DNA of 64,000 nucleotides, from contig NZ_AP019810.1 in NCBI RefSeq assembly GCF_013394305.1, positions 248,001 through 312,000 of the forward strand. The letters are read 5' to 3'. Below are positions 1 to 64,000 of the stretch, piece by piece. The notes below the pieces were generated by a model. It was not told the origin of the DNA. It saw only the letters and a list, made by a program, of their open reading frames with translations, and ran no database searches. The DNA comes from Enterococcus mundtii (GTDB lineage: Bacteria > Bacillota > Bacilli > Lactobacillales > Enterococcaceae). The position numbers were made by a program, and so were the translations under genes. Numbering within the stretch: the stretch's first letter is position 1; every line of letters starts with the position of its first letter.

Positions 1-280
1 TAGCCGCAATCACACCATACGTGATCACTTGATTCATCAACCAAGATAAGGTATGTAGACCAATAATCTCGGCTAAGATCCGAATAACAACAAAAATCCC
101 TACCCCTTTTAGCAATTGGATTGCTTTTGTTCCTCGCAATAGTTGAATGAGTTTATAAACTAAATACCAAACAACCAATACATCGAGTATGTTCACCAAA
201 AAATTCTGAGAAAACAAGTCACCGGAAAACATTTGTCGCCAATAGTCTAAATTAAAAAGTTCTCCGATTTGAAATGACAT
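1..280 (-). CDS. cdaA: Diadenylate cyclase CdaA, N-terminal part (runs off the window)
   Basis: The 5' end of a minus-strand gene, cut by the window edge; about 93 codons are visible. The translation begins MSFQIGELFNLDYW and continues through hydrophobic segments (NILDVLVVWYLVYKLIQLL; VGIFVVIRILAEIIGL; WLMNQVITYGVIAA), matching the three-helix membrane anchor that precedes the DisA_N catalytic domain of CdaA. CdaA makes c-di-AMP, which controls potassium and osmolyte uptake and cell-wall homeostasis. The catalytic domain lies outside the window, so the call rests on the anchor only. The start at 280 is preceded by a GAGAGG-like ribosome binding site. The family is usually followed by cdaR and glmM, which would lie to the left. 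Confidence 0.85.
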   Translation of the reverse strand, partial: MSFQIGELFNLDYWRQMFSGDLFSQNFLVNILDVLVVWYLVYKLIQLLRGTKAIQLLKGVGIFVVIRILAEIIGLHTLSWLMNQVITYGVIAA

Positions 281-450
281 AGACAGCCTCTCTTCTCTTT
301 TGAGATTTCCTCTTTAGTATATCATATGTTTCCTCAGAAGAGACTTATCTGCTTGGAATTTCCTAACAAAAACCAATTTTTTTCAAGAAATTTACATTTT
401 CCATTTATTCACCAATAAGTTATTCTATTTCCTTGGATCGTTTCGTTTTA

Positions 451-3400
451 TCATTCTTTGGTTTTTCTTCGTTCCGCTCTAGCGGCACGTCTGGCAGCAC
501 GTCTAGCTTCTGCTTCCGGATCAACCGTTCGTCCTTTTTTGACTCTCGGTTTTTCGATCTCTGGACTTTCAGTACCTTCTGTCGGTTCGATCTTCGCTTT
601 GATTTTTTCTAATTGACCAGTCATCGCCGCATAGTTGTAAAACCGTTTTTTCGCATCTTGGATCGTTTTATTGAATAACTGCTCCGCTGCCTGCGGATGA
701 ATCGTTTCAAGCGATGAAAAACGGACTTGCTTGCGCATGAAGTCAGCCATCATGGTAAAATCAGGCTTTTTATAGTCTAGCGTCATCGGCGTTTTCTTCT
801 TTTCGATCAATTCAGGATTATAGCGATACAACGACCAATAGCCTGAAGCTACTGCTTCTTTTGCTTCTTTGATCGATTCTTTCATTCCACCTAGTAACCC
901 ATGAGCAATACATGGCGTATACGCAATGATCAACGATGGTCCAGGGAATTTTTCTGCTTCTTCAAATGCTTTGATCGTTTGCATTTGATTCGCGCCTGAA
1001 GCGATCTGTGCTACATACACATTCCCATATGTCATCGCCATCATACCTAAATCTTTCTTCGAAGCATATTTCCCATTTGCTGAGAATTTAGCGATTGCTG
1101 AAGCAGGTGTAGCTTTCGAGACTTGTCCACCTGTATTGGAATAGACTTCGTTATCCATGACTAAAATGTTTACATCTGCGCCACTTGCCAAGACGTGATC
1201 GATTCCGCCAAAACCGATATCATACGCCCAGCCATCACCACCAATCATCCATTGACTATTTTTGACAAATAGATCTTTTTCTTGGTAGATCGTTTGTAAT
1301 TCAGGAACAGCTTCAAGCTCATTTTCGATTGCCCCACGTAATTTAGCTGCCCGTTGTTGGGTTCCTTCGCTTTCAAACATATGCGCCAACCAATCTTCCA
1401 TCAATTCACGTAGTTTTAAGGAGACTTTAGACATCACTTTTTTCATCGTTTCTGCTAAAGCTTCTCTTCTTGTTTGTGCGGCTAAAAGCATCCCATAACC
1501 AAATTCAGCATTGTCTTCTAATAATGAATTTGACCACGCAGGTCCTTGCCCACAATCATTTGTGGTAAATGGTGAAGCCGGCACTGCTCCGCCCCAAATA
1601 GATGAACAACCTGTCGCGTTGGCGATCATCATACGGTCACCGAACATCTGTGTCAATAGCTTCACGTAAGGCGTTTCCCCACAACCGGAACATGCCCCGG
1701 AAAATTCTAATAAAGGTTGATTGAACTGTGTTGATAGCACTGTATTTTTGCCTTTGATCGGATTTTCTTTTTGTCGCAAGGTCATCGCAAATGCCCAGTT
1801 GATTGCTTGTTTCTTTTGTTCTTCATAGGGCTTCATCACTAGTGCTTTACCTTTTGCTGGACAAGCTTCAACACATAGGCCACAACCAGTACAGTCTTCG
1901 ACAGACACTTGGATGCGATACTTCAAACCATCTGGCCCACGCATTTCTCGAACAATGAACCCTTCCGGTGCTTCTTCTAGTTCTTCCTCATCGGCTAAGA
2001 ATGGTCGAATCGCTGCATGAGGACAAACGAACGAACATTCATTACACATCGTACAGCGCTCACTGATCCATTCAGGTACTTCAAGTGCTACTCCGCGTTT
2101 TTCGTAAGCAGTGGTTCCTAAAGGCATATCGCCTCGTGTCATTCCGTTTTCTGCTAAGGTCCTCACTGAGAGCTGATTTCCTTCTTGAGCGTTGATTGGT
2201 TCAAGGATGTCTCTGATATAGCGATTTTGAGTATTTTTCTCCTTATCAGGAAGCGCCAATGTTGCCCATTCAGCCGGCACTTCGACTTTATGCAACAATT
2301 CCACTGTACGATCGATCGCCTTGATATTTTTTTCAACGATCGCTATTGATTTATGACCATAACTCTTCAAGGCTTCCTCTTTCAAAATCGGTAGGACTTC
2401 TTCGAAAGGTATGATATTCGCCAACTTGAAAAATGCTGTTTCCATCGCCGTATTGATCCGCCGACCTAGACCTACTTCTTGCGCCAAACGCATCGCATTG
2501 ATCGTATAAAATTGGATCTCATTTTCAGCTAAATATCGTTTTAAATGGGTCGGTAGATGCGTAGCTAGTTGTTCGTCTGACCAAAGTGTATTCAATAAGA
2601 AAGTCCCCTTAGGTTTCAACCCTTTGACTAAATCATAGCTGTGAAGATAAGCAGGGGTATGACAAGCTACAAAATCGGCATGTTCGACTAAATAGGTCGA
2701 ACGGATCGGTGTATCGCCAAAACGCAAATGTGAAACAGTCAGACCACCTGATTTTTTTGAATCATAGTAAAAATAGCCTTGTGCGTATTTGTTTGTATGG
2801 TCACCAATGATTTTGATCGCTGATTTATTTGCTCCAACTGTTCCATCAGATCCAAATCCCCAGAATTTCGCTTGGAAAGTATTCGCTTCAGTCAAATCAA
2901 GTGATGGGCCAACCTCCAAAGAACAGTAAGTTAAATCATCAATGATCCCGATCGTGAAACGTTTCTTCATATCCGTTTTTTCTTTTTTCAATTCATCATA
3001 TACCGCTACAATCTGATCAGGGGTGACATCTTTTGAACCAATGCCATAACGTCCGCCGATCACTTTCAGATGACGTTCTGCATCATATAACGCACTTTGA
3101 ACGTCTAATAATAAAGGTTCTCCCCCTGCTCCCGGCTCTTTACTGCGATCTAGAACAGCAATTGCCTTTACGGCATTCGGTAGTTTTTCAATCAATGTTT
3201 CAATTGGAAACGGACGATATAAGTGGATATTCAAGAAGCCGACTTTACGACCGTTTTGGTTCAAGTAATCAACTGTTTGTTGGATCGTTTGCGCAACTGA
3301 TCCCATTGAAATAATGACTTCTTCTGCGTCAGCCGCTCCATAATAAGTGACCAGATCATAAGAAGTTCCTCGAAGTTCATTGATTTTATCCATATACTTT

Positions 3401-4128
3401 TTCACGATTTGGGGCAAACGATCATAGTATCGGTTGATCGTTTCTCGTTGTTGAAAGTGGATATCAGGGTTTTGATTCGTCCCACTGGTCTTCGGCCGAT
3501 TAGGATTCATTCCACGTTCACGAAAGGCCTCCAATTTTTCTTGAGGAATCAAAGGAGCTAATTCATCATATTCCAACACTTCGATTTTTTGGATTTCATG
3601 ACTCGTTCGAAAACCATCAAAAAAGTTGACAAAAGGGATTTCTCCTTCTAAGGAAGCTAGATGCGCAACTGGCGCTAAATCCATCACTTCTTGGACGCTG
3701 CTTTCCGCAAGCATCGCAAATCCTGTTTGGCGAGCGGCCATCACATCGCCATGATCACCAAAAATATTCAACGCATTCGTCGTCACTGCTCGACTAGCTA
3801 CGTGAAAAACACTAGGTAAAAGTTCACCGGCTATCTTATACATATTTGGGATCATCAATAATAATCCTTGTGAAGCAGTGTACGTTGTTGTCAATGCTCC
3901 GGTTTTTAATGACCCATGTACGACACCAGCAGCACCAGCTTCTGATTGCATCTCTACGACTTTCACTGGTTGTCCGAAAATATTTTTTTTACCTGAAGCT
4001 GCCCATTGATCAACCAGTTCAGCCATTGTTGAACTAGGCGTAATTGGATAGATCGCTGCTAATTCTGTAAAGGCATATGAAATATATGCCGCAGCAGTAT
4101 TCCCATCCATCGTCTTCATTTTCCGCAT
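451..4128 (-). CDS. nifJ: Pyruvate:ferredoxin (flavodoxin) oxidoreductase
   Basis: A 1225-residue single-chain PFOR, the usual length of the family. It oxidises pyruvate and CoA to acetyl-CoA and CO2, passing electrons to ferredoxin or flavodoxin. The N-terminal pyruvate-binding domain carries YPITPSSTMAEL. Two [4Fe-4S] cluster motifs occur near residues 690 (CTMCNECSFVCP) and 748 (CTGCGLCVEACP), with further cluster cysteines in GACSGCGETPY. The thiamine diphosphate motif GDGWAYDIGFGGIDH is near residue 964. The C-terminal tail is very basic (RRAARRAARAERRK), which is odd but lies past the conserved domains. The first ATG is well spaced from AAAGGTGA. It stands alone on its strand and is not obviously in an operon. 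Confidence 0.95.
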   Translation of the reverse strand: MRKMKTMDGNTAAAYISYAFTELAAIYPITPSSTMAELVDQWAASGKKNIFGQPVKVVEMQSEAGAAGVVHGSLKTGALTTTYTASQGLLLMIPNMYKIAGELLPSVFHVASRAVTTNALNIFGDHGDVMAARQTGFAMLAESSVQEVMDLAPVAHLASLEGEIPFVNFFDGFRTSHEIQKIEVLEYDELAPLIPQEKLEAFRERGMNPNRPKTSGTNQNPDIHFQQRETINRYYDRLPQIVKKYMDKINELRGTSYDLVTYYGAADAEEVIISMGSVAQTIQQTVDYLNQNGRKVGFLNIHLYRPFPIETLIEKLPNAVKAIAVLDRSKEPGAGGEPLLLDVQSALYDAERHLKVIGGRYGIGSKDVTPDQIVAVYDELKKEKTDMKKRFTIGIIDDLTYCSLEVGPSLDLTEANTFQAKFWGFGSDGTVGANKSAIKIIGDHTNKYAQGYFYYDSKKSGGLTVSHLRFGDTPIRSTYLVEHADFVACHTPAYLHSYDLVKGLKPKGTFLLNTLWSDEQLATHLPTHLKRYLAENEIQFYTINAMRLAQEVGLGRRINTAMETAFFKLANIIPFEEVLPILKEEALKSYGHKSIAIVEKNIKAIDRTVELLHKVEVPAEWATLALPDKEKNTQNRYIRDILEPINAQEGNQLSVRTLAENGMTRGDMPLGTTAYEKRGVALEVPEWISERCTMCNECSFVCPHAAIRPFLADEEELEEAPEGFIVREMRGPDGLKYRIQVSVEDCTGCGLCVEACPAKGKALVMKPYEEQKKQAINWAFAMTLRQKENPIKGKNTVLSTQFNQPLLEFSGACSGCGETPYVKLLTQMFGDRMMIANATGCSSIWGGAVPASPFTTNDCGQGPAWSNSLLEDNAEFGYGMLLAAQTRREALAETMKKVMSKVSLKLRELMEDWLAHMFESEGTQQRAAKLRGAIENELEAVPELQTIYQEKDLFVKNSQWMIGGDGWAYDIGFGGIDHVLASGADVNILVMDNEVYSNTGGQVSKATPASAIAKFSANGKYASKKDLGMMAMTYGNVYVAQIASGANQMQTIKAFEEAEKFPGPSLIIAYTPCIAHGLLGGMKESIKEAKEAVASGYWSLYRYNPELIEKKKTPMTLDYKKPDFTMMADFMRKQVRFSSLETIHPQAAEQLFNKTIQDAKKRFYNYAAMTGQLEKIKAKIEPTEGTESPEIEKPRVKKGRTVDPEAEARRAARRAARAERRKTKE

Positions 4129-4368
4129 GTTTCATCACCTTTGCTCAATTTATCTAAATAATCTTTATTATTATACCGTAAACGAACAAAGAAAACCTCC
4201 TAATTTTGAAAGAAAAATCACATGCTAAAGATATGACAGAAATGCTTCGACCAGAATCGACAGGTAAAAAATAAAAAAATAGCTTTTCCCTTCTTACAAC
4301 TTTTAGCTTTTTAATCTAGGAAATGAGAGATTAACGATTCACACACATTTATTTCTTTGAACAAATCA

Positions 4369-4398
4369 TTGTCTTTTTTAGGGCAAAGTTATTACAAT
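4369..4398 (+). promoter_or_regulatory. Probable sigma-A promoter of the thioredoxin-fold gene
   Basis: TTGTCT at 4369-4374 and TACAAT at 4393-4398, 18 bp apart, with AAAGAGGTG and the start codon at 4420 downstream. Position and spacing fit; no experimental support. Confidence 0.5.
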
Positions 4399-4419
4399 AG
4401 AATAAAGAGGTGTTAAAAA

Positions 4420-4935
4420 ATGGATATTTCAATTATTGATGCAACAAAAACAAACAAAACTACTGGAATCATGTACGGAAACGAAGATGCACCAAAACAA
4501 ATGATCGAATTTGTTAATCTTGCTTGTCCTTATTGTCGACAATGGTTTATCGAATCTTATGACATTTTAGAAGAGGCGGTTCAATCTGGAAGACTCTTAC
4601 GAATCATCAAATTGTTCGACAAAGAAAAACCTAGTTTACAAAAAGGAAATGTGATGCATCATCATATCACTACGACGGATGGAAAAGTCGCATTAAAACA
4701 AATCAAAGCGATTTTCGATGCGCAAGATGAATGGAAACAACTTGATTTAGCCGGCATTGCCGAATATGCAACAGAAACACTTGGTTTAACCGAACAAGAA
4801 GACCAAGCAACTACTCAAGCAATCATCGATGAAGCAAATGCTGCTCACATCCAATTCGTCCCTACTGTAATCATCGATGAACATATCTTTGATGAATCGA
4901 TTACACCAGAAGAATTGAGTGAATTGGTTAAATAA
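4420..4935 (+). CDS. DsbA/thioredoxin-fold protein with CPYC active site
   Basis: A 171-residue protein with a thioredoxin fold. The redox motif C36-P-Y-C39 follows the first strand (MIEFVNLACPYCRQW), and a cis-proline segment FVPTVIID lies near residue 153. The helical insertion between them is typical of the DsbA/Thioredoxin_4 group. No signal peptide is seen, so it is probably cytoplasmic. CPYC is the glutaredoxin-type dipeptide, which suggests a reductase or isomerase rather than an oxidase, but the substrate is unknown. It is monocistronic, with its own promoter and a bidirectional terminator behind it. Confidence 0.8.
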   Translation: MDISIIDATKTNKTTGIMYGNEDAPKQMIEFVNLACPYCRQWFIESYDILEEAVQSGRLLRIIKLFDKEKPSLQKGNVMHHHITTTDGKVALKQIKAIFDAQDEWKQLDLAGIAEYATETLGLTEQEDQATTQAIIDEANAAHIQFVPTVIIDEHIFDESITPEELSELVK

Positions 4936-4971
4936 TTCATCATTTGATCATTCCTTGATGTTCAAAATCAA

Positions 4972-5013
4972 AAATAGACCGAAAAGCGATTGGCTTTTTC
5001 GGTCTATTTTTTA
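4972..5013. terminator. Bidirectional rho-independent terminator
   Basis: Perfect stem AAATAGACCGAAAAGC / GCTTTTTCGGTCTATTT with a short loop and A/T tracts on both sides. It separates the plus-strand thioredoxin-fold gene from the minus-strand multi-HTH locus. Confidence 0.9.
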
Positions 5014-5307
5014 TCGTTGTAGTAACGAAGTATGCTTGGTTGAACGAAACTGTTGCGGCTTTTCTTGGAGGACCCGCTTGATATTCTCTACTTTTGCTTG
5101 TCGTTTGATTTCTTTTTCTATTTCCTTGAATTTTTTTAGTTTCTCCACATCATTTTTACGTTCACTGATTTTTTTTATGCTCATTTTATTATTGCGCTTC
5201 GAGATGACTCGAACTGACTCTATGCTTACCCCATGTTTCATGGCATTAGTGACCTTATCGAGATACCTAGCATCTGCAAGGATCGCTGATTTTTGTTCAT
5301 CTGTAAT
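5011..5307 (-). pseudogene. Small basic coiled-coil protein, copy 1, probably lacking its start
   Basis: The frame directly after the multi-HTH stop codon at 5308 reads ITDEQKSAILADARYLDKV and then MKHGVSIESVRVISKRNN (inner ATG at 5241), followed by a Lys/Glu-rich helix. It aligns along its length with the intact copy at 6888-7193 (MKHRVTKEQKKQIMQDLNYM...SESTIRVLATRFEE). The intact copy has a separator, ribosome binding site and ATG between the two genes. Here the homologous residues begin immediately after the stop, in the same frame, so about ten codons including the start appear deleted. It could still be translated from ATG 5241 (76 residues) or from ATT. Function unknown. Confidence 0.55.
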
Positions 5308-6713
5308 TCAATACTTTTTGTTAGATAATCTTGTCAGTCTTTTCAATGATCGCCTTTTACTGATGACTAATGATTTTTTTACCGAAAGTAGCTGCGCAAT
5401 TTGGCTGTTTGTTTTTCCTTCCCCAATCATCCGCTTAACATCTTGCGTTTGCTCCTCTGTCAAATAACTATTTGTCCGTTTTTTGATATTGGGATAGTTT
5501 ACTAGATCCGCTTGAAACGTGATTTGATAGATATTGGTCAAATTAGTATTGAATTGCTTTGCGACAGCTTCTGTTTTCTCCCCGTTATTAAGCTTCGTTA
5601 AAAGCAGGTGATTTCTAATTGCACAAGTTTTATGGTGATCCAAGTTAAGAGAGAGACCAATTTCGGCCATTGATTTCCTTTTTTTTAATTCCTCCATAAA
5701 TTTGGCACATGCTTCAACTGAAAACAACGTCAGTGGCTCAGTTTTATTCTCTTTCTTATCTTTTTTCATGGGCTGTTTTACTGCTCGATTATGATAAACG
5801 ACTTTCCGAAGTGCAGTAGTTTTCATATTGAACTTTCTAGCTAAGATCCTTGCTTTGATTCCACCCTCGCGATAATACAAAATTCGCTGATTCCTAAGTT
5901 TTCTTAGTTCATCCACAGGTGTATAAAATCGCTTGCTGATTTCTACTAGTGGCTGCCTTTGCTCGAATGCTTGTTCAATATGACGCGTGCGTGTCCGAAT
6001 CACAAATTTTTGGTTGATATTCAATTGCTGGGCAATGATTCTTGTTGGCTTTCCTTGTTCTAAGCTCGCGACAATTGCTTGTTCTTGTCGATTGATATTT
6101 TTTAGCCATTTCTTACTTTCTTTTGTGACATGACCTTGCAAGGCAAGTGGTTGGCTAATTTTCTGACGAATACGTAAAACATCTTCAACTGATAATCGAA
6201 AAGTAGTGGCAACATCTTCTGGATGAGTCATTTGTAATCGTCTTAAAATGGCTTGTTCTCGTATCTTTTCTACACTACTCTCTGCCAATCTCCACCTGTG
6301 TGCAACTTCTTTGATGGTCAATTTTTGAACTAACTTTTTCTCGATCATATGATTTCGAATAGTAAGTATCTGTTGATGCTCCATATGTAGCTTTTTAGCG
6401 AGATCATTCTTTGAAGCACCGTTTATTAGATGATGTTTGATATAGTTATTGCGTACCTCTCGAATTTGATCTAGCGACATATTCAATCGGTGAGCGATTA
6501 TTTCCATACGCGTACCTTTTTTGATCTGTCGTATAATTTCTCTTTTTATAACGAATCTGACCTGCCAAAGAGTAAGGTGATGTTTTTTTATGATATATGC
6601 GTTCGTTTTGCGATGTCTTATTTCCGCTAATACGTCTTGTTTTTTTCGATTGCTTGCGTACGTATTTGAAATCTTCTTTTGGATGTCACTACCTGTTTTT
6701 CATAATCACTCAT
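5308..6713 (-). pseudogene. Multi-HTH-repeat protein, copy 1 (frameshifted at a homopolymer)
   Basis: No named family recognised. The clean part (5308-6507, 399 codons) is a chain of about ten short helix-turn-helix-like units of 28-38 residues, each ending in a motif such as IREVRNNYI, ILTIRNHMI, VLRIRQKIS or TCAIRNHLL, so it probably contacts nucleic acid along its length. Homology with copy 2 extends upstream of 6507. A well-formed start (AGGAGG, ATG 6713, MSDYEKQVVTSKRR) lies in another frame. A run of seven T on the plus strand (6640-6646) separates the two frames, and one extra base would give a single 468-residue reading frame. This is either a real one-base contraction, a phase-variable tract, or a sequencing error. 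Confidence 0.7.
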
Positions 6714-6837
6714 TTACAGTTTCCTCCTAACTTGTTTGTTTCATTCTCTCGTTATAGGAGTATTTCTTTGATCGATCTTTCTTTTTTTCAACATATGCTA
6801 AAAAGAGATCAAGGGAATGATTCTACTTCGTCTTGAT

Positions 6838-6861
6838 CAAAAAGAGTGCTAATGCTCTTTA
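6838..6861 (-). terminator. Terminator after the copy-2 small gene
   Basis: On the minus strand AAAGAG and CTCTTT flank an eight-base loop and are followed by a run of T. It lies just downstream of the stop at 6888. Confidence 0.65.
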
Positions 6862-6887
6862 GAATACTGTCCATTACTCGTATCTAT

Positions 6888-7193
6888 TTATTCACGTTGT
6901 GTCATCAATTTCGTTTTTGGCATTTTTTCTTTTTGAATAATTTGCTGGATATTGCGGATTTTCGCTTCTTCTTTCACCTTAGTAAGTAGTTCATCCATCT
7001 TTTGTAGTGCCTTCATTTTTGCTGTTTTTCGTCTTTCTTGGATTTCTCTCCCCTTGATTTCTTCAAACCTAGTAGCCAAAACGCGGATGGTCGACTCACT
7101 AACCCCTGATTTCGAAGAATTCACAAAAGGAGTCATGTAGTTTAGGTCTTGCATGATCTGCTTTTTTTGTTCTTTTGTGACTCGATGCTTCAT
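6888..7193 (-). CDS. Small basic coiled-coil protein, copy 2
   Basis: 101 residues, with ribosome binding site AAAAGGA seven bases before ATG 7193. An N-terminal helical segment (VTKEQKKQIMQDLNYM), a short SESTIRVLATRFEEI unit and a Lys/Glu-rich C-terminal helix make it a likely coiled coil. It follows the multi-HTH gene by 15 bases in the same reading frame. The same gene order occurs in copy 1, so the two products probably work together. No known domain is recognised. Confidence 0.65.
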   Translation of the reverse strand: MKHRVTKEQKKQIMQDLNYMTPFVNSSKSGVSESTIRVLATRFEEIKGREIQERRKTAKMKALQKMDELLTKVKEEAKIRNIQQIIQKEKMPKTKLMTQRE

Positions 7194-7208
7194 CTTGATT
7201 GTTCCTTT

Positions 7209-8568
7209 TTATGATTTCATTTTTGTTTGCACACATCTGACCAGCGAGTCTTTGATTCCTAGTACTTCAGAGATTTCTCTGAGCGTCATCTTGCGATTGA
7301 GGCAGTTTCTAACTGTTTGCACTTGTTCAGGTGTCAAATAATCTAAAGTACGTCGTTTGATATTTGGAAATTCTGCCAGATTTGCTCGGAAAATAACTTC
7401 ACGAACATTTTTGATATCCATTTTGAATTCTTCTGCGACCGCTTGAGTGGATTCTCCACTGTTCAATTTTGTTAATATCCCATGATTTCTCACTTTATAG
7501 ATCAGGGGGACGATTACTCCTAATTCTTTTCCCAAAGCCTTCGTTATTTTTGTTTCTTTGATTCGTTTCAGAATTTCTTGTCTTGTCTCATCAGACACTA
7601 CTGAAATATCAAATGTTTTTCGAGAGCTTGCTGTAGTATGATCAAGCTTACTAGAAGCATTATTCCGACACAAAATCGATCCAACTCTGGATAATGACAC
7701 ATTAAATCTTTTTGAAAGAAGACTACTCGTTTTCCCTTGATCGCTTTGTATCAATAGACGAACATCTCTTAGTCGATAGAGTTCCTCGATTCCAATGTGG
7801 AATCGCTGACTGATTTCTTGGCCAGTCTATCCAGCTTCGAATGATTTTTCGATTTCCCGATTACGGATATCAATGACTGCTCGTTGACTGATCATTAATT
7901 CTTGTGCTACAGCTTTTGTTGTTTTGCTTTCTTCAAGTAAACTTAGCATCTTCGCTTTGCGTTCCTCTAATTGATCCAAGAGATTTTTGTTCGCGGAAGA
8001 CAACTCTTTTGTCTTACTATTTGATTCTAGCGAACGTTGCTTGATCAAAAATACTTGTTCCATTGATAAATTGAAATCTCTGGCAATTTCTTCAGGATGT
8101 TGTTCTTTCAATCGTTCGATAATCTGTTCATTTCTGATTGAACAAATTTTATTGACTGATAACTGTGAATCTTTTGCTACTTCTGTTAAACTCGATCCTT
8201 TTATTGCGAATCTGCAAGATTTGTTTTTCACTCATCTGAAATTCAGCTGCTAATGCTGCTATCTCTCCATTTTTTGCTAATGCGGTATAAATATAATCAT
8301 TTCGATACTTACGAACTTGTGAGACTGTCAATTTCAACCGATAGGCAATTTTTTTTTGGCTTTTTTGCCCGATAATCTCTTGGATTGCCAGCTTTTTCTT
8401 GGTTGTATAGAGGCGCTCTCTGCTGATTTGATACTTGTTCATGATGTCTTTTTCCAACTGACCTGATATTAACTCACGATAAATGGCTTGATCACGCTTT
8501 TCTTTTAGGTCTCTTGTAGGATATAGTTCATCTATTTTACGTTTCTTACTTTTATGTGCTTCTTCCAT
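7209..8568 (-). pseudogene. Multi-HTH-repeat protein, copy 2 (frameshift and in-frame TAG)
   Basis: A paralogue of the 5308-6713 gene. Three pieces align to it in order. 8149-8568 is the start, MEEAHKSKKRKIDELYP... to MSEKQILQIRN. 7827-8231 is the middle, ...VNKICSIRNEQII to REIEKSFEAG. 7209-7754 is the end, ...FPNIKRRTLDYLTPEQV. Between pieces 1 and 2 (about 8190-8215) the frame changes and several residues of one repeat unit are missing, which suggests a small deletion. Between pieces 2 and 3 a TAG at 7827-7829 interrupts otherwise continuous homology (SFEAG*TGQEISQRFHIGIEEL against AFEQRQPLVEISKRFYTPVDEL in copy 1). With two independent lesions it is probably a true pseudogene. Confidence 0.75.
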
Positions 8569-8770
8569 AATGCAATCTCCTCCTCACTATCACTAATTTG
8601 CATTCATTATAAGTACCTAAACTTTAGATTCAGGCCCATTTTTAAGAAAAAGAAAAAAAGTGGTCTGACATCTATCCTCTTGCTTCGATGGACCCTAAAA
8701 GCAAAAGACAAATTAGTCAAACCACAATATGTTTATATTTCCATTAAATGAACAATAAATTCATTGTTCG

Positions 8771-9706
8771 TTAGGATGCTTGTTCCTTTAATTTTTCAGC
8801 AAATTCGTTGATTTTTCGAATCCGATGATTGATCCCTGATTTCGAGATCGCTCCGGATGGGATCATTTCTCCTAGTTCTTTTAAACTGACTTCAGGATGT
8901 TGCAAGCGTAATTCAGCAATCTCTTGTAACTTTTCCGGAAGTGCTTGTAAACCCACTCGTGCTTCGATCAATTCAATATTTTCAATCTGCTTTGATGCTG
9001 CATCAATGGTTTTGTTCAGGTTAGCCGTCTCACAATTGACTAACCGGTTCACTGAATTTCTCATATCACGCACGATCCGCACATCTTCAAAGCGCAACAT
9101 CGAATTTGTTGCCCCAATCAGAGTCAAGAAATCAGCAATTTTTTCGGCCCCTTTTAAATAAGAGATATAGCCATTACGTCTTTCTAGTGTACGCGCGTGT
9201 AAACCATAGTAATTCAACATATTACAAATATCTTGGTTATGTTGTTCGTAGATCGAATAAATCTCTAAGTGATAACGACTTGTTTCCGGGTTATTGACTG
9301 AACCCGACGCCATAAATGCGCCACGTAAATATGAACGCATCTTTTGTGCATTTCCCATGATCTCATCGGAAACATGCCCATTGAACATCATGCCATCCAT
9401 GATATCCAGATCCATCAATACATTTTTTGTTCCTTGTTTCAAGCGAACGATGTAGACATTATTCTTCTTTAATTTCATTTTCTTGCGTACGAGCAGTTCG
9501 CTTCGTACTTGATAATGATCTTTTAAAAGTGAGTAGATCCGTCGAGCAATTGCGGCGTTTTCTGTCTGTACATTCAAGATGAATTGCTGGTTGACGATTC
9601 CAAGTGAGCCATTCATTCGTAATAACGCGGCTAATTCCGCTTTTGCATGTTCTCGATGGACTTCCAAACCAGTCAATTCCTTCTTGACTTCAGCTGCAAA
9701 TGACAC
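8771..9706 (-). CDS. whiA: Sporulation/cell-division regulator WhiA
   Basis: 311 residues if started at the GTG at 9706 ([16 protein letters not shown]), eight bases after AGGAGG. The earlier GTG at 9715 overlaps that site and is unlikely. WhiA joins an N-terminal LAGLIDADG-like homing-endonuclease domain without catalytic activity to a C-terminal HTH, visible here as [27 protein letters not shown]. It binds DNA and affects cell division and chromosome segregation in Firmicutes. It is the last gene of the conserved rapZ-yvcK-whiA cluster. Confidence 0.96.
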
Positions 9707-9742
9707 GTTATCCACCTCCTTTTCACAAAATTTTTCCTTTAA

Positions 9743-10738
9743 TTACTTTGAGCCAAAGACGATACGAAATAGTTCTTCAACTACCTTTTCACCATCATGG
9801 AAGACCCCGCCATTTTTCAACTCTAAAAAGTCTGTCGAAATGACCCGACAATTTTCTTCTCTTAAGCCATTAAAATCATGTGCTACTTGGACAAGGTATT
9901 CATCGTAGATTTCCGGGTCCATGTAATCTTTTGGTACTTTTTCTGTATTGACTAAAACAGTATCGATAAAGGGTTGGTCTAAATGTTGATGCAACACACG
10001 AATATGGTCTGCATCTGAAAAATGTTCTGTTTCCCCTTTTTGTGTCATGATATTACAAATGTACACGACCTCTGCTTTCGTTTGAAGCATGGCTTCACCA
10101 ACTTCTGGTATGACTAAGTTAGGAAGAATACTCGTGAACAAGCTTCCCGGTCCTAAGACGACCATATCTGCTTCCATGATCGCAGAAACGACTTTGCGGC
10201 CTGCTTTGGCTTCACTTTCGTCTTCTGTATTACGCACGAATACCCGATCGATCGTTTTGCGGTCAAGAGCGATTTTAGATTCTCCGATCGCTGTCGTTCC
10301 ATCTTTGAAGACCGCATGTAAAGTCAACGGCGTTTCAGAAGAGGGATAGATGTGACCATCCACGTGCATCATTCGAGACAATAGTTGCACTGCTTCATAA
10401 GTACTCCCTCTCATTTCAGCAACTGCCGCAATGATCAAGTTACCAATGGTATGATTGGCTAAAAATTGGTCTTCTTTTTTGAAACGGTACTGAAAGATAT
10501 CTTCGTAAAATTGAGGCATATCAGATAGCGAGACTAACACATTTCTTAAATCTCCTGGAGGAGCCATCGCAATCGACTGGCGAATCTCACCGCTGCTACC
10601 GCCATCATCTGCGACAGTCACGATTGCCGTGATATCGGCTCCTTGATTACGTAGACTTTTCAAAATAACAGGTAAGCCAGTACCGCCTCCGACTACAACG
10701 ATTTTGGGTTTTCGAATTCGGTAAGTTTTCATTTTCAT
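9743..10738 (-). CDS. yvcK: YvcK/GlmR-type gluconeogenesis and cell-wall precursor factor
   Basis: 331 residues of the CofD-like/YvcK family. It shows the nucleotide-sugar-binding start [17 protein letters not shown] and the conserved [10 protein letters not shown] and PPGDLRNVL segments. In Bacillus and Listeria the protein binds UDP-GlcNAc and controls carbon flow into peptidoglycan precursors. Its start overlaps the rapZ stop by four bases (ATGA), so the two are translationally coupled. It is followed by whiA after 36 bases. Confidence 0.95.
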
Positions 10739-11619
10739 GAGCGGTTCACCGTCTCTTTGCGCTTATCTTTGTCACGATGAGTTACATTGACTTTATATGT
10801 TTCACTAAGCGCTTGAGATAACCTTTCTGTTAAAGCAACTGAACGGTGTTGTCCACCCGTACAGCCAATTGCTACAGTCAAACTGCTTTTTCCTTCTTTG
10901 ATATATCCTGGCATGACTGTCTTTAATAAATCAAGGAATTTCAAATAAAATAATTCTGTTTCGTCAAAGGACATGACGTAATCATAGACTGGTTTATCTT
11001 TCCCAGTCAATGGTCTTAAATCAGCGATATAATGAGGGTTCGGTAAAAAGCGAACATCCATTACAATATCTGAATCAATCGGTAATCCATATTTGAAACC
11101 AAACGAAACAAACTCGATGCGAAATCCTTGATCATCTTTTGTTTTAAATGTTTGATTGATTTTTTCACGTAGTTGTCGTGGAGTTAAAGTCGTCGTATCA
11201 ATAATGACCGAAGCTTGTGCTTTGATGTCATTTAAAATCGCCCGTTCCTTACGAATACCTTCCGTTACTAGACCATCCATCGCCATCGGATGTGTTCTTC
11301 TGGTTTCTTTATAACGAGCAACCAACTCTTCATCAGAAGCATCTAAAAATAAGACAGAGGTATCGATGAAATTTGTGTTTTCGATCTCGATCAACATACT
11401 TTGGATCTCTTCAAAGAAAGAGCGTGAACGTAGATCCACACCAAGTGCCATTTTTGTGACTTTCCCCGATTCCTTGATCAGTTCCCAGAATTTCGGGATC
11501 AGTGTTGGGGGCATATTATCGATACAAAAGTACCCCATATCTTCAAAGCTTTGAATGGCCACAGTTTTACCTGCACCGCTCATTCCTGTAATGATTACTA
11601 GTTCTAAATTATCAGCCAT
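10735..11619 (-). CDS. rapZ: RapZ/YvcJ nucleotide-binding RNase adaptor protein
   Basis: 294 residues with an N-terminal P-loop G12-M-S-G-A-G-K-T19 and the C-terminal [16 protein letters not shown] motif typical of RapZ/YvcJ. In Gram-negatives RapZ binds small RNAs and guides RNase E. In Firmicutes it is a GTP/ATP-binding protein whose role is less clear. AGGAGG lies eight bases before the ATG. First gene of the rapZ-yvcK-whiA operon. Confidence 0.95.
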
Positions 11620-11749
11620 CCGTATGGCCTCCTCTCTCGTTCTCCTATAAAATTATATCATCCCGGGCGTATCATTGCTAGTTTGAATTCGATTTCTTTT
11701 GATTTTATTCAAAGACTGTGAAACAAAAACAAATCACTTCAAAATAAGC

Positions 11750-11990
11750 ACGAAAAGTGAGTGGGACATTAGTCCTCACGCACATTCTAAAACCGAATAA
11801 ATGGCGAGAACAAAAGTACGCTCTTCGGAAATAAGGCGCCATCCACAAAAATTTGAAGAACAATTTTCGTGGATGGCGTCTTATTTCTCGAGGGGAAACA
11901 TTTCTGTCTCTAACTCTTTTCGCGCTAATTTATAGGAGCTGAACCCCTGTGGATCAAACTCAGCCCACAACTATTATTACACTCAAAACG
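11750..11990. repeat. Intergenic hairpin element (type A)
   Basis: The 375-base gap between rapZ and the racemase has no gene. It contains a long, nearly perfect hairpin at 11828-11887 (GAAATAAG-GCGCCATCCAC... pairing with ...GTGGATGGCG-TCTTATTTC). It is flanked by smaller inverted repeats, such as GTGAGTGGGAC-ATTA-GTCCTCAC at about 11757-11779. A related hairpin lies at 29882-29941. This looks like a dispersed intergenic repeat and may also act as a terminator for the racemase gene. Confidence 0.6.
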
Positions 11991-11994
11991 TATC

Positions 11995-12699
11995 TTACTT
12001 TCGAGCAGACAGTGCCATCTCGATTGTTCGATCAGCTAATATCGACTGCGCATCGATCACAGGATAAGGATTATCGGAGGCAACTTCTTGCATCAAAGAC
12101 AATTCTGTACAGCCTAAGATGATCTTTTCACATGCCAATCGTTGAACGACTTCTTCTAAAATCTCAAAATAAAGTTCTTTGTTCAAGCGATCTGCTTCTT
12201 TGATTTCATGATAAATCAAGTAGTTCACTTTTTCTTGTAGTTCTTGGTCAGGAATCACCACGTCAAATCCTAACGCTTTGATTTCTTTTTCGTAAACGCC
12301 GGCAAGAATACTTCCTTGAGTTGCTAAAACAGCTACTTTACCCGTTGTTTTTTGACGGACAAGCTCTTTTGCCGCTTCTCGTGGCATATGCAAAATCGGA
12401 ATCGTCGTCTCTGCTTGTAAGTCATCAAAAAAGTAATGAGCTGTATTACAAGTCAAAACAATGAAATTCGGTTGTAGTAAATTTTGTTTTTTGACATCCT
12501 CTACTAAATAAGAGACAGGATTTTCTTTTGTTTGATCCAAAATGTAGGCCGTTCGATCAGGAACTGTCGCATGATTGAACAATACATAGTTCAAATAATC
12601 CTGATCTTTGGCGGCTTTGACACGATGATTGATCAAGCGTACAAAGCTTTCCGTTGCCATCGTTCCCATCCCACCTAAGATGCTGAAAAAATTCTCCAT
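11995..12699 (-). CDS. Aspartate racemase of the D-Asp cross-bridge pathway
   Basis: 234 residues of the Asp/Glu racemase family, with both catalytic cysteines present: C84 in [10 protein letters not shown] and C197 in [10 protein letters not shown]. It converts L-Asp to D-Asp. Its start lies four bases after the D-aspartate ligase stop, with AAGAAGG inside the ligase tail, so the two form an operon. That context makes D-Asp supply for peptidoglycan the likely role, as for the racemase next to the ligase in E. faecium. Confidence 0.9.
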
Positions 12700-12702
12700 G
12701 AA

Positions 12703-13968
12703 CTAGCCTTCTTTCGAATGAAAGTATTTTTTAAATCTTGGAATATAGTTTCGGAACATATAAGTCATCAATACCCAGCGTTTAAGTGAATGATCTTTCT
12801 CATAAAACACAGTCGTTCCATAGCGTTTTTCTTTGATCAACTGCAAGGCACGTTGTTTTTGTTCGTTCTCTTTGGCATAAGTCAAAAAGACTTTTTTAGG
12901 CACGCCAAGCCATAGCTTCGCTTGGTCTGATTGGTTCGTTCCGTATGTCGTTTCCACGAATGGCACACCAAAGACACGGTCTTCTGTTAGAAAACGTGCT
13001 AAATTCAGACCATTAAGCGTAACAAAGAAACTACTTCTTCCTTGACGAAGATTGATCTCAAATAATTTATATTCCCCATCTCGTGGGTCATATTTCATGT
13101 CGAAGTTTGCAAAACCAGTGTACTCGATTTTTTCTAGAAATGCTTTGATCGTTTGGTAGATCTTCTCGTTATAGTCAGGCATGATCACCACATAGTTTCC
13201 GATAGACGCTGGTGTTGGGTCTTCAAGTAATGGATGTCCTAGACACATCATTCGTACTTGATGCTGGTCATCAACGTAGGCATTCAAAACACGCATATTG
13301 CTGTCATCCCCAGGAATAAAATCTTGTGCGATCATTTCGCTCGTATAACCTGCTTCATAGATCCGACCTAACATCAAATCAAATTCCTCGCGATTATCAA
13401 TAATAAACGCTTTTTTTCGTCCCTCAAATTGGACAGATAAATATTCCACACTATTTGCCGGTTTTAGTGCTACAGGAAAATTGAAAGGTAACTCTTGTTC
13501 CAAGCGGCCATTGTTCAACATTTCTTTTCGAATGATCAATGTTTTGGGATAAGGTAACTGATATTCTTCACATATCTCATAAAAACTCACTTTATTCACT
13601 AATCGCTCGAAAAGTGAATAATCGATATAAGGACATATAAAAGTTTCAGACAGCTCCTCTTTATGCTGAGATATCAACTCGGCATATCCATCGCCACAAG
13701 CTATCAGTAAATATTTTTTATTTTTATCCGTATATTTTTCTTTTGCTAAACGTCTCATCGTCTCTATAAAAACCGGATCTTGATCAAATCCTGGAATCAC
13801 TTCAACGTTTACGATTTTGCTATAGCGGGTAGGCGCTAATTGATTCGACGCATAGGATTGACAAACTGTGCCATATGCCTCGTGAAATGAACGGGCCATA
13901 CCATAAACGTTCATATCGCTACCTAATAAAATAGGGATAAATTCATTTTTTTCATTACTGTTCATCAT
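12703..13968 (-). CDS. D-aspartate ligase (ATP-grasp), peptidoglycan cross-bridge
   Basis: 421 residues, closely resembling the E. faecium D-aspartate ligase Asl(fm), which adds D-Asp to the epsilon-amino group of lysine in UDP-MurNAc-pentapeptide. ATP-grasp features are visible: PFNFPVALKPANSVEYLSVQF (ATP lysine strand), VIAQDFIPGDDSNMR, and the metal-binding YKLFEINLRQGRSS. The N-terminus is PILLGSDMNVYGMARSFHEAYG. The start is either of two adjacent ATG codons (13968 or 13965) after GTGAGAGA. It is the upstream partner of the racemase. Confidence 0.9.
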   Translation of the reverse strand: MMNSNEKNEFIPILLGSDMNVYGMARSFHEAYGTVCQSYASNQLAPTRYSKIVNVEVIPGFDQDPVFIETMRRLAKEKYTDKNKKYLLIACGDGYAELISQHKEELSETFICPYIDYSLFERLVNKVSFYEICEEYQLPYPKTLIIRKEMLNNGRLEQELPFNFPVALKPANSVEYLSVQFEGRKKAFIIDNREEFDLMLGRIYEAGYTSEMIAQDFIPGDDSNMRVLNAYVDDQHQVRMMCLGHPLLEDPTPASIGNYVVIMPDYNEKIYQTIKAFLEKIEYTGFANFDMKYDPRDGEYKLFEINLRQGRSSFFVTLNGLNLARFLTEDRVFGVPFVETTYGTNQSDQAKLWLGVPKKVFLTYAKENEQKQRALQLIKEKRYGTTVFYEKDHSLKRWVLMTYMFRNYIPRFKKYFHSKEG

Positions 13969-14038
13969 TATCTCTCACTAACTTAATAATCTCTTGTTTT
14001 TTCTTTTACAATTACACAAGGAATATCATACCATAAAG

Positions 14039-14084
14039 AAAAAAGCAATCAAAGGAATCTCCTCCGATTGCTCAATTCTTTTTT
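14039..14084. terminator. Bidirectional terminator between uvrA and the D-aspartate ligase
   Basis: Stem AGCAATC-AAAGGA / TCC-GATTGCT with A-rich and T-rich flanks (AAAAAAGC... and ...CTTTTTTG). Both neighbouring genes run leftward, so it mainly ends uvrA transcription. Confidence 0.75.
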
Positions 14085-14230
14085 GAACGGATTGAACTTA
14101 TAGGAAGTTTTTATCTATACCAATAAGTGTAGAAAGAACTACCATATAAAATATTCTAGAATATTCATGAAAAGAAAACAATACATATTGTATTCTTTTA
14201 ATATTTTTTTAACTATCATCATCACTTTTA

Positions 14231-17050
14231 TTATTTTCCCATGATTTTTTTCAAATAATGTCCTGTATAGCTTTCTTTGACTTTCACTAATTCCTCTGGT
14301 GTACCAGTCGCTAGGATCGTACCGCCACCTTCGCCACCTTCAGGTCCTAGGTCGATCAAATGATCCGCTGTTTTGATGACGTCTAAATTGTGTTCAATGA
14401 CTAACACAGTATTTCCTGCATCAACCAATCGTTGCAAAACATGCAATAAACGAGCAATGTCATCAGTGTGAAGCCCTGTAGTCGGCTCATCTAAAATATA
14501 AAAATTCTTCCCATTAGAAATTTTGTGCAGTTCACTCGCAAGTTTCATTCGTTGCGCTTCTCCGCCGGACAATGTCGTTGCTGGTTGTCCCATCGTGACA
14601 TACCCTAAACCAACATCAACGATCGTTTGTAGTTTTCGATGGATCTTAGGGATCGGTTGGAAAAACTCAACGGCATCTTCAACCGTCATCTCTAAGATAT
14701 CCGCAATACTTTTTCCTTTGTAATGAACTTCTAATGTTTCTGAGTTATAACGTTTCCCATGACAGACTTCGCATGGGACATACACATCTGGTAAGAAATG
14801 CATTTCGATTTTGATGATCCCATCCCCGCGGCAAGCTTCACAGCGTCCACCTTTCACATTGAAACTGAAACGACCTTTTTTGTAGCCACGCATCTTCGCT
14901 TCATTAGTTTGAGCAAACAGATCACGGATATCATCAAAAACACTCGTATAAGTCGCCGGATTACTTCTTGGTGTCCGACCAATCGGGCTTTGATCGATAT
15001 CAATGATTTTTTCGATTCCTTCATAACCAGTTATCGTTTTGAACTTTCCTGGTTTGGCTGAATTACGATTGATTTTTTGTGCTAATGCCTTCTTCAAGAT
15101 ACTGTTCACAAGCGTACTTTTCCCTGAACCAGAGACTCCAGTGACCGCCACGAACTCACCCAAAGGAAACTCGACGGACACGTTTTTCAAGTTGTTTTCT
15201 GTCGCACCTGTGATCTTGATCGCTTTCCCTGTACCTTTTCGTCTTGTTTCAGGAACAGGGATCGATTTTTTGCCAGACAGATATTGTCCGGTCAATGAAT
15301 GTTTATCCTTCGCAACTTGAGCTGGGGTTCCAGCAGAAACGATCTCGCCACCTTGATGTCCCGCACCAGGCCCAACATCGATCAAATAATCAGCTGCACG
15401 CATCGTATCTTCATCATGTTCCACAACCACTAAGGTATTGCCAAGATCACGCATTTTCTTCAATGAACCGATCAAGCGATCATTGTCCCGTTGATGCAAG
15501 CCAATGGAAGGCTCATCTAAGATATAAAGAACTCCCGATAGATTTGAACCGATTTGTGTGGCTAAACGAATCCGTTGCGCTTCTCCGCCTGATAAAGTGC
15601 CCGAAGCACGACTAAGTGTCAAATAATCAAGACCCACATTTTCTAAGAATGACAAACGATCATTGACTTCTTTTAGAATCGGACGAGCGATGACTTTTTC
15701 TTGCTCTGATAAAGTTAGATTTTCAAAAAATTCAACGGCATGTTGGATCGACAACTCATTCGTCTGACCAATATTCGTACCATTGATCTGTACGGATAAA
15801 GCTTGTGGATTCAACCGGTAACCGTCACAAGTCTTACACGTCAATTCTGTCATGTAAAGACGCATTTGTTCTCTCGTAAAATCGCTGTTCGTATCATGGT
15901 AGCGACGTTTGATATTGGTCATCACCCCTTCAAATGACGTTTCAACATCTCTCACTCCTCCAAAATCATTTTCGTAGTGGAAATGGAAGGGCTCTGAGGT
16001 ACCATTCAACACGATTTCTTGATGTTCAATAGGTAAGTCTTCAAATGGTGTATCCATATCGATGCCATAACTTTCGCACGCTTGAGCCAGCATTTGTGGA
16101 TAATATTGCGAACTGATGGGATTCCAAGGGATGATTGCTCCTTCATTCAATGTTTTTGTTTTATCTGGGATCACTAGATCGATATCGACTTCTAATTTGA
16201 CACCCAAACCATCACAATCCGGACATGCGCCAAATGGTGCATTGAAAGAAAATAAGCGCGGTTCTAATTCTCCCACTGTAAACCCACAGTACGGACACGC
16301 ATAATGTTCGCTAAAGAGCATTTCTTCTTCCCCGATCACATCGATCAGTACATAGCCATCCGCTAAACGAAGCGCTGCTTCGATAGAATCGAATAAACGA
16401 GAGCGGACGCCTTCTTTGACCACGATTCGGTCAATCACGATCGCGATATCGTGTTTTTTATTTTTCTCTAATTCAGGTACTTCGCTAACGTCATAGGTTT
16501 CTCCGTCTACACGAACACGAACATACCCTTCTTTTTGGACACGTTCAAATACTTTTTTGTGTTGTCCTTTTTTCTTTACCACGATCGGTGCTAAAATTTG
16601 GATCTTCGTCCAATCAGACAGTTCTAGCACTTTGTCCACCATTTGTTCGACGGATTGACTGGTGATCTCGATATGGTCATTTGGACAGATCGGATGACCG
16701 ACCCGAGCAAACAACAAACGTAAATAATCATTGATCTCTGTGACTGTCCCTACGGTAGAACGAGGGTTTTTACTGGTTGTTTTTTGATCGATCGAGATTG
16801 CTGGGCTAAGTCCATCAATACTATCGACATCCGGTTTATCCATTTGCCCCAAAAATTGACGGGCATACGCAGATAAACTTTCAACATATCGGCGTTGTCC
16901 CTCTGCGTATAATGTGTCAAAAGCAAGTGAACTTTTCCCTGAACCGGATAATCCGGTGACGACCACGAATTTATCACGTGGGATCGTCACATCGATATTC
17001 TTCAAATTGTGCGCTCTTGCGCCATGAATAATAATTTTATCGTTAGCCAT
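14231..17050 (-). CDS. uvrA: Excinuclease ABC subunit A
   Basis: 939 residues, full length. It has two ABC ATPase modules with Walker A motifs GLSGSGKSS (near residue 31) and GVSGSGKST (near 643), signature motifs [11 protein letters not shown] and [11 protein letters not shown], and Walker [11 protein letters not shown] and [10 protein letters not shown]. Zinc-binding cysteine pairs are seen in CPYCGF...CPDCDG and in CEACRGDG...CEVCHGKR. UvrA scans DNA for bulky damage and loads UvrB. It starts nine bases after the uvrB stop, forming a uvrB-uvrA operon. Confidence 0.98.
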
Positions 17051-17059
17051 GTTTACCCC

Positions 17060-19054
17060 CTACTCAGATGCTTTTAATTCAAGAATCATATCACGCACAT
17101 TGGCTGCAGTCTCGAAATCCAATGCTTTCGCTGCATCTTTCATTTCTTTTTCTAGTTTCATCAATAGTGTTGCTTTTTCTTCTCTTGTCATCTCTTCATA
17201 AGAAACTTGTACCGTTTCTTTTGCATCATCTTCTGATTCTTTCGTAATCGAGATCAAGTCTCGGATTTCTTTGATGATCGTTTTCGGAACATTACCATGT
17301 TCCTCATTGTATTGTTGCTGGATACTACGACGTCTTGACGTTTCGTCCATGGCCAAACGCATAGAATCAGTGACTCTGTCCGCATACATGATGACTTTAC
17401 CTTCTGAGTTACGTGCCGCACGTCCGATGGTTTGGACTAACGAACGTTCACTTCGTAAGAACCCTTCTTTATCGGCATCTAAAATAGCGACTAACGATAC
17501 TTCAGGGACATCTAATCCTTCACGTAGTAAGTTGATACCAACTAATACATCGAACTCACCTAAACGAAGGTCGCGAATGATCTCTGTTCGTTCTAATGTT
17601 TTGATATCACTATGCAAGTATTTCACTTTGATCCCTAACTCTTTGAAGTAATCGGTCAAGTCTTCTGACATCTTTTTCGTCAACGTGGTCACGAACACCC
17701 GTTGATCTTTTTCGACCCGCTCATTGATCTCACCAACTAGATCATCGATTTGACCCATGATCGGTCGTACTTCGATGACTGGGTCTAATAATCCTGTTGG
17801 TCGAATGATTTGTTGGACCACTGTGTCTGTTTGTTCGTACTCATAAGGTCCAGGAGTAGCTGAAACATAGACGATCTGGTTGACATGTTTCTCAAATTCT
17901 TCTAGACGCAAAGGACGGTTATCTAGTGCAGATGGCAAGCGGAAGCCATAATCGACTAGCATTTGTTTTCTCGCACGGTCTCCGTTATACATTCCACGGA
18001 TCTGTGGCATCGTCACATGAGATTCATCAATGACCATCAGCGCATCCTCAGGTAAGAAATCTAATAACGTATACGGCGGTTCGCCTTCTTTACGACCATC
18101 CATATGACGTGAATAGTTTTCGATCCCTGAAGTATAGCCCATCTCTAACATCATCTCGATGTCATAGTTCGTCCGTTGTTCTAAGCGTTGCGCCTCTAGT
18201 AATTTGTTCTCATTACGTAACACAGTCAAGCGTTGTTCCAGTTCTGCTTTGATATTTGCGACCGCATGTTCCATATGATCGTCATCGGTCACAAAGTGAG
18301 TGGCTGGGAAAATAGCGACGTGCTCTGTTTCGCCTAATACTTCACCTGTCAACGCATTCACCTCACGGATTCTTTCGACCTCATCACCAAAAAATTCCAC
18401 GCGTAATGCTCGCTCATCACGTGAAGCCGGAAAGATCTCCACGACATCACCACGCACTCGAAAACGACCGCGCTGAAAATCAATATCGTTTCGCTCAAAT
18501 TGGATGCTGACTAGATCTCGGATCAATTGATTACGGTCCATCTCCGCACCTTGTCTGATCGACACGACTTGTTTTTGATATTCGAATGGTGAACCTAATC
18601 CAAAAATACAAGAAACCGAAGCAATCACGATCACGTCATTTCGTTCTAACAATGAACTTGTGGCGGAATGACGCAATTTATCGATTTCATCGTTGACACT
18701 TGAATCTTTTTCAATGTACGTATCACTCGAAGGTACATAGGCTTCTGGTTGATAATAATCATAGTAAGAAACAAAATATTCGACCGCATTATTCGGAAAG
18801 AACTCTTTGAATTCCCCATATAATTGGCCAGCTAGTGTCTTATTATGTGCAATGATCAAAGTTGGTTTATTTACTTTTTCGATCAAATTAGATATCGTAT
18901 AGGTTTTCCCTGTTCCGGTCGCACCTAATAAAATCTGCGCTTTTTTACCCTCATTTACACCTTCGACCAACTGCTTGATCGCTTCTGGTTGATCGCCGGC
19001 TGGTTGGTATTTTGACACCAACTCGAAATGACGGGAGGTATCTCTTTCAATCAT
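17060..19054 (-). CDS. uvrB: Excinuclease ABC subunit B
   Basis: 664 residues, with P-loop GATGTGKT near residue 43, the beta-hairpin region [22 protein letters not shown], helicase motif DESH, the [23 protein letters not shown] motif, and a C-terminal UVR domain ([21 protein letters not shown]). It forms the damage-verification complex with UvrA and recruits UvrC. GGAGG lies nine bases before ATG 19054. First gene of the uvrBA operon. Confidence 0.98.
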
Positions 19055-19275
19055 TGTTCGTCCTCCTTTTCGTTCATTCCTTCTCTCATTTCATCAAAAA
19101 AAAGAAAAGGAAAGCAAAGGCATTCCTTGTTCTTCTATTATATCACGGCGAACATACTTTCGCCAATTGAAAGTTTCAGATCTTATAGTTCATCTCTTTC
19201 TTTTATTACATGTCACATTTTCTTACATACCATGTAATAAACTGCTACTTTTTTGAATTATTTTTTCTTGGAATC

Positions 19276-19305
19276 TTGTGTTAGGAATATCTTTTCGCCT
19301 ATAAT
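19276..19305 (+). promoter_or_regulatory. Probable promoter of the glutamine-type ABC transporter operon
   Basis: TTGTGT at 19276-19281 and TATAAT at 19300-19305, 18 bp apart, about 40 bases before the start codon at 19349. Confidence 0.6.
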
Positions 19306-19348
19306 AGTTAAATATGGAAATTATCGAAATTTATATAGGAGGTTATTT

Positions 19349-20842
19349 ATGAAAAAAAGAAACATGTTACAGACATTCCTTTTCATAATGACAGGACTTG
19401 TTACATTCGCTCTGCACACGCCTGTGCAAGCTGATGAGACGCAATCGACTACAGCAACTAGCGAGACGATGCAAAAAATAGAACCTAAAAAAGACGTTTA
19501 TGTGATTGCAAGTGATTCGGCCTTCGCTCCATTCGAGTATCAAAATGCGGATGGCGAATATGTGGGGATCGATGTCAGCTTAATGGAAGCTATCTCAGAA
19601 ATGCATGGGTTCAATATCCGCATGGACTTCCGCGGTTTCTCTGCTGCGTTACAAGCATTGGAATCTGGACAAGCAGATGGAATGATCGCGGGGATGACGA
19701 TTACAGATGAACGTAAAAAAACGTTTGATTTTTCAGACCCTTATTTCCAAAGTGGTATCCAAATCGCAGTCAAAAAAGGTAATACTTCGATCAAGTCTTA
19801 TGAAGACTTAGATGGAAAAACAGTCGGTGCGAAAGTCGGTACCGAAAGTGCAGATTTCTTGGTCGCTAACCAAGAGAAATATGGCTACGAAATCAAATAT
19901 TTCGATGCTGCAGATCAACTATATGACAGTTTGAGAGTCGGAGCAATTGACGCAATGATGGATGACTATCCAGTAATCGGTTATGCGATCAAAAATGGTC
20001 AGGAATTAGAAACGCCGATCGAACGAGAAACTGGTGGCTCTTATGGTTTCGCAGTGAAAAAAGGAGAAAATCCTGAATTATTACAAATGTTCAACGAAGG
20101 ATTAAAAGAATTAAAACGAACAGGTCAATATGATGAGATCATCAATCAATACATCTCTACAGACGAAAGTGCAGCAGCACCAGCTGTTGATGAATCGACA
20201 TTGACTGGCTTGATCCAAAACAATTACAAAGCGCTATTGAAAGGCTTATGGCAAACGATCCTATTAACCTTGATTTCATTTGCACTAGCTTTAGTTGTCG
20301 GCGTAATCTTCGGTCTTTTCAGTGTTGCACCGATCCGCGCCTTACGAACAGTTGCCAGCATCTATGTAGATATCATTCGTGGAATCCCGATGATGGTACT
20401 TGCTTTCTTCATCTTTTTCGGTCTACCAAGTATCGTCGGCTTTACGATTCCTGACTTTATTGCAGGGATCATTACATTGACCTTGAACGCGAGTGCCTAT
20501 ATCGCTGAAATCGTACGTGGTGGGATCAATGCAGTTCCAACAGGACAAATGGAAGCTTCACGAAGTTTAGGTCTGTCTTATAACCGTACGATGCAAAAAA
20601 TCATTTTACCACAAGCATTTAAAATCATGATTCCATCGTTTGTCAACCAATTCGTGATCTCATTGAAAGATACGACGATCATTTCAGCGATCGGTGTGGT
20701 CGAGTTGTTACAAACTGGACGAATCATCGTTGCTCGGACCACTCAAAGTACGTATGTTTACTTGATCATCGCAGTAATGTACTTGATCTTGATCACTGCA
20801 TTGACGAAATTCGCGAAAGTTTTAGAAAAGAAGGTGAAATAA
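19349..20842 (+). CDS. Amino-acid ABC transporter, fused substrate-binding and permease protein (GlnPH type)
   Basis: 497 residues from ATG 19349, eight bases after AGGAGG; longer readings upstream lack such a site. Domain order: signal peptide ([23 protein letters not shown]), a family-3 solute-binding domain ([30 protein letters not shown]...), then an integral membrane domain from about residue 300 with the permease motif [22 protein letters not shown]. The tethered receptor-permease layout is characteristic of lactococcal and enterococcal GlnP. Substrate is probably glutamine, glutamate or a similar polar amino acid. Its stop lies one base before the ATPase start. Confidence 0.92.
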
Positions 20843-20843
20843 G

Positions 20844-21581
20844 ATGACAGAAAAAATCTTAGTCGAACATCTTGTAAAAAAATATGGAGACAACACTGTC
20901 TTGAACGACATCAACGTGTCGATCAATGAAGGCGATGTTGTTTGTGTGATCGGACCTTCTGGTTCAGGTAAAAGTACTTTTTTACGTTGTTTGAACCGTT
21001 TAGAAGATCCGACATCCGGTGATATCATCATTGATGGTGCTCATTTGATGGATAAAAACACAGATATCAACTTAGTAAGACAACATATTGGCATGGTATT
21101 CCAGCATTTCAATCTTTTCCCACATCTTTCTGTGTTGGAAAACATCGTTTTAGCACCGATGGATCTAAAGAAACTCTCTCGTGAGGAAGCAGAGAAAAAA
21201 GCAATCAAATTGTTAGAAACAGTTGGTTTAGAAGACAAAAAAGATATGTACCCAGATAACTTATCTGGTGGACAAAAACAACGGGTTGCTATCGCTCGTG
21301 CATTAGCTATGAATCCCGATATCATGCTCTTTGATGAACCTACTTCAGCCTTGGACCCAGAAATGGTCGGCGATGTATTGAATGTCATGAAAAAATTAGC
21401 GAAACAAGGAATGACTATGGTCATCGTGACACATGAAATGGGCTTTGCTAAAGAAGTCGCTAACCGTGTCATGTTTATAGATGGCGGCAACTTCCTTGAA
21501 GATGGCACACCACAACAAATCTTTGAAAATCCGCAAAATGAGCGAACGAAAGATTTCTTGGATAAAGTATTAGATATCTGA
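20844..21581 (+). CDS. glnQ: Amino-acid ABC transporter ATPase (GlnQ type)
   Basis: 245 residues with Walker [10 protein letters not shown], signature [15 protein letters not shown], Walker [14 protein letters not shown] and the H-loop [10 protein letters not shown]. It powers the fused receptor-permease encoded immediately upstream. The ribosome binding site (AAGAAGGTG) sits in the end of the permease gene. Confidence 0.95.
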
Positions 21582-21587
21582 TCGACT

Positions 21588-21640
21588 AAAAAAGGCCTCT
21601 AAGAACGTCTGGAAAAACCAAGCGTCCTTAGGGGCTTTTT
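21588..21640. terminator. Bidirectional terminator between glnQ and the galactanase gene
   Basis: Stem AAAAAGGCCTCTAAGAACG / CGTCCTTAGGGGCTTTTT with A and T tracts at the two ends. It serves the convergent ABC-transporter and galactan operons. Confidence 0.9.
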
Positions 21641-21641
21641 A

Positions 21642-23272
21642 CTATTGATTTTTAACGAATGTTACATGATCCACCGATACCCATCCTTGCGCTTTTGCAT
21701 CAACATAAATGCCAATCTCACTCGTGCCTGAAGTAACCGGGATATCTTTGATCGTTACCTTCGTCCACTCGCCACTTTTAGTGATCGAAGCCTTCAGTTC
21801 TTTCCCACCATGATTTTTGACATACACCTGACTAGTGGTCAAATCGCCGCCTGCCATAGTATAAGCAGTTAATGTGTAGGTTCCCTTGCTTAATCCATTA
21901 ACCGTTTGATATATCGACATTTGATACGCTTGATCATCCCAAAAGGTTGCTTTATACGTTTCGGAAAACCCACCAGTTTCAGTTTTCAATGTATCGATTG
22001 CTGCGCCATTGCCTCGCCACACCGACCAATTGGACGGTGCGTTCGTGAAACCGTCATTTTCAAAACTAGGATTTTTCAGAAGATTTTGCTGTCTCCCGGC
22101 TTCTTGAAACGCCTTTAAGCTGGAAAGTGCTTGCCCATTGAAATCAAACATCGCTTGGTTGTCCCACTCATTTCCTGTTTGAGATTGTACGCCTAGATAG
22201 TTCATTCCAGCAGCTGTTGCCCAAGAGACATTACCGTTATACCATAGAGGTTCCCAGTAGAAGAATCCGTTTCCTTTCTCATTTGGCACGGTTTGGATAC
22301 GGGTCACCAAATCATTCAAATATTCTCTTTGTCCTGCTGGTGTTGCCGCATAGCCTCCTGCAATTTCCTGTTCAGGTCCAAAAGCATTGGGCATACTATC
22401 CGCACTGGCAGTTGTGTGTCCATACGCAGTCTCTACCACATTGACTTCTTTATCATATCTGGCACTGATCGTGTTCATTGTTGTTTGTAAGGCATTCATC
22501 GAGCCATGCCAATAAGGATAATAGGACAGGCCGATCAAATCGTAATCCACCCCACGTTTTGTAATCTCATCAAACCACCAAGTAAATACATCTGTATCTC
22601 CACCATCAGCTAAATGTAGCATGATCGGCGTGTCGACTGGTTGTGTTTCTTTTACTCCCCGAATCCCAGACTTCAAGAAAGTGGCTAATCGATCAAACTC
22701 GCCACCACCTTCCCCCATGATTTCCCATGTGGCCAAAGCATGCCGCTATTCAATTCATTACCTATCTGGACCATATCAGGATATACGCCATTGTTTTTCA
22801 TTTCTGTCAATACACTTTTCGTATAACCGTATAAGGCTGCATCAAGTTGCTCAAAGCTATAGTTTCCCCATGCTTTCGGTAGGTTTTGTTTGCCAGGGTC
22901 CACCCAGAAATCACTATAATGAAAATCAAGTAACACTTTCAATCCTAGGTTTTTCGCACGTTTCGCCAAAGCAATCGTTGTTTTCAAATCATTCGTGCCT
23001 GCACCATATGAATTCCCTTGATCATCATAAGGATCTTGCCATAATCGCAAACGAACATAGTTGACGCCATTGTTCTTTAGAATCTGTAATGCATCTTTTT
23101 TCACACCATTTTCGTAATATCCTGCACCAGATTTTTCCATATCTGCTAATATCGAGATATCTGCTCCTCGTATCAATTCCTTTGCCTCCACTTGCTTTGT
23201 GCCTAATACTACACTGACTAATGAAACAAATAATCCGACAACCAACACTCGCCAACCTTTTACTTTGTTCAT
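21642..23272 (-). pseudogene. Secreted endo-beta-1,4-galactanase GH53 (one-base frameshift)
   Basis: Two overlapping frames form one GH53 enzyme. 22685-23272 gives a signal peptide, the start of the barrel and the acid/base glutamate in VQIGNELNSGMLWP. The other frame, 21642 to about 22715, gives the rest of the barrel with nucleophile segment VVETAYG, then a C-terminal carbohydrate-binding module (LLKNPSFENDGF...GWVSVDHVTFVKN). The break is at a run of five C on the plus strand (22712-22716). A sixth would join ...GKSWG to EGGGEFDRLA in one frame. The enzyme would cut beta-1,4-galactan outside the cell into oligosaccharides. GGAGAG precedes ATG 23272. Last gene of the galactan operon, 20 bases after the PTS gene. 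A sequencing error is as likely as a real mutation. Confidence 0.85.
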
Positions 23273-23292
23273 TTAACGATCTCTCCTTTGAT

Positions 23293-24975
23293 TTAAAATT
23301 GATCTAAAACAAACCGAACAGCTTTCTCAGGATCTCTTGTCAAACCAATGTATTCTGCACCTTTTGTGGCAACCAATTTAATCCCTAAACGATCTGTGTC
23401 TTCCTTGATATCCTCATAGTAAGATTGGACTTGCGGCGCCAAGACGATCATATCAAAGTCTTCCATCATCTCGTAATGAGAACCATAAGCACCTGCTAAA
23501 GCACTGATTGGTGCATCAAATTCTTTTGCTCCTTCTTTTAAGGCATTTGCAAGCATAGCACTTGTACCTGCACCTGCACATAAAACTAATACATTGATTT
23601 CTTTTCCTGAATCACCTAAAGAACTCGCTTCTGTTGCCAATACTTCATTCGCCGGAATCGTCACAGTCACTTTTGTTTCGTTTTCTTGCATGGCTACTTG
23701 TTCTGCTTGTCGTGCTTCTTGCTCGACTAACGTTGCATCATACGCCTTACAGAATGGGAAGTAGATTGCAAAGTCGACGAGAATCAAGACGGCTGCTAAT
23801 ACAAACGCCAAAACCCCCATGCCGGTTCCCAAAACTAGTCCAATCGGCGCTGGCGTTGCCCATGGTAAGACATACATGAAACTATTCATTCCAAACACAT
23901 CAACAAAAAACTTGAACAAGCAAACGTTTACAATCGGTGTCAATAAAAACGGAACAAAGAAATACGGATTCAAAATCATCGGTGCCGCAAACAACAACGG
24001 CTCATTCACAGCAAAGCTGACTGGAATAACTGAAGCTTTACCAACGGCTTTTAACTGTTTGGATTTTGCAAACAGCAAAAAGATAAACGGCACGACTAAA
24101 GTCGCACCTGTTCCACCCATCGTTCCGACAAAATTTCCTAAACCAACAGTCAATACATGTGAAGCTTGTTCCCCAGAATTAAACAGTTGTAAATTGGTTT
24201 CGACATTCGCATAAATGATCGCTGCAATCGCTGGTTCAACAATCGATGGGCCATGCACACCAACAAACCAGAAAAATGCCATAGCACCCCAGATCACGGC
24301 TATCCCCAAATAGCCATCTGCTGCTGTAAATAGTGGTTGTAATAAAGTGATGATGGCTTCTGCAAAAGAGATGCCAAAAAGACTACGTGCAGCTAAGTCG
24401 ACCAACACGGCGGCAAAGACCGAAAATGAAAATGGAAAAATATCGCGGAACGTTTGAGAAATCGTTCCTGGCACTTCTTTTGGCATCTTGATCGTAATAT
24501 CTTTTCGTACACAAAACTTATAAATATTTACAGTAATAAATGCAGCGATGAACGAAGCAAGTAATCCTTTCGTCCCCATATATTCCGTTGAAAAACCACC
24601 TTCGATCGGTGAGACACTCAACAATAAGAAACTAACTAAAGAAGCAAGCATCACCGATGTGGTATTGATGATTTTATTTTTCGGCATTCTCCGATTCATC
24701 GATTCAGCTAAACAACGTGCAGTAGTTGTAGAAACTAATATGCCCACGACCCCCATCGAATAATTGTAGATTTTCCATAACCAGGTCGATACTCCTTCTG
24801 GCCATTGAAAACCAAAAATCTCAGGAACTGCCGCAATCAAAATAAAGATACTTGAAAATAAAATTGCAGGCATAGCCGTCAAGAATCCATCTCTGACCGC
24901 ACCTAAGTATATATTACGTGAGATTTTTTCAAAGATCGGTTTGCCTTTTTCAATTTGCTTGATGATCCCATTCAT
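23293..24975 (-). CDS. PTS lactose/galacto-oligosaccharide-type transporter, EIICB
   Basis: 560 residues from ATG 24975, eight bases after AGGAG; the GTG nine bases earlier overlaps that site. The N-terminal EIIC domain has about eight to ten membrane segments and the family segment GVHGPSIVEPAI. The C-terminal EIIB domain begins near residue 460 with its phosphocysteine in VLVLCAGAGTSAMLANAL. This is the lactose/cellobiose family, LacE-like in being an IIC-IIB fusion. With a GH53 galactanase and a 6-phospho-beta-galactosidase in the operon, the substrate is probably galactobiose or longer beta-galacto-oligosaccharides. Confidence 0.9.
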   Translation of the reverse strand: MNGIIKQIEKGKPIFEKISRNIYLGAVRDGFLTAMPAILFSSIFILIAAVPEIFGFQWPEGVSTWLWKIYNYSMGVVGILVSTTTARCLAESMNRRMPKNKIINTTSVMLASLVSFLLLSVSPIEGGFSTEYMGTKGLLASFIAAFITVNIYKFCVRKDITIKMPKEVPGTISQTFRDIFPFSFSVFAAVLVDLAARSLFGISFAEAIITLLQPLFTAADGYLGIAVIWGAMAFFWFVGVHGPSIVEPAIAAIIYANVETNLQLFNSGEQASHVLTVGLGNFVGTMGGTGATLVVPFIFLLFAKSKQLKAVGKASVIPVSFAVNEPLLFAAPMILNPYFFVPFLLTPIVNVCLFKFFVDVFGMNSFMYVLPWATPAPIGLVLGTGMGVLAFVLAAVLILVDFAIYFPFCKAYDATLVEQEARQAEQVAMQENETKVTVTIPANEVLATEASSLGDSGKEINVLVLCAGAGTSAMLANALKEGAKEFDAPISALAGAYGSHYEMMEDFDMIVLAPQVQSYYEDIKEDTDRLGIKLVATKGAEYIGLTRDPEKAVRFVLDQF

Positions 24976-24993
24976 GCTTTTCACTCCTAGTGA

Positions 24994-25305
24994 TTATTTG
25001 TTTTTATATAACTCAATAAAATCTTGGATCAAATCTCTTAGCAATAAAGTAGTCATCAAGTGATCTTGTCCATGGATAAAAATAAATCCCATATCCATAT
25101 CTTTTCCTGAAGCTTCTTCTGCTAAGATCTTCGTTTGTGAATTATGGGCTAATGTCAAATTCTCATCTGCATCCTTCAAGGCTTCTTCCACACGATCAAA
25201 TTTCCCTTGACGTACTTCTCTTAATAATGTGAGTAACGTACTACGTGCATCCCCTGAATAAGCCACGATCTCAAAACCTAACATTTGCAATTCTTCTTTA
25301 TTCAT
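24994..25305 (-). CDS. PTS lactose/cellobiose-family EIIA
   Basis: 103 residues from ATG 25305, with GGAGG nine bases upstream; the longer open frame upstream overlaps the glycosidase gene and is not credible. It is a small helical protein with the phosphorylation-site region FIFIHGQDHLMTTLLL, typical of LacF-type IIA. It passes phosphate from HPr to the EIIB domain encoded next. Confidence 0.92.
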   Translation of the reverse strand: MNKEELQMLGFEIVAYSGDARSTLLTLLREVRQGKFDRVEEALKDADENLTLAHNSQTKILAEEASGKDMDMGFIFIHGQDHLMTTLLLRDLIQDFIELYKNK

Positions 25306-25321
25306 CTTCCATTCCTCCAAC

Positions 25322-26722
25322 TTAAATGATTGTTTTTGTTTCACTGACGAATTTGTACCAATAGGCGGACTCTTTAGGGTAACGTTTTTGTGTTTCGAAA
25401 TCGACATAGAAGAGTCCGTATCGTTTATTGTAACCATTTGACCAAGAGAACAAATCCATTAACGACCATAGGAAATAGCCTTTCACGTTGACTCCAGCAG
25501 ATATAGCTTGGCTCAATGATTCTAAATAAACTTTCAAATATTCGATCCGTGGTTGGTCCATGATCACACCATCATCGAACTGATCTTTGAATCCCATCCC
25601 ATTTTCAGTGATGTAGATTTTATTGTAGTGGGGATAATCTTCCTTGATACGTAACAATAGATCATATAACCCTTCTGGATAGATCAACCAGTCCCAATCC
25701 GTTCGAGGGATCCCTTCTTTATAGATCCGTTCCCCAATTCCTTTTACTTTATAAATAGAAGTTCCTTTGTCCCCTGTGCCATTATGATGGATCGCATTCT
25801 CTCCATGATACGCTTTGACAAAGTGGCATTGATAATGGTTGATCCCCAAGTAATCATTACGATGTGAGGCACGCTTCATCTCCGCCAGATCCTCTTCAGG
25901 AAACTCATAACTTGCGTCGTTCGCTTCACAAATCTCAGCAAGTGCTGACAATGTTTCATCAGAGTAATATCCTAAGTAAGTGGCATCTAAGAGAAAACGG
26001 ATCGACAACGCATCATCTAAGAATGCTGCATGTTGATCTTCCAAAGCGTCCGATGCAGGATATTTCGTTTCTAAGGAATGAACCACACCAATTTCACCGG
26101 CGTATCCCTCGTCCTTGAACAAGTTCACCACTCTTGCGTGCGCATACATCATGTTATGCAAACAAGCAATGATTTTGGTAAAATCATAGGTGATTCCTGG
26201 TGGGAAAATCCCTAATAAATATTGATTCGTTGCCACTGGATAAATCTCGTTGAAGGTACTCCAGTAACGCACTTCTTTAAATTCTTTAAAGCAAAATTTT
26301 GCATATGCAACAAATGCTTCTATATTGTCTCTATTTAAAAAATCACCTTGATCAAATAAAACTTTCGGAGTATCAAAATGATGGAGCGTCACAAAAGGAA
26401 GTACACCATGTTTCTCACAAGCTGCAAAGACCTTATGGTAAAATGCCACACCCTCTTCATTGACTTTCCCAGTTCCATCAGGAAAAATACGACTCCACGC
26501 AATGGATAAACGTAACCCATTCACACCAAACTTCTCACATAATTCAATATCTTTTTCATATTGATGATAGAAATCACTTGCCGGATCAGGACTGAATCTT
26601 CCTTGTTTCTCTAAAAACTCGTCCCAAGCAACTTCACCTTTTCCGCCTTCTTTTGTTGCACCTTCTACTTGGTATGCCGCTGTTGCTCCGCCAAAAATAA
26701 AATCTTCTGGTAATTTCAGCAT
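25322..26722 (-). CDS. 6-phospho-beta-galactosidase (GH1, LacG type)
   Basis: 466 residues from ATG 26722 (GGGGAAGAG upstream); an extended N-terminus to 26788 would run into the operon promoter. GH1 features: [15 protein letters not shown] at the start, acid/base glutamate in [22 protein letters not shown], nucleophile in [10 protein letters not shown], and the phosphate-binding end [17 protein letters not shown]. The TFNEIxP version of the acid/base motif resembles LacG more than 6-phospho-beta-glucosidases. It would split the phosphorylated galacto-oligosaccharides brought in by the PTS. First gene of the operon. Confidence 0.88.
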
Positions 26723-26766
26723 CTCTTCCCCTACCTTCTTGTCTACTAATTTATATGACAACACGA

Positions 26767-26795
26767 ATTGTAATCGCATCCAAAACATTTGTCAA
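26767..26795 (-). promoter_or_regulatory. Promoter of the galactan operon
   Basis: On the minus strand: TTGACA (26790-26795), 17 bases, TACAAT (26767-26772). The -35 box is contained in the left operator arm. Confidence 0.8.
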
Positions 26796-26901
26796 CAAAA
26801 ACAAACAAATTCAATCAAAAAATTGCATTTATTTAAAATAAAAGTGGCAATTGTTTGTTTAGGTTGATTATTTTTGTTTGCACATGTTTGTTTTTGTTGA
26901 C
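26791..26901. promoter_or_regulatory. Operator region of the galactan locus
   Basis: GTCAACAAAAACAAAC at 26791-26806 is repeated as its exact reverse complement at 26886-26901, and a third partial copy GTTTGTTTAGGTTGA lies at 26853-26867. Repeats of TGTTT/AAACA type are known operators of LacR-like DeoR regulators. The divergently encoded DeoR-family protein is the obvious ligand. Confidence 0.75.
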
Positions 26902-26925
26902 CTCCATTCTATTCTATGGTAGATT
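26897..26925 (+). promoter_or_regulatory. Promoter of the DeoR-family regulator
   Basis: TTGACC (26897-26902), 17 bases, TAGATT (26920-26925). Its -35 box overlaps the right operator arm, mirroring the divergent promoter. Confidence 0.65.
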
Positions 26926-26948
26926 ATTTGTGAATTGGGAGTGATTAG

Positions 26949-27725
26949 ATGTTAAAAAGAGAGCGCTTACTAACAATTAGTGAGATGGTGAATAAAAAAG
27001 GAATTTTAACGGTCAGTGAGATCATCGAACAATTGAATGTCTCTGATATGACCGTTCGTCGAGATTTGGATGAGCTAGAAAAGTCAGGAAAATTATTGCG
27101 TATCCATGGCGGGGCTCAAAGTCTTACCTATACCCTCGACCAAGAATTATCACATACAGAAAAATCAGTCATGCAAATCAAAGAAAAGCAACAGATTGCA
27201 GCAACTGCTGCACAGTTGATCAATGAAGGCGATACAGTCTTTTTGGGCCCAGGAACGACGATCGAGTTATTAGCTTCTCACTTGATCCACAGAAAATTGC
27301 GGATCATTACGAATAATTATGCCGTTTTTGAAGTGTTAGCCCAAGCAGAAGTTCCCGAAATTTTGTTGATCGGTGGCGATTTTCGAAAAAACACTGGTGC
27401 ATTTGTCGGCCCCATCACCAACGATAACCTCAGAAAACTGAAGTTCACCAAATCTTTTATCAGCGCTAACGGTGTGCATAATGAAGCAATCTCAACCTAT
27501 AGTACTGAAGAAGGCGAAGCCCAACAAATTGCATTGAACCATTCGAAAAATAAATACTTATTAGTGGATCACCAAAAATTTAATCGCGATGACTTTTATA
27601 TCTTTTATCAATTACATGATTTCGATTTATTGATTACTGATCCACACATCAAGTCACATGTGAAAGATCATTATTCGCAATATGTCCAAATAAAATTAGC
27701 GGAATCGCTAGAAAATGAACTTTAG
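26949..27725 (+). CDS. DeoR-family transcriptional regulator of the galactan operon
   Basis: 258 residues. The N-terminal winged HTH (ILTVSEIIEQLNVSDMTVRRDLDELEKSGKLLRIHGGA) is the DeoR signature. The C-terminal sugar-phosphate sensor domain has NEGDTVFLGPGTTIELLA and LLIGGDFRKNTGAFVGP. It most likely represses the divergent operon and itself through the inverted repeats between them, and would be released by a phosphorylated sugar. GGGAGTG precedes the ATG. Confidence 0.9.
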   Translation: MLKRERLLTISEMVNKKGILTVSEIIEQLNVSDMTVRRDLDELEKSGKLLRIHGGAQSLTYTLDQELSHTEKSVMQIKEKQQIAATAAQLINEGDTVFLGPGTTIELLASHLIHRKLRIITNNYAVFEVLAQAEVPEILLIGGDFRKNTGAFVGPITNDNLRKLKFTKSFISANGVHNEAISTYSTEEGEAQQIALNHSKNKYLLVDHQKFNRDDFYIFYQLHDFDLLITDPHIKSHVKDHYSQYVQIKLAESLENEL

Positions 27726-27735
27726 GAGTGAACGT

Positions 27736-28434
27736 ATGAAAGGAATTATTTTTGATTTTAACGGGACGATGTTCCAAGACTCCCATTTACATGAAGCGGC
27801 TTGGGTCCAAATGATCCATCATTATTCTAAAAAAGAGCTTTCTGATGAAGACATTGTTAAAAATATCCATGGACGTACCAATAGCGAGATATTGAATTAT
27901 TTTATCTCACCTACTTTATCTAAGGAAGAAGTCGAGAAACTATCAAACGAGAAAGAGGCATATTATCGCACTCTTTGCTTAGAAAAACCGGATGATTTAG
28001 TGCTTACGCAGGGATTGATCGGTACTTTGGATATATTGAAAGAGGAGGATATCCCGATCACCATCGCTACAGCGACAGTCAAAGAAAACGTTGAATTTTA
28101 TTTCGAGATTTTCGATTTAGCGCGATGGTTTGAATTTGACCAAGTCGTTTACGATGATAATACTTTTCCAGGTAAACCACAACCTGATATCTTTATCAAA
28201 GCTGCCCAAAAATTGGCTCTTGAACCAAAAGACTGCTTGGTCATTGAAGATGCTTATTCTGGACTTTTAGCAGCCAAGCGTGCAAATATCGGTACGATCA
28301 TCGCCATTGATCCATTTGGAAAAAATCGCCAGTTATTCTCCGATCAAGAACTAAGAAAAGATGGTGTGATAGAGAATTTTGATGATTTCTATCTCAATTT
28401 CTTCTCCACTGCAACTTCATCAAAAAAAAGATAG
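27736..28434 (+). CDS. HAD-superfamily hydrolase, beta-phosphoglucomutase-like
   Basis: 232 residues from ATG 27736, preceded by AGGAGTGA that overlaps the end of the regulator gene. HAD motif I reads FDFNGTMF (the usual second Asp is Asn, as in some family members), motif II is in TIATAT, and motif III/IV is VIEDAYSGLLAAKRA. The cap domain resembles beta-phosphoglucomutases, but with Asn in motif I a phosphatase or degenerate mutase role is possible. It is co-transcribed with the galactan regulator, so a sugar phosphate is the likely substrate. Confidence 0.78.
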   Translation: MKGIIFDFNGTMFQDSHLHEAAWVQMIHHYSKKELSDEDIVKNIHGRTNSEILNYFISPTLSKEEVEKLSNEKEAYYRTLCLEKPDDLVLTQGLIGTLDILKEEDIPITIATATVKENVEFYFEIFDLARWFEFDQVVYDDNTFPGKPQPDIFIKAAQKLALEPKDCLVIEDAYSGLLAAKRANIGTIIAIDPFGKNRQLFSDQELRKDGVIENFDDFYLNFFSTATSSKKR

Positions 28435-28458
28435 ACGTATGATCGTCTATCTTTTTTT
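28422..28458. terminator. Bidirectional terminator between the HAD gene and dnaJ
   Basis: AAAAAAGATAGACG / CGTCTATCTTTTTT stem with a six-base loop, shared by convergent genes. Confidence 0.92.
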
Positions 28459-28462
28459 GTAT

Positions 28463-29629
28463 TTATTTACGTTTTTTTCCGCCAAACGCATCTTTTACTT
28501 TATCAAAAAAACCATCTTCTTGTTGCTCTTGAACATGCATGCCGCCTGCTTTAGCAAACGCACGTAAAGCTTCACGCTGTTCCTCATTGAGGTTTTTAGG
28601 TGTGATCAATTTCACACGTACATGTTGGTCCCCTGTAGAACCACCACGTAAACGCGGCGCTCCTTTGCCACGTAAACGGAAGTTCGTTCCCGTTTGCGTA
28701 CCAGCAGGGATTTTCAATTTGACATCCCCATGAACAGTTGGCACTTGTACTTCATCGCCTAATGCCGCTTGCACGAAGCTTAATGGTAACTCATAATAGA
28801 TCTCTGAGCCATCGCGATCGAAGATATCACTTTCTTCTACTCGGAAGACCACATATAGATCTCCGAATGGGCCTCCATTTTCGCCTGCTTCACCTTGTCC
28901 TGCTAAGCGCATTTGTTGTCCTTCTTCCACACCGGCTGGTACATTCACTTTGACCGTATGTGCTTTCTTCTCATGACCAGAGCCATGACAAGTTGGACAT
29001 GGTTCTTTGATCTCTTTCCCAGTGCCTCGACACACATCACAAGTTTGGCGGCTCATCACACGACCAAGTGGCGTTTGACGTTCCACATTGATCGTTCCAG
29101 AACCATGACATTTATGACAAGTCGTCGGTTGTGTTCCTGGTTTTGCACCATTTCCGCTACACGTGTGACATATTTCTTCACGGTTGTATTTGATTTCTTT
29201 TTCTACCCCAAAGATTGCTTCTTCGAAGGATAAATTGACTGTATATTGTAGATCTGATCCTTGACGAGGGGCATTTGGATCAACAGATCTTCCACCACCG
29301 CCAAAAAACGAATCAAAAATATCTTCAAATCCACCAAAGCCAGCTCCACCACCGGAGAAGCCGCCAAAGCCACCAAAGCCGCCGCCACCTGCGCCATAAT
29401 TAGGATCAGTTCCGGCATGTCCGTATTGATCGTAAGCCGCACGTTTTTGTGGATCACTTAAAATCTCATAAGCCTCGGAAACTTCTTTGAATTTTTCATC
29501 AGCATCAGGCTCTTTATTGATATCTGGATGGTATTTCTTTGATAACTTTCGATAAGCTTTTTTTATTTCGTCTTCTGAAGCTCCCTTTGACAGCCCCAAG
29601 ACTTCGTAATAATCACGTTTTGTTGCCAT
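28463..29629 (-). CDS. dnaJ: Chaperone DnaJ
   Basis: 388 residues: J-domain with KYHPDIN, Gly/Phe-rich linker (about residues 75-110), four CxxCxGxG zinc repeats ([32 protein letters not shown]) and the C-terminal substrate-binding region. Co-chaperone of DnaK. It lies 354 bases after dnaK, and the gap holds a hairpin repeat, so its expression may be partly uncoupled from the rest of the heat-shock operon. Confidence 0.98.
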
Positions 29630-29881
29630 AGGCTTTCCTCCTATTGGTTCTCTTCATTTCCACGTCGTTTGTTATCATATCACACTTTGATCGAAACAAA
29701 AACCGGAAATTTCGAAGTATCGACTAAAGAAGAAAAAATCGATCATTGATTTCTATGGCATGAAGAAAAGAAAATATTTCTCTTCTTGATCCAAAGAAAA
29801 ATCATAATTGATGACTTGTTTCTTTACACTAGCGATGCTTCTAAACTCTATAAAATAAAGTGATACAAGATTATTCCCTCG

Positions 29882-29941
29882 GAAATAAGCCGAAGAATCG
29901 CGAAAATATGAGAAGCTATTTTCGAATTCTTCGGCTTATTC
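29882..29941. repeat. Intergenic hairpin element (type B) in the dnaK-dnaJ gap
   Basis: The 354-base gap holds no gene. It contains a long stem: GAATAAGCCGAAGAAT-CGAAAATA on one side and TATTTTCG-CG-ATTCTTCGGCTTATTTC on the other. Its left shoulder TCGGAAATAAGCCG matches TCGGAAATAAGGCG of the element at 11828-11887, so the two belong to one family with different stem sequences. Confidence 0.65.
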
Positions 29942-29983
29942 TAAGCGGGACTTGATCTCTTTAAGTGAAACTAAATGAACTGA

Positions 29984-31831
<1,848 letters not shown>

Positions 31832-31868
31832 TTATTACTAAGTTGTTTGTTTCTATTCCATCATGACT

Positions 31869-32417
31869 TTATTGCGCAACGATAACCATTGTCGGTCTCA
31901 ATACGCGGTCATGTAATTTATAGCCTTCTTGTAACACTTCAACGATCGTATCAGCAGGTAATTCATCTGTTGCTGGCACGGTCTGAACTGCTTGATGCAA
32001 TGTCGGATCAAAAGGTTCACCTTTTGCAGGGATTTTTTCGATGCCCTCTTCCTTCAATGCATGTTTCAAACTTTCAAGAACCATCTCGATACCTTTTTTC
32101 AAACTTGCACCTTGCTCATCAGATACTTCTGTTGCTAAAGCACGTTCTAAGTTGTCGATCGAAGGTAATAATTTTTTGGCTAAATCTTGTGAACGATATT
32201 TTTGCAATTGCTCTCGTTCGTTTTTACCACGATTTGCCATATTAGCGATTTCTGCTCTCGCACGCAAAAACTTGTCTTCCATTTCATCAAATTCAGCTTG
32301 GAGATTTGCAAGTTCATTTGCTTCTTCTTCCACTTCTGAAACTTCTACTTCTTCCGTTTCTGGATCTAGCTGCGTATCATTCAATTCCTGATCTAATTCT
32401 TCATGGTTTTCTTTCAT
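31869..32417 (-). CDS. grpE: Nucleotide exchange factor GrpE
   Basis: 182 residues: an acidic N-terminus, a long coiled-coil helix ([25 protein letters not shown]) and the C-terminal beta domain with the family ending [14 protein letters not shown]. It releases ADP from DnaK. Preceded by AGGAAG. Confidence 0.97.
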
Positions 32418-32496
32418 GATGCAGTCTTCCTTTCATTATTCAGTCAGATGCTTGATCGCTCAAATCGAAAAAACGATCAGTCACTTTTGTGATTGT

Positions 32497-33540
32497 TTAA
32501 AAATCCGAGCGATCAAGTGTGCGATAATAATCAGCGAGTTTGTGCGCCAATTCTTTTCGATAGACATCGACAAGGCCTAACATTTTGGAATATGGCATAC
32601 TAGTTGGTCCTAGCAATGCAATGGTTCCACGTCCATGGCCGACAATTTCATAACTTGCTTGGATCATACTCATATTTTGCAATAGGTCATTGCCTATTTC
32701 CGAACCGATTTTGATATGTATCTTGCTATCCATCGGTACGATCATCTGTGTCAGTTCATAGGAATCCGTCATAAATGAAAACATTGACTTGAACTGATCC
32801 ACATCTTGCAACGGCTCATAATCCAATAAGTTCATTTGGCCACTCACATAAACTTTATCTTCAAACGCATGACTCAATACCGTATCAAAGAGATTTGACA
32901 TCCCTTCCGTTGTTTGAAAATATTTATGCAAGATCATTGGGATCTCCGTGCGTAATTTGTTGTATACCGTCACTAACGGATCTCCTACCAAACGGTCATT
33001 GACAATACGAACCATTTTTTCTAAGTCCTGACTACCTAAGTTTTCAGGAAGAGTAAAAACCTGACTTTCAACGTTCCCATTATCAGTCACCACGATCGCA
33101 ATCACCTGACGACTGTTCAATGGCACGATGCGAAAACCGGTCAAACGGCGATCTTTAATCTCGGGTCCTAACGAAAAAGTAGTGTAACTAGTCAACTCAG
33201 ATAAAATCTCAGCTGATTGTTTGATGATTTCGTTGATTTCATGGAATTCCTTGTTTAAAGACTGTCGAATTTGGTGCAAATCATCATTTGCTACACGAGC
33301 AGGTCGTAACAGATGATCCACATAATAACGATAACCTAGCGCAGACGGTATACGTCCAGAAGAAGAATGTGTCTTTAAAAGTAGACCTTCATCCTCTAAA
33401 GCTTTCATATCATTACGGATCGTCGCTGGACTTGCCTCGACTCCTTCCGCCATTAACGTTTTGGAACCAACGGGCACCCCACTACTCGTATAGTTTTGGA
33501 TGATCAGACGTAAAATATCACTTTGTCGCTGTGTTAACAT
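32497..33540 (-). CDS. hrcA: Heat-inducible transcription repressor HrcA
   Basis: 347 residues from ATG 33540 (MLTQRQSDILRLIIQNY), the usual N-terminus of the family. The N-terminal winged HTH includes EASPATIRNDMKALEDEGLL. It binds the CIRCE elements upstream and represses the operon until heat stress. GAGGTGAG lies upstream. Confidence 0.97.
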   Translation of the reverse strand: MLTQRQSDILRLIIQNYTSSGVPVGSKTLMAEGVEASPATIRNDMKALEDEGLLLKTHSSSGRIPSALGYRYYVDHLLRPARVANDDLHQIRQSLNKEFHEINEIIKQSAEILSELTSYTTFSLGPEIKDRRLTGFRIVPLNSRQVIAIVVTDNGNVESQVFTLPENLGSQDLEKMVRIVNDRLVGDPLVTVYNKLRTEIPMILHKYFQTTEGMSNLFDTVLSHAFEDKVYVSGQMNLLDYEPLQDVDQFKSMFSFMTDSYELTQMIVPMDSKIHIKIGSEIGNDLLQNMSMIQASYEIVGHGRGTIALLGPTSMPYSKMLGLVDVYRKELAHKLADYYRTLDRSDF

Positions 33541-33555
33541 CTTTCTCACCTCTCA

Positions 33556-33582
33556 TTAGCACTCTTAGCTTCTAAGTGCTAA
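33556..33582. promoter_or_regulatory. CIRCE element, proximal
   Basis: TTAGCACTC-N9-AAGTGCTAA, one mismatch from the consensus right arm GAGTGCTAA. It lies between the promoter and the hrcA start. Confidence 0.9.
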
Positions 33583-33592
33583 CCCACTTATA

Positions 33593-33621
33593 AATATAGC
33601 AAGAAGACTAAAAAGTGTCAA
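33593..33621 (-). promoter_or_regulatory. Sigma-A promoter of the hrcA-grpE-dnaK operon
   Basis: On the minus strand: TTGACA (33616-33621), 17 bases, TATATT (33593-33598). It is flanked on both sides by CIRCE elements. Confidence 0.85.
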
Positions 33622-33639
33622 GGAAAAGAACCCACTTTT

Positions 33640-33666
33640 TTAGCACTCTGCCACCGAGAGTGCTAA
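33640..33666. promoter_or_regulatory. CIRCE element, distal
   Basis: TTAGCACTC-N9-GAGTGCTAA, a perfect consensus inverted repeat, just upstream of the -35 box. Confidence 0.95.
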
Positions 33667-33772
33667 TCAATTGTCAACTTGCTTAAAACACCGTCATATC
33701 AGTCTTTTAATCATAAAAAAATTGATCAAATCGTTTTTTTATTTCGTTGTTATAAAAAATTTAAACAATCAT

Positions 33773-34954
33773 TCAGTCGTTTATCAAGTCCTTATCCAAT
33801 AAAAACCGTTCGAAGACATTATTTCCCAAAAAAGTTCCTTTTTGTGTCAAATATACTCGGTCTTCTTCATTCACTAACAACTCTTCTGCTACTAACTCAT
33901 CCAGGACAGATTGATACAACGATTCAATCGATCGACCATAACGCTGTAAAAAGTGTTGCCTCTCAATGCCCACCTTTTTTCTTAAACCAAGAAACATCTC
34001 TTCCTCAATTTGATTTTTACGAGATAACTCTTCACGTTCTAATACCGGTAGCTCACCTTCACGTAACGGACGCAAATAATGTTGGATCGGACCTTTATTT
34101 CGATATCGCGTATGATCCAAATAGCCACTTGCCCCTGCGCCAAAACCGAAATAGTGATCATTATTCCAATACATCAAATTGTGTTGCGATTCATGACCAG
34201 CTAAACCAAAGTTACTGATCTCATATTGATGACGTTGGTGTTTTTCCATCGCCGCAATCGTTTCTTCAAACATCCGTGTCTCCGTCTCTTGATCTGGCAA
34301 TTGCAGCCGACCTTGTCGAACCCAATTCATAAACATCGTTTTATTCTCTAAAATCAATGAATAAAGAGAATAATGAGGTAAGTCTAAGGCTAATGCCCGC
34401 TCCAAAGTATCAAGATAGCCTTCTAACGTCTGCCCAGGTAACGCATAGATCAAATCAATGCTGACATTTGAAAAATTTTCCGCCTCTAAAAATCGCATTG
34501 TTTCATAGACATCTTCCGCCGTATGTTTTCGACCAATTTTCTTTAATAAGCGATTATCAAAGGTCTGGACCCCCATCGATAAACGATTGACCCCATAATT
34601 CTTCATTACTTGTAGCTTTTCCCTGGTCAAATCACCAGGATTCGCTTCCACCGTAAACTCTTTTCCTTCATTAAAAGGTAAGATCTCTCTGGCACCAGAC
34701 AATAGTCGATCGAGCTGCTTAGCCGATAAAGAAGTCGGCGTTCCACCACCAACATACAGCGTCTCCAATTCATTCACCGGACGACGCTCTATCATGATCG
34801 CCATTTCCTTTAGTAGCATTTCGACATACTCATCCACTGGTTGACCTTCTAGAAACACTTTATTGAAGTCACAGTAATAACAAATATGTTCGCAAAATGG
34901 GATATGGATATACGCAGAAACCTTATGTTCTACGGATTTGTTTGTTTCTTTCAT
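33773..34954 (-). CDS. hemW: HemW (radical SAM, coproporphyrinogen III oxidase-like)
   Basis: 393 residues. The radical-SAM cluster motif is C-EHI-C-YY-C in YIHIPFCEHICYYCDFNK, followed by YVGGGTPTSL and EANPGDLT. HemW-type proteins bind and hand over heme rather than oxidise coproporphyrinogen. It normally stands just upstream of hrcA in Firmicutes, as here. Its own upstream region is cut short by the mobile element that begins within 90 bases of its start. Confidence 0.92.
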   Translation of the reverse strand: MKETNKSVEHKVSAYIHIPFCEHICYYCDFNKVFLEGQPVDEYVEMLLKEMAIMIERRPVNELETLYVGGGTPTSLSAKQLDRLLSGAREILPFNEGKEFTVEANPGDLTREKLQVMKNYGVNRLSMGVQTFDNRLLKKIGRKHTAEDVYETMRFLEAENFSNVSIDLIYALPGQTLEGYLDTLERALALDLPHYSLYSLILENKTMFMNWVRQGRLQLPDQETETRMFEETIAAMEKHQRHQYEISNFGLAGHESQHNLMYWNNDHYFGFGAGASGYLDHTRYRNKGPIQHYLRPLREGELPVLEREELSRKNQIEEEMFLGLRKKVGIERQHFLQRYGRSIESLYQSVLDELVAEELLVNEEDRVYLTQKGTFLGNNVFERFLLDKDLIND

Positions 34955-35043
34955 TGTTTTTTCTTTCTCCTTACGTCAAAAGTCGTACCGCTTTTCGACC
35001 ACTCTTATATACGCATACTAAACGTATTTAACAAACAAATCCA
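34955..35043. other. Probable left junction (attL) of the ICE
   Basis: The 89 bases between the hemW start and the integrase stop must contain the chromosome/ICE boundary if the ICE begins with its integrase. The repeat that defines att cannot be found because the right end lies beyond the window. Confidence 0.45.
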
Positions 35044-36426
35044 CTAAAAAATCCAAGAATCGACTTCTTGGATCACTTTTTCTTTCGTTGCGCTGGACAC
35101 TTGGTTGTAAATTTCCAGTGTTGTTTTCATATTGGAATGACCAACACGATCCATGATGGCTTTGATTGGGACGCCAGCTTCAGCCAAGAGAGAAATATGT
35201 GTGTAGCGAAAAGTATGAGTAGTAACGTGCTTATTAAACGCAGGATATTTTTCTCTTAAGATATCTTTCACACATTTCACTGGTTTTTTATTGCTACCAC
35301 GTCCATTCATAAACTCATTAAATGAATGATAAACGACTGGCGTACCATTTTGTGTTTGGAAAATCGTAGTTGAGAAAAGAAATTGTTCAGAAGCCCTCAC
35401 TTTTTTGTGATAAGAAGTCTGGTTCTTTCGCTGATACGTCTTTATAAAAGTTCCTTTTTCTCTTTGTTTCATCTCTTTTTGTCTCGCTTCATTTAGTTGA
35501 ATCCTATTTCTAATAATCGCAAGCGAACGATCATCCAAATCGATTTCTCGAATGGAGGAAATAGTCTTTGGCGGATTGCGTATGTATTGCTCAATCGTTC
35601 TACAAGCTGCCACTACGCCTTCATCAATCACTAACTTCTTTGACTGAAAATCCACTTTCTCAATTGTCAACGCACTTAATTCACCAATCCTTAAGCCGTT
35701 TCGAATCAAAAATTCCGCCATGTCTAAGTACAGTTTTCCCATCTTATTGATTTCATGATTACTTTCATATTTCTCATCGATTACTTGGAAAAGAGTACGG
35801 ATCTCCTCTTTCTCTAGAAACTTCTTTTTTCTGCGTTGAATCGCTAATATTTTTCGGTCATTGGGGATTCTCAAAATAACCTTATTCAAATCGAATAAGA
35901 CTAAATCATGCCGATAACCATAAGCGAGAATTTGTTTAAGTAAAGAACGAATCTTTTCTAATGTTGCTTTTTCTAGAAGCGTTTTGCTTTGTTTTGAGCG
36001 GATCGCTAAGATATCTGCCCAAGCCCCTTCCACGAACAAAGGAGTCAGTTGTTGCAGTCGCAGATTATTAGCAAAATGTGGTTGAAGGTATCGGCGAAGA
36101 ATTTCTTTTTGATAATGGACGGTTGTTTGACGTACCGTGGGCGACCAAGCTTTTAACCAAAGTGACGATAATTCACCAAACGTTTCACAATAGTTCGCAT
36201 CAGCAAACATCGAATATTTTTTGAACTCTTTTCCAATCTGTTCCTTCAGATAGCGTAATGCTTGTTTTTCACTTTTAAATCCTTTTGCTTTCCAGTTAAC
36301 ACTTTTCTTTCGCGTCTTTTCTTTGACTGGATCATAATAAACTTGAAATGTACGTAAATATTTCTTCTTATCAACCGTAGTATATGAACTTCGAAGATAC
36401 TGTTTGAACTCTGACGGCCGCAGCAA
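35044..36426 (-). CDS. int: Tyrosine integrase of the ICE
   Basis: 460 residues of the phage integrase family. The N-terminal arm-binding region (residues 1-70, KKYLRTFQVYYDPVKEKTRKK) is followed by the SAM-like core-binding domain and the catalytic domain with Arg in RNGLRIGELSAL, the HxxR box HTFRYTHISLLAEAGV, a following GH, and the nucleophile Tyr in TTLEIYNQVSS. It inserts and excises the element. No excisionase gene is seen next to it, unlike Tn916. Confidence 0.92.
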   Translation of the reverse strand: MLRPSEFKQYLRSSYTTVDKKKYLRTFQVYYDPVKEKTRKKSVNWKAKGFKSEKQALRYLKEQIGKEFKKYSMFADANYCETFGELSSLWLKAWSPTVRQTTVHYQKEILRRYLQPHFANNLRLQQLTPLFVEGAWADILAIRSKQSKTLLEKATLEKIRSLLKQILAYGYRHDLVLFDLNKVILRIPNDRKILAIQRRKKKFLEKEEIRTLFQVIDEKYESNHEINKMGKLYLDMAEFLIRNGLRIGELSALTIEKVDFQSKKLVIDEGVVAACRTIEQYIRNPPKTISSIREIDLDDRSLAIIRNRIQLNEARQKEMKQREKGTFIKTYQRKNQTSYHKKVRASEQFLFSTTIFQTQNGTPVVYHSFNEFMNGRGSNKKPVKCVKDILREKYPAFNKHVTTHTFRYTHISLLAEAGVPIKAIMDRVGHSNMKTTLEIYNQVSSATKEKVIQEVDSWIF

Positions 36427-36545
36427 CTCTCCCTCCTTTCACAAAAAAACGTATAAGTAACAGGTTCCCCTTTTACTTATACGTCTATAATATTTTTTTC
36501 GTAATTAATTTAGATCACTTAAGAGAATAAAAACGTTCGCTCAAA

Positions 36546-38546
36546 TTAAGCATCTATACCTAACACCAGTTCTTCATTTATTTTTACAATGTAAAAAACT
36601 AAAATAATTAATATATAGAAATAATCTTCTTCATCTCCCTTAATAATAGATCCATGAGAATATTTATTTCTCAATCCGAGTGCGTTATCAAACATAGAAT
36701 TATTTAGGATGTAATTTAGATAGTCAACTTCAGGTTTAGCAAAAAGTGTAGTTTCATTAACTAATAAATCTTCCTTTAACATCTCATCTATTTCTTTTTG
36801 TAGTTCGTTTAATTCCTTTTTCCTACTTAACTTTTGAATTCCATGATGATAGTGAATAACACCATATTTATAAAGAACTGAAAATATTAAAACCCTAATT
36901 ACTTGTTTTTCTGTCATATATATTTCTTCATCCTGATTTACAGAGATAATTCTATTATTAACTAAAAAATCAATATGCAATTGTTGATAATTACGGTACA
37001 TACATTTTTTTATCTTATTCTCATTAATTAGCTGTACAAAACTATGTGCATTAAATTCTTTATCAATATATATTAAATCTGATTGATCCGAGAATAACAA
37101 ATGTAAGATTTTTTGTATATTTTGTTTTTTTTCATTTATATAGATATATTTTTTATCTAACAAACTTTTTAGAGAACTGAGAACTGGTGTTGATTCTAAC
37201 TCAAATAACTCTCTATCTATTTCCTTCTCCTCAGTATATAATTTCCATTGCTTCCTTATTTGTTCTTCTAAAGTCACTAAATTTTTAATTTGAATGTTTA
37301 GTTTTTGTGTTTCATCAGCAAAATCTAAAGGTAGCCAATCTACATTAAAATTTTCCTTACTGTAAGCTGAAAAGAAAAAAACTAGTAAATCTTCTATTCT
37401 TGAACCAGTAATCTCCTTTATTCTTTCTTGAAATACTTTGAATGTTAGTAAAATCAAATAATTCTTATTAATAAAGTAAGGGGTAAGTTCATAAGATTTT
37501 TTTGTATAAACCCCTGAGAAAACTCTACTAAAAGTTGAACTTTCCCAATTAGGAAAACTGGGTAAATTAAAAATCCAGTTATCTGTAAAAAAATACTCAA
37601 AATACATCATGTACTCTAGTAGATTCTCTGGATAATTTTCTTTTTCTAGATATTTCAAGTCAACTAAAGTCTTAAAACCTAGTTCAGATTTGTCATAATT
37701 TTCTTTATCAATGTATACTCCAAAACTATACCCAATCCCTCTATTTATTGAAGTACTCTCTTCGCTGAACAGCTCTTCTTCCATTTCTTTGCTTCTTTTT
37801 CTAGCTTTTAGTTGTAGTTTTGCATCAATAGATAATTCTTTCAATCCCATAATTCCATCGCCTATTAACCGCGTATAGTTCAAATTCACGAATTCATATC
37901 CAATATATAGTTCACAGAATCTATACATTTCATCTTTAGTAATATTACTTGGAATAAAATAACCGGGCCTGTCTGAAGTATAATTGCTTAAAAGCAATTC
38001 AAAATTACTAGGGTCTTTCAAAAAATATTTTTTTATTATTAGAGGAAATTCATTCATAAAATATTGACTTTTTAAAAAGTGAGAAATTGGGATTGAATAG
38101 TTTTGTATACATCCATCGAAATCATCCTCACTAATTTTTTCATTTAACTTATATTTTTCAAAACATTCTAAAAAATCGTCTATAAATAAAATCTGACTAT
38201 ATTTGTCTAACTCTATTCTTTCTGATTTTTTTATTATATTTTTTTCCACTTCTTCTGGAGAAAAGAAGTATTCAAAACTCTGTAATATATCATCTTTAGA
38301 TAATTTATTAAAAAAAATAGATATTGACTTATTAATTGCACTCACAGCTTTTTTTACATCTTCTTCGGTTAAAGAACTAGGATAAACTTTATATTTTAAA
38401 AATTTCAAAACATTGTAAATTTCTAAAATATCTAATAAGTTATCCACTTCTACTTCCCCAGAATTTTCTATAATATTTTTTATTCTTTCAAAATGGGAAG
38501 AGGTTGATAAATCTGATAAACCATAAAACTTAACTCGTTCCATCAT
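36546..38546 (-). CDS. Unknown 666-residue protein with a C-terminal HEPN-type RxxxxH motif
   Basis: No family recognised for most of the protein. The C-terminus reads ALGLRNKYSHGS, with Arg626 and His631 in the Rx4H pattern of HEPN ribonuclease domains, followed by a hydrophobic helix as in DUF4209- and Apea-like HEPN proteins. The rest is a long alpha-helical Lys/Glu-rich region without transmembrane segments or a signal peptide. The gene is more AT-rich than the conjugation genes, stands alone between the integrase and the transfer operon, and looks like later-acquired cargo. Abortive-infection or other defence activity is a reasonable guess; a non-catalytic HEPN scaffold is also possible. 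Confidence 0.6.
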   Translation of the reverse strand: MMERVKFYGLSDLSTSSHFERIKNIIENSGEVEVDNLLDILEIYNVLKFLKYKVYPSSLTEEDVKKAVSAINKSISIFFNKLSKDDILQSFEYFFSPEEVEKNIIKKSERIELDKYSQILFIDDFLECFEKYKLNEKISEDDFDGCIQNYSIPISHFLKSQYFMNEFPLIIKKYFLKDPSNFELLLSNYTSDRPGYFIPSNITKDEMYRFCELYIGYEFVNLNYTRLIGDGIMGLKELSIDAKLQLKARKRSKEMEEELFSEESTSINRGIGYSFGVYIDKENYDKSELGFKTLVDLKYLEKENYPENLLEYMMYFEYFFTDNWIFNLPSFPNWESSTFSRVFSGVYTKKSYELTPYFINKNYLILLTFKVFQERIKEITGSRIEDLLVFFFSAYSKENFNVDWLPLDFADETQKLNIQIKNLVTLEEQIRKQWKLYTEEKEIDRELFELESTPVLSSLKSLLDKKYIYINEKKQNIQKILHLLFSDQSDLIYIDKEFNAHSFVQLINENKIKKCMYRNYQQLHIDFLVNNRIISVNQDEEIYMTEKQVIRVLIFSVLYKYGVIHYHHGIQKLSRKKELNELQKEIDEMLKEDLLVNETTLFAKPEVDYLNYILNNSMFDNALGLRNKYSHGSIIKGDEEDYFYILIILVFYIVKINEELVLGIDA

Positions 38547-38689
38547 ATTTCTCCTTTAAAAAGTTCAAAGTTAGTTTTTTATTTAAAGTTTATCACAGTA
38601 CCGATTACTTCATGTAACAATTTTTTGAGAATAAATGAATTGTAACTACGAATATTAACCTATCACAACTTAAAGTATAGGTTTTTATT

Positions 38690-39241
38690 TTAATACTCCC
38701 TCTTCAACGTATTATAGGTCATTTCTGCAATCCTCCCATCTTCTACCTTTGCCACTAATAGGACGCGGACGGTAGAGCCGTTTTGCTGACATTCCAACAA
38801 TACGGCTGCTTCTTCTTCCTCATTTTGAAAAATGGAGATGATTTTTCCGGAACTTTCTAACATGATTCCTGTTTCAACATCGATTCCGTTTAGCTGGATA
38901 CATTCTTCCGTCATCAGTTCTTTTAATTTTCGGTTGCGGTGATCGATACTTGAGAAATTGGCATAGGCTTCTCCATAAGCAGTTAACAGCTCCAAATTAT
39001 CTACGACTATATTTTTCTTGTCTGAATCGCTTGGTTCTGTTTCTTGCGTTTCTTCTTTTGATTCTGTGGTAGCTGTTGTTTCTTCAGGAATAGCTTCTTG
39101 TTTCTTGGTATTTCCAGTCTCTACGATCTGCATAGGCTTTGATTCTTCCACAGTCGAAGTCGTTTCTTGCTGTGTTTCCCTACACGCAGACAAAAACACT
39201 GATAATAAAGTAATCATTGATAACATTACTTTTCGTCTCAT
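38690..39241 (-). CDS. Lipoprotein at the end of the conjugation operon
   Basis: 183 residues from ATG 39241 (AAAGGAAG upstream). The signal peptide MLSMITLLSVFLSAC carries a lipobox ending at Cys, then a Thr/Glu-rich linker (EETTATTESKEETQETE), then a compact domain of about 95 residues with no recognised family. It is probably anchored outside the membrane near the transfer apparatus. Last gene of the transfer operon. Confidence 0.75.
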   Translation of the reverse strand: MRRKVMLSMITLLSVFLSACRETQQETTSTVEESKPMQIVETGNTKKQEAIPEETTATTESKEETQETEPSDSDKKNIVVDNLELLTAYGEAYANFSSIDHRNRKLKELMTEECIQLNGIDVETGIMLESSGKIISIFQNEEEEAAVLLECQQNGSTVRVLLVAKVEDGRIAEMTYNTLKREY

Positions 39242-39255
39242 TTTTTTCTTCCTTT

Positions 39256-40287
39256 CTATTTTTTTCGTACGATACTTGCCACAGTGGTAAATTCTCTCCC
39301 CCATTGTCGGCTGTATCTCGCACAGATTTGTCCTTGTTCCGCATTTTGCTCATAGGTAGTAAATGCGCCGTTTCCTTCGACACTGGCAATAATTCCAGTA
39401 TGTCCATAAATCCCTGGTGCAATCGGATTGCCTGCATACCAGTTGATTACATCTCCCGCTTTGATATCTGAAGGCTTTGGATCAAAAATGACTTCCCAGC
39501 CGTAACTTTCCCAATCATAATCACTGCCAATCAATTCCGCATACATAAATCCTGAGCCCATCAGTGTGGGACCACCTAATTTCTCAACATAATAAGCGGT
39601 CAGTCCATAACATTGTCCATCATAGATCTCTTGACCTAAAACAGCTTCTAAAATATCGATTTTCCCTCCACCGATATTGGCAGAACCGTCACCTAAAGAA
39701 CCTGTCGTTAAACGTTTATACCAATTATTGGCACTTGTTTTCCGCTTGACTTGCTCAATAGGATCATCTTTCGTACCAGCACGTTCCCAATATTTCAGGA
39801 TATCGACTGCCAAAGAATTGATATCTGTTCCTTGCGACATTCGTTTCAATAATTCACTGTCAGAACCATCATGATACCAAGCAAAATCTAATTGAAACGA
39901 AACGGCGCGCCAGTCTTTCTTTTCTTCTTCCGCTTTGGTCAACAGATTGACACGTCGTCCAGAATCCCATTGTGCTAACCCCATGGCATAGCCGCCGATA
40001 GAAGGATTGAATGCCCAAACAGAATTAAATGCTAAGTCACTTTGGATACGAGAAGGAATCAACCCACTTTCATGTTCCATGTTTCCAATCCAGGCAGCCG
40101 CAAATTCTCTTGTTCCTCCTTTTTCTAGAACAAAGTTAAAAACTTCCAGCGCTACTTGTTCCTAGGGCGTTGCTGGGTCAAAATGTGCAGAGTCGCCTGT
40201 TTCTCCAGAAAAGATACTTAAAAATAATAGGAAGGGTACTAGGAATAGAAAAGCACCTCCCAAAAGTACATACGTAAGTTTTTTCAT
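39256..40287 (-). pseudogene. ICE peptidoglycan hydrolase (lysozyme-like plus CHAP), interrupted by TAG
   Basis: Counterpart of Tn916 Orf14 and pCW3 TcpG. From ATG 40287 (GAGGTG upstream) it encodes an N-terminal membrane anchor (VLLGGAFLFLVPFLLFLSIF), but a TAG at 40162-40164 stops it after residue 41. The frame continues with a lysozyme-like domain (AAWIGNMEHESGL..., ...GLAQWDSGRR) and a CHAP amidase domain (YDGQCYGLTAYYVEKLGG..., PGIYGHTGIIASVEGNG). Restart at the ATG at 40080 would lose the anchor and part of the lysozyme domain. The enzyme normally opens the cell wall for the transfer machine, so transfer may be impaired unless TAG is suppressed or is a sequencing error. Confidence 0.82.
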
Positions 40288-40322
40288 TTTTCACCTCATT
40301 TCCACAAAAAAGAAGACTGATT

Positions 40323-42353
40323 TTATAACCAGTCTTCTATCTCTTCTTCCTGTTCCTCTTCAGCACCAAAAAATTGGTCATCGTTTTGTTCCAAACTTGT
40401 AAAATTCTGTTCAGACGAATCAATTACTTCAGTATTCTGCTCATATCTATTGTTGGTATTATTCTCTGAATAGTTCGCAATGAATTCTTGATCTTGTTCG
40501 TGATCAAAGTAGGCTTTTTCTTCTTTTTCAAATTGCAGTTCATCGAAATTGTCGATTGTTACACTTGAATTATCAGTATCAGACATCGTTTCTAGTTCCA
40601 GTGAGTTTTCTTGTTCCACTGATTCGGATTCTGTATTCTCAACAATTGGTTCTATTTCTAAATCAGCTTCAGTATTTTCTGGTGGTTCAGATACTACCGT
40701 TTCATCTGCGATCCATTCATCGGACTCACTTAAAGAATTATCAAAATCTGTTTCTTCTCCCTCCAACTCTGGCAAAGTATCTTCCAATGAATTATCGATT
40801 TGTTCTTCTTCTGATACTTCTTCAAAAACCGCTTCGATTTCAGGCGTTACTTCATCAACATCTTGTTCTTTTTCTTCTATGTCGAAACTTTCTTCAGGTG
40901 CTGAATCTTCTTCCATTTCTGGATTAAAGAATGAACGCAATCCCTGTTTGATCCCTGTGAATTGACCTGTTTCATCGACAAAATGTTCTTTCCCAACATT
41001 TAAGGCTTTATCTGGCAAAAGTGCATCTGCACCACTCATTACCATACCCGCATTTCCAGTATAAGCACCCGCAGCAACCTGAGCTGTTCCTACACCTACT
41101 TCAGTCACTCGTTCTGCTCCTTCTTTGACTTTTTCATTGAGTTGTTTTTCAAAGAACGGCTGCTCGATTTGACCATCTGAGAAGAAACGCAATAAGCGAT
41201 AACGATTTTTCCATAACGTTTTGATCATGACGATTTTTACAACGATCATAATGATTCTTGTGCCTAATAAAACAATGCCGCCTGACAGCACGTTCAATAA
41301 ACTTTCGTTGACTGTTTCAGCGACATTTAGAAACACTTGATCAACTAATTGATTCATCCAAAAGAGTACAGATAGGAAAACGCCATAAATGACTGGCATA
41401 AAGGATACGCCGACAAGGGCTTTAAAGAATTTGAATAGAAGCATTTGGCAACGTGGAAAGAAAGAAGCAAGCGCAATGACTGGAAAAGCAAGGATCAATA
41501 AATTAATCGCCATTTGCATGATTGTTAACATCACACTTACGTATAAGCTCGGTAAAGCTAGGACGAGTAAATTGATTACACCAACCCAAATCGCAAAACT
41601 TTTCTCCATGGTTTTCGCGCCATCTTGCGCAAAGTAAGGATTTTCTTTCTCTAAAGACTCAATATACTTGTCTCTTTCTTTCAGAAATGTTTCTTTGTCA
41701 CTTTCTGATAAACCTGGTTCTTGCAATAACTTTTTTTCTTCTAGTTTTTCACCATTTGGCATTGTCCCATCTAACGATCCACTATTTACATAATTAAAGG
41801 TTTGTTGAATCGTCGCATCAAACATACTGCTTTGATCCGCACCTGATTCATAGGTAGTACCAGAAAGGAAGTTGCTTCGAATGGAAGAAGCTATGCCATT
41901 TAATGACTTAATAATAAAAATAGGGACATCTTGGGTGGTTACATGCCCATTTTGATTGGTTGAAGAAACTTGACCAAACCAACCGAAAAACAATAAAAAT
42001 ACTGCAGCATAATGAAGCAATACTTTTGAAAAATTACGTCGATTCGAGAAGAAACTGACCAATAAATAATAGGCACTGAACAAGATTGCCAATCCCATCA
42101 ATGTACGCGTACCGAATTGAGTACCACCAAAATTATCTAAAATTTTTACAGACATCTCATAAGCTTCGGTTTGTCTTGCGATAAAATAGTCAGATTGATT
42201 CAACACACTTTCACAAAATAGGAAGAAAGAAACACAGAGCTTCAGTATAAAAAAAGGGACGCCTACAAAAAACCAATTTACAGCTTGCCAACCTTTATCA
42301 AGTAAGCCGCCGCCCACTGTATAAGCATCATAACTATCAATCAAATAATTCAT
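40323..42353 (-). CDS. Conjugation membrane protein, Tn916 Orf15/TcpH-like (VirB6 type)
   Basis: 676 residues. The N-terminal two thirds contain about seven to eight membrane segments (for example FFVGVPFFILKLCVSFFLF, LMQMAINLLILAFPVIALASFF, VSFMPVIYGVFLSVLFW). The last 220 residues are strongly acidic and low complexity (EEDSAPEESFDIEEKEQD...). It forms the inner-membrane channel scaffold of the type IV secretion system. It follows the VirB4-like gene by 14 bases. The acidic tail is much longer than the hydrophobic core requires and is probably cytoplasmic. Confidence 0.82.
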   Translation of the reverse strand: MNYLIDSYDAYTVGGGLLDKGWQAVNWFFVGVPFFILKLCVSFFLFCESVLNQSDYFIARQTEAYEMSVKILDNFGGTQFGTRTLMGLAILFSAYYLLVSFFSNRRNFSKVLLHYAAVFLLFFGWFGQVSSTNQNGHVTTQDVPIFIIKSLNGIASSIRSNFLSGTTYESGADQSSMFDATIQQTFNYVNSGSLDGTMPNGEKLEEKKLLQEPGLSESDKETFLKERDKYIESLEKENPYFAQDGAKTMEKSFAIWVGVINLLVLALPSLYVSVMLTIMQMAINLLILAFPVIALASFFPRCQMLLFKFFKALVGVSFMPVIYGVFLSVLFWMNQLVDQVFLNVAETVNESLLNVLSGGIVLLGTRIIMIVVKIVMIKTLWKNRYRLLRFFSDGQIEQPFFEKQLNEKVKEGAERVTEVGVGTAQVAAGAYTGNAGMVMSGADALLPDKALNVGKEHFVDETGQFTGIKQGLRSFFNPEMEEDSAPEESFDIEEKEQDVDEVTPEIEAVFEEVSEEEQIDNSLEDTLPELEGEETDFDNSLSESDEWIADETVVSEPPENTEADLEIEPIVENTESESVEQENSLELETMSDTDNSSVTIDNFDELQFEKEEKAYFDHEQDQEFIANYSENNTNNRYEQNTEVIDSSEQNFTSLEQNDDQFFGAEEEQEEEIEDWL

Positions 42354-42367
42354 TCCTTACCTCCTTC

Positions 42368-44872
42368 CTATACAGCAAAACGATTCTCCATGACGGAAGC
42401 CTCAGTATCATCAACTGTTTTGAATAATTCCAACCATTCCTCAAAAAGTACATGGACGACCACCCGATTTGTTTGCCCAAACATATCTTTCAGCAAGCAT
42501 TGTCCCTGGACCATATTCGAAACCCATTTCATATTCTGTTCATTGTTTGGCAGATTCAAATAACTCAATATACCTTCACGATTCTGTACTTCATCAAAAC
42601 AAATCACCGTTCCAAATCCTGTACCGTCTTCTTTATCATCTAAATCATTGACCGATTGAGTGATCAATACTAAAAAGTTATTGAAGGAACGCCCGATCCG
42701 CTTCATCGATTTCAAAATTGCCTTTCCTTCTGGAGACGATTGGAAGATCCAACTTTCATCAAAGAAAGTCACCGTTTCTTCTTTAGGATTTCTTGAACCA
42801 AATTTCGAACAAAACGTTCCTAAAGCAAACATCAATGTGACAGACAATCGCTTGTTTTCATCCATATGTTCATTTTTGTCTGTTGGCAAATCTAAATCTT
42901 CAATTTCTAAAATGGTGACTTTCTTTTCAAAAGAGAGCCCTGGTGTTTCGCCATGGGAAAAAGCAAGTTCCAAAATGGATTCTTTGATTGTCGAAAGTAA
43001 AAAACGTCCCATATCCTCTACATCAGGAATAGGACTTTTAGCTAATCGCTCGATTACGTGCCAGAAACCAACTTTGTTACCCGATTTTCGTTCCTTCACG
43101 ACTGCAGCAATTGTCTCATTAATTTCTGTTTTTTGTTTCAAGTTCCAGGTACCTTCGTAAATATTGGTTAACATCGCTTTTGCGGTCGCAATCGCTTCTG
43201 TTTCATCGAATAAAACAATTGGGTCCAATACACCTCTGTTTTTCTTATCCCGGACATCTAAGGTCACAAAATTAAAGGAGTGGACAAATGCAACATCTAA
43301 AGGATATTTTTTCTGATAGGTTGGATCATCGATTGTTCGCATGAATTGGCAGCGCATTTCTTTTTTTGGATCGATATACAATACACGGTCTTTTAATGTT
43401 GCACATTCCATAAATAATTTTTTTGCCGTAACAGATTTTCCATTTCCAGTATCTCCAGTCAGTGCCCAGTGTGGATTATTGGTTTTCTTACCTATTACAT
43501 CTTGTTTATTCGCTAAAAACATATTCATATAGATCAGATTTTTCGAGTTAAGAAGAATACTCTTTCGGTCTTCTTTTTCTTCTAAGGTCGTGTCTACACG
43601 TCCAAAATAATAACCCAGGCTGGTACCAGCTTTCAGTGACGTGAAAAAATTCAGCTCCGCAAACGATTCGATGGTGCTAGTATGTTGCCATTTTTTCTCT
43701 TTCATTCGCAGAAAATTACCAAACAATGTGGATTGGAAAAGATACGGATTATCAAAGGCTGCTTTTAACAAAGGAATTCCTAATCCATCAAATCGATTGA
43801 TCAGGTATTTTTTTCGCGCTTGCATTTGCTTCTTGGAACTTCCGCAAACAACCAGGTAAGCCTTCCAATCGATAATATCGACGCCATCATCGATTTTTTG
43901 ATTCAGGTCATCTAAAGACGCTTGTCCTTCAATGATTTTTCGTTTTTGTTTTGATCCTGCTAAATGTGCTTCTTGCATAATATTTTTAGTTCTTGTTCGT
44001 GCCCTAGAAGAACGTCCAGATAAAGCTAATTGTCCCTTACTCTCAGCAAAAGTTGCTTGTATTTTAACTTCAACTGGGAAAGGCATCTTTTGGACGATTT
44101 CCAGTAAATGGTTCCCATCTAAAAAAACACCCATATCGCCAACAGGCAAATAGGAAACGTAACTTTCTCCTTCTTCACATTGGAATTTCAATCCACCTGA
44201 GAAAACAGGATTGATTTTTGTTGCCATCAAATTATCTAGGTTTTGACTGGCTAAAATATCTTGTCTTTCATGAGGGATATTTTTCAAAAATTGATAGGCT
44301 TGATAGTAATACAGTTCATCTTCTGTCAGACGTTCGACTAAAAGCTCCGATAGATTCTGGTATACTTCCTGTTCTTGTTCCTGGTAATTTTTATACCACT
44401 CCTCTTCTAACGCTAAATCAAAGCCTAATCCTGTCACAACTGTTTCGGTCACATGGTTCAATGCTCTTGTCACATTTTCTTTCAAATCGATTGCAATATC
44501 TTTTTTTACTAGCGGTACACCAATGATCCAAGCATATTCATAAACCATGCCCATCTCATTTTCTAACATCATTGCTGTCTTCTTTAGTTTATCGACACCA
44601 ACTGCATAATTTTCAACGTCAATCAATGAACGCATCGCTCCCATTTTCCCACGGATATCTGCATTCACTGGTAATAAATTGATCTCGAACCCACCGCTTG
44701 TTTTTAACCTCTTTAGCGCACGGGCAACTTTTTTCTTTGTCTTTTGTTTCTTTTCAAAATCCGTCAGCATTACTGTTTCAGAACGTACCCTGTAATAAGC
44801 AATCGCTGATTTTTCTTTGGTTAGTACCATGTTTTTCTTCATGGTCTCTAACAGCGGATATTCAAGCTGCAT
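42368..44872 (-). CDS. VirB4-like conjugation ATPase (Tn916 Orf16/TcpF-like)
   Basis: 834 residues. The C-terminal ATPase domain carries Walker A ALTGDTGNGKSVTAK and a Walker B region ETVTFFDESWIF. The N-terminal VirB4 domain starts MQLEYPLLETMKKN. It powers the mating channel. AGGAGA lies upstream of ATG 44872. It sits between the TcpE-like and Orf15-like genes, the order seen in Tn916. Confidence 0.92.
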   Translation of the reverse strand: MQLEYPLLETMKKNMVLTKEKSAIAYYRVRSETVMLTDFEKKQKTKKKVARALKRLKTSGGFEINLLPVNADIRGKMGAMRSLIDVENYAVGVDKLKKTAMMLENEMGMVYEYAWIIGVPLVKKDIAIDLKENVTRALNHVTETVVTGLGFDLALEEEWYKNYQEQEQEVYQNLSELLVERLTEDELYYYQAYQFLKNIPHERQDILASQNLDNLMATKINPVFSGGLKFQCEEGESYVSYLPVGDMGVFLDGNHLLEIVQKMPFPVEVKIQATFAESKGQLALSGRSSRARTRTKNIMQEAHLAGSKQKRKIIEGQASLDDLNQKIDDGVDIIDWKAYLVVCGSSKKQMQARKKYLINRFDGLGIPLLKAAFDNPYLFQSTLFGNFLRMKEKKWQHTSTIESFAELNFFTSLKAGTSLGYYFGRVDTTLEEKEDRKSILLNSKNLIYMNMFLANKQDVIGKKTNNPHWALTGDTGNGKSVTAKKLFMECATLKDRVLYIDPKKEMRCQFMRTIDDPTYQKKYPLDVAFVHSFNFVTLDVRDKKNRGVLDPIVLFDETEAIATAKAMLTNIYEGTWNLKQKTEINETIAAVVKERKSGNKVGFWHVIERLAKSPIPDVEDMGRFLLSTIKESILELAFSHGETPGLSFEKKVTILEIEDLDLPTDKNEHMDENKRLSVTLMFALGTFCSKFGSRNPKEETVTFFDESWIFQSSPEGKAILKSMKRIGRSFNNFLVLITQSVNDLDDKEDGTGFGTVICFDEVQNREGILSYLNLPNNEQNMKWVSNMVQGQCLLKDMFGQTNRVVVHVLFEEWLELFKTVDDTEASVMENRFAV

Positions 44873-44881
44873 ATCATTCTC

Positions 44882-45271
44882 CTATCTTTTAAATGAAATT
44901 TCTTCCAGTTCCTTGACTCGTTCAAATGCAATAATGGGACGTTGATCAAAAACGAAATTCAGAAGATAAATAAAAAAATCTTTTAGAAAAAGATTGGCTG
45001 ATTTTCCATCGAGCTCCGTTTCAGAATACCAACGTGCAATTTTATTTGGCAGATACAACATCACCAATAAATTTAAATCGATACCGAAAATCGTTGGTAA
45101 AGAAACATTCATCCAAAAAATCCCAATTATGATTAACCAAAAGAACAGCATCAATACATAAGAAAGATTTAATGGCTGAGCAAATACCCATACGACTTTT
45201 CCTTTTGGTGAACGTATCACTTGTAAAGAGTAAGGAGCTCTTAACCCTCGTGAATAATCGTAATATTTCAT
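44882..45271 (-). CDS. TcpE-family conjugation membrane protein (Tn916 Orf17-like)
   Basis: 129 residues from ATG 45271 (GAGGGAGAA upstream). It begins MKYYDYSRGLRAPYSLQ, with two adjacent hydrophobic segments (LSYVLMLFFWLIIIGIFW, IFGIDLNLLVMLYLP) and a basic region after them (YLPNKIARWY), the family layout. Confidence 0.85.
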   Translation of the reverse strand: MKYYDYSRGLRAPYSLQVIRSPKGKVVWVFAQPLNLSYVLMLFFWLIIIGIFWMNVSLPTIFGIDLNLLVMLYLPNKIARWYSETELDGKSANLFLKDFFIYLLNFVFDQRPIIAFERVKELEEISFKR

Positions 45272-45278
45272 TTCTCCC

Positions 45279-45503
45279 TCACATTCTGATACCAAATAAC
45301 GTCAGTACCCATCGCACAAGAGTAAAAACATTTCCTCCCTGATTGGTAGCAAAGTCGTTCAGGATCAAAGCGATCAAAATCACCGAAATGATTTTGAGCC
45401 ATTCAGCGCCTCTCCAATGTTTTAAGATCAGTAGAATGACACCGAAAGCTAAAATAGTGACAAAACTGGTTCTCAAAAAGTTATCTAAATTCGTGATATT
45501 CAT
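45279..45503 (-). CDS. Small conjugation membrane protein (TcpD-like)
   Basis: 74 residues with two transmembrane segments (SFVTILAFGVILLILKHW and ISVILIALILNDFATNQ). Its ATG overlaps the TcpC-like stop (ATGA). Same position and size as TcpD of Gram-positive conjugation modules. Confidence 0.75.
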   Translation of the reverse strand: MNITNLDNFLRTSFVTILAFGVILLILKHWRGAEWLKIISVILIALILNDFATNQGGNVFTLVRWVLTLFGIRM

Positions 45504-46486
45504 AAATTACCTTCCTCTTCCGTAAAATAATGTTTTAGTGTATTCACAAAATATGAGTTTTCTGTCTGTGTGATCCAAAGAGAAAAATCTTCTGTATGGG
45601 TCAAACTCGTTTTCTTGTCTGCAAAAGTAACAGAGACTTGTATTCCTCGAACGTCTTCTTGATTGGTTTCAAAATAATGAACCTCATTGAAATCTACAGA
45701 GACAAATTCAGTTGTTCCTGTCGTTTGAACTGGTTCTTTCATCAAAAGCATCATTTCTTGTTTATCAGCATCAGCATATTTTTCAAAAAACATCGCTAGA
45801 AATTTCTCAATGGCTTCTTTTTCTTGAGTAGGCACTTCCATGCGTTCTTCTCCTTGCGTCAATGCTTCCGTTTTTCCTTGTGGCAAAGCAGCCGCTAGGA
45901 AGTAAGGTCTGCTGACGATCGAGAACAAATGGTTTTTCGTCTGGATCGGCAATACCATATCTTGCGTGATCGTTTCTGTTTTGTCTTCCGTAGTTACTTC
46001 ATACGTGACATTTACATAAACGAGTAAGCAGTCACTTTCTTCTTTCACTTGTACCAATGAAGCTTCTTTAAATTCCCTTGAAAAATCGAGTACTGTTTTT
46101 CCTGTTTCATCAATCGTTTCAACATCCATAGATAAATAATCAGATAAACGCTCTAAGCGATCTTTTTTCTTTCCTTCGTCTGCAGACGTATCATAATCCA
46201 TGTATTCTTTGACAAAATTTGTTGCATAAAAAGAAAGAGCAGCGTAATCGTATACCTCTTGGTTACTCTGTTCTTCTGGCAGTTTTTCGCTTATCTTTTC
46301 CACTTTATTTGCTAAGTTGTCAAAATTAGTGGCGACAACATTTGCTCGAACGACACCAACAACCGAAGAAATAGCTATGACACTAAAAACTGAAAATACC
46401 AGACGATTCGCTTTTTTCTGAGAAAGGCGTTTTGTCCTTGGTGCCTTTTCCTTTTTCTCCTTCTTTATGATCTTTTTTAAATTCAT
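45500..46486 (-). CDS. TcpC/Orf13-like conjugation scaffold protein
   Basis: 328 residues from ATG 46486, with AGGAGG seven bases upstream; the 52 codons further upstream lack such a site and run into the toxin locus. A basic cytoplasmic tail (MNLKKIIKKEKKEKAPRTKR) is followed by one membrane segment (LVFSVFSVIAISSVVGVV) and two NTF2-like extracellular domains, as in TcpC of pCW3. First gene of the channel sub-operon. Confidence 0.85.
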   Translation of the reverse strand: MNLKKIIKKEKKEKAPRTKRLSQKKANRLVFSVFSVIAISSVVGVVRANVVATNFDNLANKVEKISEKLPEEQSNQEVYDYAALSFYATNFVKEYMDYDTSADEGKKKDRLERLSDYLSMDVETIDETGKTVLDFSREFKEASLVQVKEESDCLLVYVNVTYEVTTEDKTETITQDMVLPIQTKNHLFSIVSRPYFLAAALPQGKTEALTQGEERMEVPTQEKEAIEKFLAMFFEKYADADKQEMMLLMKEPVQTTGTTEFVSVDFNEVHYFETNQEDVRGIQVSVTFADKKTSLTHTEDFSLWITQTENSYFVNTLKHYFTEEEGNL

Positions 46487-46523
46487 GTTTCCTCCTTGTT
46501 CCTTATTTTTAGGCAAAAAGATA

Positions 46524-46563
46524 GACCTAGTTATTCTTGAGATTTCAAGGTGATAACTAGGTC
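46524..46563. promoter_or_regulatory. Large inverted repeat upstream of the small toxin gene
   Basis: GACCTAGTTAT and ATAACTAGGTC flank an inner CTTGA-GATT-TCAAG. On the minus strand the stem is followed by TCTTTTTG, so it could end an antisense RNA that covers the toxin mRNA. A TATAAT at 46571-46576 starts just downstream on the plus strand. Confidence 0.6.
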
Positions 46564-46636
46564 CATATGCTATAATTATTACTAGACAGTAAAGTTTAAT
46601 GACGGTGGCTATCCAATAGAAAGCGGGGTGGTGCTT

Positions 46637-46783
46637 ATGCACATAAATCCAAACTTTTCAGAAAGGAGAAGCCTTTTGTCTGTGGAAGCAGCGTTAGGGC
46701 TAATGATCAGTTTTGGATCTTTGATCGCAACACTGATTTTTGGCATTCTAACTTTAGCCCACAAAAATGACAAAAAGAAATAG
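46637..46783 (+). CDS. Holin-like small membrane toxin (Hol_Tox/type I toxin-like)
   Basis: A plus-strand gene of 48 residues from ATG 46637, or 35 from TTG 46676, which is seven bases after AAAGGAG. The core SVEAALGLMISFGSLIATLIFGILTLAHKNDKKK is one membrane helix with a basic tail, the pattern of holin-like/TxpA-type toxins in Firmicutes. It points against the transfer genes on either side. The region before it holds TATAAT and a large inverted repeat; the region after it holds GAAATAGC/GCTATTTC and CACCG/CGGTG stems and a terminator. GACGGTG in the leader (46601-46607) pairs with CACCGTC in the trailer (46841-46847), as in toxin mRNAs held inactive by folding. Probably a plasmid-maintenance module of the ICE. 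Confidence 0.72.
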   Translation: MHINPNFSERRSLLSVEAALGLMISFGSLIATLIFGILTLAHKNDKKK

Positions 46784-46865
46784 CCGTCACTTTAGCGAGC
46801 CGACTAGCTATTTCTTCTTGAAATATTTAGATTAAATCGTCACCGTCTTTAGCGGTGCTGTCAAA

Positions 46866-46894
46866 AGGGAACTGTTAGCGCAGTTCCTTTTTTC
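46866..46894 (+). terminator. Terminator of the small-toxin transcript
   Basis: GGAACTG-TTAGCG-CAGTTCC followed by six T on the plus strand. Confidence 0.85.
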
Positions 46895-46956
46895 GTGTTC
46901 ATTATACCATGGCTTCTCATTTTAATTCAATTGTTTTAACGAAATGGCTTTGTTCA

Positions 46957-49900
46957 TTATTTTTTATATTTATTTAATCCTATCAAAGCAACAAATGCAA
47001 TCAACAAGATTCCTACCAACACACTTAGAATAGATCGTGCACTTCCTGTTTCTGGCAGTCTTTCTTGGATTTGTTTTGGTTCAGGATTATCCGGCTCCTC
47101 TTCCTTAGACTCTGGCTGCTCTGGTGTTTTGAATGTGACAGTCTGTTCTTTACTGGTCAAATCATCTTCTCGCCCTACTTCGTTTTCCTGTTCTTCTTCA
47201 TAGTACAGGATATGCGTAGCAGTTAACTGGTCACCATCATTTAAAGTATTTGCAGCCAAATCTAAAAAGACCTCAAATTCATCTTCTTTGTTCTTAGCAG
47301 TGTAAGTTGACGTGTCTTCACTGACAACTTCTCCAGTTTTAGTATTTTTGTATTGAGTGAAAACTGTGTAAGTATGCCCAATCTCGATTGCTTCTCCTTC
47401 AACCCAAACGACGTCTCTCAAACGATTGTCTATTGTTGGATCGATTTCTTTGTTTCCATCACTATCTGTAAAGAGCGAAGCTAGTACCAAATCTTCCCGT
47501 TCATTGTAGGCTTCCAGTACAATAAGCTCTCCGTCATTTTCCACTGTAACTGAAAAATCGATTGACTCTTCCAATGGCAAATATCCATCCAATTGTGCTG
47601 TTTCGATAAATTTATACGAACCATAAGGCAAGTTTTCCACTTGGATTTTCCCTTCTTGATCCGTCAAAAACTCATCGATCAAGATTTCTTTTTCTTCATT
47701 TTCCTCGTCCTTTTCGATTCTGTATAATTCAAATGCCACATTTTCTAACGGTTGCTCATTTAGACGATCACGCTTGATCAATTCTACTGTTTGTCTAGCT
47801 AGTCGGTTGGGTACTTCTAAGCGAATCAGAGCATTTACATCCTCTTCTGTCACGCTAAATACTAAAGGCTCTTCTAAGGGAACATACCCTTCAGGCGCTT
47901 TCATTTCATGAAGTTCATATCGGTCAACACCCCAAGGAAGACTTTCCGTTGTAACGATTTCTCCTTTTTCATTCGTTTCAAAAATTTCTGTCTGTTCTGT
48001 ATCATTTGGGCGAACCATTGAAATAAACGCCCCTTCCCCACCATTTGCCCATGTATCGAAAATTTTGAACTGAGCGCCAGCATACGGAATATTTTCTCCA
48101 GTTTCTTCATCTACTTTGACAATATGCAAACGTGACTCAATGATTCGGTCCTCCAACAAGAAGAAATGAGTATAGCCCTCTTCCGTGATTGTGACGTCAA
48201 AAGGTTCAATTAATAAATAGCCATCAACACCTTGCGTTTCCGCGATCGTATAGGTATCATAAGGCAAGTTTTCAAACTTAAAGTACCCATTCTCACTTGT
48301 TACTTGAACATATTCCTGTCCGGTTGTATGAGAAGTAGCGGTTAACTCCACACCCTCTAACGGCGGTTTCACATCACCTGATTGGTTGGTCAATCGTTCG
48401 AGCATTTCCGTAAATGTTTTGGGGATTAATGGTCTCGACCCAAATTTATAACCTTCCATATGACCTTTAATGACACGATCAGTCACTGTTTTCTGGTGGA
48501 TCGCTACTGTTTCATTTTGACCTGCATAAGTTAAATTAACTGTATACTTCGTTGGATCTAAAATGTAGCCTACAGGTGGCTCTACTTCTTGTAAATAGTA
48601 GGTACCAAGTTTTAGTCCTTTAATTTCTGCTTGTGAAATCCCATCTACATCTTCCATCGTCAAGCGACCGGCTAGCTTTCCATCAGCACTTGTTAATTCA
48701 TAAACAGCCCCAGTTAATTGTGCAGCTCCTTGTGGCTGATTCCCTGTCTCCTCATCTTCTTTGATCACAGTTAAATTTGCTAGTTGTTCTTGATTGTCTA
48801 ACGAAATCGTTGTGGTTTCGTTTGCCTTGATGGTCAGTGTTTGAGGATTAGAATTTAAAATATAGCCATCCGGCGCTTTGATTTCTTGGATCGTCACCTT
48901 TGTATCTACCAATAAATCATTCCAAGTCGCATAGCCATCCGTTCCACTTGTCAGTTCTTTTGTCTGACCATCCGATGTAGTAAAACGAAAAACGGCACCT
49001 GCAAGTGGTTGCTTGGTGGTTTGATCCACTTTGCGGACTCTTGCATTACCGTTTTTTTGAACATTGATCTGAAAATTTGTACGAACTGGATCATTCACTT
49101 TTCCTAACATCACATTCTGTGTATAGGGATTTTCATATACCACAATCGCACCTTTATAGCTACCATCAATATTGTATTGAAATTCAATTTTACTACTAGT
49201 AGGTGCCTCTTTAGTTGCTGTAATAGTTACTTGATTACCTTGTCTAGTAATCGATAATCCTTGTGGCGTTGAAACAGGAGTACTTTCATAGTTGTTAAAT
49301 GCTCCTGTTGTATCAGTTAACGTTTTACTCTCTCCAACTTTTAAAGTTACTGTTTGTCCTTGAAAAGAAGGATTAGTATAAAATCTGTCCACGTTAGCCA
49401 TAACTTCAGACTTAAACACCTGATAATCTGCCATCGAAAGTACTCCAGACATATTGAGTGGCATTATTCCTTGTTGTTCCCAACTTAAAAGCTGTGTCAT
49501 AATCTCTTTGTATAATGTATGACCGGTAACAATGATACCATAATACTTAATCAATGATATTCTTTCCATCAATGCGGTATTTTGGAACACAGCTGTATAT
49601 CCTCCATTTGAGCCAACATTTAGAGCAACTCCTTGTTCGATACATATCGCAATTTCTCCATTGACACGCTTACCGTACCAACCGTATTCTCTATTTCCAT
49701 TGGATAATTGAATATCAATATTCGCTACGTTTGTACTAGGATCTACATAGACAATGCTGTCTCCTGCTCGAAGTTTACTATCAAAATTAAGCATCTCACT
49801 AATTGGAGTCTCGCTATAATTTTCTGCGGTAGTTGTATAAAGTTTTCCATCTTGACCTTGTACTAACTTGTTTTTCTTTAAAAAGTCATTTACTTTTTCT

Positions 49901-50049
49901 TGATCATTGACTGCTTCATTTTCTAATTGAATAGTTTGATCGTTAGTTTCAATGGTTGTTGCAACAGCTAATAAACCTTGACCTAAAAATGAAGTTAAAA
50001 GCATACCAATAATGAACCAGATTCTTAATTTGATTTGAAATTTTTTCAT
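46957..50049 (-). CDS. LPETG-anchored adhesin with probable thioester, Cna-B/SpaA and C-terminal repeat domains
   Basis: 1030 residues from ATG 50049 (AAGGAG upstream). Order: signal peptide (IWFIIGMLLTSFLGQGLLAVA); a probable thioester domain with Cys136 in AICIEQG and Gln186 in TQLLSW, the pair that forms an internal thioester for covalent host binding; then five or more Cna-B/SpaA-like domains, each ending in an E-box such as IQEIKAPDGY, LQEVEPPVGY, IAETQGVDGY, LHEMKAPEGY or IETAQLDGYL; then a VaFE-like domain (HTYTVFTQYKNTKTGE); then LPETG with a membrane helix and KYKK. It is the largest cargo gene and lies inside the transfer operon, in place of the short spacer found in Tn916. It could promote mating contact as well as host adhesion. 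Confidence 0.85.
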   Translation of the reverse strand: MKKFQIKLRIWFIIGMLLTSFLGQGLLAVATTIETNDQTIQLENEAVNDQEKVNDFLKKNKLVQGQDGKLYTTTAENYSETPISEMLNFDSKLRAGDSIVYVDPSTNVANIDIQLSNGNREYGWYGKRVNGEIAICIEQGVALNVGSNGGYTAVFQNTALMERISLIKYYGIIVTGHTLYKEIMTQLLSWEQQGIMPLNMSGVLSMADYQVFKSEVMANVDRFYTNPSFQGQTVTLKVGESKTLTDTTGAFNNYESTPVSTPQGLSITRQGNQVTITATKEAPTSSKIEFQYNIDGSYKGAIVVYENPYTQNVMLGKVNDPVRTNFQINVQKNGNARVRKVDQTTKQPLAGAVFRFTTSDGQTKELTSGTDGYATWNDLLVDTKVTIQEIKAPDGYILNSNPQTLTIKANETTTISLDNQEQLANLTVIKEDEETGNQPQGAAQLTGAVYELTSADGKLAGRLTMEDVDGISQAEIKGLKLGTYYLQEVEPPVGYILDPTKYTVNLTYAGQNETVAIHQKTVTDRVIKGHMEGYKFGSRPLIPKTFTEMLERLTNQSGDVKPPLEGVELTATSHTTGQEYVQVTSENGYFKFENLPYDTYTIAETQGVDGYLLIEPFDVTITEEGYTHFFLLEDRIIESRLHIVKVDEETGENIPYAGAQFKIFDTWANGGEGAFISMVRPNDTEQTEIFETNEKGEIVTTESLPWGVDRYELHEMKAPEGYVPLEEPLVFSVTEEDVNALIRLEVPNRLARQTVELIKRDRLNEQPLENVAFELYRIEKDEENEEKEILIDEFLTDQEGKIQVENLPYGSYKFIETAQLDGYLPLEESIDFSVTVENDGELIVLEAYNEREDLVLASLFTDSDGNKEIDPTIDNRLRDVVWVEGEAIEIGHTYTVFTQYKNTKTGEVVSEDTSTYTAKNKEDEFEVFLDLAANTLNDGDQLTATHILYYEEEQENEVGREDDLTSKEQTVTFKTPEQPESKEEEPDNPEPKQIQERLPETGSARSILSVLVGILLIAFVALIGLNKYKK

Positions 50050-50194
50050 GTATGTTCTCCTTATATTTTTTACAAAAGAAAAAGCCTTCAATGATTGAAG
50101 TGCTTCGACAGTATCTGCTTATTTTAATTCATCTCCTATTAGAAAAAACCAAGAGAAATCATTCCCTTGGTTAGCTTATTTTACTTTTATATAA

Positions 50195-51466
50195 TTAATA
50201 GAACTCTAAATAATATTTTTCAGTACCATCCGACCAAAACTCTGTAATAATACGATACCCGTTTATATCTGTTGCTGCTCTACCTGCGCTATTTGCTGCT
50301 TCATAAGTCGCATAGAACGTTCCACTTCCAGTGTAAGGATTCAACGCATACGGTGCTTGTGGCGGCTCAGGTGTCGTGGTATTTCCTGTATTCCCGCCAC
50401 TAGTATTTCCAGACCCGTTTCCTAGTGTACCATTTCCTGCAGTGCTGTTACCTCCTGTAGAATTTGAGTTACTCGATCCACCACTCCCTGAATTAGTAGG
50501 GGGCGTTACTGGGGTAACTGGTTGAATATTTGGTGTTTCTACTATTGGAACTTCTTCGATTGGAGCTGGTACAGGTTCAGTTGATTGAGTTTGGTTTTCA
50601 GCTGTTTCAGTTAGGGCAATTTCTTCTTTTACAGTTTCTTGTTGACGTTGTGCTTCCTCTGCAGCTGCCTTCTCCTGTTCTGCTAAAGCTTCACGTTCTT
50701 TTACGTTCTCTTCAATCACTTTTAAAGGATTATTAAAAGACTTTTTCGCTTTCTCATTTTTAATCAACTCAACTTCTTTTTTCAAAGCCTCATATTTTTC
50801 ATGATCTACTTGATCAGTTGCTTTGCCATCTTTATACAACTCTTCCAGCATTTTATTTGTTTTATTGATTTGATCAACTTGTTCAGTCGCTAGATCAAGT
50901 CCTTCATTCAGGACGTCCTCAAAACCTTGTTCTACTTTTATCTCCTTTTGGTAATAAATATCTCTGACATCCTTCAATTGGTCCTCAGACAAATCATCAA
51001 TAATTATTACATCTTGGTTGCTTTCAGCACCAATTAGATAAGGTTTTTGAAATAGTCCATTGACAGACTGTTTCCCATTTAATTTTCTTTGTACTGCTTG
51101 TAGTTCATTCTTAATTGAGGAAACGTTATTGACATTTAACTGATATTTCTTTTGATCATTTTTCCGTAGATCTGCTAGTAATTTGTCCGTTTTCTTATTC
51201 GCTTTTTCATAAACTTCCAGATGTTCAACTAATGAACTAATTTTCTCCTGAGTCACTTCTTCTTTTAGAAACTGTTTGGAGTCATCTGTATAACTAGCGG
51301 ATAATTCTACTTGGATCTGTTTTAACTTCTTTTCATTTGATGATAGTTCACTTGCTGCCACTTCTACTTTTTTTTGATAACTTGTTTCACTCAAAAAATA
51401 GAACCCAATACCACATAAGGTAATCAATACCATACTAACAATACCAATTTGCACTTTTTTATTCAT
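50195..51466 (-). CDS. Membrane-anchored extracellular coiled-coil protein
   Basis: 423 residues, unknown family. An N-terminal signal anchor (IGIVSMVLITLCGIGFYFL), then a long helical, coiled-coil region (residues 30-275), a Pro/Thr/Ser/Gly/Asn-rich linker (about 290-370), and a small C-terminal domain ending SDGTEKYYLEFY. The layout (anchor, stalk, flexible spacer, terminal domain) suggests a cell-surface sensor or binding protein. GGGAGG precedes the ATG. It is followed by the adhesin gene, so the two may act together at the surface. Confidence 0.65.
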   Translation of the reverse strand: MNKKVQIGIVSMVLITLCGIGFYFLSETSYQKKVEVAASELSSNEKKLKQIQVELSASYTDDSKQFLKEEVTQEKISSLVEHLEVYEKANKKTDKLLADLRKNDQKKYQLNVNNVSSIKNELQAVQRKLNGKQSVNGLFQKPYLIGAESNQDVIIIDDLSEDQLKDVRDIYYQKEIKVEQGFEDVLNEGLDLATEQVDQINKTNKMLEELYKDGKATDQVDHEKYEALKKEVELIKNEKAKKSFNNPLKVIEENVKEREALAEQEKAAAEEAQRQQETVKEEIALTETAENQTQSTEPVPAPIEEVPIVETPNIQPVTPVTPPTNSGSGGSSNSNSTGGNSTAGNGTLGNGSGNTSGGNTGNTTTPEPPQAPYALNPYTGSGTFYATYEAANSAGRAATDINGYRIITEFWSDGTEKYYLEFY

Positions 51467-51550
51467 TATTTCCTCCCTTTTGTGAACGTTTTCTAAAACT
51501 TACCATATTTATATTGTTATTTTCTTTACAATTGTTTTAAATCGATCTTG

Positions 51551-51919
51551 TTATCTTAAGAAATTAAATTTTTTTATGGCTTTTAACACATCTTTATAGG
51601 TACCATTTGCACAATATACTTTTACATTTTTAGGGGTATCTCCAAAATAGTAGGAAGCTTTATAAAAACTGTATTGTTTTCTGATCACAACATCATGTGC
51701 ATTTCGAACACAGATTGCTTCTACAAATAAATAGGTGTGCCTTGTCAATCGTCTTTCGTAGCAAATATCCACGATTGGACGAAATGGAAGATCCTTTCGC
51801 TTTAGTCGTTTTTGTACAGCTTCATACACTTCGTATTCTCTTTTGATTGGTGTAGCAGTAAAGATATTAAATCCATAATCTCTTTTCAATATGACAGACA
51901 GTGTTTCTGAAAAAGGCAT
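51551..51919 (-). CDS. Conserved-looking ICE protein, unknown
   Basis: 122 residues from ATG 51919, with GGAGGG seven bases upstream (the TTG before it is less well placed). Basic, mixed alpha/beta appearance, no membrane segment (FRPIVDICYERRLTRHTYLF; NVKVYCANGTYKDVLKA). No family recognised. It is part of the gene run between the relaxase and the adhesin. Confidence 0.6.
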   Translation of the reverse strand: MPFSETLSVILKRDYGFNIFTATPIKREYEVYEAVQKRLKRKDLPFRPIVDICYERRLTRHTYLFVEAICVRNAHDVVIRKQYSFYKASYYFGDTPKNVKVYCANGTYKDVLKAIKKFNFLR

Positions 51920-51930
51920 CAAATCCCTCC

Positions 51931-52479
51931 TTACTTTTTCCTAAAAGAAGCAAGCAATGGATCATTTAAAAACTCTTCCTTCATTTTTTTATAGCCAATC
52001 TGCTGTGACATCGTATTGATTGAAATACGTTCCTGTTCATAGCCACGCAAATACACGTCATTCGCTTCAAAGTATGCTGTAGCACGTTGACGCTCGTATT
52101 TTTCAACAAAAATAAGGTCTTGCGAATCAAACACAAGACCGGACAACAATTTATCTAGTTTTAACCTTTCAATATGACCATGCACAAAATTATCTAAGGA
52201 AAGTATATTCATTTCAGGTTGAAAATACTGGATTCGATTGACACCAAAATTCGTTACCATTTCTTGTAAATAAGCATAATCTGGCTCTCTTCGGTTCCGT
52301 TCATAAAAGGTATAAAAAGAATTTTCTGCTCTTCTTAATTCTGCTTTAAGCAAAATTTTTACTTTTGGATCGTTTAAATCAACGAATGATAACTCATTCA
52401 AAACATGTCGAATCATTTCTTCATACTGAAATAAAAATTTTCCTAGTTTTATAGGTTCTCCTAATTTTATTAAGTTCAT
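51931..52479 (-). CDS. ICE protein of unknown function, helical
   Basis: 182 residues, mostly helical and charged, with no signal or membrane segment (YEEMIRHVLNELSFVDLNDP; LRRAENSFYTFYERNRREPDY). AGAGGT precedes the ATG. It ends 11 bases before the next gene, so it is in the transfer operon. Confidence 0.6.
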   Translation of the reverse strand: MNLIKLGEPIKLGKFLFQYEEMIRHVLNELSFVDLNDPKVKILLKAELRRAENSFYTFYERNRREPDYAYLQEMVTNFGVNRIQYFQPEMNILSLDNFVHGHIERLKLDKLLSGLVFDSQDLIFVEKYERQRATAYFEANDVYLRGYEQERISINTMSQQIGYKKMKEEFLNDPLLASFRKK

Positions 52480-52530
52480 TTTTACCTCTCACTTACTTAA
52501 TACATAAAACATTCTAAGAAAATATTCTTT

Positions 52531-52875
52531 CTATTTTTCTAATTTTTTTAAATTTTTTTCTACAAACTCTTTATATTCTGGATAGATTACTTTACAGAAA
52601 ACCCTATAACATTCATGTTCTACTCTTACTTGTGTAGCATTTATCGGTAAACTGTCAAAAATAATCGAGCTATTCTTTTTCCAAAGTAACGTTATACGTT
52701 CTTCAAACCTCTTAAAAGTTTCAATCTTAATCGATTTATAATCGAGATCTGGTCGAAAAACACCACTGGCATCAATTGTTAATAAATAATGAGCTCTTAG
52801 TTCACCAATTTTCTGTTCCAAATAATTTGATAGGATTGAGTCAATCCTTGCAACATTAATTTTATTTTCTACCAT
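52531..52875 (-). CDS. ICE protein of unknown function
   Basis: 114 residues, soluble, helical (INVARIDSILSNYLEQKIGELRAHYLL). AGGAGG lies six bases before the ATG, nine bases after the gene before it. No family recognised. Confidence 0.55.
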   Translation of the reverse strand: MVENKINVARIDSILSNYLEQKIGELRAHYLLTIDASGVFRPDLDYKSIKIETFKRFEERITLLWKKNSSIIFDSLPINATQVRVEHECYRVFCKVIYPEYKEFVEKNLKKLEK

Positions 52876-52884
52876 ATTCTCCTC

Positions 52885-53502
52885 CTATACTTCACTCACC
52901 AATTCATTATTTTTTATTTCCCATTCAAACCATTCTGAAAAATCTTGCTTAAATCCATCGACTCGATATTGATTTTGTAGATCTGCTGCTTCTCCATCTT
53001 TAGGATCTAAATAAGTCGGCTTCTCTTTTGGACGAGCATAAACACCAATCCAAGTCTCGTAGTCTCCTTCAAAATACCCATCTACTAAAAATCCCTTTTT
53101 AGCAAGTGTTTTTCGTACTCTTTCTTGTATATCTTGGGCATTATTTGGTAGAAAAAAACGATACTTTGAAGCAAACTCTTGGAATTTGGCGACTTGAATT
53201 GCGAATTCGTTTTTCTTTTCGAAGTATTCATTCCACAATGCCCATTCTTTATTCGTTAAGTTCCTTCTGTGGATCTCATAAAGGCTATCGATTCGACGAT
53301 AGGCAGTTTCTCTAAAATGAATTTCCCCTTCAGAATCATTCACTTTAGAAGTTAACACTGGAATAGTTAGTTTCTTACTTTCATCTAAACCCTCAATTAT
53401 TTTTTTGATTTTTATAATGTCATTAATCGCCTTAGTTAACTTTTCAGTTTCTTTTACGATCATTTTGATCAAATGATTTTCAATAAATTCTCTGCTTGTC
53501 AT
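52885..53502 (-). CDS. ICE protein of unknown function, coiled coil at N-terminus
   Basis: 205 residues. The first 110 residues are helical and charged (MIVKETEKLTKAINDIIKIKKIIEG; RRIDSLYEIHRRNLTNKEWALW), followed by a more mixed C-terminal part. No signal peptide. GGAGGG precedes the ATG. It begins 14 bases after the relaxase gene and may assist the relaxosome, but this is inferred from position only. Confidence 0.55.
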   Translation of the reverse strand: MTSREFIENHLIKMIVKETEKLTKAINDIIKIKKIIEGLDESKKLTIPVLTSKVNDSEGEIHFRETAYRRIDSLYEIHRRNLTNKEWALWNEYFEKKNEFAIQVAKFQEFASKYRFFLPNNAQDIQERVRKTLAKKGFLVDGYFEGDYETWIGVYARPKEKPTYLDPKDGEAADLQNQYRVDGFKQDFSEWFEWEIKNNELVSEV

Positions 53503-53516
53503 TCTTTACCCTCCTA

Positions 53517-54797
53517 CTACACATATTCGTTTTCTAAATGAAATTCTTTTTTCATATAATCTCTTAGTCCAAGATTGTTTTCACTTGTCAGCAACAAGTC
53601 CTTCGCACCGACACAGACTTGTTCAATCAGTTCTTCATGCTTTTCTTTTAATTCTGCAAATTCGATCCGTTCCATCAACTCATTCGTGCCTAAGCGTGAA
53701 TCAATTAGCTTGATCATTTTTAGGGAAGGCGCTAAATAGTTTGATAACCACCGTAATGTCTTTTCTATCGAAGGCTTTTCACCTTGAACAGATAAACGTA
53801 AACCTTCTAGCTTATCAATGACGTTGTACCATTCTTTACAATAAACGCGCACCCCATCTTCGATTTCATAAACAACAAGTGAAGCGTTAATAATCTCTTT
53901 GACTAACCAATCTAAACTCTCACCAGTCGATAAAAAGTATTCGACAAACAAAAAGGCCTTCTCATCAGAAAGCCGGATTTCATAACGGTTCTTAATTTCA
54001 TGGATCTCTCTCGCTTTCTCAATTGATAGACCTTCTTTACGAGCTATTTCATAATCTTTTTGATAAAAGTTAAAGTAAAGTGGAGATTGACGACTTCCAA
54101 AATAAAGAGACAAGCCTTTATTCACTTTTTGTCCTTTCTCAAATGAATAGCCCCCACTAAAATCGAAATTTTTGAAGGTTGTGCCAATCAAACCAGCTTC
54201 CATCTTTTCTTTTAACTTGTATAAATCAAAATTCGGCTGTCCTTTAACAATCAATTCATCTAGTGCAATGTCAATTCGGGTGATTTTTGTGTCGACAACC
54301 AAGCCTTTGCCAAAAATATCATCATCGTATAAAGAGCGAAAAAACTCTGTCCATGTCCGATCATGATCCTCTTCAAAAACTTCTTCCAGTTGCCGACAAC
54401 CTTCACCAGATAAATCAAGCATGATTCCCATATTTATATTTTCTGGATTCCGAAACAGCCGAATCGAACCATACGAAAATGTTTCGGTATAGTGATAAAA
54501 CCCTCGAGCTTCATGGGTGAACCAATTCATATCCATGTGGAGTAACTTACGAATAACCGTTTGGACATCCATTGTTTTAAAACGCACTCTTAAAAAATCG
54601 ATTTTTGCTTCCACCGAGGCTTTCCCACCATCAAGATGAAGAACCTCACTCACTTTTTCAGCCAATTCTTTGGAAATTGCACGTTTGCCATTCTCAATTT
54701 TTGAAATCAAACTACGTTCGATATGCAATTTATCAGCTAATTCTTGCTGTTTCAGTCCTAATTCTTTACGGAATCGCTTTAACTCAATACCTCGCAA
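53517..54797 (-). CDS. mobT: MobT-type relaxase (Tn916 Orf20/ICEBs1 NicK-like)
   Basis: 426 residues from a TTG at 54797; a stop lies just upstream and no better start is visible. The N-terminal Cro/CI-type HTH (LGLKQQELADKLHIERSLISKIENGKRAIS) is followed by a replication-initiation-factor (Rep_trans) domain with the metal-site region TKITRIDIALDE and the later YDNFYQKDYE-like segment FNFYQKDYEIARKEG. It nicks oriT and stays bound to the 5' end during transfer and rolling-circle replication of the ICE. The oriT lies directly upstream. Confidence 0.88.
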   Translation of the reverse strand: MRGIELKRFRKELGLKQQELADKLHIERSLISKIENGKRAISKELAEKVSEVLHLDGGKASVEAKIDFLRVRFKTMDVQTVIRKLLHMDMNWFTHEARGFYHYTETFSYGSIRLFRNPENINMGIMLDLSGEGCRQLEEVFEEDHDRTWTEFFRSLYDDDIFGKGLVVDTKITRIDIALDELIVKGQPNFDLYKLKEKMEAGLIGTTFKNFDFSGGYSFEKGQKVNKGLSLYFGSRQSPLYFNFYQKDYEIARKEGLSIEKAREIHEIKNRYEIRLSDEKAFLFVEYFLSTGESLDWLVKEIINASLVVYEIEDGVRVYCKEWYNVIDKLEGLRLSVQGEKPSIEKTLRWLSNYLAPSLKMIKLIDSRLGTNELMERIEFAELKEKHEELIEQVCVGAKDLLLTSENNLGLRDYMKKEFHLENEYV

Positions 54798-54921
54798 CGA
54801 TTACCAACTACTTTCAATAAATGTGACAACTTCCGTCCATTTATGTGACAAAAACCAAATCGCTGTACCCCTTGTGCCCCAAGGGATAAACGACACTTTT
54901 TATATCGGCATGTTAAATTCT

Positions 54922-54946
54922 ACCCCCATGTTATAAAAGGGGGGTT
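54922..54946. other. Predicted oriT core of the ICE
   Basis: ACCCCC-ATGTTATAAAA-GGGGGGT, C-run and G-run arms on either side of an A/T loop, in the gap between the relaxase and the gene following FtsK. The ICEBs1 and Tn916 nic-site regions have the same form (C-run, short spacer ending in AA, G-run) and the same position. The exact nick was not established. Confidence 0.75.
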
Positions 54947-54953
54947 CATTCGT

Positions 54954-54986
54954 TGAGGTGGGCATTCGCCCACCTCACGCCTTTTT
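54954..54986 (+). terminator. Strong GC hairpin with T-rich tail beside oriT
   Basis: TGAGGTGGGC-ATTC-GCCCACCTCA followed by CGCCTTTTTATTT on the plus strand. No plus-strand gene precedes it, so a structural role in transferred single-stranded DNA is possible. Confidence 0.6.
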
Positions 54987-54992
54987 ATTTGA

Positions 54993-55079
54993 TCAGGGAT
55001 ATAACAGTTGCTAGAAGTGTGAGCGGGTGTGGGTTCGCTACGCTCACCCGCCCACACTTACTACAGCAACTATCCCTGA
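54993..55079. repeat. 87-bp composite inverted repeat, candidate single-strand origin
   Basis: Nested arms TCAGGGATA/TATCCCTGA, AGTTGCT/AGCAACT, AAGTGTG/CACACTT and GCGGGTG/CACCCGC can fold into one long hairpin with small bulges. It lies next to oriT and the relaxase gene. The size and position fit a single-strand origin or relaxosome-binding structure. Confidence 0.6.
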
Positions 55080-55096
55080 AATAGATAGGCGTATAG

Positions 55097-55492
55097 CTAC
55101 CTTTGTTCCATTGCCTCTAGTTTTTGTTTTAAATAGGAATTATCCGCAATAATCTCTTTGCTCAGTTCAAGCAAAGACTTCAAGTCTTGTTTCATCTCGA
55201 TTAATTCCTTTTTATTCGCCTGAAACTTCTTCCATTCCTCCGAACCAAAAGCTAGTTCAATCGCTTCATCCAGCGGAACATGTTCTTTTCTTAATAAAAT
55301 AAGTTGCTTAAAATCAAGTAAATCCCCTCTAGAGAAAACTTTATAGCTATACGTATGATTTGCTGTATTTTTTGCGTATCTTCTTTGAAACTTTCTATCT
55401 GTTACTTTCTCTATTTTGATTGCCCAACTCTTTAATGTTTTCAGTGCGATTACTTCACCTAGCTCCTTATATATTTCTTCAAAAGAAAACAT
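55097..55492 (-). CDS. MerR-like/DNA-binding ICE protein, unknown
   Basis: 131 residues from ATG 55492 (AAAGGGGC upstream). The N-terminus FSFEEIYKELGEVIALKTLKSWAIKIEKVT looks like a winged HTH of the MerR type (TLKSWAIKIE) with a KVFSRGDLLDFKQLILLRKEHVPLDEAIELAF second half, followed by a coiled coil to the C-terminus. It lies between the coupling protein and oriT and could be an oriT-binding accessory factor; this is an inference. Confidence 0.6.
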   Translation of the reverse strand: MFSFEEIYKELGEVIALKTLKSWAIKIEKVTDRKFQRRYAKNTANHTYSYKVFSRGDLLDFKQLILLRKEHVPLDEAIELAFGSEEWKKFQANKKELIEMKQDLKSLLELSKEIIADNSYLKQKLEAMEQR

Positions 55493-55505
55493 TAGTTGCC
55501 CCTTT

Positions 55506-57022
55506 CTACGCAACATACTTGTCGGTTAATTTATTCAATAAATCATTCTTTGACTTCGCTTCTTCATCCATTTCCGCTAATGCTTCTTTGTCTACATGTT
55601 TAGCGATCGTCGTAGAAAGTTCTTCTTTGGTTTCAGCTTCAATTGGTTGAAATCCTAACTCATCATTTATCTTGATAAACTCATAGATAAAGTCAAACGT
55701 CATTGGTACTTGCGGAGAATAGAGTTCTTGGGCAGTACTTCCGCCTTGTGCTGCATATCCTCGACCATACACTTTTTGCCCAAGAATTTTCTCTACGAAC
55801 TTAAACTTTTTATTTTTATTCTCATCCCCAAAAATCATCAATATACCTGCTTCAGATAATCTTCCAACAGACATGCGAAACATAAATTGATCACGTAAAG
55901 CTGTTTTTATAAACTCGCCATCTGGTCGCTGCATCGCAACAATAAAAAATATATGCCACACTGTCGAGCTTTTAAAATCAGTTGAGTCAGATATTCGTCC
56001 ACTTCACCGTCCGACTTATAGTCCGTTCCGATCTCCGCTCGAAAAGCAGCAAATTCATCGATAATGACAAACTTTGGTTTTAAACCATAGTACGCATAAT
56101 TCTTTCCCATCTTAAACTCTTCACTATGATTCATCATTTCAAAGCGAGCTTCCATCAATTCAACGGTATTTCTCAAACAATTGATGATATCGGTTTTACC
56201 TGTATGGACTCTCCCTGCAAACATTGGAATACGGTTTAGAGCCATCAGATCACTATTCTTAGGATCACAAATCTCAATATCCGCTACTCGACAAAGCGCA
56301 TAAATCAAAGCTAAAAGTGTAAATGTTTTACCACCTCCGGTACCTCCGCCAAGCAATAAATGCGGATCTTTATCAAAATGCCAATATAAGTTTTTCATCA
56401 ATTGGACTTTTCCTTTATCCGCTTGCATTTCTGTGATTGAAATCCGTTGTGAATAGACATCTGTCACTAACTCGTAAGTAACAAATCCTTTCTCATCTAC
56501 TTTCGCAATATTATCCGCATGAAAAGTTGTTTCTAAAAACCCGCCAATTGTTTCAAATTTATCCTGGAATTTATTTCCTGCAGTCTCAAACGAGACAAAA
56601 ATACTTCCTTTCTTCGCTTTATAATAAACCTTTGGAAACTTGATCTTCTCTTTGGTTTTCCCATTATTAGACGTCTTCACTTGTTTTTTCGTGTAATACC
56701 CATTGTCAAGAATCATTCGAGCAAGAAGTTGTTGTTGCTCGACACGTGAAAAGTATCCTGAACGAACAATTGATAAGCGAATGAAAATGAAATTAATGGT
56801 TATACCTACTAAAGATATACCTAAGAGGATCACTACAGGTAACACGTATATTTGCCAGTTTCTCGCCTTTTGTCCAATCAAAGGGTAAATCCATTGATAA
56901 CCGATGAAGTAGCTTAAAACACCTAAATAAGGCATAAAAAATAGCACTTGATATAGTGCTAACAGATTTCTTTTGAAGTAGCGAATTCTTTTCCCACGAT
57001 AATGAATTATTTGTTTTAGCAA
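55506..57022 (-). pseudogene. FtsK/SpoIIIE-type coupling protein (TcpA/ConQ/Orf21), one-base frameshift
   Basis: Two overlapping frames form one protein. It starts at a TTG at 57022 (AAGGTGAG upstream) with two membrane segments (LYQVLFFMPYLGVLSYFIGY; IYVLPVVILLGISLVGITI). The ATPase domain shows Walker A LLGGGTGGGKTFTLLAL and Walker B KFVIIDEFAAFRAEIG. The first frame ends after ARQCGIYFL, and the second continues FIVAMQRPDGEFIKTALRDQF...GRGYAAQ. The change occurs at six A on the plus strand (55944-55949); seven would keep one frame. The protein brings the relaxase-DNA complex to the channel, so a true frameshift would abolish transfer. A sequencing error is likely. Confidence 0.85.
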
Positions 57023-57141
57023 TTACTCACCTTATTTCTATTTTTTCGATTCTCATTTAAGGTTCAATTAAGTTTGATCGACTATTCTTACAACATACCA
57101 AACAAACTCCTAAACACTTTTTTTCATTTCTCCTTTCTCTT

Positions 57142-57172
57142 GCAGCCCTTTGTGGCTGCTTTTTTTATGTCA
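57142..57172 (+). terminator. Rho-independent-type hairpin
   Basis: GCAGCC-CTTTGT-GGCTGC followed by six T on the plus strand, between the FtsK-like gene and hepT. Both neighbours are on the minus strand, so its function is unclear. Confidence 0.5.
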
Positions 57173-57521
57173 TTCTTACCAATTGTTTTATTTTTAAACG
57201 GCAAAATGTCGCATAGACAGGTATAAATACCGTCGCAAATTCCCATACTGTCCGCTCATTTACATTACTATAAGCGTGTGCAAATAAATTGCGAATGTAT
57301 TTAAGGCTCCGCCAGTCTACCTCCTTACTCGTTTCTTCTTTAAATGTATCGGATAACTTATTAGACATTTCCCCCACTTGCATCAAAGACATACTGACTG
57401 CATGAAAAAACACTCGATCATTGATAAAAACTTCGTAGTTTCTATCAAAACGATTGAGTGTTTGCTCGATGTCATCACAATAAGTCAATGATCCATATAA
57501 AATACGCAAATCTGCTTTCAT
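57165..57521 (-). CDS. hepT: HepT-like toxin (HEPN ribonuclease)
   Basis: 118 residues from ATG 57521; a TTG four codons earlier, inside the antitoxin gene, is an alternative. The Rx4HxY motif is R77-NLFA-H82-A-Y84 in IRNLFAHAYSN, characteristic of HepT. In studied systems HepT is an RNase, and its motif tyrosine is modified by the partner MntA. The start overlaps or abuts the MntA stop, so the genes are coupled. It helps keep the ICE in the cell or protects against phage. Confidence 0.88.
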   Translation of the reverse strand: MKADLRILYGSLTYCDDIEQTLNRFDRNYEVFINDRVFFHAVSMSLMQVGEMSNKLSDTFKEETSKEVDWRSLKYIRNLFAHAYSNVNERTVWEFATVFIPVYATFCRLKIKQLVRMT

Positions 57522-57522
57522 T

Positions 57523-57849
57523 TTATTTTTCAAATATTTTTAATCGCTCCTCCATTACTTGTTTTGTAAAATTCTTTTGAATTGTTGTTGGATTTGTATT
57601 TGCTAGTGCTTCAATCTCTACTAGATCGATCTCATGATCCACCGCTTTTTTTAACTCTTCAAAGAAGTCACTATAGACTAACCAACGATATTCTTCTGGC
57701 ATGCCTTCCGTTCCTACCAAGAAATCAATATCACTTTCATTGGTCGCTTCATTCCTTGCGTATGATCCAAAAATATAAACGACTGGAACTTCGTATTTTT
57801 CAGCAACAGGCTTTACACGCTGCTCGATTTCTTTTACCGTCAATACCAT
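57523..57849 (-). CDS. mntA: MntA-like antitoxin (minimal nucleotidyltransferase)
   Basis: 108 residues. Nucleotidyltransferase motif G28-S29-YARNEATNES-D40-I-D42 followed by FLVGTEGMP. MntA adds AMP to the HepT tyrosine and thereby silences it (established for the family, inferred here). It precedes hepT, the usual antitoxin-first order. AGGAGTG-like sequence lies upstream of ATG 57849. Confidence 0.88.
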   Translation of the reverse strand: MVLTVKEIEQRVKPVAEKYEVPVVYIFGSYARNEATNESDIDFLVGTEGMPEEYRWLVYSDFFEELKKAVDHEIDLVEIEALANTNPTTIQKNFTKQVMEERLKIFEK

Positions 57850-58028
57850 CTTATAGCACTCCTTTCACGTTCTATCTTTGATTTCATTATATGGTATTGT
57901 ATACGTTCAGGCAATTTTCTGTTTTTAGTAATAGCTAAAGAGTAAACTCACTTATTTGCAAAAGTTCATCTTTTGAAATTTTATTTTTGATATAATTATC
58001 TCAAATAATTATATAAGGAGTTATGTCT

Positions 58029-58580
58029 ATGAATACTGAATTAATGAATGTTTTTTTATTAGCTGTAAATTTAATATGGGTAGCCTACAATACTAATAAA
58101 ATTAGAATTATCGAAGCAAACCAAAAATTTGCTCCTATTTTGATCGATGAGATTTTCAAACCATATTATTTGAAAATTGAGTGTCATTTATTTATAGCTA
58201 TTACTGAGGATAATAAAGAACTGATATCTTCCAATCTAATAGAATTGTATGATCAATTAAAAAATAAAAATTTACTTTTTTACATATCTGATAGATTATT
58301 AGTATCGTTGGAAGAAACAATTGATATCTCTAAATCAAGTTACTTTGATAAAAAAGAGTTTAATAAGAAGTATCAACAATTTTCTAGAGATTATTATTTT
58401 GAATTAAATAAATTTAGAAAAATAGTTGGATTAAGAAATAGAACACCTTATTTTAGAATTCACCATAATTTATACAAATATAAGATTCAATGGCTGGTTA
58501 TAAAGTATTCATATTTATTACCAATTACAATAATTATAACCCTATACTTATATTACTTTTATAATACATTTCTTAAATAG
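58029..58580 (+). CDS. Unknown membrane protein, module copy A
   Basis: 183 residues from ATG 58029, eight bases after AAGGAG; the ATG at 58023 is only two bases from it. An N-terminal hydrophobic segment (ELMNVFLLAVNLIWVAY), a cytoplasmic-looking middle with NLLFYISDRLL and LRNRTPYFRIHHNLYKYKIQ, and a C-terminal membrane segment (LPITIIITLYLYYFY). Clear homologue of the protein at 59587-60138 but of no family I recognise. It points against the transfer operon and converges on a small membrane-protein gene. Confidence 0.65.
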   Translation: MNTELMNVFLLAVNLIWVAYNTNKIRIIEANQKFAPILIDEIFKPYYLKIECHLFIAITEDNKELISSNLIELYDQLKNKNLLFYISDRLLVSLEETIDISKSSYFDKKEFNKKYQQFSRDYYFELNKFRKIVGLRNRTPYFRIHHNLYKYKIQWLVIKYSYLLPITIIITLYLYYFYNTFLK

Positions 58581-58720
58581 CTATAAATAACTCCTATAGC
58601 TAATATAAATAGTAGGACCTTTACATATGTTTCACCTGATTCATCTTGCGAATAGCATTCATACGTTAATCCAATAAAACCTATCAAAAACAGTATATGT
58701 GTAAATAAATTATTCTGCAT
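58559..58720 (-). CDS. Small two-helix membrane protein, module copy A
   Basis: 53 residues, too short to be called by size alone: AAAGGA seven bases before ATG 58720, then LFTHILFLIGFIGLTYECYS, a short polar loop (QDESGETY) and VLLFILAIGVIYSYLRNVL. It overlaps the end of the plus-strand gene by 22 bases. The same tail-to-tail arrangement occurs at 60124-60273. Confidence 0.5.
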   Translation of the reverse strand: MQNNLFTHILFLIGFIGLTYECYSQDESGETYVKVLLFILAIGVIYSYLRNVL

Positions 58721-58789
58721 TATAAAATCCTTTTTCAAATTTTTAGATGATAAGTTAAAAGAAGTCTTTCTATAATCTGTAGTATTGTA

Positions 58790-59191
58790 CTAGCTTTCTT
58801 TTTTCTCTTTGATTGGAGCAACAGTCCGAGTAATACCAAACTTCTTAATACCGGCAGCTCGAATTTTAAAGGCTTGTTCCGACTGGATCGTATTGTTATA
58901 GCCCTCATACGTACTTAACCAAGCTAACGCAGTCACTTCACCAGTCAGTTCGATTCTGTCATCATATTCAATGCCTTCTACTTTGTAATCTGGTGTGATC
59001 GCAATTTCGATTTGATCGTTTAACTTTTCGGAATAAACAGTTACACGTTGCTCACGTACTGTATCAGTTACCCGATTTTCTTCATCTCTTTCAAAAATTT
59101 GATCTACTTCAAGAAAATTCATTGTTCCAAAAGTTGCTTGAACATCAAAATTCTGAATCGTATTATTTTCAAATGTTAAACCCATTTTCAT
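58790..59191 (-). CDS. DUF961/YdcP-family protein (Tn916 Orf22-like)
   Basis: 133 residues with the DUF961 start GLTFENNTIQNFDVQATFG and the SGEVTALAW-like strand TGEVTALAWLSTYEG. Members of the family in ICEBs1 act as helicase processivity factors (HelP) for ICE replication. Its start overlaps the stop of the gene before it (TAATG). An internal ATG at 59185 is better spaced from GGGGGA and may be the real start. Confidence 0.82.
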   Translation of the reverse strand: MKMGLTFENNTIQNFDVQATFGTMNFLEVDQIFERDEENRVTDTVREQRVTVYSEKLNDQIEIAITPDYKVEGIEYDDRIELTGEVTALAWLSTYEGYNNTIQSEQAFKIRAAGIKKFGITRTVAPIKEKKES

Positions 59192-59514
59192 TATCCCCCT
59201 TGCACTACTTCTAAACGTTTCGCATAAACAACCAGATCCAACGAACGACTGTTACCAATATTATTTCGTTTTGCGTTTACACGTACAACAGGTTCGATCA
59301 GACGAATTTCTTTTCTCCCCACAAATGATTGCGAGTTTCTTAAATTGGGTACATAGATCTCAAAATCACGTTGCTCAGCACTTGAAGCTGTAAAAATACG
59401 TCCTCTCAACTGATTTCCGTTCACGTACATATCACGTTCCATATTGAATACTGCTTTGATTTTCTTACCTAACTGTTTTTCAGTTAAGGCAATTTCTTGA
59501 ATACGGTTTGCCAA
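59191..59514 (-). CDS. DUF961/YdcP-family protein (Tn916 Orf23-like)
   Basis: 107 residues from a TTG at 59514 (GAAGGT upstream). The segment LRGRIFTASSAEQRDFEIYVPN and the end RSLDLVVYAKRLEVV resemble the other half of the DUF961 pair. It stands beside the second DUF961 gene, the same order as orf23-orf22 of Tn916. Confidence 0.82.
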   Translation of the reverse strand: MANRIQEIALTEKQLGKKIKAVFNMERDMYVNGNQLRGRIFTASSAEQRDFEIYVPNLRNSQSFVGRKEIRLIEPVVRVNAKRNNIGNSRSLDLVVYAKRLEVVQGG

Positions 59515-59586
59515 ATGTTTTACCTTCTTTCATTTTCTTTTTGTTATAATTAATTAAAATTCAAACTAGCATAGAGGTGCCATATT

Positions 59587-60138
59587 ATGGATATTACTGT
59601 CTTAAATTTCATTTTTGGAACATTCAATGTATTTTGGGGAATCTACAATTCTAAGAAGATGCACTCACTCTCAATTGTTCAAAGCTTCTCTTCTAACCTA
59701 ATAGAAAAAATTTTTATTCCCTTTTACAAAAATATTGAGTGTAATCTATTTGTAAATGTCACATCAGATAATAGAAAAGAAATTATTCGAAACTTATCTG
59801 AGTTGTACAATACATTAAATAATGAAAATTTATTGTTCTATATTTCTGATTCCTTGTTGATACCTTTAGAAAAGCTAACACAACAAAACAGAAAACCTTT
59901 AACTTCAAAAGAAATCAATAAAATATATCAGGACTTTTCTAAAAATTATTATATTGAGTTAAACCGAACAAGAAAAACTGTAGGGCTTAAACCTCGAACT
60001 CCAAACTTTAGAGTCCATCACAAATTATATCGATTTAAAATTCAGAATTTCTTAGTTGCATATGCGGAATATATTTTTGTTATAGCATATTTGGTTATAC
60101 AATTATTCCTTATATTTTATTCTTTATTTAAGAAGTAG
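59587..60138 (+). CDS. Unknown membrane protein, module copy B
   Basis: 183 residues (GAGGTG seven bases before ATG 59587). Same length and layout as copy A: NFIFGTFNVFWGIY at the start, IECNLFVNVTSDNRKEI, NLLFYISDSLLIPLEK, LKPRTPNFRVHHKLYRFKIQ, and a C-terminal membrane segment (IFVIAYLVIQLFLIFYS). Identity with copy A is high in the middle and lower at the ends, so these are old paralogues rather than a recent duplication. Function unknown. Confidence 0.65.
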   Translation: MDITVLNFIFGTFNVFWGIYNSKKMHSLSIVQSFSSNLIEKIFIPFYKNIECNLFVNVTSDNRKEIIRNLSELYNTLNNENLLFYISDSLLIPLEKLTQQNRKPLTSKEINKIYQDFSKNYYIELNRTRKTVGLKPRTPNFRVHHKLYRFKIQNFLVAYAEYIFVIAYLVIQLFLIFYSLFKK

Positions 60139-60273
60139 GTACATCATCGTCAATTCAAGCGAAAATAATACAAAGCAAAAAAAATAAACATCTCGCTCAT
60201 TTTCTTTGATTCCATAAATTACTCCACAAAAAGAAACAATTAATGCAGCAATCATAATATAATAGTCACTCAA
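60124..60273 (-). CDS. Small membrane protein, module copy B
   Basis: 49 residues from a TTG at 60273, nine bases after AAAGGAG: a membrane helix (YYIMIAALIVSFCGVIYG), a charged loop (IKENERDV), and a second hydrophobic run (YFFCFVLFSLELTMMYLLL). It overlaps the end of the plus-strand gene by 15 bases, mirroring copy A. Confidence 0.5.
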   Translation of the reverse strand: MSDYYIMIAALIVSFCGVIYGIKENERDVYFFCFVLFSLELTMMYLLLK

Positions 60274-60311
60274 AAATTATCAACTCCTTTTTTATTATTT
60301 AAGAAGGCGAG

Positions 60312-60623
60312 TTACTCAATCATATATTTTTCAATCGCTTCTTTAATCGTGTTTGCAGGAAACGAATTAATCCCGTTTTCGTCGTCTTCTCCTGAATAAT
60401 ACGGTACAAGATTCCCTGCTTCATTGATTACAATATCAAAAGCTTGATTTGTTTCAGGCTGATAAAAACAGAAAATTGTTACTAATGGTCGCTCGTCTAA
60501 GATCCATCCTTCAATTTCTATCTTTTCTTCTTCCATCTGTGCAATGACACCTTGTAACACATTCTTAGTAACCACAGAATGTAAAGTAGCGTATGTCCTC
60601 GGTTTAGATAATACAATACTCAT
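60312..60623 (-). CDS. ICE protein of unknown function
   Basis: 103 residues, soluble, acidic (AQMEEEKIEIEGWILDERP; SGEDDENGINSFPANTIKEA). GAGAGG precedes ATG 60623. No family recognised. One of the first genes of the long minus-strand operon. Confidence 0.6.
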   Translation of the reverse strand: MSIVLSKPRTYATLHSVVTKNVLQGVIAQMEEEKIEIEGWILDERPLVTIFCFYQPETNQAFDIVINEAGNLVPYYSGEDDENGINSFPANTIKEAIEKYMIE

Positions 60624-60654
60624 CTTATTTTCCTCTCTTGATTAATTGTTTACA

Positions 60655-60975
60655 CTACCCCCAAAGATAACCATTGTTTAGTGTTTTCGTAATAAAATCA
60701 TTGATCGGTTTTCTGTAGGACATTTCAGCTTTTTGAAAATAACTTTGGACCAGCTTATCATCTAGTCCTTCATCCCAAAATTTTTCATGCAGCGTAACTA
60801 ACCGCTTGTTCATAGCTTTTTCTACCCGAAGTTTTGCATGGTGAATTTCTTCAGAATGTTCTTCTTTATCAATACCTGCTTTGTAAATGGCTTGATCAAT
60901 ACGATCATAAAATTCTTTTTCTAAACAAATCCAATGTTCTTCAAGTTCCTGGATTGTTTCAATTTTCTTTGACAT
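60655..60975 (-). CDS. ICE protein of unknown function, helical
   Basis: 106 residues, highly helical and charged, without membrane segments (LEEHWICLEKEFYDRIDQAIY; HAKLRVEKAMNKRLVTLHEKF). ACGAGGTG precedes ATG 60975. It follows an attenuator-like hairpin (61001-61040). No family recognised. Confidence 0.6.
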   Translation of the reverse strand: MSKKIETIQELEEHWICLEKEFYDRIDQAIYKAGIDKEEHSEEIHHAKLRVEKAMNKRLVTLHEKFWDEGLDDKLVQSYFQKAEMSYRKPINDFITKTLNNGYLWG

Positions 60976-61000
60976 TTTTTCACCTCGTTATTGAGAATAT

Positions 61001-61040
61001 AAAAAAGCACAACTAGAATACTTCTAATTGCGCTGATTTT
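61001..61040 (-). terminator. Attenuator-like hairpin A
   Basis: On the minus strand AGCGCAATTAGAA-GTA-TTCTAGTTGTGCT (two G-T pairs) followed by six T. Nearly the same stem as hairpin B. Confidence 0.7.
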
Positions 61041-61051
61041 TTGTTACTTAT

Positions 61052-61252
61052 TCATATTAAATCGGCTGGATCACAAATGCGTTTATCTATTTCAGACTTC
61101 AAAACTTTCCCAGTTTCCTTATCAATTGTTTGAATATGCCCTGTTTCAGTTAAGAATCTGTAGGTTAATGCCTTCTCACTTAATATATTGTTCACTTGGA
61201 TTCCATTGATTACTTTAAAATCAAATTCTGGTTTCTTTTCATTCAACCACAT
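61052..61252 (-). CDS. Small ICE protein of unknown function
   Basis: 66 residues, soluble (MWLNEKKPEFDFKVINGIQV; HIQTIDKETGKVLKSEIDK). It sits between two near-identical hairpins (A and B), so its expression is probably set by read-through of the upstream one. Confidence 0.5.
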   Translation of the reverse strand: MWLNEKKPEFDFKVINGIQVNNILSEKALTYRFLTETGHIQTIDKETGKVLKSEIDKRICDPADLI

Positions 61253-61301
61253 TTATCCCAACCTCTTCTTTTTTTAGTTGAAATTTCTGTTTTTTAGTAA
61301 C

Positions 61302-61335
61302 AAAAAAGCACAACCAGAATACTTCCAGTTGTGCC
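61302..61335 (-). terminator. Attenuator-like hairpin B
   Basis: On the minus strand GCACAACTGGAA-GTA-TTCTGGTTGTGC (two G-T pairs) followed by six T. It lies in the leader, before the first sizeable gene of the operon, so it would limit transcription entering the ICE genes. Confidence 0.75.
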
Positions 61336-61345
61336 CTTCTTTTCA

Positions 61346-62060
61346 AAAGAAAAATTCTATTAGTTCATGTAATTATCGTAGCAATCTTTCTTGACTGATC
61401 ATTTATTGATTCTTTTATTCATCGTAGTAGAATATGCAGAGTTCTGCTGACAATAGTTTAAAAGTTCGCTTACGCTATGAAATAAACTATTATCCATTCG
61501 TTTCATAGAATCATCCTTCAACGGCTAACAATTTCTTGTATCGCGGCACGTTAGATAGACCTACGACATACGGTGTACAACACTCCTCCTTTTATTGAGC
61601 TTTCTTTGACTTTTTTACTCAGTCAAATCTGGCAATTATTTTCAACGTGTCCTCACGACATGGTTAACGAAAATAATCTGATTCATCAAAATAAACACCC
61701 TTCAATCATTAAGCGGAACTTAGTCCAATGTTTTCAATGCCCTACTGCATGTGCAGTCAAAACGGAAAACCTAGTCCTTAATGAAAGTTAGAAACCTTCT
61801 ATCCTGATTCCTCATCAATATGGCTCTAATTAAAGATTCCATTGCCACCTTGTGCGCCATTCATCGGCTGGCACACGCTACCTCAACAAGACTTATAACC
61901 GTAAAGGAAAATATCCTTCTTGTATTATTCCGTCAAATCGCTTAAAATAAAATTGTCTAGGTTTTATCTTAAGTGTTTGCGGAACAGAAATTTATTTTCT
62001 TCTCGTGAACGCTTTTTTGTTTATTCTTTTTCAGTTAAACATTTTGTTTAACTTGTAATT
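61346..62060 (-). promoter_or_regulatory. Long leader of the ICE operon
   Basis: Some 700 bases between promoter and hairpin B hold no convincing gene of normal size. On the minus strand there are short frames with ribosome binding sites: a 35-residue one at 61399-61506, a 14-residue one at 61642-61686, and a roughly 10-residue one after AAAGGAGGAG near 61575. Stems such as GTGTGCCA/TGGCGCAC (about 61854-61878), CTGCA/TGCAG and TTTGACT/AAGTCAAA are also present. It looks like a structured regulatory leader with leader peptides; no known RNA family was recognised. Confidence 0.5.
61399..61506 (-). CDS. Possible 35-residue leader-region peptide
   Basis: MKRMDNSLFHSVSELLNYCQ..., with AAGGA seven bases before ATG 61506. 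No membrane segment. It may be a small regulator or a leader peptide; there is little beyond the ribosome binding site to support it. Confidence 0.35.
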   Translation of the reverse strand: MKRMDNSLFHSVSELLNYCQQNSAYSTTMNKRINK

Positions 62061-62105
62061 AGAATACAACCTTTAATAAGCATTGTCAACACTTTTTGTT
62101 TAACT
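62033..62105. promoter_or_regulatory. Operator sites for the ICE repressor
   Basis: Inverted repeat AGTTAAAC-ATTTT-GTTTAACT at 62033-62053 and another GTTTAACT at 62098-62105, on either side of the minus-strand promoter. Matching half-sites in the shared control region suggest binding by the HTH protein encoded at 62161. Confidence 0.65.
62061..62089 (-). promoter_or_regulatory. Strong promoter of the ICE transfer operon
   Basis: On the minus strand TTGACA (62084-62089), 17 bases, TATTCT (62061-62066). It reads into the leader and all transfer genes. Equivalent to Pxis of ICEBs1. Confidence 0.8.
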
Positions 62106-62130
62106 TTTTATATTTTATATTCAAAACGTT

Positions 62131-62136
62131 TATAAT
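62131..62136 (+). promoter_or_regulatory. Probable -10 box of the regulator gene
   Basis: TATAAT 25 bases before the TTG start of the HTH gene. The -35 region (TTATAT) is weak, which would fit a regulated promoter. Confidence 0.5.
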
Positions 62137-62160
62137 GAGAATTAGGGGGAGGATTTTACA

Positions 62161-62592
62161 TTGGAAAAACTAGCTGAAAGATTAACTCTTCTGAGAGAAG
62201 AAAAAGAGTGGACAAAAACTTATGTAGCTAAGCAATTAAACCTGAATAATTTGGGAACTTATGCTAACTGGGAATATGGTACTAGAGAACCTGATAATGA
62301 AATGCTTACTAAGATAGCTTCTTTATACAATGTTTCTACAGATTATTTGCTAGGTCGGAGTGAGAAACGTCATTATTATGATTTAACTAAAAAAGACGAG
62401 AAAGATATCGCTACAGAAATAGAAAACATGATTGCTGATTTAAAAAATGCTGATGCTTTTGCATACTCAAAAGAAGCATCTGATATTGACAGAGAGACCC
62501 ATGAATTACTTATTGCTTCTTTAGAGAACTCGCTTAGAATAGCAAAAATAGAAGCTAAAAAACGATTTACTCCAAAAAAATATAGAAATTAA
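62161..62592 (+). CDS. ImmR-like Cro/CI-family repressor of the ICE
   Basis: 143 residues from a TTG, nine bases after GGGGGAGG. HTH_3 domain in the first 65 residues (LREEKEWTKTYVAKQLNLNNLGTYANWEYGTREPDNEMLTKIASLYNVSTDYLLGR, seen as the usual five helices). The C-terminal half is helical. It faces the transfer operon and is followed by an ImmA-like protease, the layout of ICEBs1 immR-immA, where the repressor blocks excision and transfer until cleaved. Confidence 0.88.
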   Translation: MEKLAERLTLLREEKEWTKTYVAKQLNLNNLGTYANWEYGTREPDNEMLTKIASLYNVSTDYLLGRSEKRHYYDLTKKDEKDIATEIENMIADLKNADAFAYSKEASDIDRETHELLIASLENSLRIAKIEAKKRFTPKKYRN

Positions 62593-62604
62593 CTAAGGTG
62601 AACT

Positions 62605-63048
62605 ATGTTTATTCCACATATCCATAAAAAAATAAACTCGCTCATTCATGTTCATGAAACAAGAAATCCCTTCAAGATTGCTAGGGATAAAAAAATTATC
62701 GTTATCGAGGAAGAACTTGGTGAAATTTTTGGCTATTATAATCGTATAAAAAGAATCCAATTTATCCATATAAATACTTCTCTACCTAATGATATGAAAC
62801 TTTATATTTGCTGCCATGAGCTGGGTCATTGTATTTTTCATCCAAATGAAAATACACCCCAACTTTCATCCACATCTATCATTTCTGAAATGAAAGTAGA
62901 AAAAGAAGCAAATTATTTTGCTACTAATTTAATCATTGATGGTAGCCATAAAGAGTTACATTTACCTAGCAAGTACGAAATATTGGATTATTACGGCTTA
63001 CCTTGGTATCTAGACTGCTATTTGCCAGCAGAAATAGCAGTCATGTAA
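62605..63048 (+). CDS. ImmA/IrrE-family metalloprotease
   Basis: 147 residues with zinc motif H71-ELG-H75 in YICCHELGHCIFHP and a downstream Glu in VEKEANYFATNLI. In ICEBs1 ImmA cleaves ImmR when a DNA-damage or cell-sensing signal activates it, releasing the transfer operon. It lies 12 bases after the repressor gene. Confidence 0.9.
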   Translation: MFIPHIHKKINSLIHVHETRNPFKIARDKKIIVIEEELGEIFGYYNRIKRIQFIHINTSLPNDMKLYICCHELGHCIFHPNENTPQLSSTSIISEMKVEKEANYFATNLIIDGSHKELHLPSKYEILDYYGLPWYLDCYLPAEIAVM

Positions 63049-63079
63049 TTATTCTAACAGTACACACGGAGGTATTCCA

Positions 63080-63691
63080 TTGACACAAGATTATTATGAA
63101 CTTTGTCTAAATTTTTTAAAAGGCGAGCCAGAAAAATACTCTACAGATGAGTTCATTCAGAAACTATTTTTCTTATATCCTAGTTTGAAAGTTAATGTAG
63201 ATTTGTTACACAAAATTACAAGCCAAATAAGTATTACTTTAAATATTCCCTATCATGATATAAAAGTTATTGGTTCAAGTCATACTGGTTTTAGCTTTAT
63301 AGATAAAGATAAAAAAGGTACAGTAAAATTTTATGATTCAACAGCACCATCAGATATTGATATAGCAATCATCAATGATTCAATTTTTATAGATATTTTA
63401 GAAAAAACTGTTATTAGAACTGAGAATTATTCAGATAATACAGCTTTTAAAAACGCTCATTTATCGCAATATTTTAAAAAAAATATACCTTCAGGTTTTA
63501 TCAGACCCGATTCCATTGGTTGCGAAGTTACTAGGGAAAAATGGGTACGTTTTTTTTCTGACTTATCTAGCGAACATGATTTAAAGATTTCTGGAGCCAT
63601 ATATTTAAATGAAACTTTCTTTATTAAAAGACTAAAAAAACAAATCGAAACTTTCCAAAATATCGAGGAGGTACAAAATGGAATTAAATGA
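63080..63691 (+). CDS. Nucleotidyltransferase-fold protein, partner of a DUF262 protein
   Basis: 203 residues from a TTG, seven bases after GGAGG. It resembles the Pol-beta/minimal nucleotidyltransferase fold: GS at residues 65-66 in VIGSSHTGFSF and the metal pair in P-SDIDIAII (Asp92, Asp94). The stretch between GS and DxD is longer than usual (about 25 residues), so it may be an atypical member. Its end overlaps the next gene by 14 bases, so the two proteins are made together. It sits directly after the ICE regulator pair, in a position often used by cargo. Confidence 0.7.
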   Translation: MTQDYYELCLNFLKGEPEKYSTDEFIQKLFFLYPSLKVNVDLLHKITSQISITLNIPYHDIKVIGSSHTGFSFIDKDKKGTVKFYDSTAPSDIDIAIINDSIFIDILEKTVIRTENYSDNTAFKNAHLSQYFKKNIPSGFIRPDSIGCEVTREKWVRFFSDLSSEHDLKISGAIYLNETFFIKRLKKQIETFQNIEEVQNGIK

Positions 63692-64000
63692 AAAATTTGA
63701 GATAAAGTCCGAAGCAATCGGTGAATTGTATAATAAAATGCAACGTAAAGAAATAATTTACGATCCTTATTATCAAAGAAAATTCGTATGGGAACCTAAG
63801 CATCAAGTAGAATTTATAAAAACAATATTATTAGGTTTGCCCTGTCCAGAAATATTCCTTGCAGATGGAAGTATAGATCTTGATACACATGTTAGGTATA
63901 CACATGTTATAGATGGACAACAAAGACTGAGAACTATAGAAAGATTTTTAAAAAATAAATTTAAGGTTGAAGATAAATTCTATAAAGATTTAGATAACGA
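63678..64000 (+). CDS. DUF262-domain protein (GmrSD/SspE-like), N-terminal part
   Basis: 107 residues visible; the gene runs off the window. GAGGAGG-like sequence lies nine bases before ATG 63678. The ParB-like DUF262 motif is D79-G-Q-Q-R83 in YTHVIDGQQRLRTIERF, and YDPYYQRKFVWEPKHQVEFIKTILLG is the usual first segment. DUF262 proteins include GmrSD type IV restriction enzymes and SspE, which act against phage or foreign DNA. Whether a nuclease (HNH/DUF1524) half follows cannot be seen here. Confidence 0.8.
   Translation, partial: MELNEKFEIKSEAIGELYNKMQRKEIIYDPYYQRKFVWEPKHQVEFIKTILLGLPCPEIFLADGSIDLDTHVRYTHVIDGQQRLRTIERFLKNKFKVEDKFYKDLDN

Follow-up and report, generated by a model that had tools for sequence, protein, structure and literature searches.

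The window analysed here is a stretch of 64,000 nucleotides from Enterococcus mundtii (G000:C1:248001-312000), and the sequence beyond its 3' end was read from the same contig (L002). A repeat search revealed a 61-bp direct repeat, with its left copy at 35002..35062 and its right copy at 67893-67953, past the end of the window, and these repeats frame an integrative element of about 33 kb. The left copy, probably the left end of the element, adjoins a gene at 33773-34954 that reads as hemW-like, and a reverse-strand gene at 35044..36426 encodes a tyrosine integrase of 460 aa (PF00589, E 4e-15 at G000:C1:283095-283823). Next to the integrase gene, also on the reverse strand, lies a gene for a 666-aa protein (36546-38546) that has a C-terminal RNKYSHG stretch, of the HEPN type by reading; it is possibly a left-arm defence cargo, and searches of the PDB with it gave only chance matches (E 0.13 and above). 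Farther to the right are two forward-strand paralogues (58023-58580 and 59587-60138), encoding proteins of 185 and 183 aa that are 43% identical and have hydrophobic C-terminal ends. Unlike them, the conjugation-type genes nearby are on the reverse strand. The two paralogues show no family match above the cut-off in Pfam, PADLOC or NCBIfam, and are candidate accessory or defence genes.

The element carries, on the forward strand, genes for an ImmR-like HTH regulator (62161..62592; PF01381, E 2.9e-10) and an ImmA-like M78 metallopeptidase (62605..63048; PF06114, E 6.2e-11), the names ImmR and ImmA following those of ICEBs1. Thirty-one bases beyond the end of the peptidase gene begins a gene encoding a 203-aa putative nucleotidyltransferase-fold protein (63080..63691, forward strand), so named from its motifs and predicted fold. 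It has a TTG start, with the probable ribosome-binding site GGAGGT (63068..63073, forward strand) 6 bases 5' of it. Its 3' end overlaps by 14 bases a second gene, encoding a DUF262 (GmrSD_N) protein of 389 aa (63678..64847, forward strand; PF03235, E 1e-19), which starts with an ATG at 63678; the probable ribosome-binding site of this second gene, GAGGAGGT (63665..63672, forward strand), is located within the 3' end of the first gene, 5 bases 5' of the ATG. The preliminary description of this DNA had reported just such an arrangement, a GS...DxD protein overlapping by 14 bases a DUF262 gene with a DGQQR motif, right behind the regulators, and the open reading frames bear it out. The window, ending at 64000, takes in 107 of the 389 residues of the DUF262 protein. 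An early end or a break in this gene had been named beforehand as one outcome that would count against the description; the frame proved to be open to 64847 and the gene intact.

Beyond the pair lies a forward-strand gene for a cytosine-C5 DNA methyltransferase (PF00145, E 2.6e-66), which ends at 66222 and starts with a TTG at 64873 or, likelier, with an ATG at 64918, which has the better ribosome-binding site (TAGGAG, 7 bases upstream); the gap from the DUF262 gene is 25 or 70 bases, depending on the start chosen. A terminator-like hairpin (66270-66300) follows, in a sequence scan that gave nine terminator-like sites against 2.2 expected, while the corresponding promoter scan was uninformative (38 sites versus 32.8 expected). 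The pair and the methyltransferase gene are flanked by the ImmR/ImmA-type regulators on one side and by the right end of the element on the other. This stretch also holds a reverse-strand gene for a Zeta-toxin-type P-loop kinase (66870-67544; PF06414, E 1.7e-45), which lies between the methyltransferase gene and that end.

The motif of DNA polymerase beta-type nucleotidyltransferases consists of hG[GS] and [DE]h[DE], and both parts are present in the first protein, with GS at residues 65-66 and SDID at 91-94 (VIGSSHTGFS...SDIDIAII). In the alignment of its family, from which two of the loci described below were left out (L049, where the first gene is split into two ORFs, and L052, where it is partial), G65, S66, D92 and D94 are invariant in 27 of 27 proteins, and no invariant acid is found C-terminal to the DxD. 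The strand expected to hold the third catalytic acid has N in the family and S171 in the E. mundtii protein, as judged from a predicted model (mean pLDDT 78.6), and on this model the third catalytic acid seems to have been replaced. The predicted fold most resembles minimal nucleotidyltransferases, the best, although weak, matches being MNT antitoxins. The profile searches proposed for both proteins gave matches for the DUF262 protein; the first protein was matched by no Pfam, PADLOC or NCBIfam family at E 1, and PDB sequence searches with it gave chance matches only. No PADLOC family, cyclase models included, was matched at E 1 by the first protein or by five of its relatives, and its identity as a CBASS-type cyclase (CD-NTase) was therefore dropped.

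The same element contains a HepT-MntA type pair (57168-57849, reverse strand; HepT-like PF01934 and Polbeta PF18765), so that a classic HEPN/MNT module accompanies the nucleotidyltransferase-DUF262 pair. The first protein is like MntA in its GS...DxD motif and in a predicted fold similar to that of minimal nucleotidyltransferases, but its partner is a DUF262 rather than a HEPN protein, and a third catalytic acid is not identifiable in it. When the first-protein family was compared with the MntA of the window by hhalign, the SDID motif alone was aligned (E 0.043, probability 1.2%; HepT control 0.52), so that the link to MntA rests on fold and motif.

The DUF262 protein contains the sequence VIDGQQR, and DGQQR is kept in 28 of 28 proteins. 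Its predicted model aligns to residues 1-420 of BrxU and shows the ParB/Srx-like fold of BrxU and SspE with an intact DGQQR. In these fold and motif features the protein is like GmrSD, BrxU and SspE, but it differs from them in having no DUF1524 HNH nuclease domain: in the full 389 aa, GmrSD_N is the sole Pfam match at E 1, and neither DUF1524/HNH nor another nuclease domain is found. As described in the passages of PMC8565348 and PMC10952713 consulted, the DUF262 part of BrxU and SspE is an NTPase and DUF1524 is the nuclease. The preliminary description had invoked NTP-stimulated DNA cleavage of the kind known from GmrSD; since no HNH/DUF1524 domain was found, this activity cannot be carried over to the pair. 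It had also proposed to read past 64000 for an HNH/DUF1524 domain, a third gene or a methylase; a methylase gene does follow there, a C5 gene present in few of the related loci (see below).

Among 296 genomes of the order, the first protein as a direct query was matched in its own genome only, and as a single sequence it had no match in plasmids, phages or viral contigs. The DUF262 protein gave matches in 19 of the 296 genomes, and next to the DUF262 match in Enterococcus sp. 5H (G208) lay a gene related to the first one, though diverged from it. With this relative as the query, one plasmid record and no phage records were recovered, and a three-row profile of the first gene had no match in viral contigs. 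A two-row profile detected the first gene in three of 398 genomes of the phylum and a 27-row profile detected it in the same three, showing that the gene is rare. Searches with the DUF262 protein also returned 890 records from plasmids and 228 from phages, none of which reached 60% identity or covered 80% of the protein. Further loci came from one plasmid record, from GTDB contigs (24 loci) and from viral contigs (two loci); the peptide patterns with which the GTDB contigs were scanned came from a single branch of the family, and that branch is therefore sampled best.

In all 30 loci with a first-gene relative, a DUF262 gene lies directly 3' of it on the same strand, in Bacillota, Bacteroidota, Pseudomonadota and Thermodesulfobacteriota. 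Apart from that of E. mundtii itself and the Enterococcus sp. 5H copy, which was met via its DUF262 gene, every locus was collected by way of the first protein only, and this adjacency is therefore not circular. A lack of conservation of the pair in other genomes, the second outcome named beforehand as counting against the description, was thus not seen. In 26 of the loci the two genes share 4-61 bases, and in the other four they are separated by 1-4 bases; the overlap is exactly 14 bases in 14 loci, counting both L044 and L045, which encode the same proteins. Over 26 pairs the distances of the two proteins co-vary closely (r = 0.977; Mantel p = 0.0001, 9999 permutations). L045 was omitted from the trees, the distances and the lists of neighbours, and L025 from the last of these as well; L043, whose DUF262 gene is cut by the contig end, is not among the 26 pairs. 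The two genes thus form one conserved, co-diverging unit, as the preliminary description had surmised from their overlap. In quick trees of both proteins, which have long branches, the E. mundtii pair groups with G506 and the viral-contig copy L053, and four proteobacterial pairs are nested among Bacteroidota; because this nesting appears in both trees, it suggests that the pair has been transferred as a whole. In Pseudoalteromonas sp. THAF3 (L025:5983-6842) the pair is preceded by a gene for a DUF3990 protein and a small hypothetical gene, which could be another toxin-antitoxin-like unit.

A methyltransferase gene was found in four of the 30 loci, several of the 30 having short flanks, and METHYLTRANSFERASE is an optional companion of the pair. 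It lies directly upstream of the pair in L050, L051 and L054 and downstream in E. mundtii. The three upstream methyltransferases share 39-49% identity among themselves but only 26-30% with that of E. mundtii, and because of this difference it is probable that the gene was recruited twice and that the E. mundtii copy was acquired separately. These positions next to the pair are what would be expected of a restriction-modification system in which the pair does the restricting and the C5 methyltransferase the modifying, and methyltransferase-like genes occur, by reading, in DUF262-HEPN sister operons as well; in the passages of PMC3710099 consulted, the MAE_28990 HEPN protein shares an operon with genes for a ParB nuclease and a DNA methylase. 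Type II restriction-modification systems likewise have a DNA methyltransferase gene adjoining, but here that holds in the four loci only, the E. mundtii gene was probably acquired separately, and the DUF262 protein has no nuclease domain in Pfam. We consider a restriction-modification system improbable.

Menshen consists of NsnA, NsnB and NsnC, NsnB being an ATPase. The PADLOC model of NsnA (PDLC03877) matches the E. mundtii DUF262 protein over nearly its full length (E 3.8e-27, model positions 49-382 of 385), and it is the best PADLOC model for this protein and for the five relatives tested; a PD-T4-2_A model matches at E 4.6e-13, and one REase_II model matches only the N-terminal part (residues 29-153, E 4.6e-6). 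The similarity to NsnA raises the possibility that the pair is a divergent form of a named DUF262 system, Menshen or Dazbog, the latter of which also contains DUF262 according to the part of PMC10952713 consulted. The same source describes an OLD nuclease in Menshen, paired with DUF262, and at our locus there is instead a nucleotidyltransferase-fold partner and no match to NsnB. The NsnB model (PDLC03878) has seven matches in the genome, none of them at the locus, and is unspecific, matching 14 of 14 control genomes too; NsnC is not among the PADLOC matches listed for the three locus genes (for the methyltransferase, the best 25 of 62). Identity with Menshen was dropped because the NsnB match is absent. 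In addition, the six nucleotidyltransferases have no PADLOC model at E 1, and no Dazbog-named model is among the PADLOC matches of the DUF262 protein, in a library that may hold none. A divergent Menshen or Dazbog is thus very unlikely, with the partner gene of Dazbog lying outside the comparison; the passages of PMC10286901, PMC12926258 and PMC11680222 consulted do not state the genes of Dazbog, and a passage of PMC12409349 describes it as activatable by phage methylases.

The domain DUF262 recurs in GmrSD, SspE, Menshen, PD-T4-2 and Dazbog, the last three lacking DUF1524, and a PF18735 HEPN domain is listed for PD-T4-2 (both from the passages of PMC10952713 consulted). PD-T4-2 and the operons of the MAE_28990-HEPN/ParB(DUF262)/methylase type resemble our locus in combining a short DUF262 protein with one small partner and sometimes a methyltransferase. 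They differ from it in that the partner is a HEPN protein, encoded downstream in the three sister loci tested, whereas here it is of the nucleotidyltransferase fold and encoded upstream; no HEPN match at E 1 was found in the first protein, the M78 peptidase, the HTH regulator, the DUF262 protein or the methyltransferase. A HEPN-type gene adjoins the DUF262 gene in seven other loci (L007, L010, L011, L013, L014, L017 and L021), confirmed by Pfam in the three tested (L010, L011 and L014; PF18735/PF18737) and read as such in the other four, and six of the seven have a methyltransferase-like gene, by reading; an ATPase-like gene, also by reading, adjoins DUF262 in L009, L015 and L018. In a tree of 40 short DUF262 proteins, from which those of L006-L022 outside 250-450 aa (L008, L012, L015, L019 and L020) were left out, the 28 nucleotidyltransferase-linked proteins need a single label change, a value reached in none of 500 shuffles, although the branch itself has a support of only 36. 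At six positions of DUF262 (D29, E58, Q81, Y116, W220 and R374) the residue is shared by 26 or more of the 28 nucleotidyltransferase-linked proteins and by no more than one of the seven HEPN-linked ones. Among five other DUF262 proteins, Q81 is Gln in all five and Y116 is Tyr in three, but R374 is Arg in none, so that R374 gives the strongest hint that the protein is adapted to its partner.

The preliminary description knew of no named system with exactly this pair, and our searches agree: none was found in PADLOC-DB or in open-licence papers holding both terms, Dazbog being outside the comparison, and the passages of PMC12409362, PMC8565348, PMC13119452 and PMC3710099 consulted do not describe it. 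Overall, there is strong evidence for a conserved, mobile two-gene DUF262 unit that is uncatalogued in the databases and literature searched, Dazbog again excepted.

Of 106 genomes of the family, 30 contain an ImmA relative. In the nine closest ImmA modules (L063-L071, ImmA 48-56% identical), the gene following ImmA is, by reading, mostly different from one module to the next, being alike in L065 and L066, and the slot after ImmA therefore seems to take variable cargo. The slot in L070 holds a 359-aa gene (1949-3028) that reads as a restriction-type nuclease and would suit a defence cargo slot. Ten neighbours of the pair were hand-picked, by reading, from the neighbours listed; nine of them match PADLOC models at 1e-5, the exception being the one in L030, and seven do so strongly (E <1e-80). 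These seven lie within 2 kb of the pair in six of the 30 loci and comprise SIR2 and HerA (L040, with the HerA gene directly 3' of the SIR2 gene), Drt8 (L027), RT_UG19 (L035), OloB (L046), a CBASS cyclase (L029) and a specificity subunit (L033). In many other loci the neighbours read as housekeeping genes, and in L053 a tyrosine recombinase gene lies directly 3' of the pair. Near neighbours (86 proteins) matched 166 PADLOC families at 1e-10 and far neighbours (52 proteins) matched 22, these being counts of families rather than of proteins; each of the 25 top families listed for the near set matches four of the 86 proteins, and methyltransferase models fill this list. We therefore do not claim enrichment, and the defence-gene neighbourhood is suggestive without a statistic. 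Judged from context and kinship, a defence function of the pair is likely.

How such a unit might work can be proposed tentatively. The DUF262 protein would be an NTP-dependent switch, responding to phage DNA or to the modification that this DNA carries; once active, it would turn on the nucleotidyltransferase partner, which would transfer a nucleotide to RNA or protein and so block the infected cell or the phage. The nucleotidyltransferase would then take the place held in sister systems by a HEPN RNase, an OLD-type nuclease or a DUF1524 nuclease, and the C5 methyltransferase of the E. mundtii copy would be an accessory that may mark self DNA. We consider this the likeliest of the readings, although we would not put it as high as an even chance: the pair would be a defence unit of two genes, mobile as cargo in the right arm of the integrative element, with DUF262 as switch and the nucleotidyltransferase as output.

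The roles might instead be reversed. The DUF262 protein would then itself be toxic or cut DNA, and the nucleotidyltransferase-fold protein would bind nucleotides and restrain it as a regulator or antitoxin, as MntA does HepT. The gene order, with the small gene first and overlapping, the apparent loss of the third catalytic acid in the first-protein family and the MNT antitoxins among its best fold matches would all fit such an arrangement, and DUF262 residues such as W220 and R374, retained when the partner is a nucleotidyltransferase but not when it is a HEPN protein, could make up an interface or a separate site. Earlier studies, as reported in the part of PMC4619093 consulted, took GmrS for both endonuclease and NTPase. 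Against this, no nuclease motif was found in the DUF262 protein, with GmrSD_N as its sole match, and the NTPase and nuclease activities of BrxU and SspE are assigned to DUF262 and DUF1524, respectively, in the passages cited above (PMC8565348, PMC10952713). We therefore regard reversed roles as rather unlikely.

With DUF262 as the switch and the nucleotidyltransferase as the output, the pair could represent a new defence family of two genes, with the DUF262 NTPase switch joined to a minimal nucleotidyltransferase whose active site is altered, Asn or Ser standing in for the third Asp. HEPN and MNT, the classic toxin-antitoxin partners, would then work apart from each other, and either could serve a single lineage of DUF262 sensors as its partner; we offer this broader proposal with some reserve. 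A nucleotidyltransferase-fold partner as the output is described in none of the DUF262 passages compared. With two genes in about 1.8 kb, the pair offers a compact system for asking whether DUF262 is a general NTP-driven sensor with interchangeable effectors.
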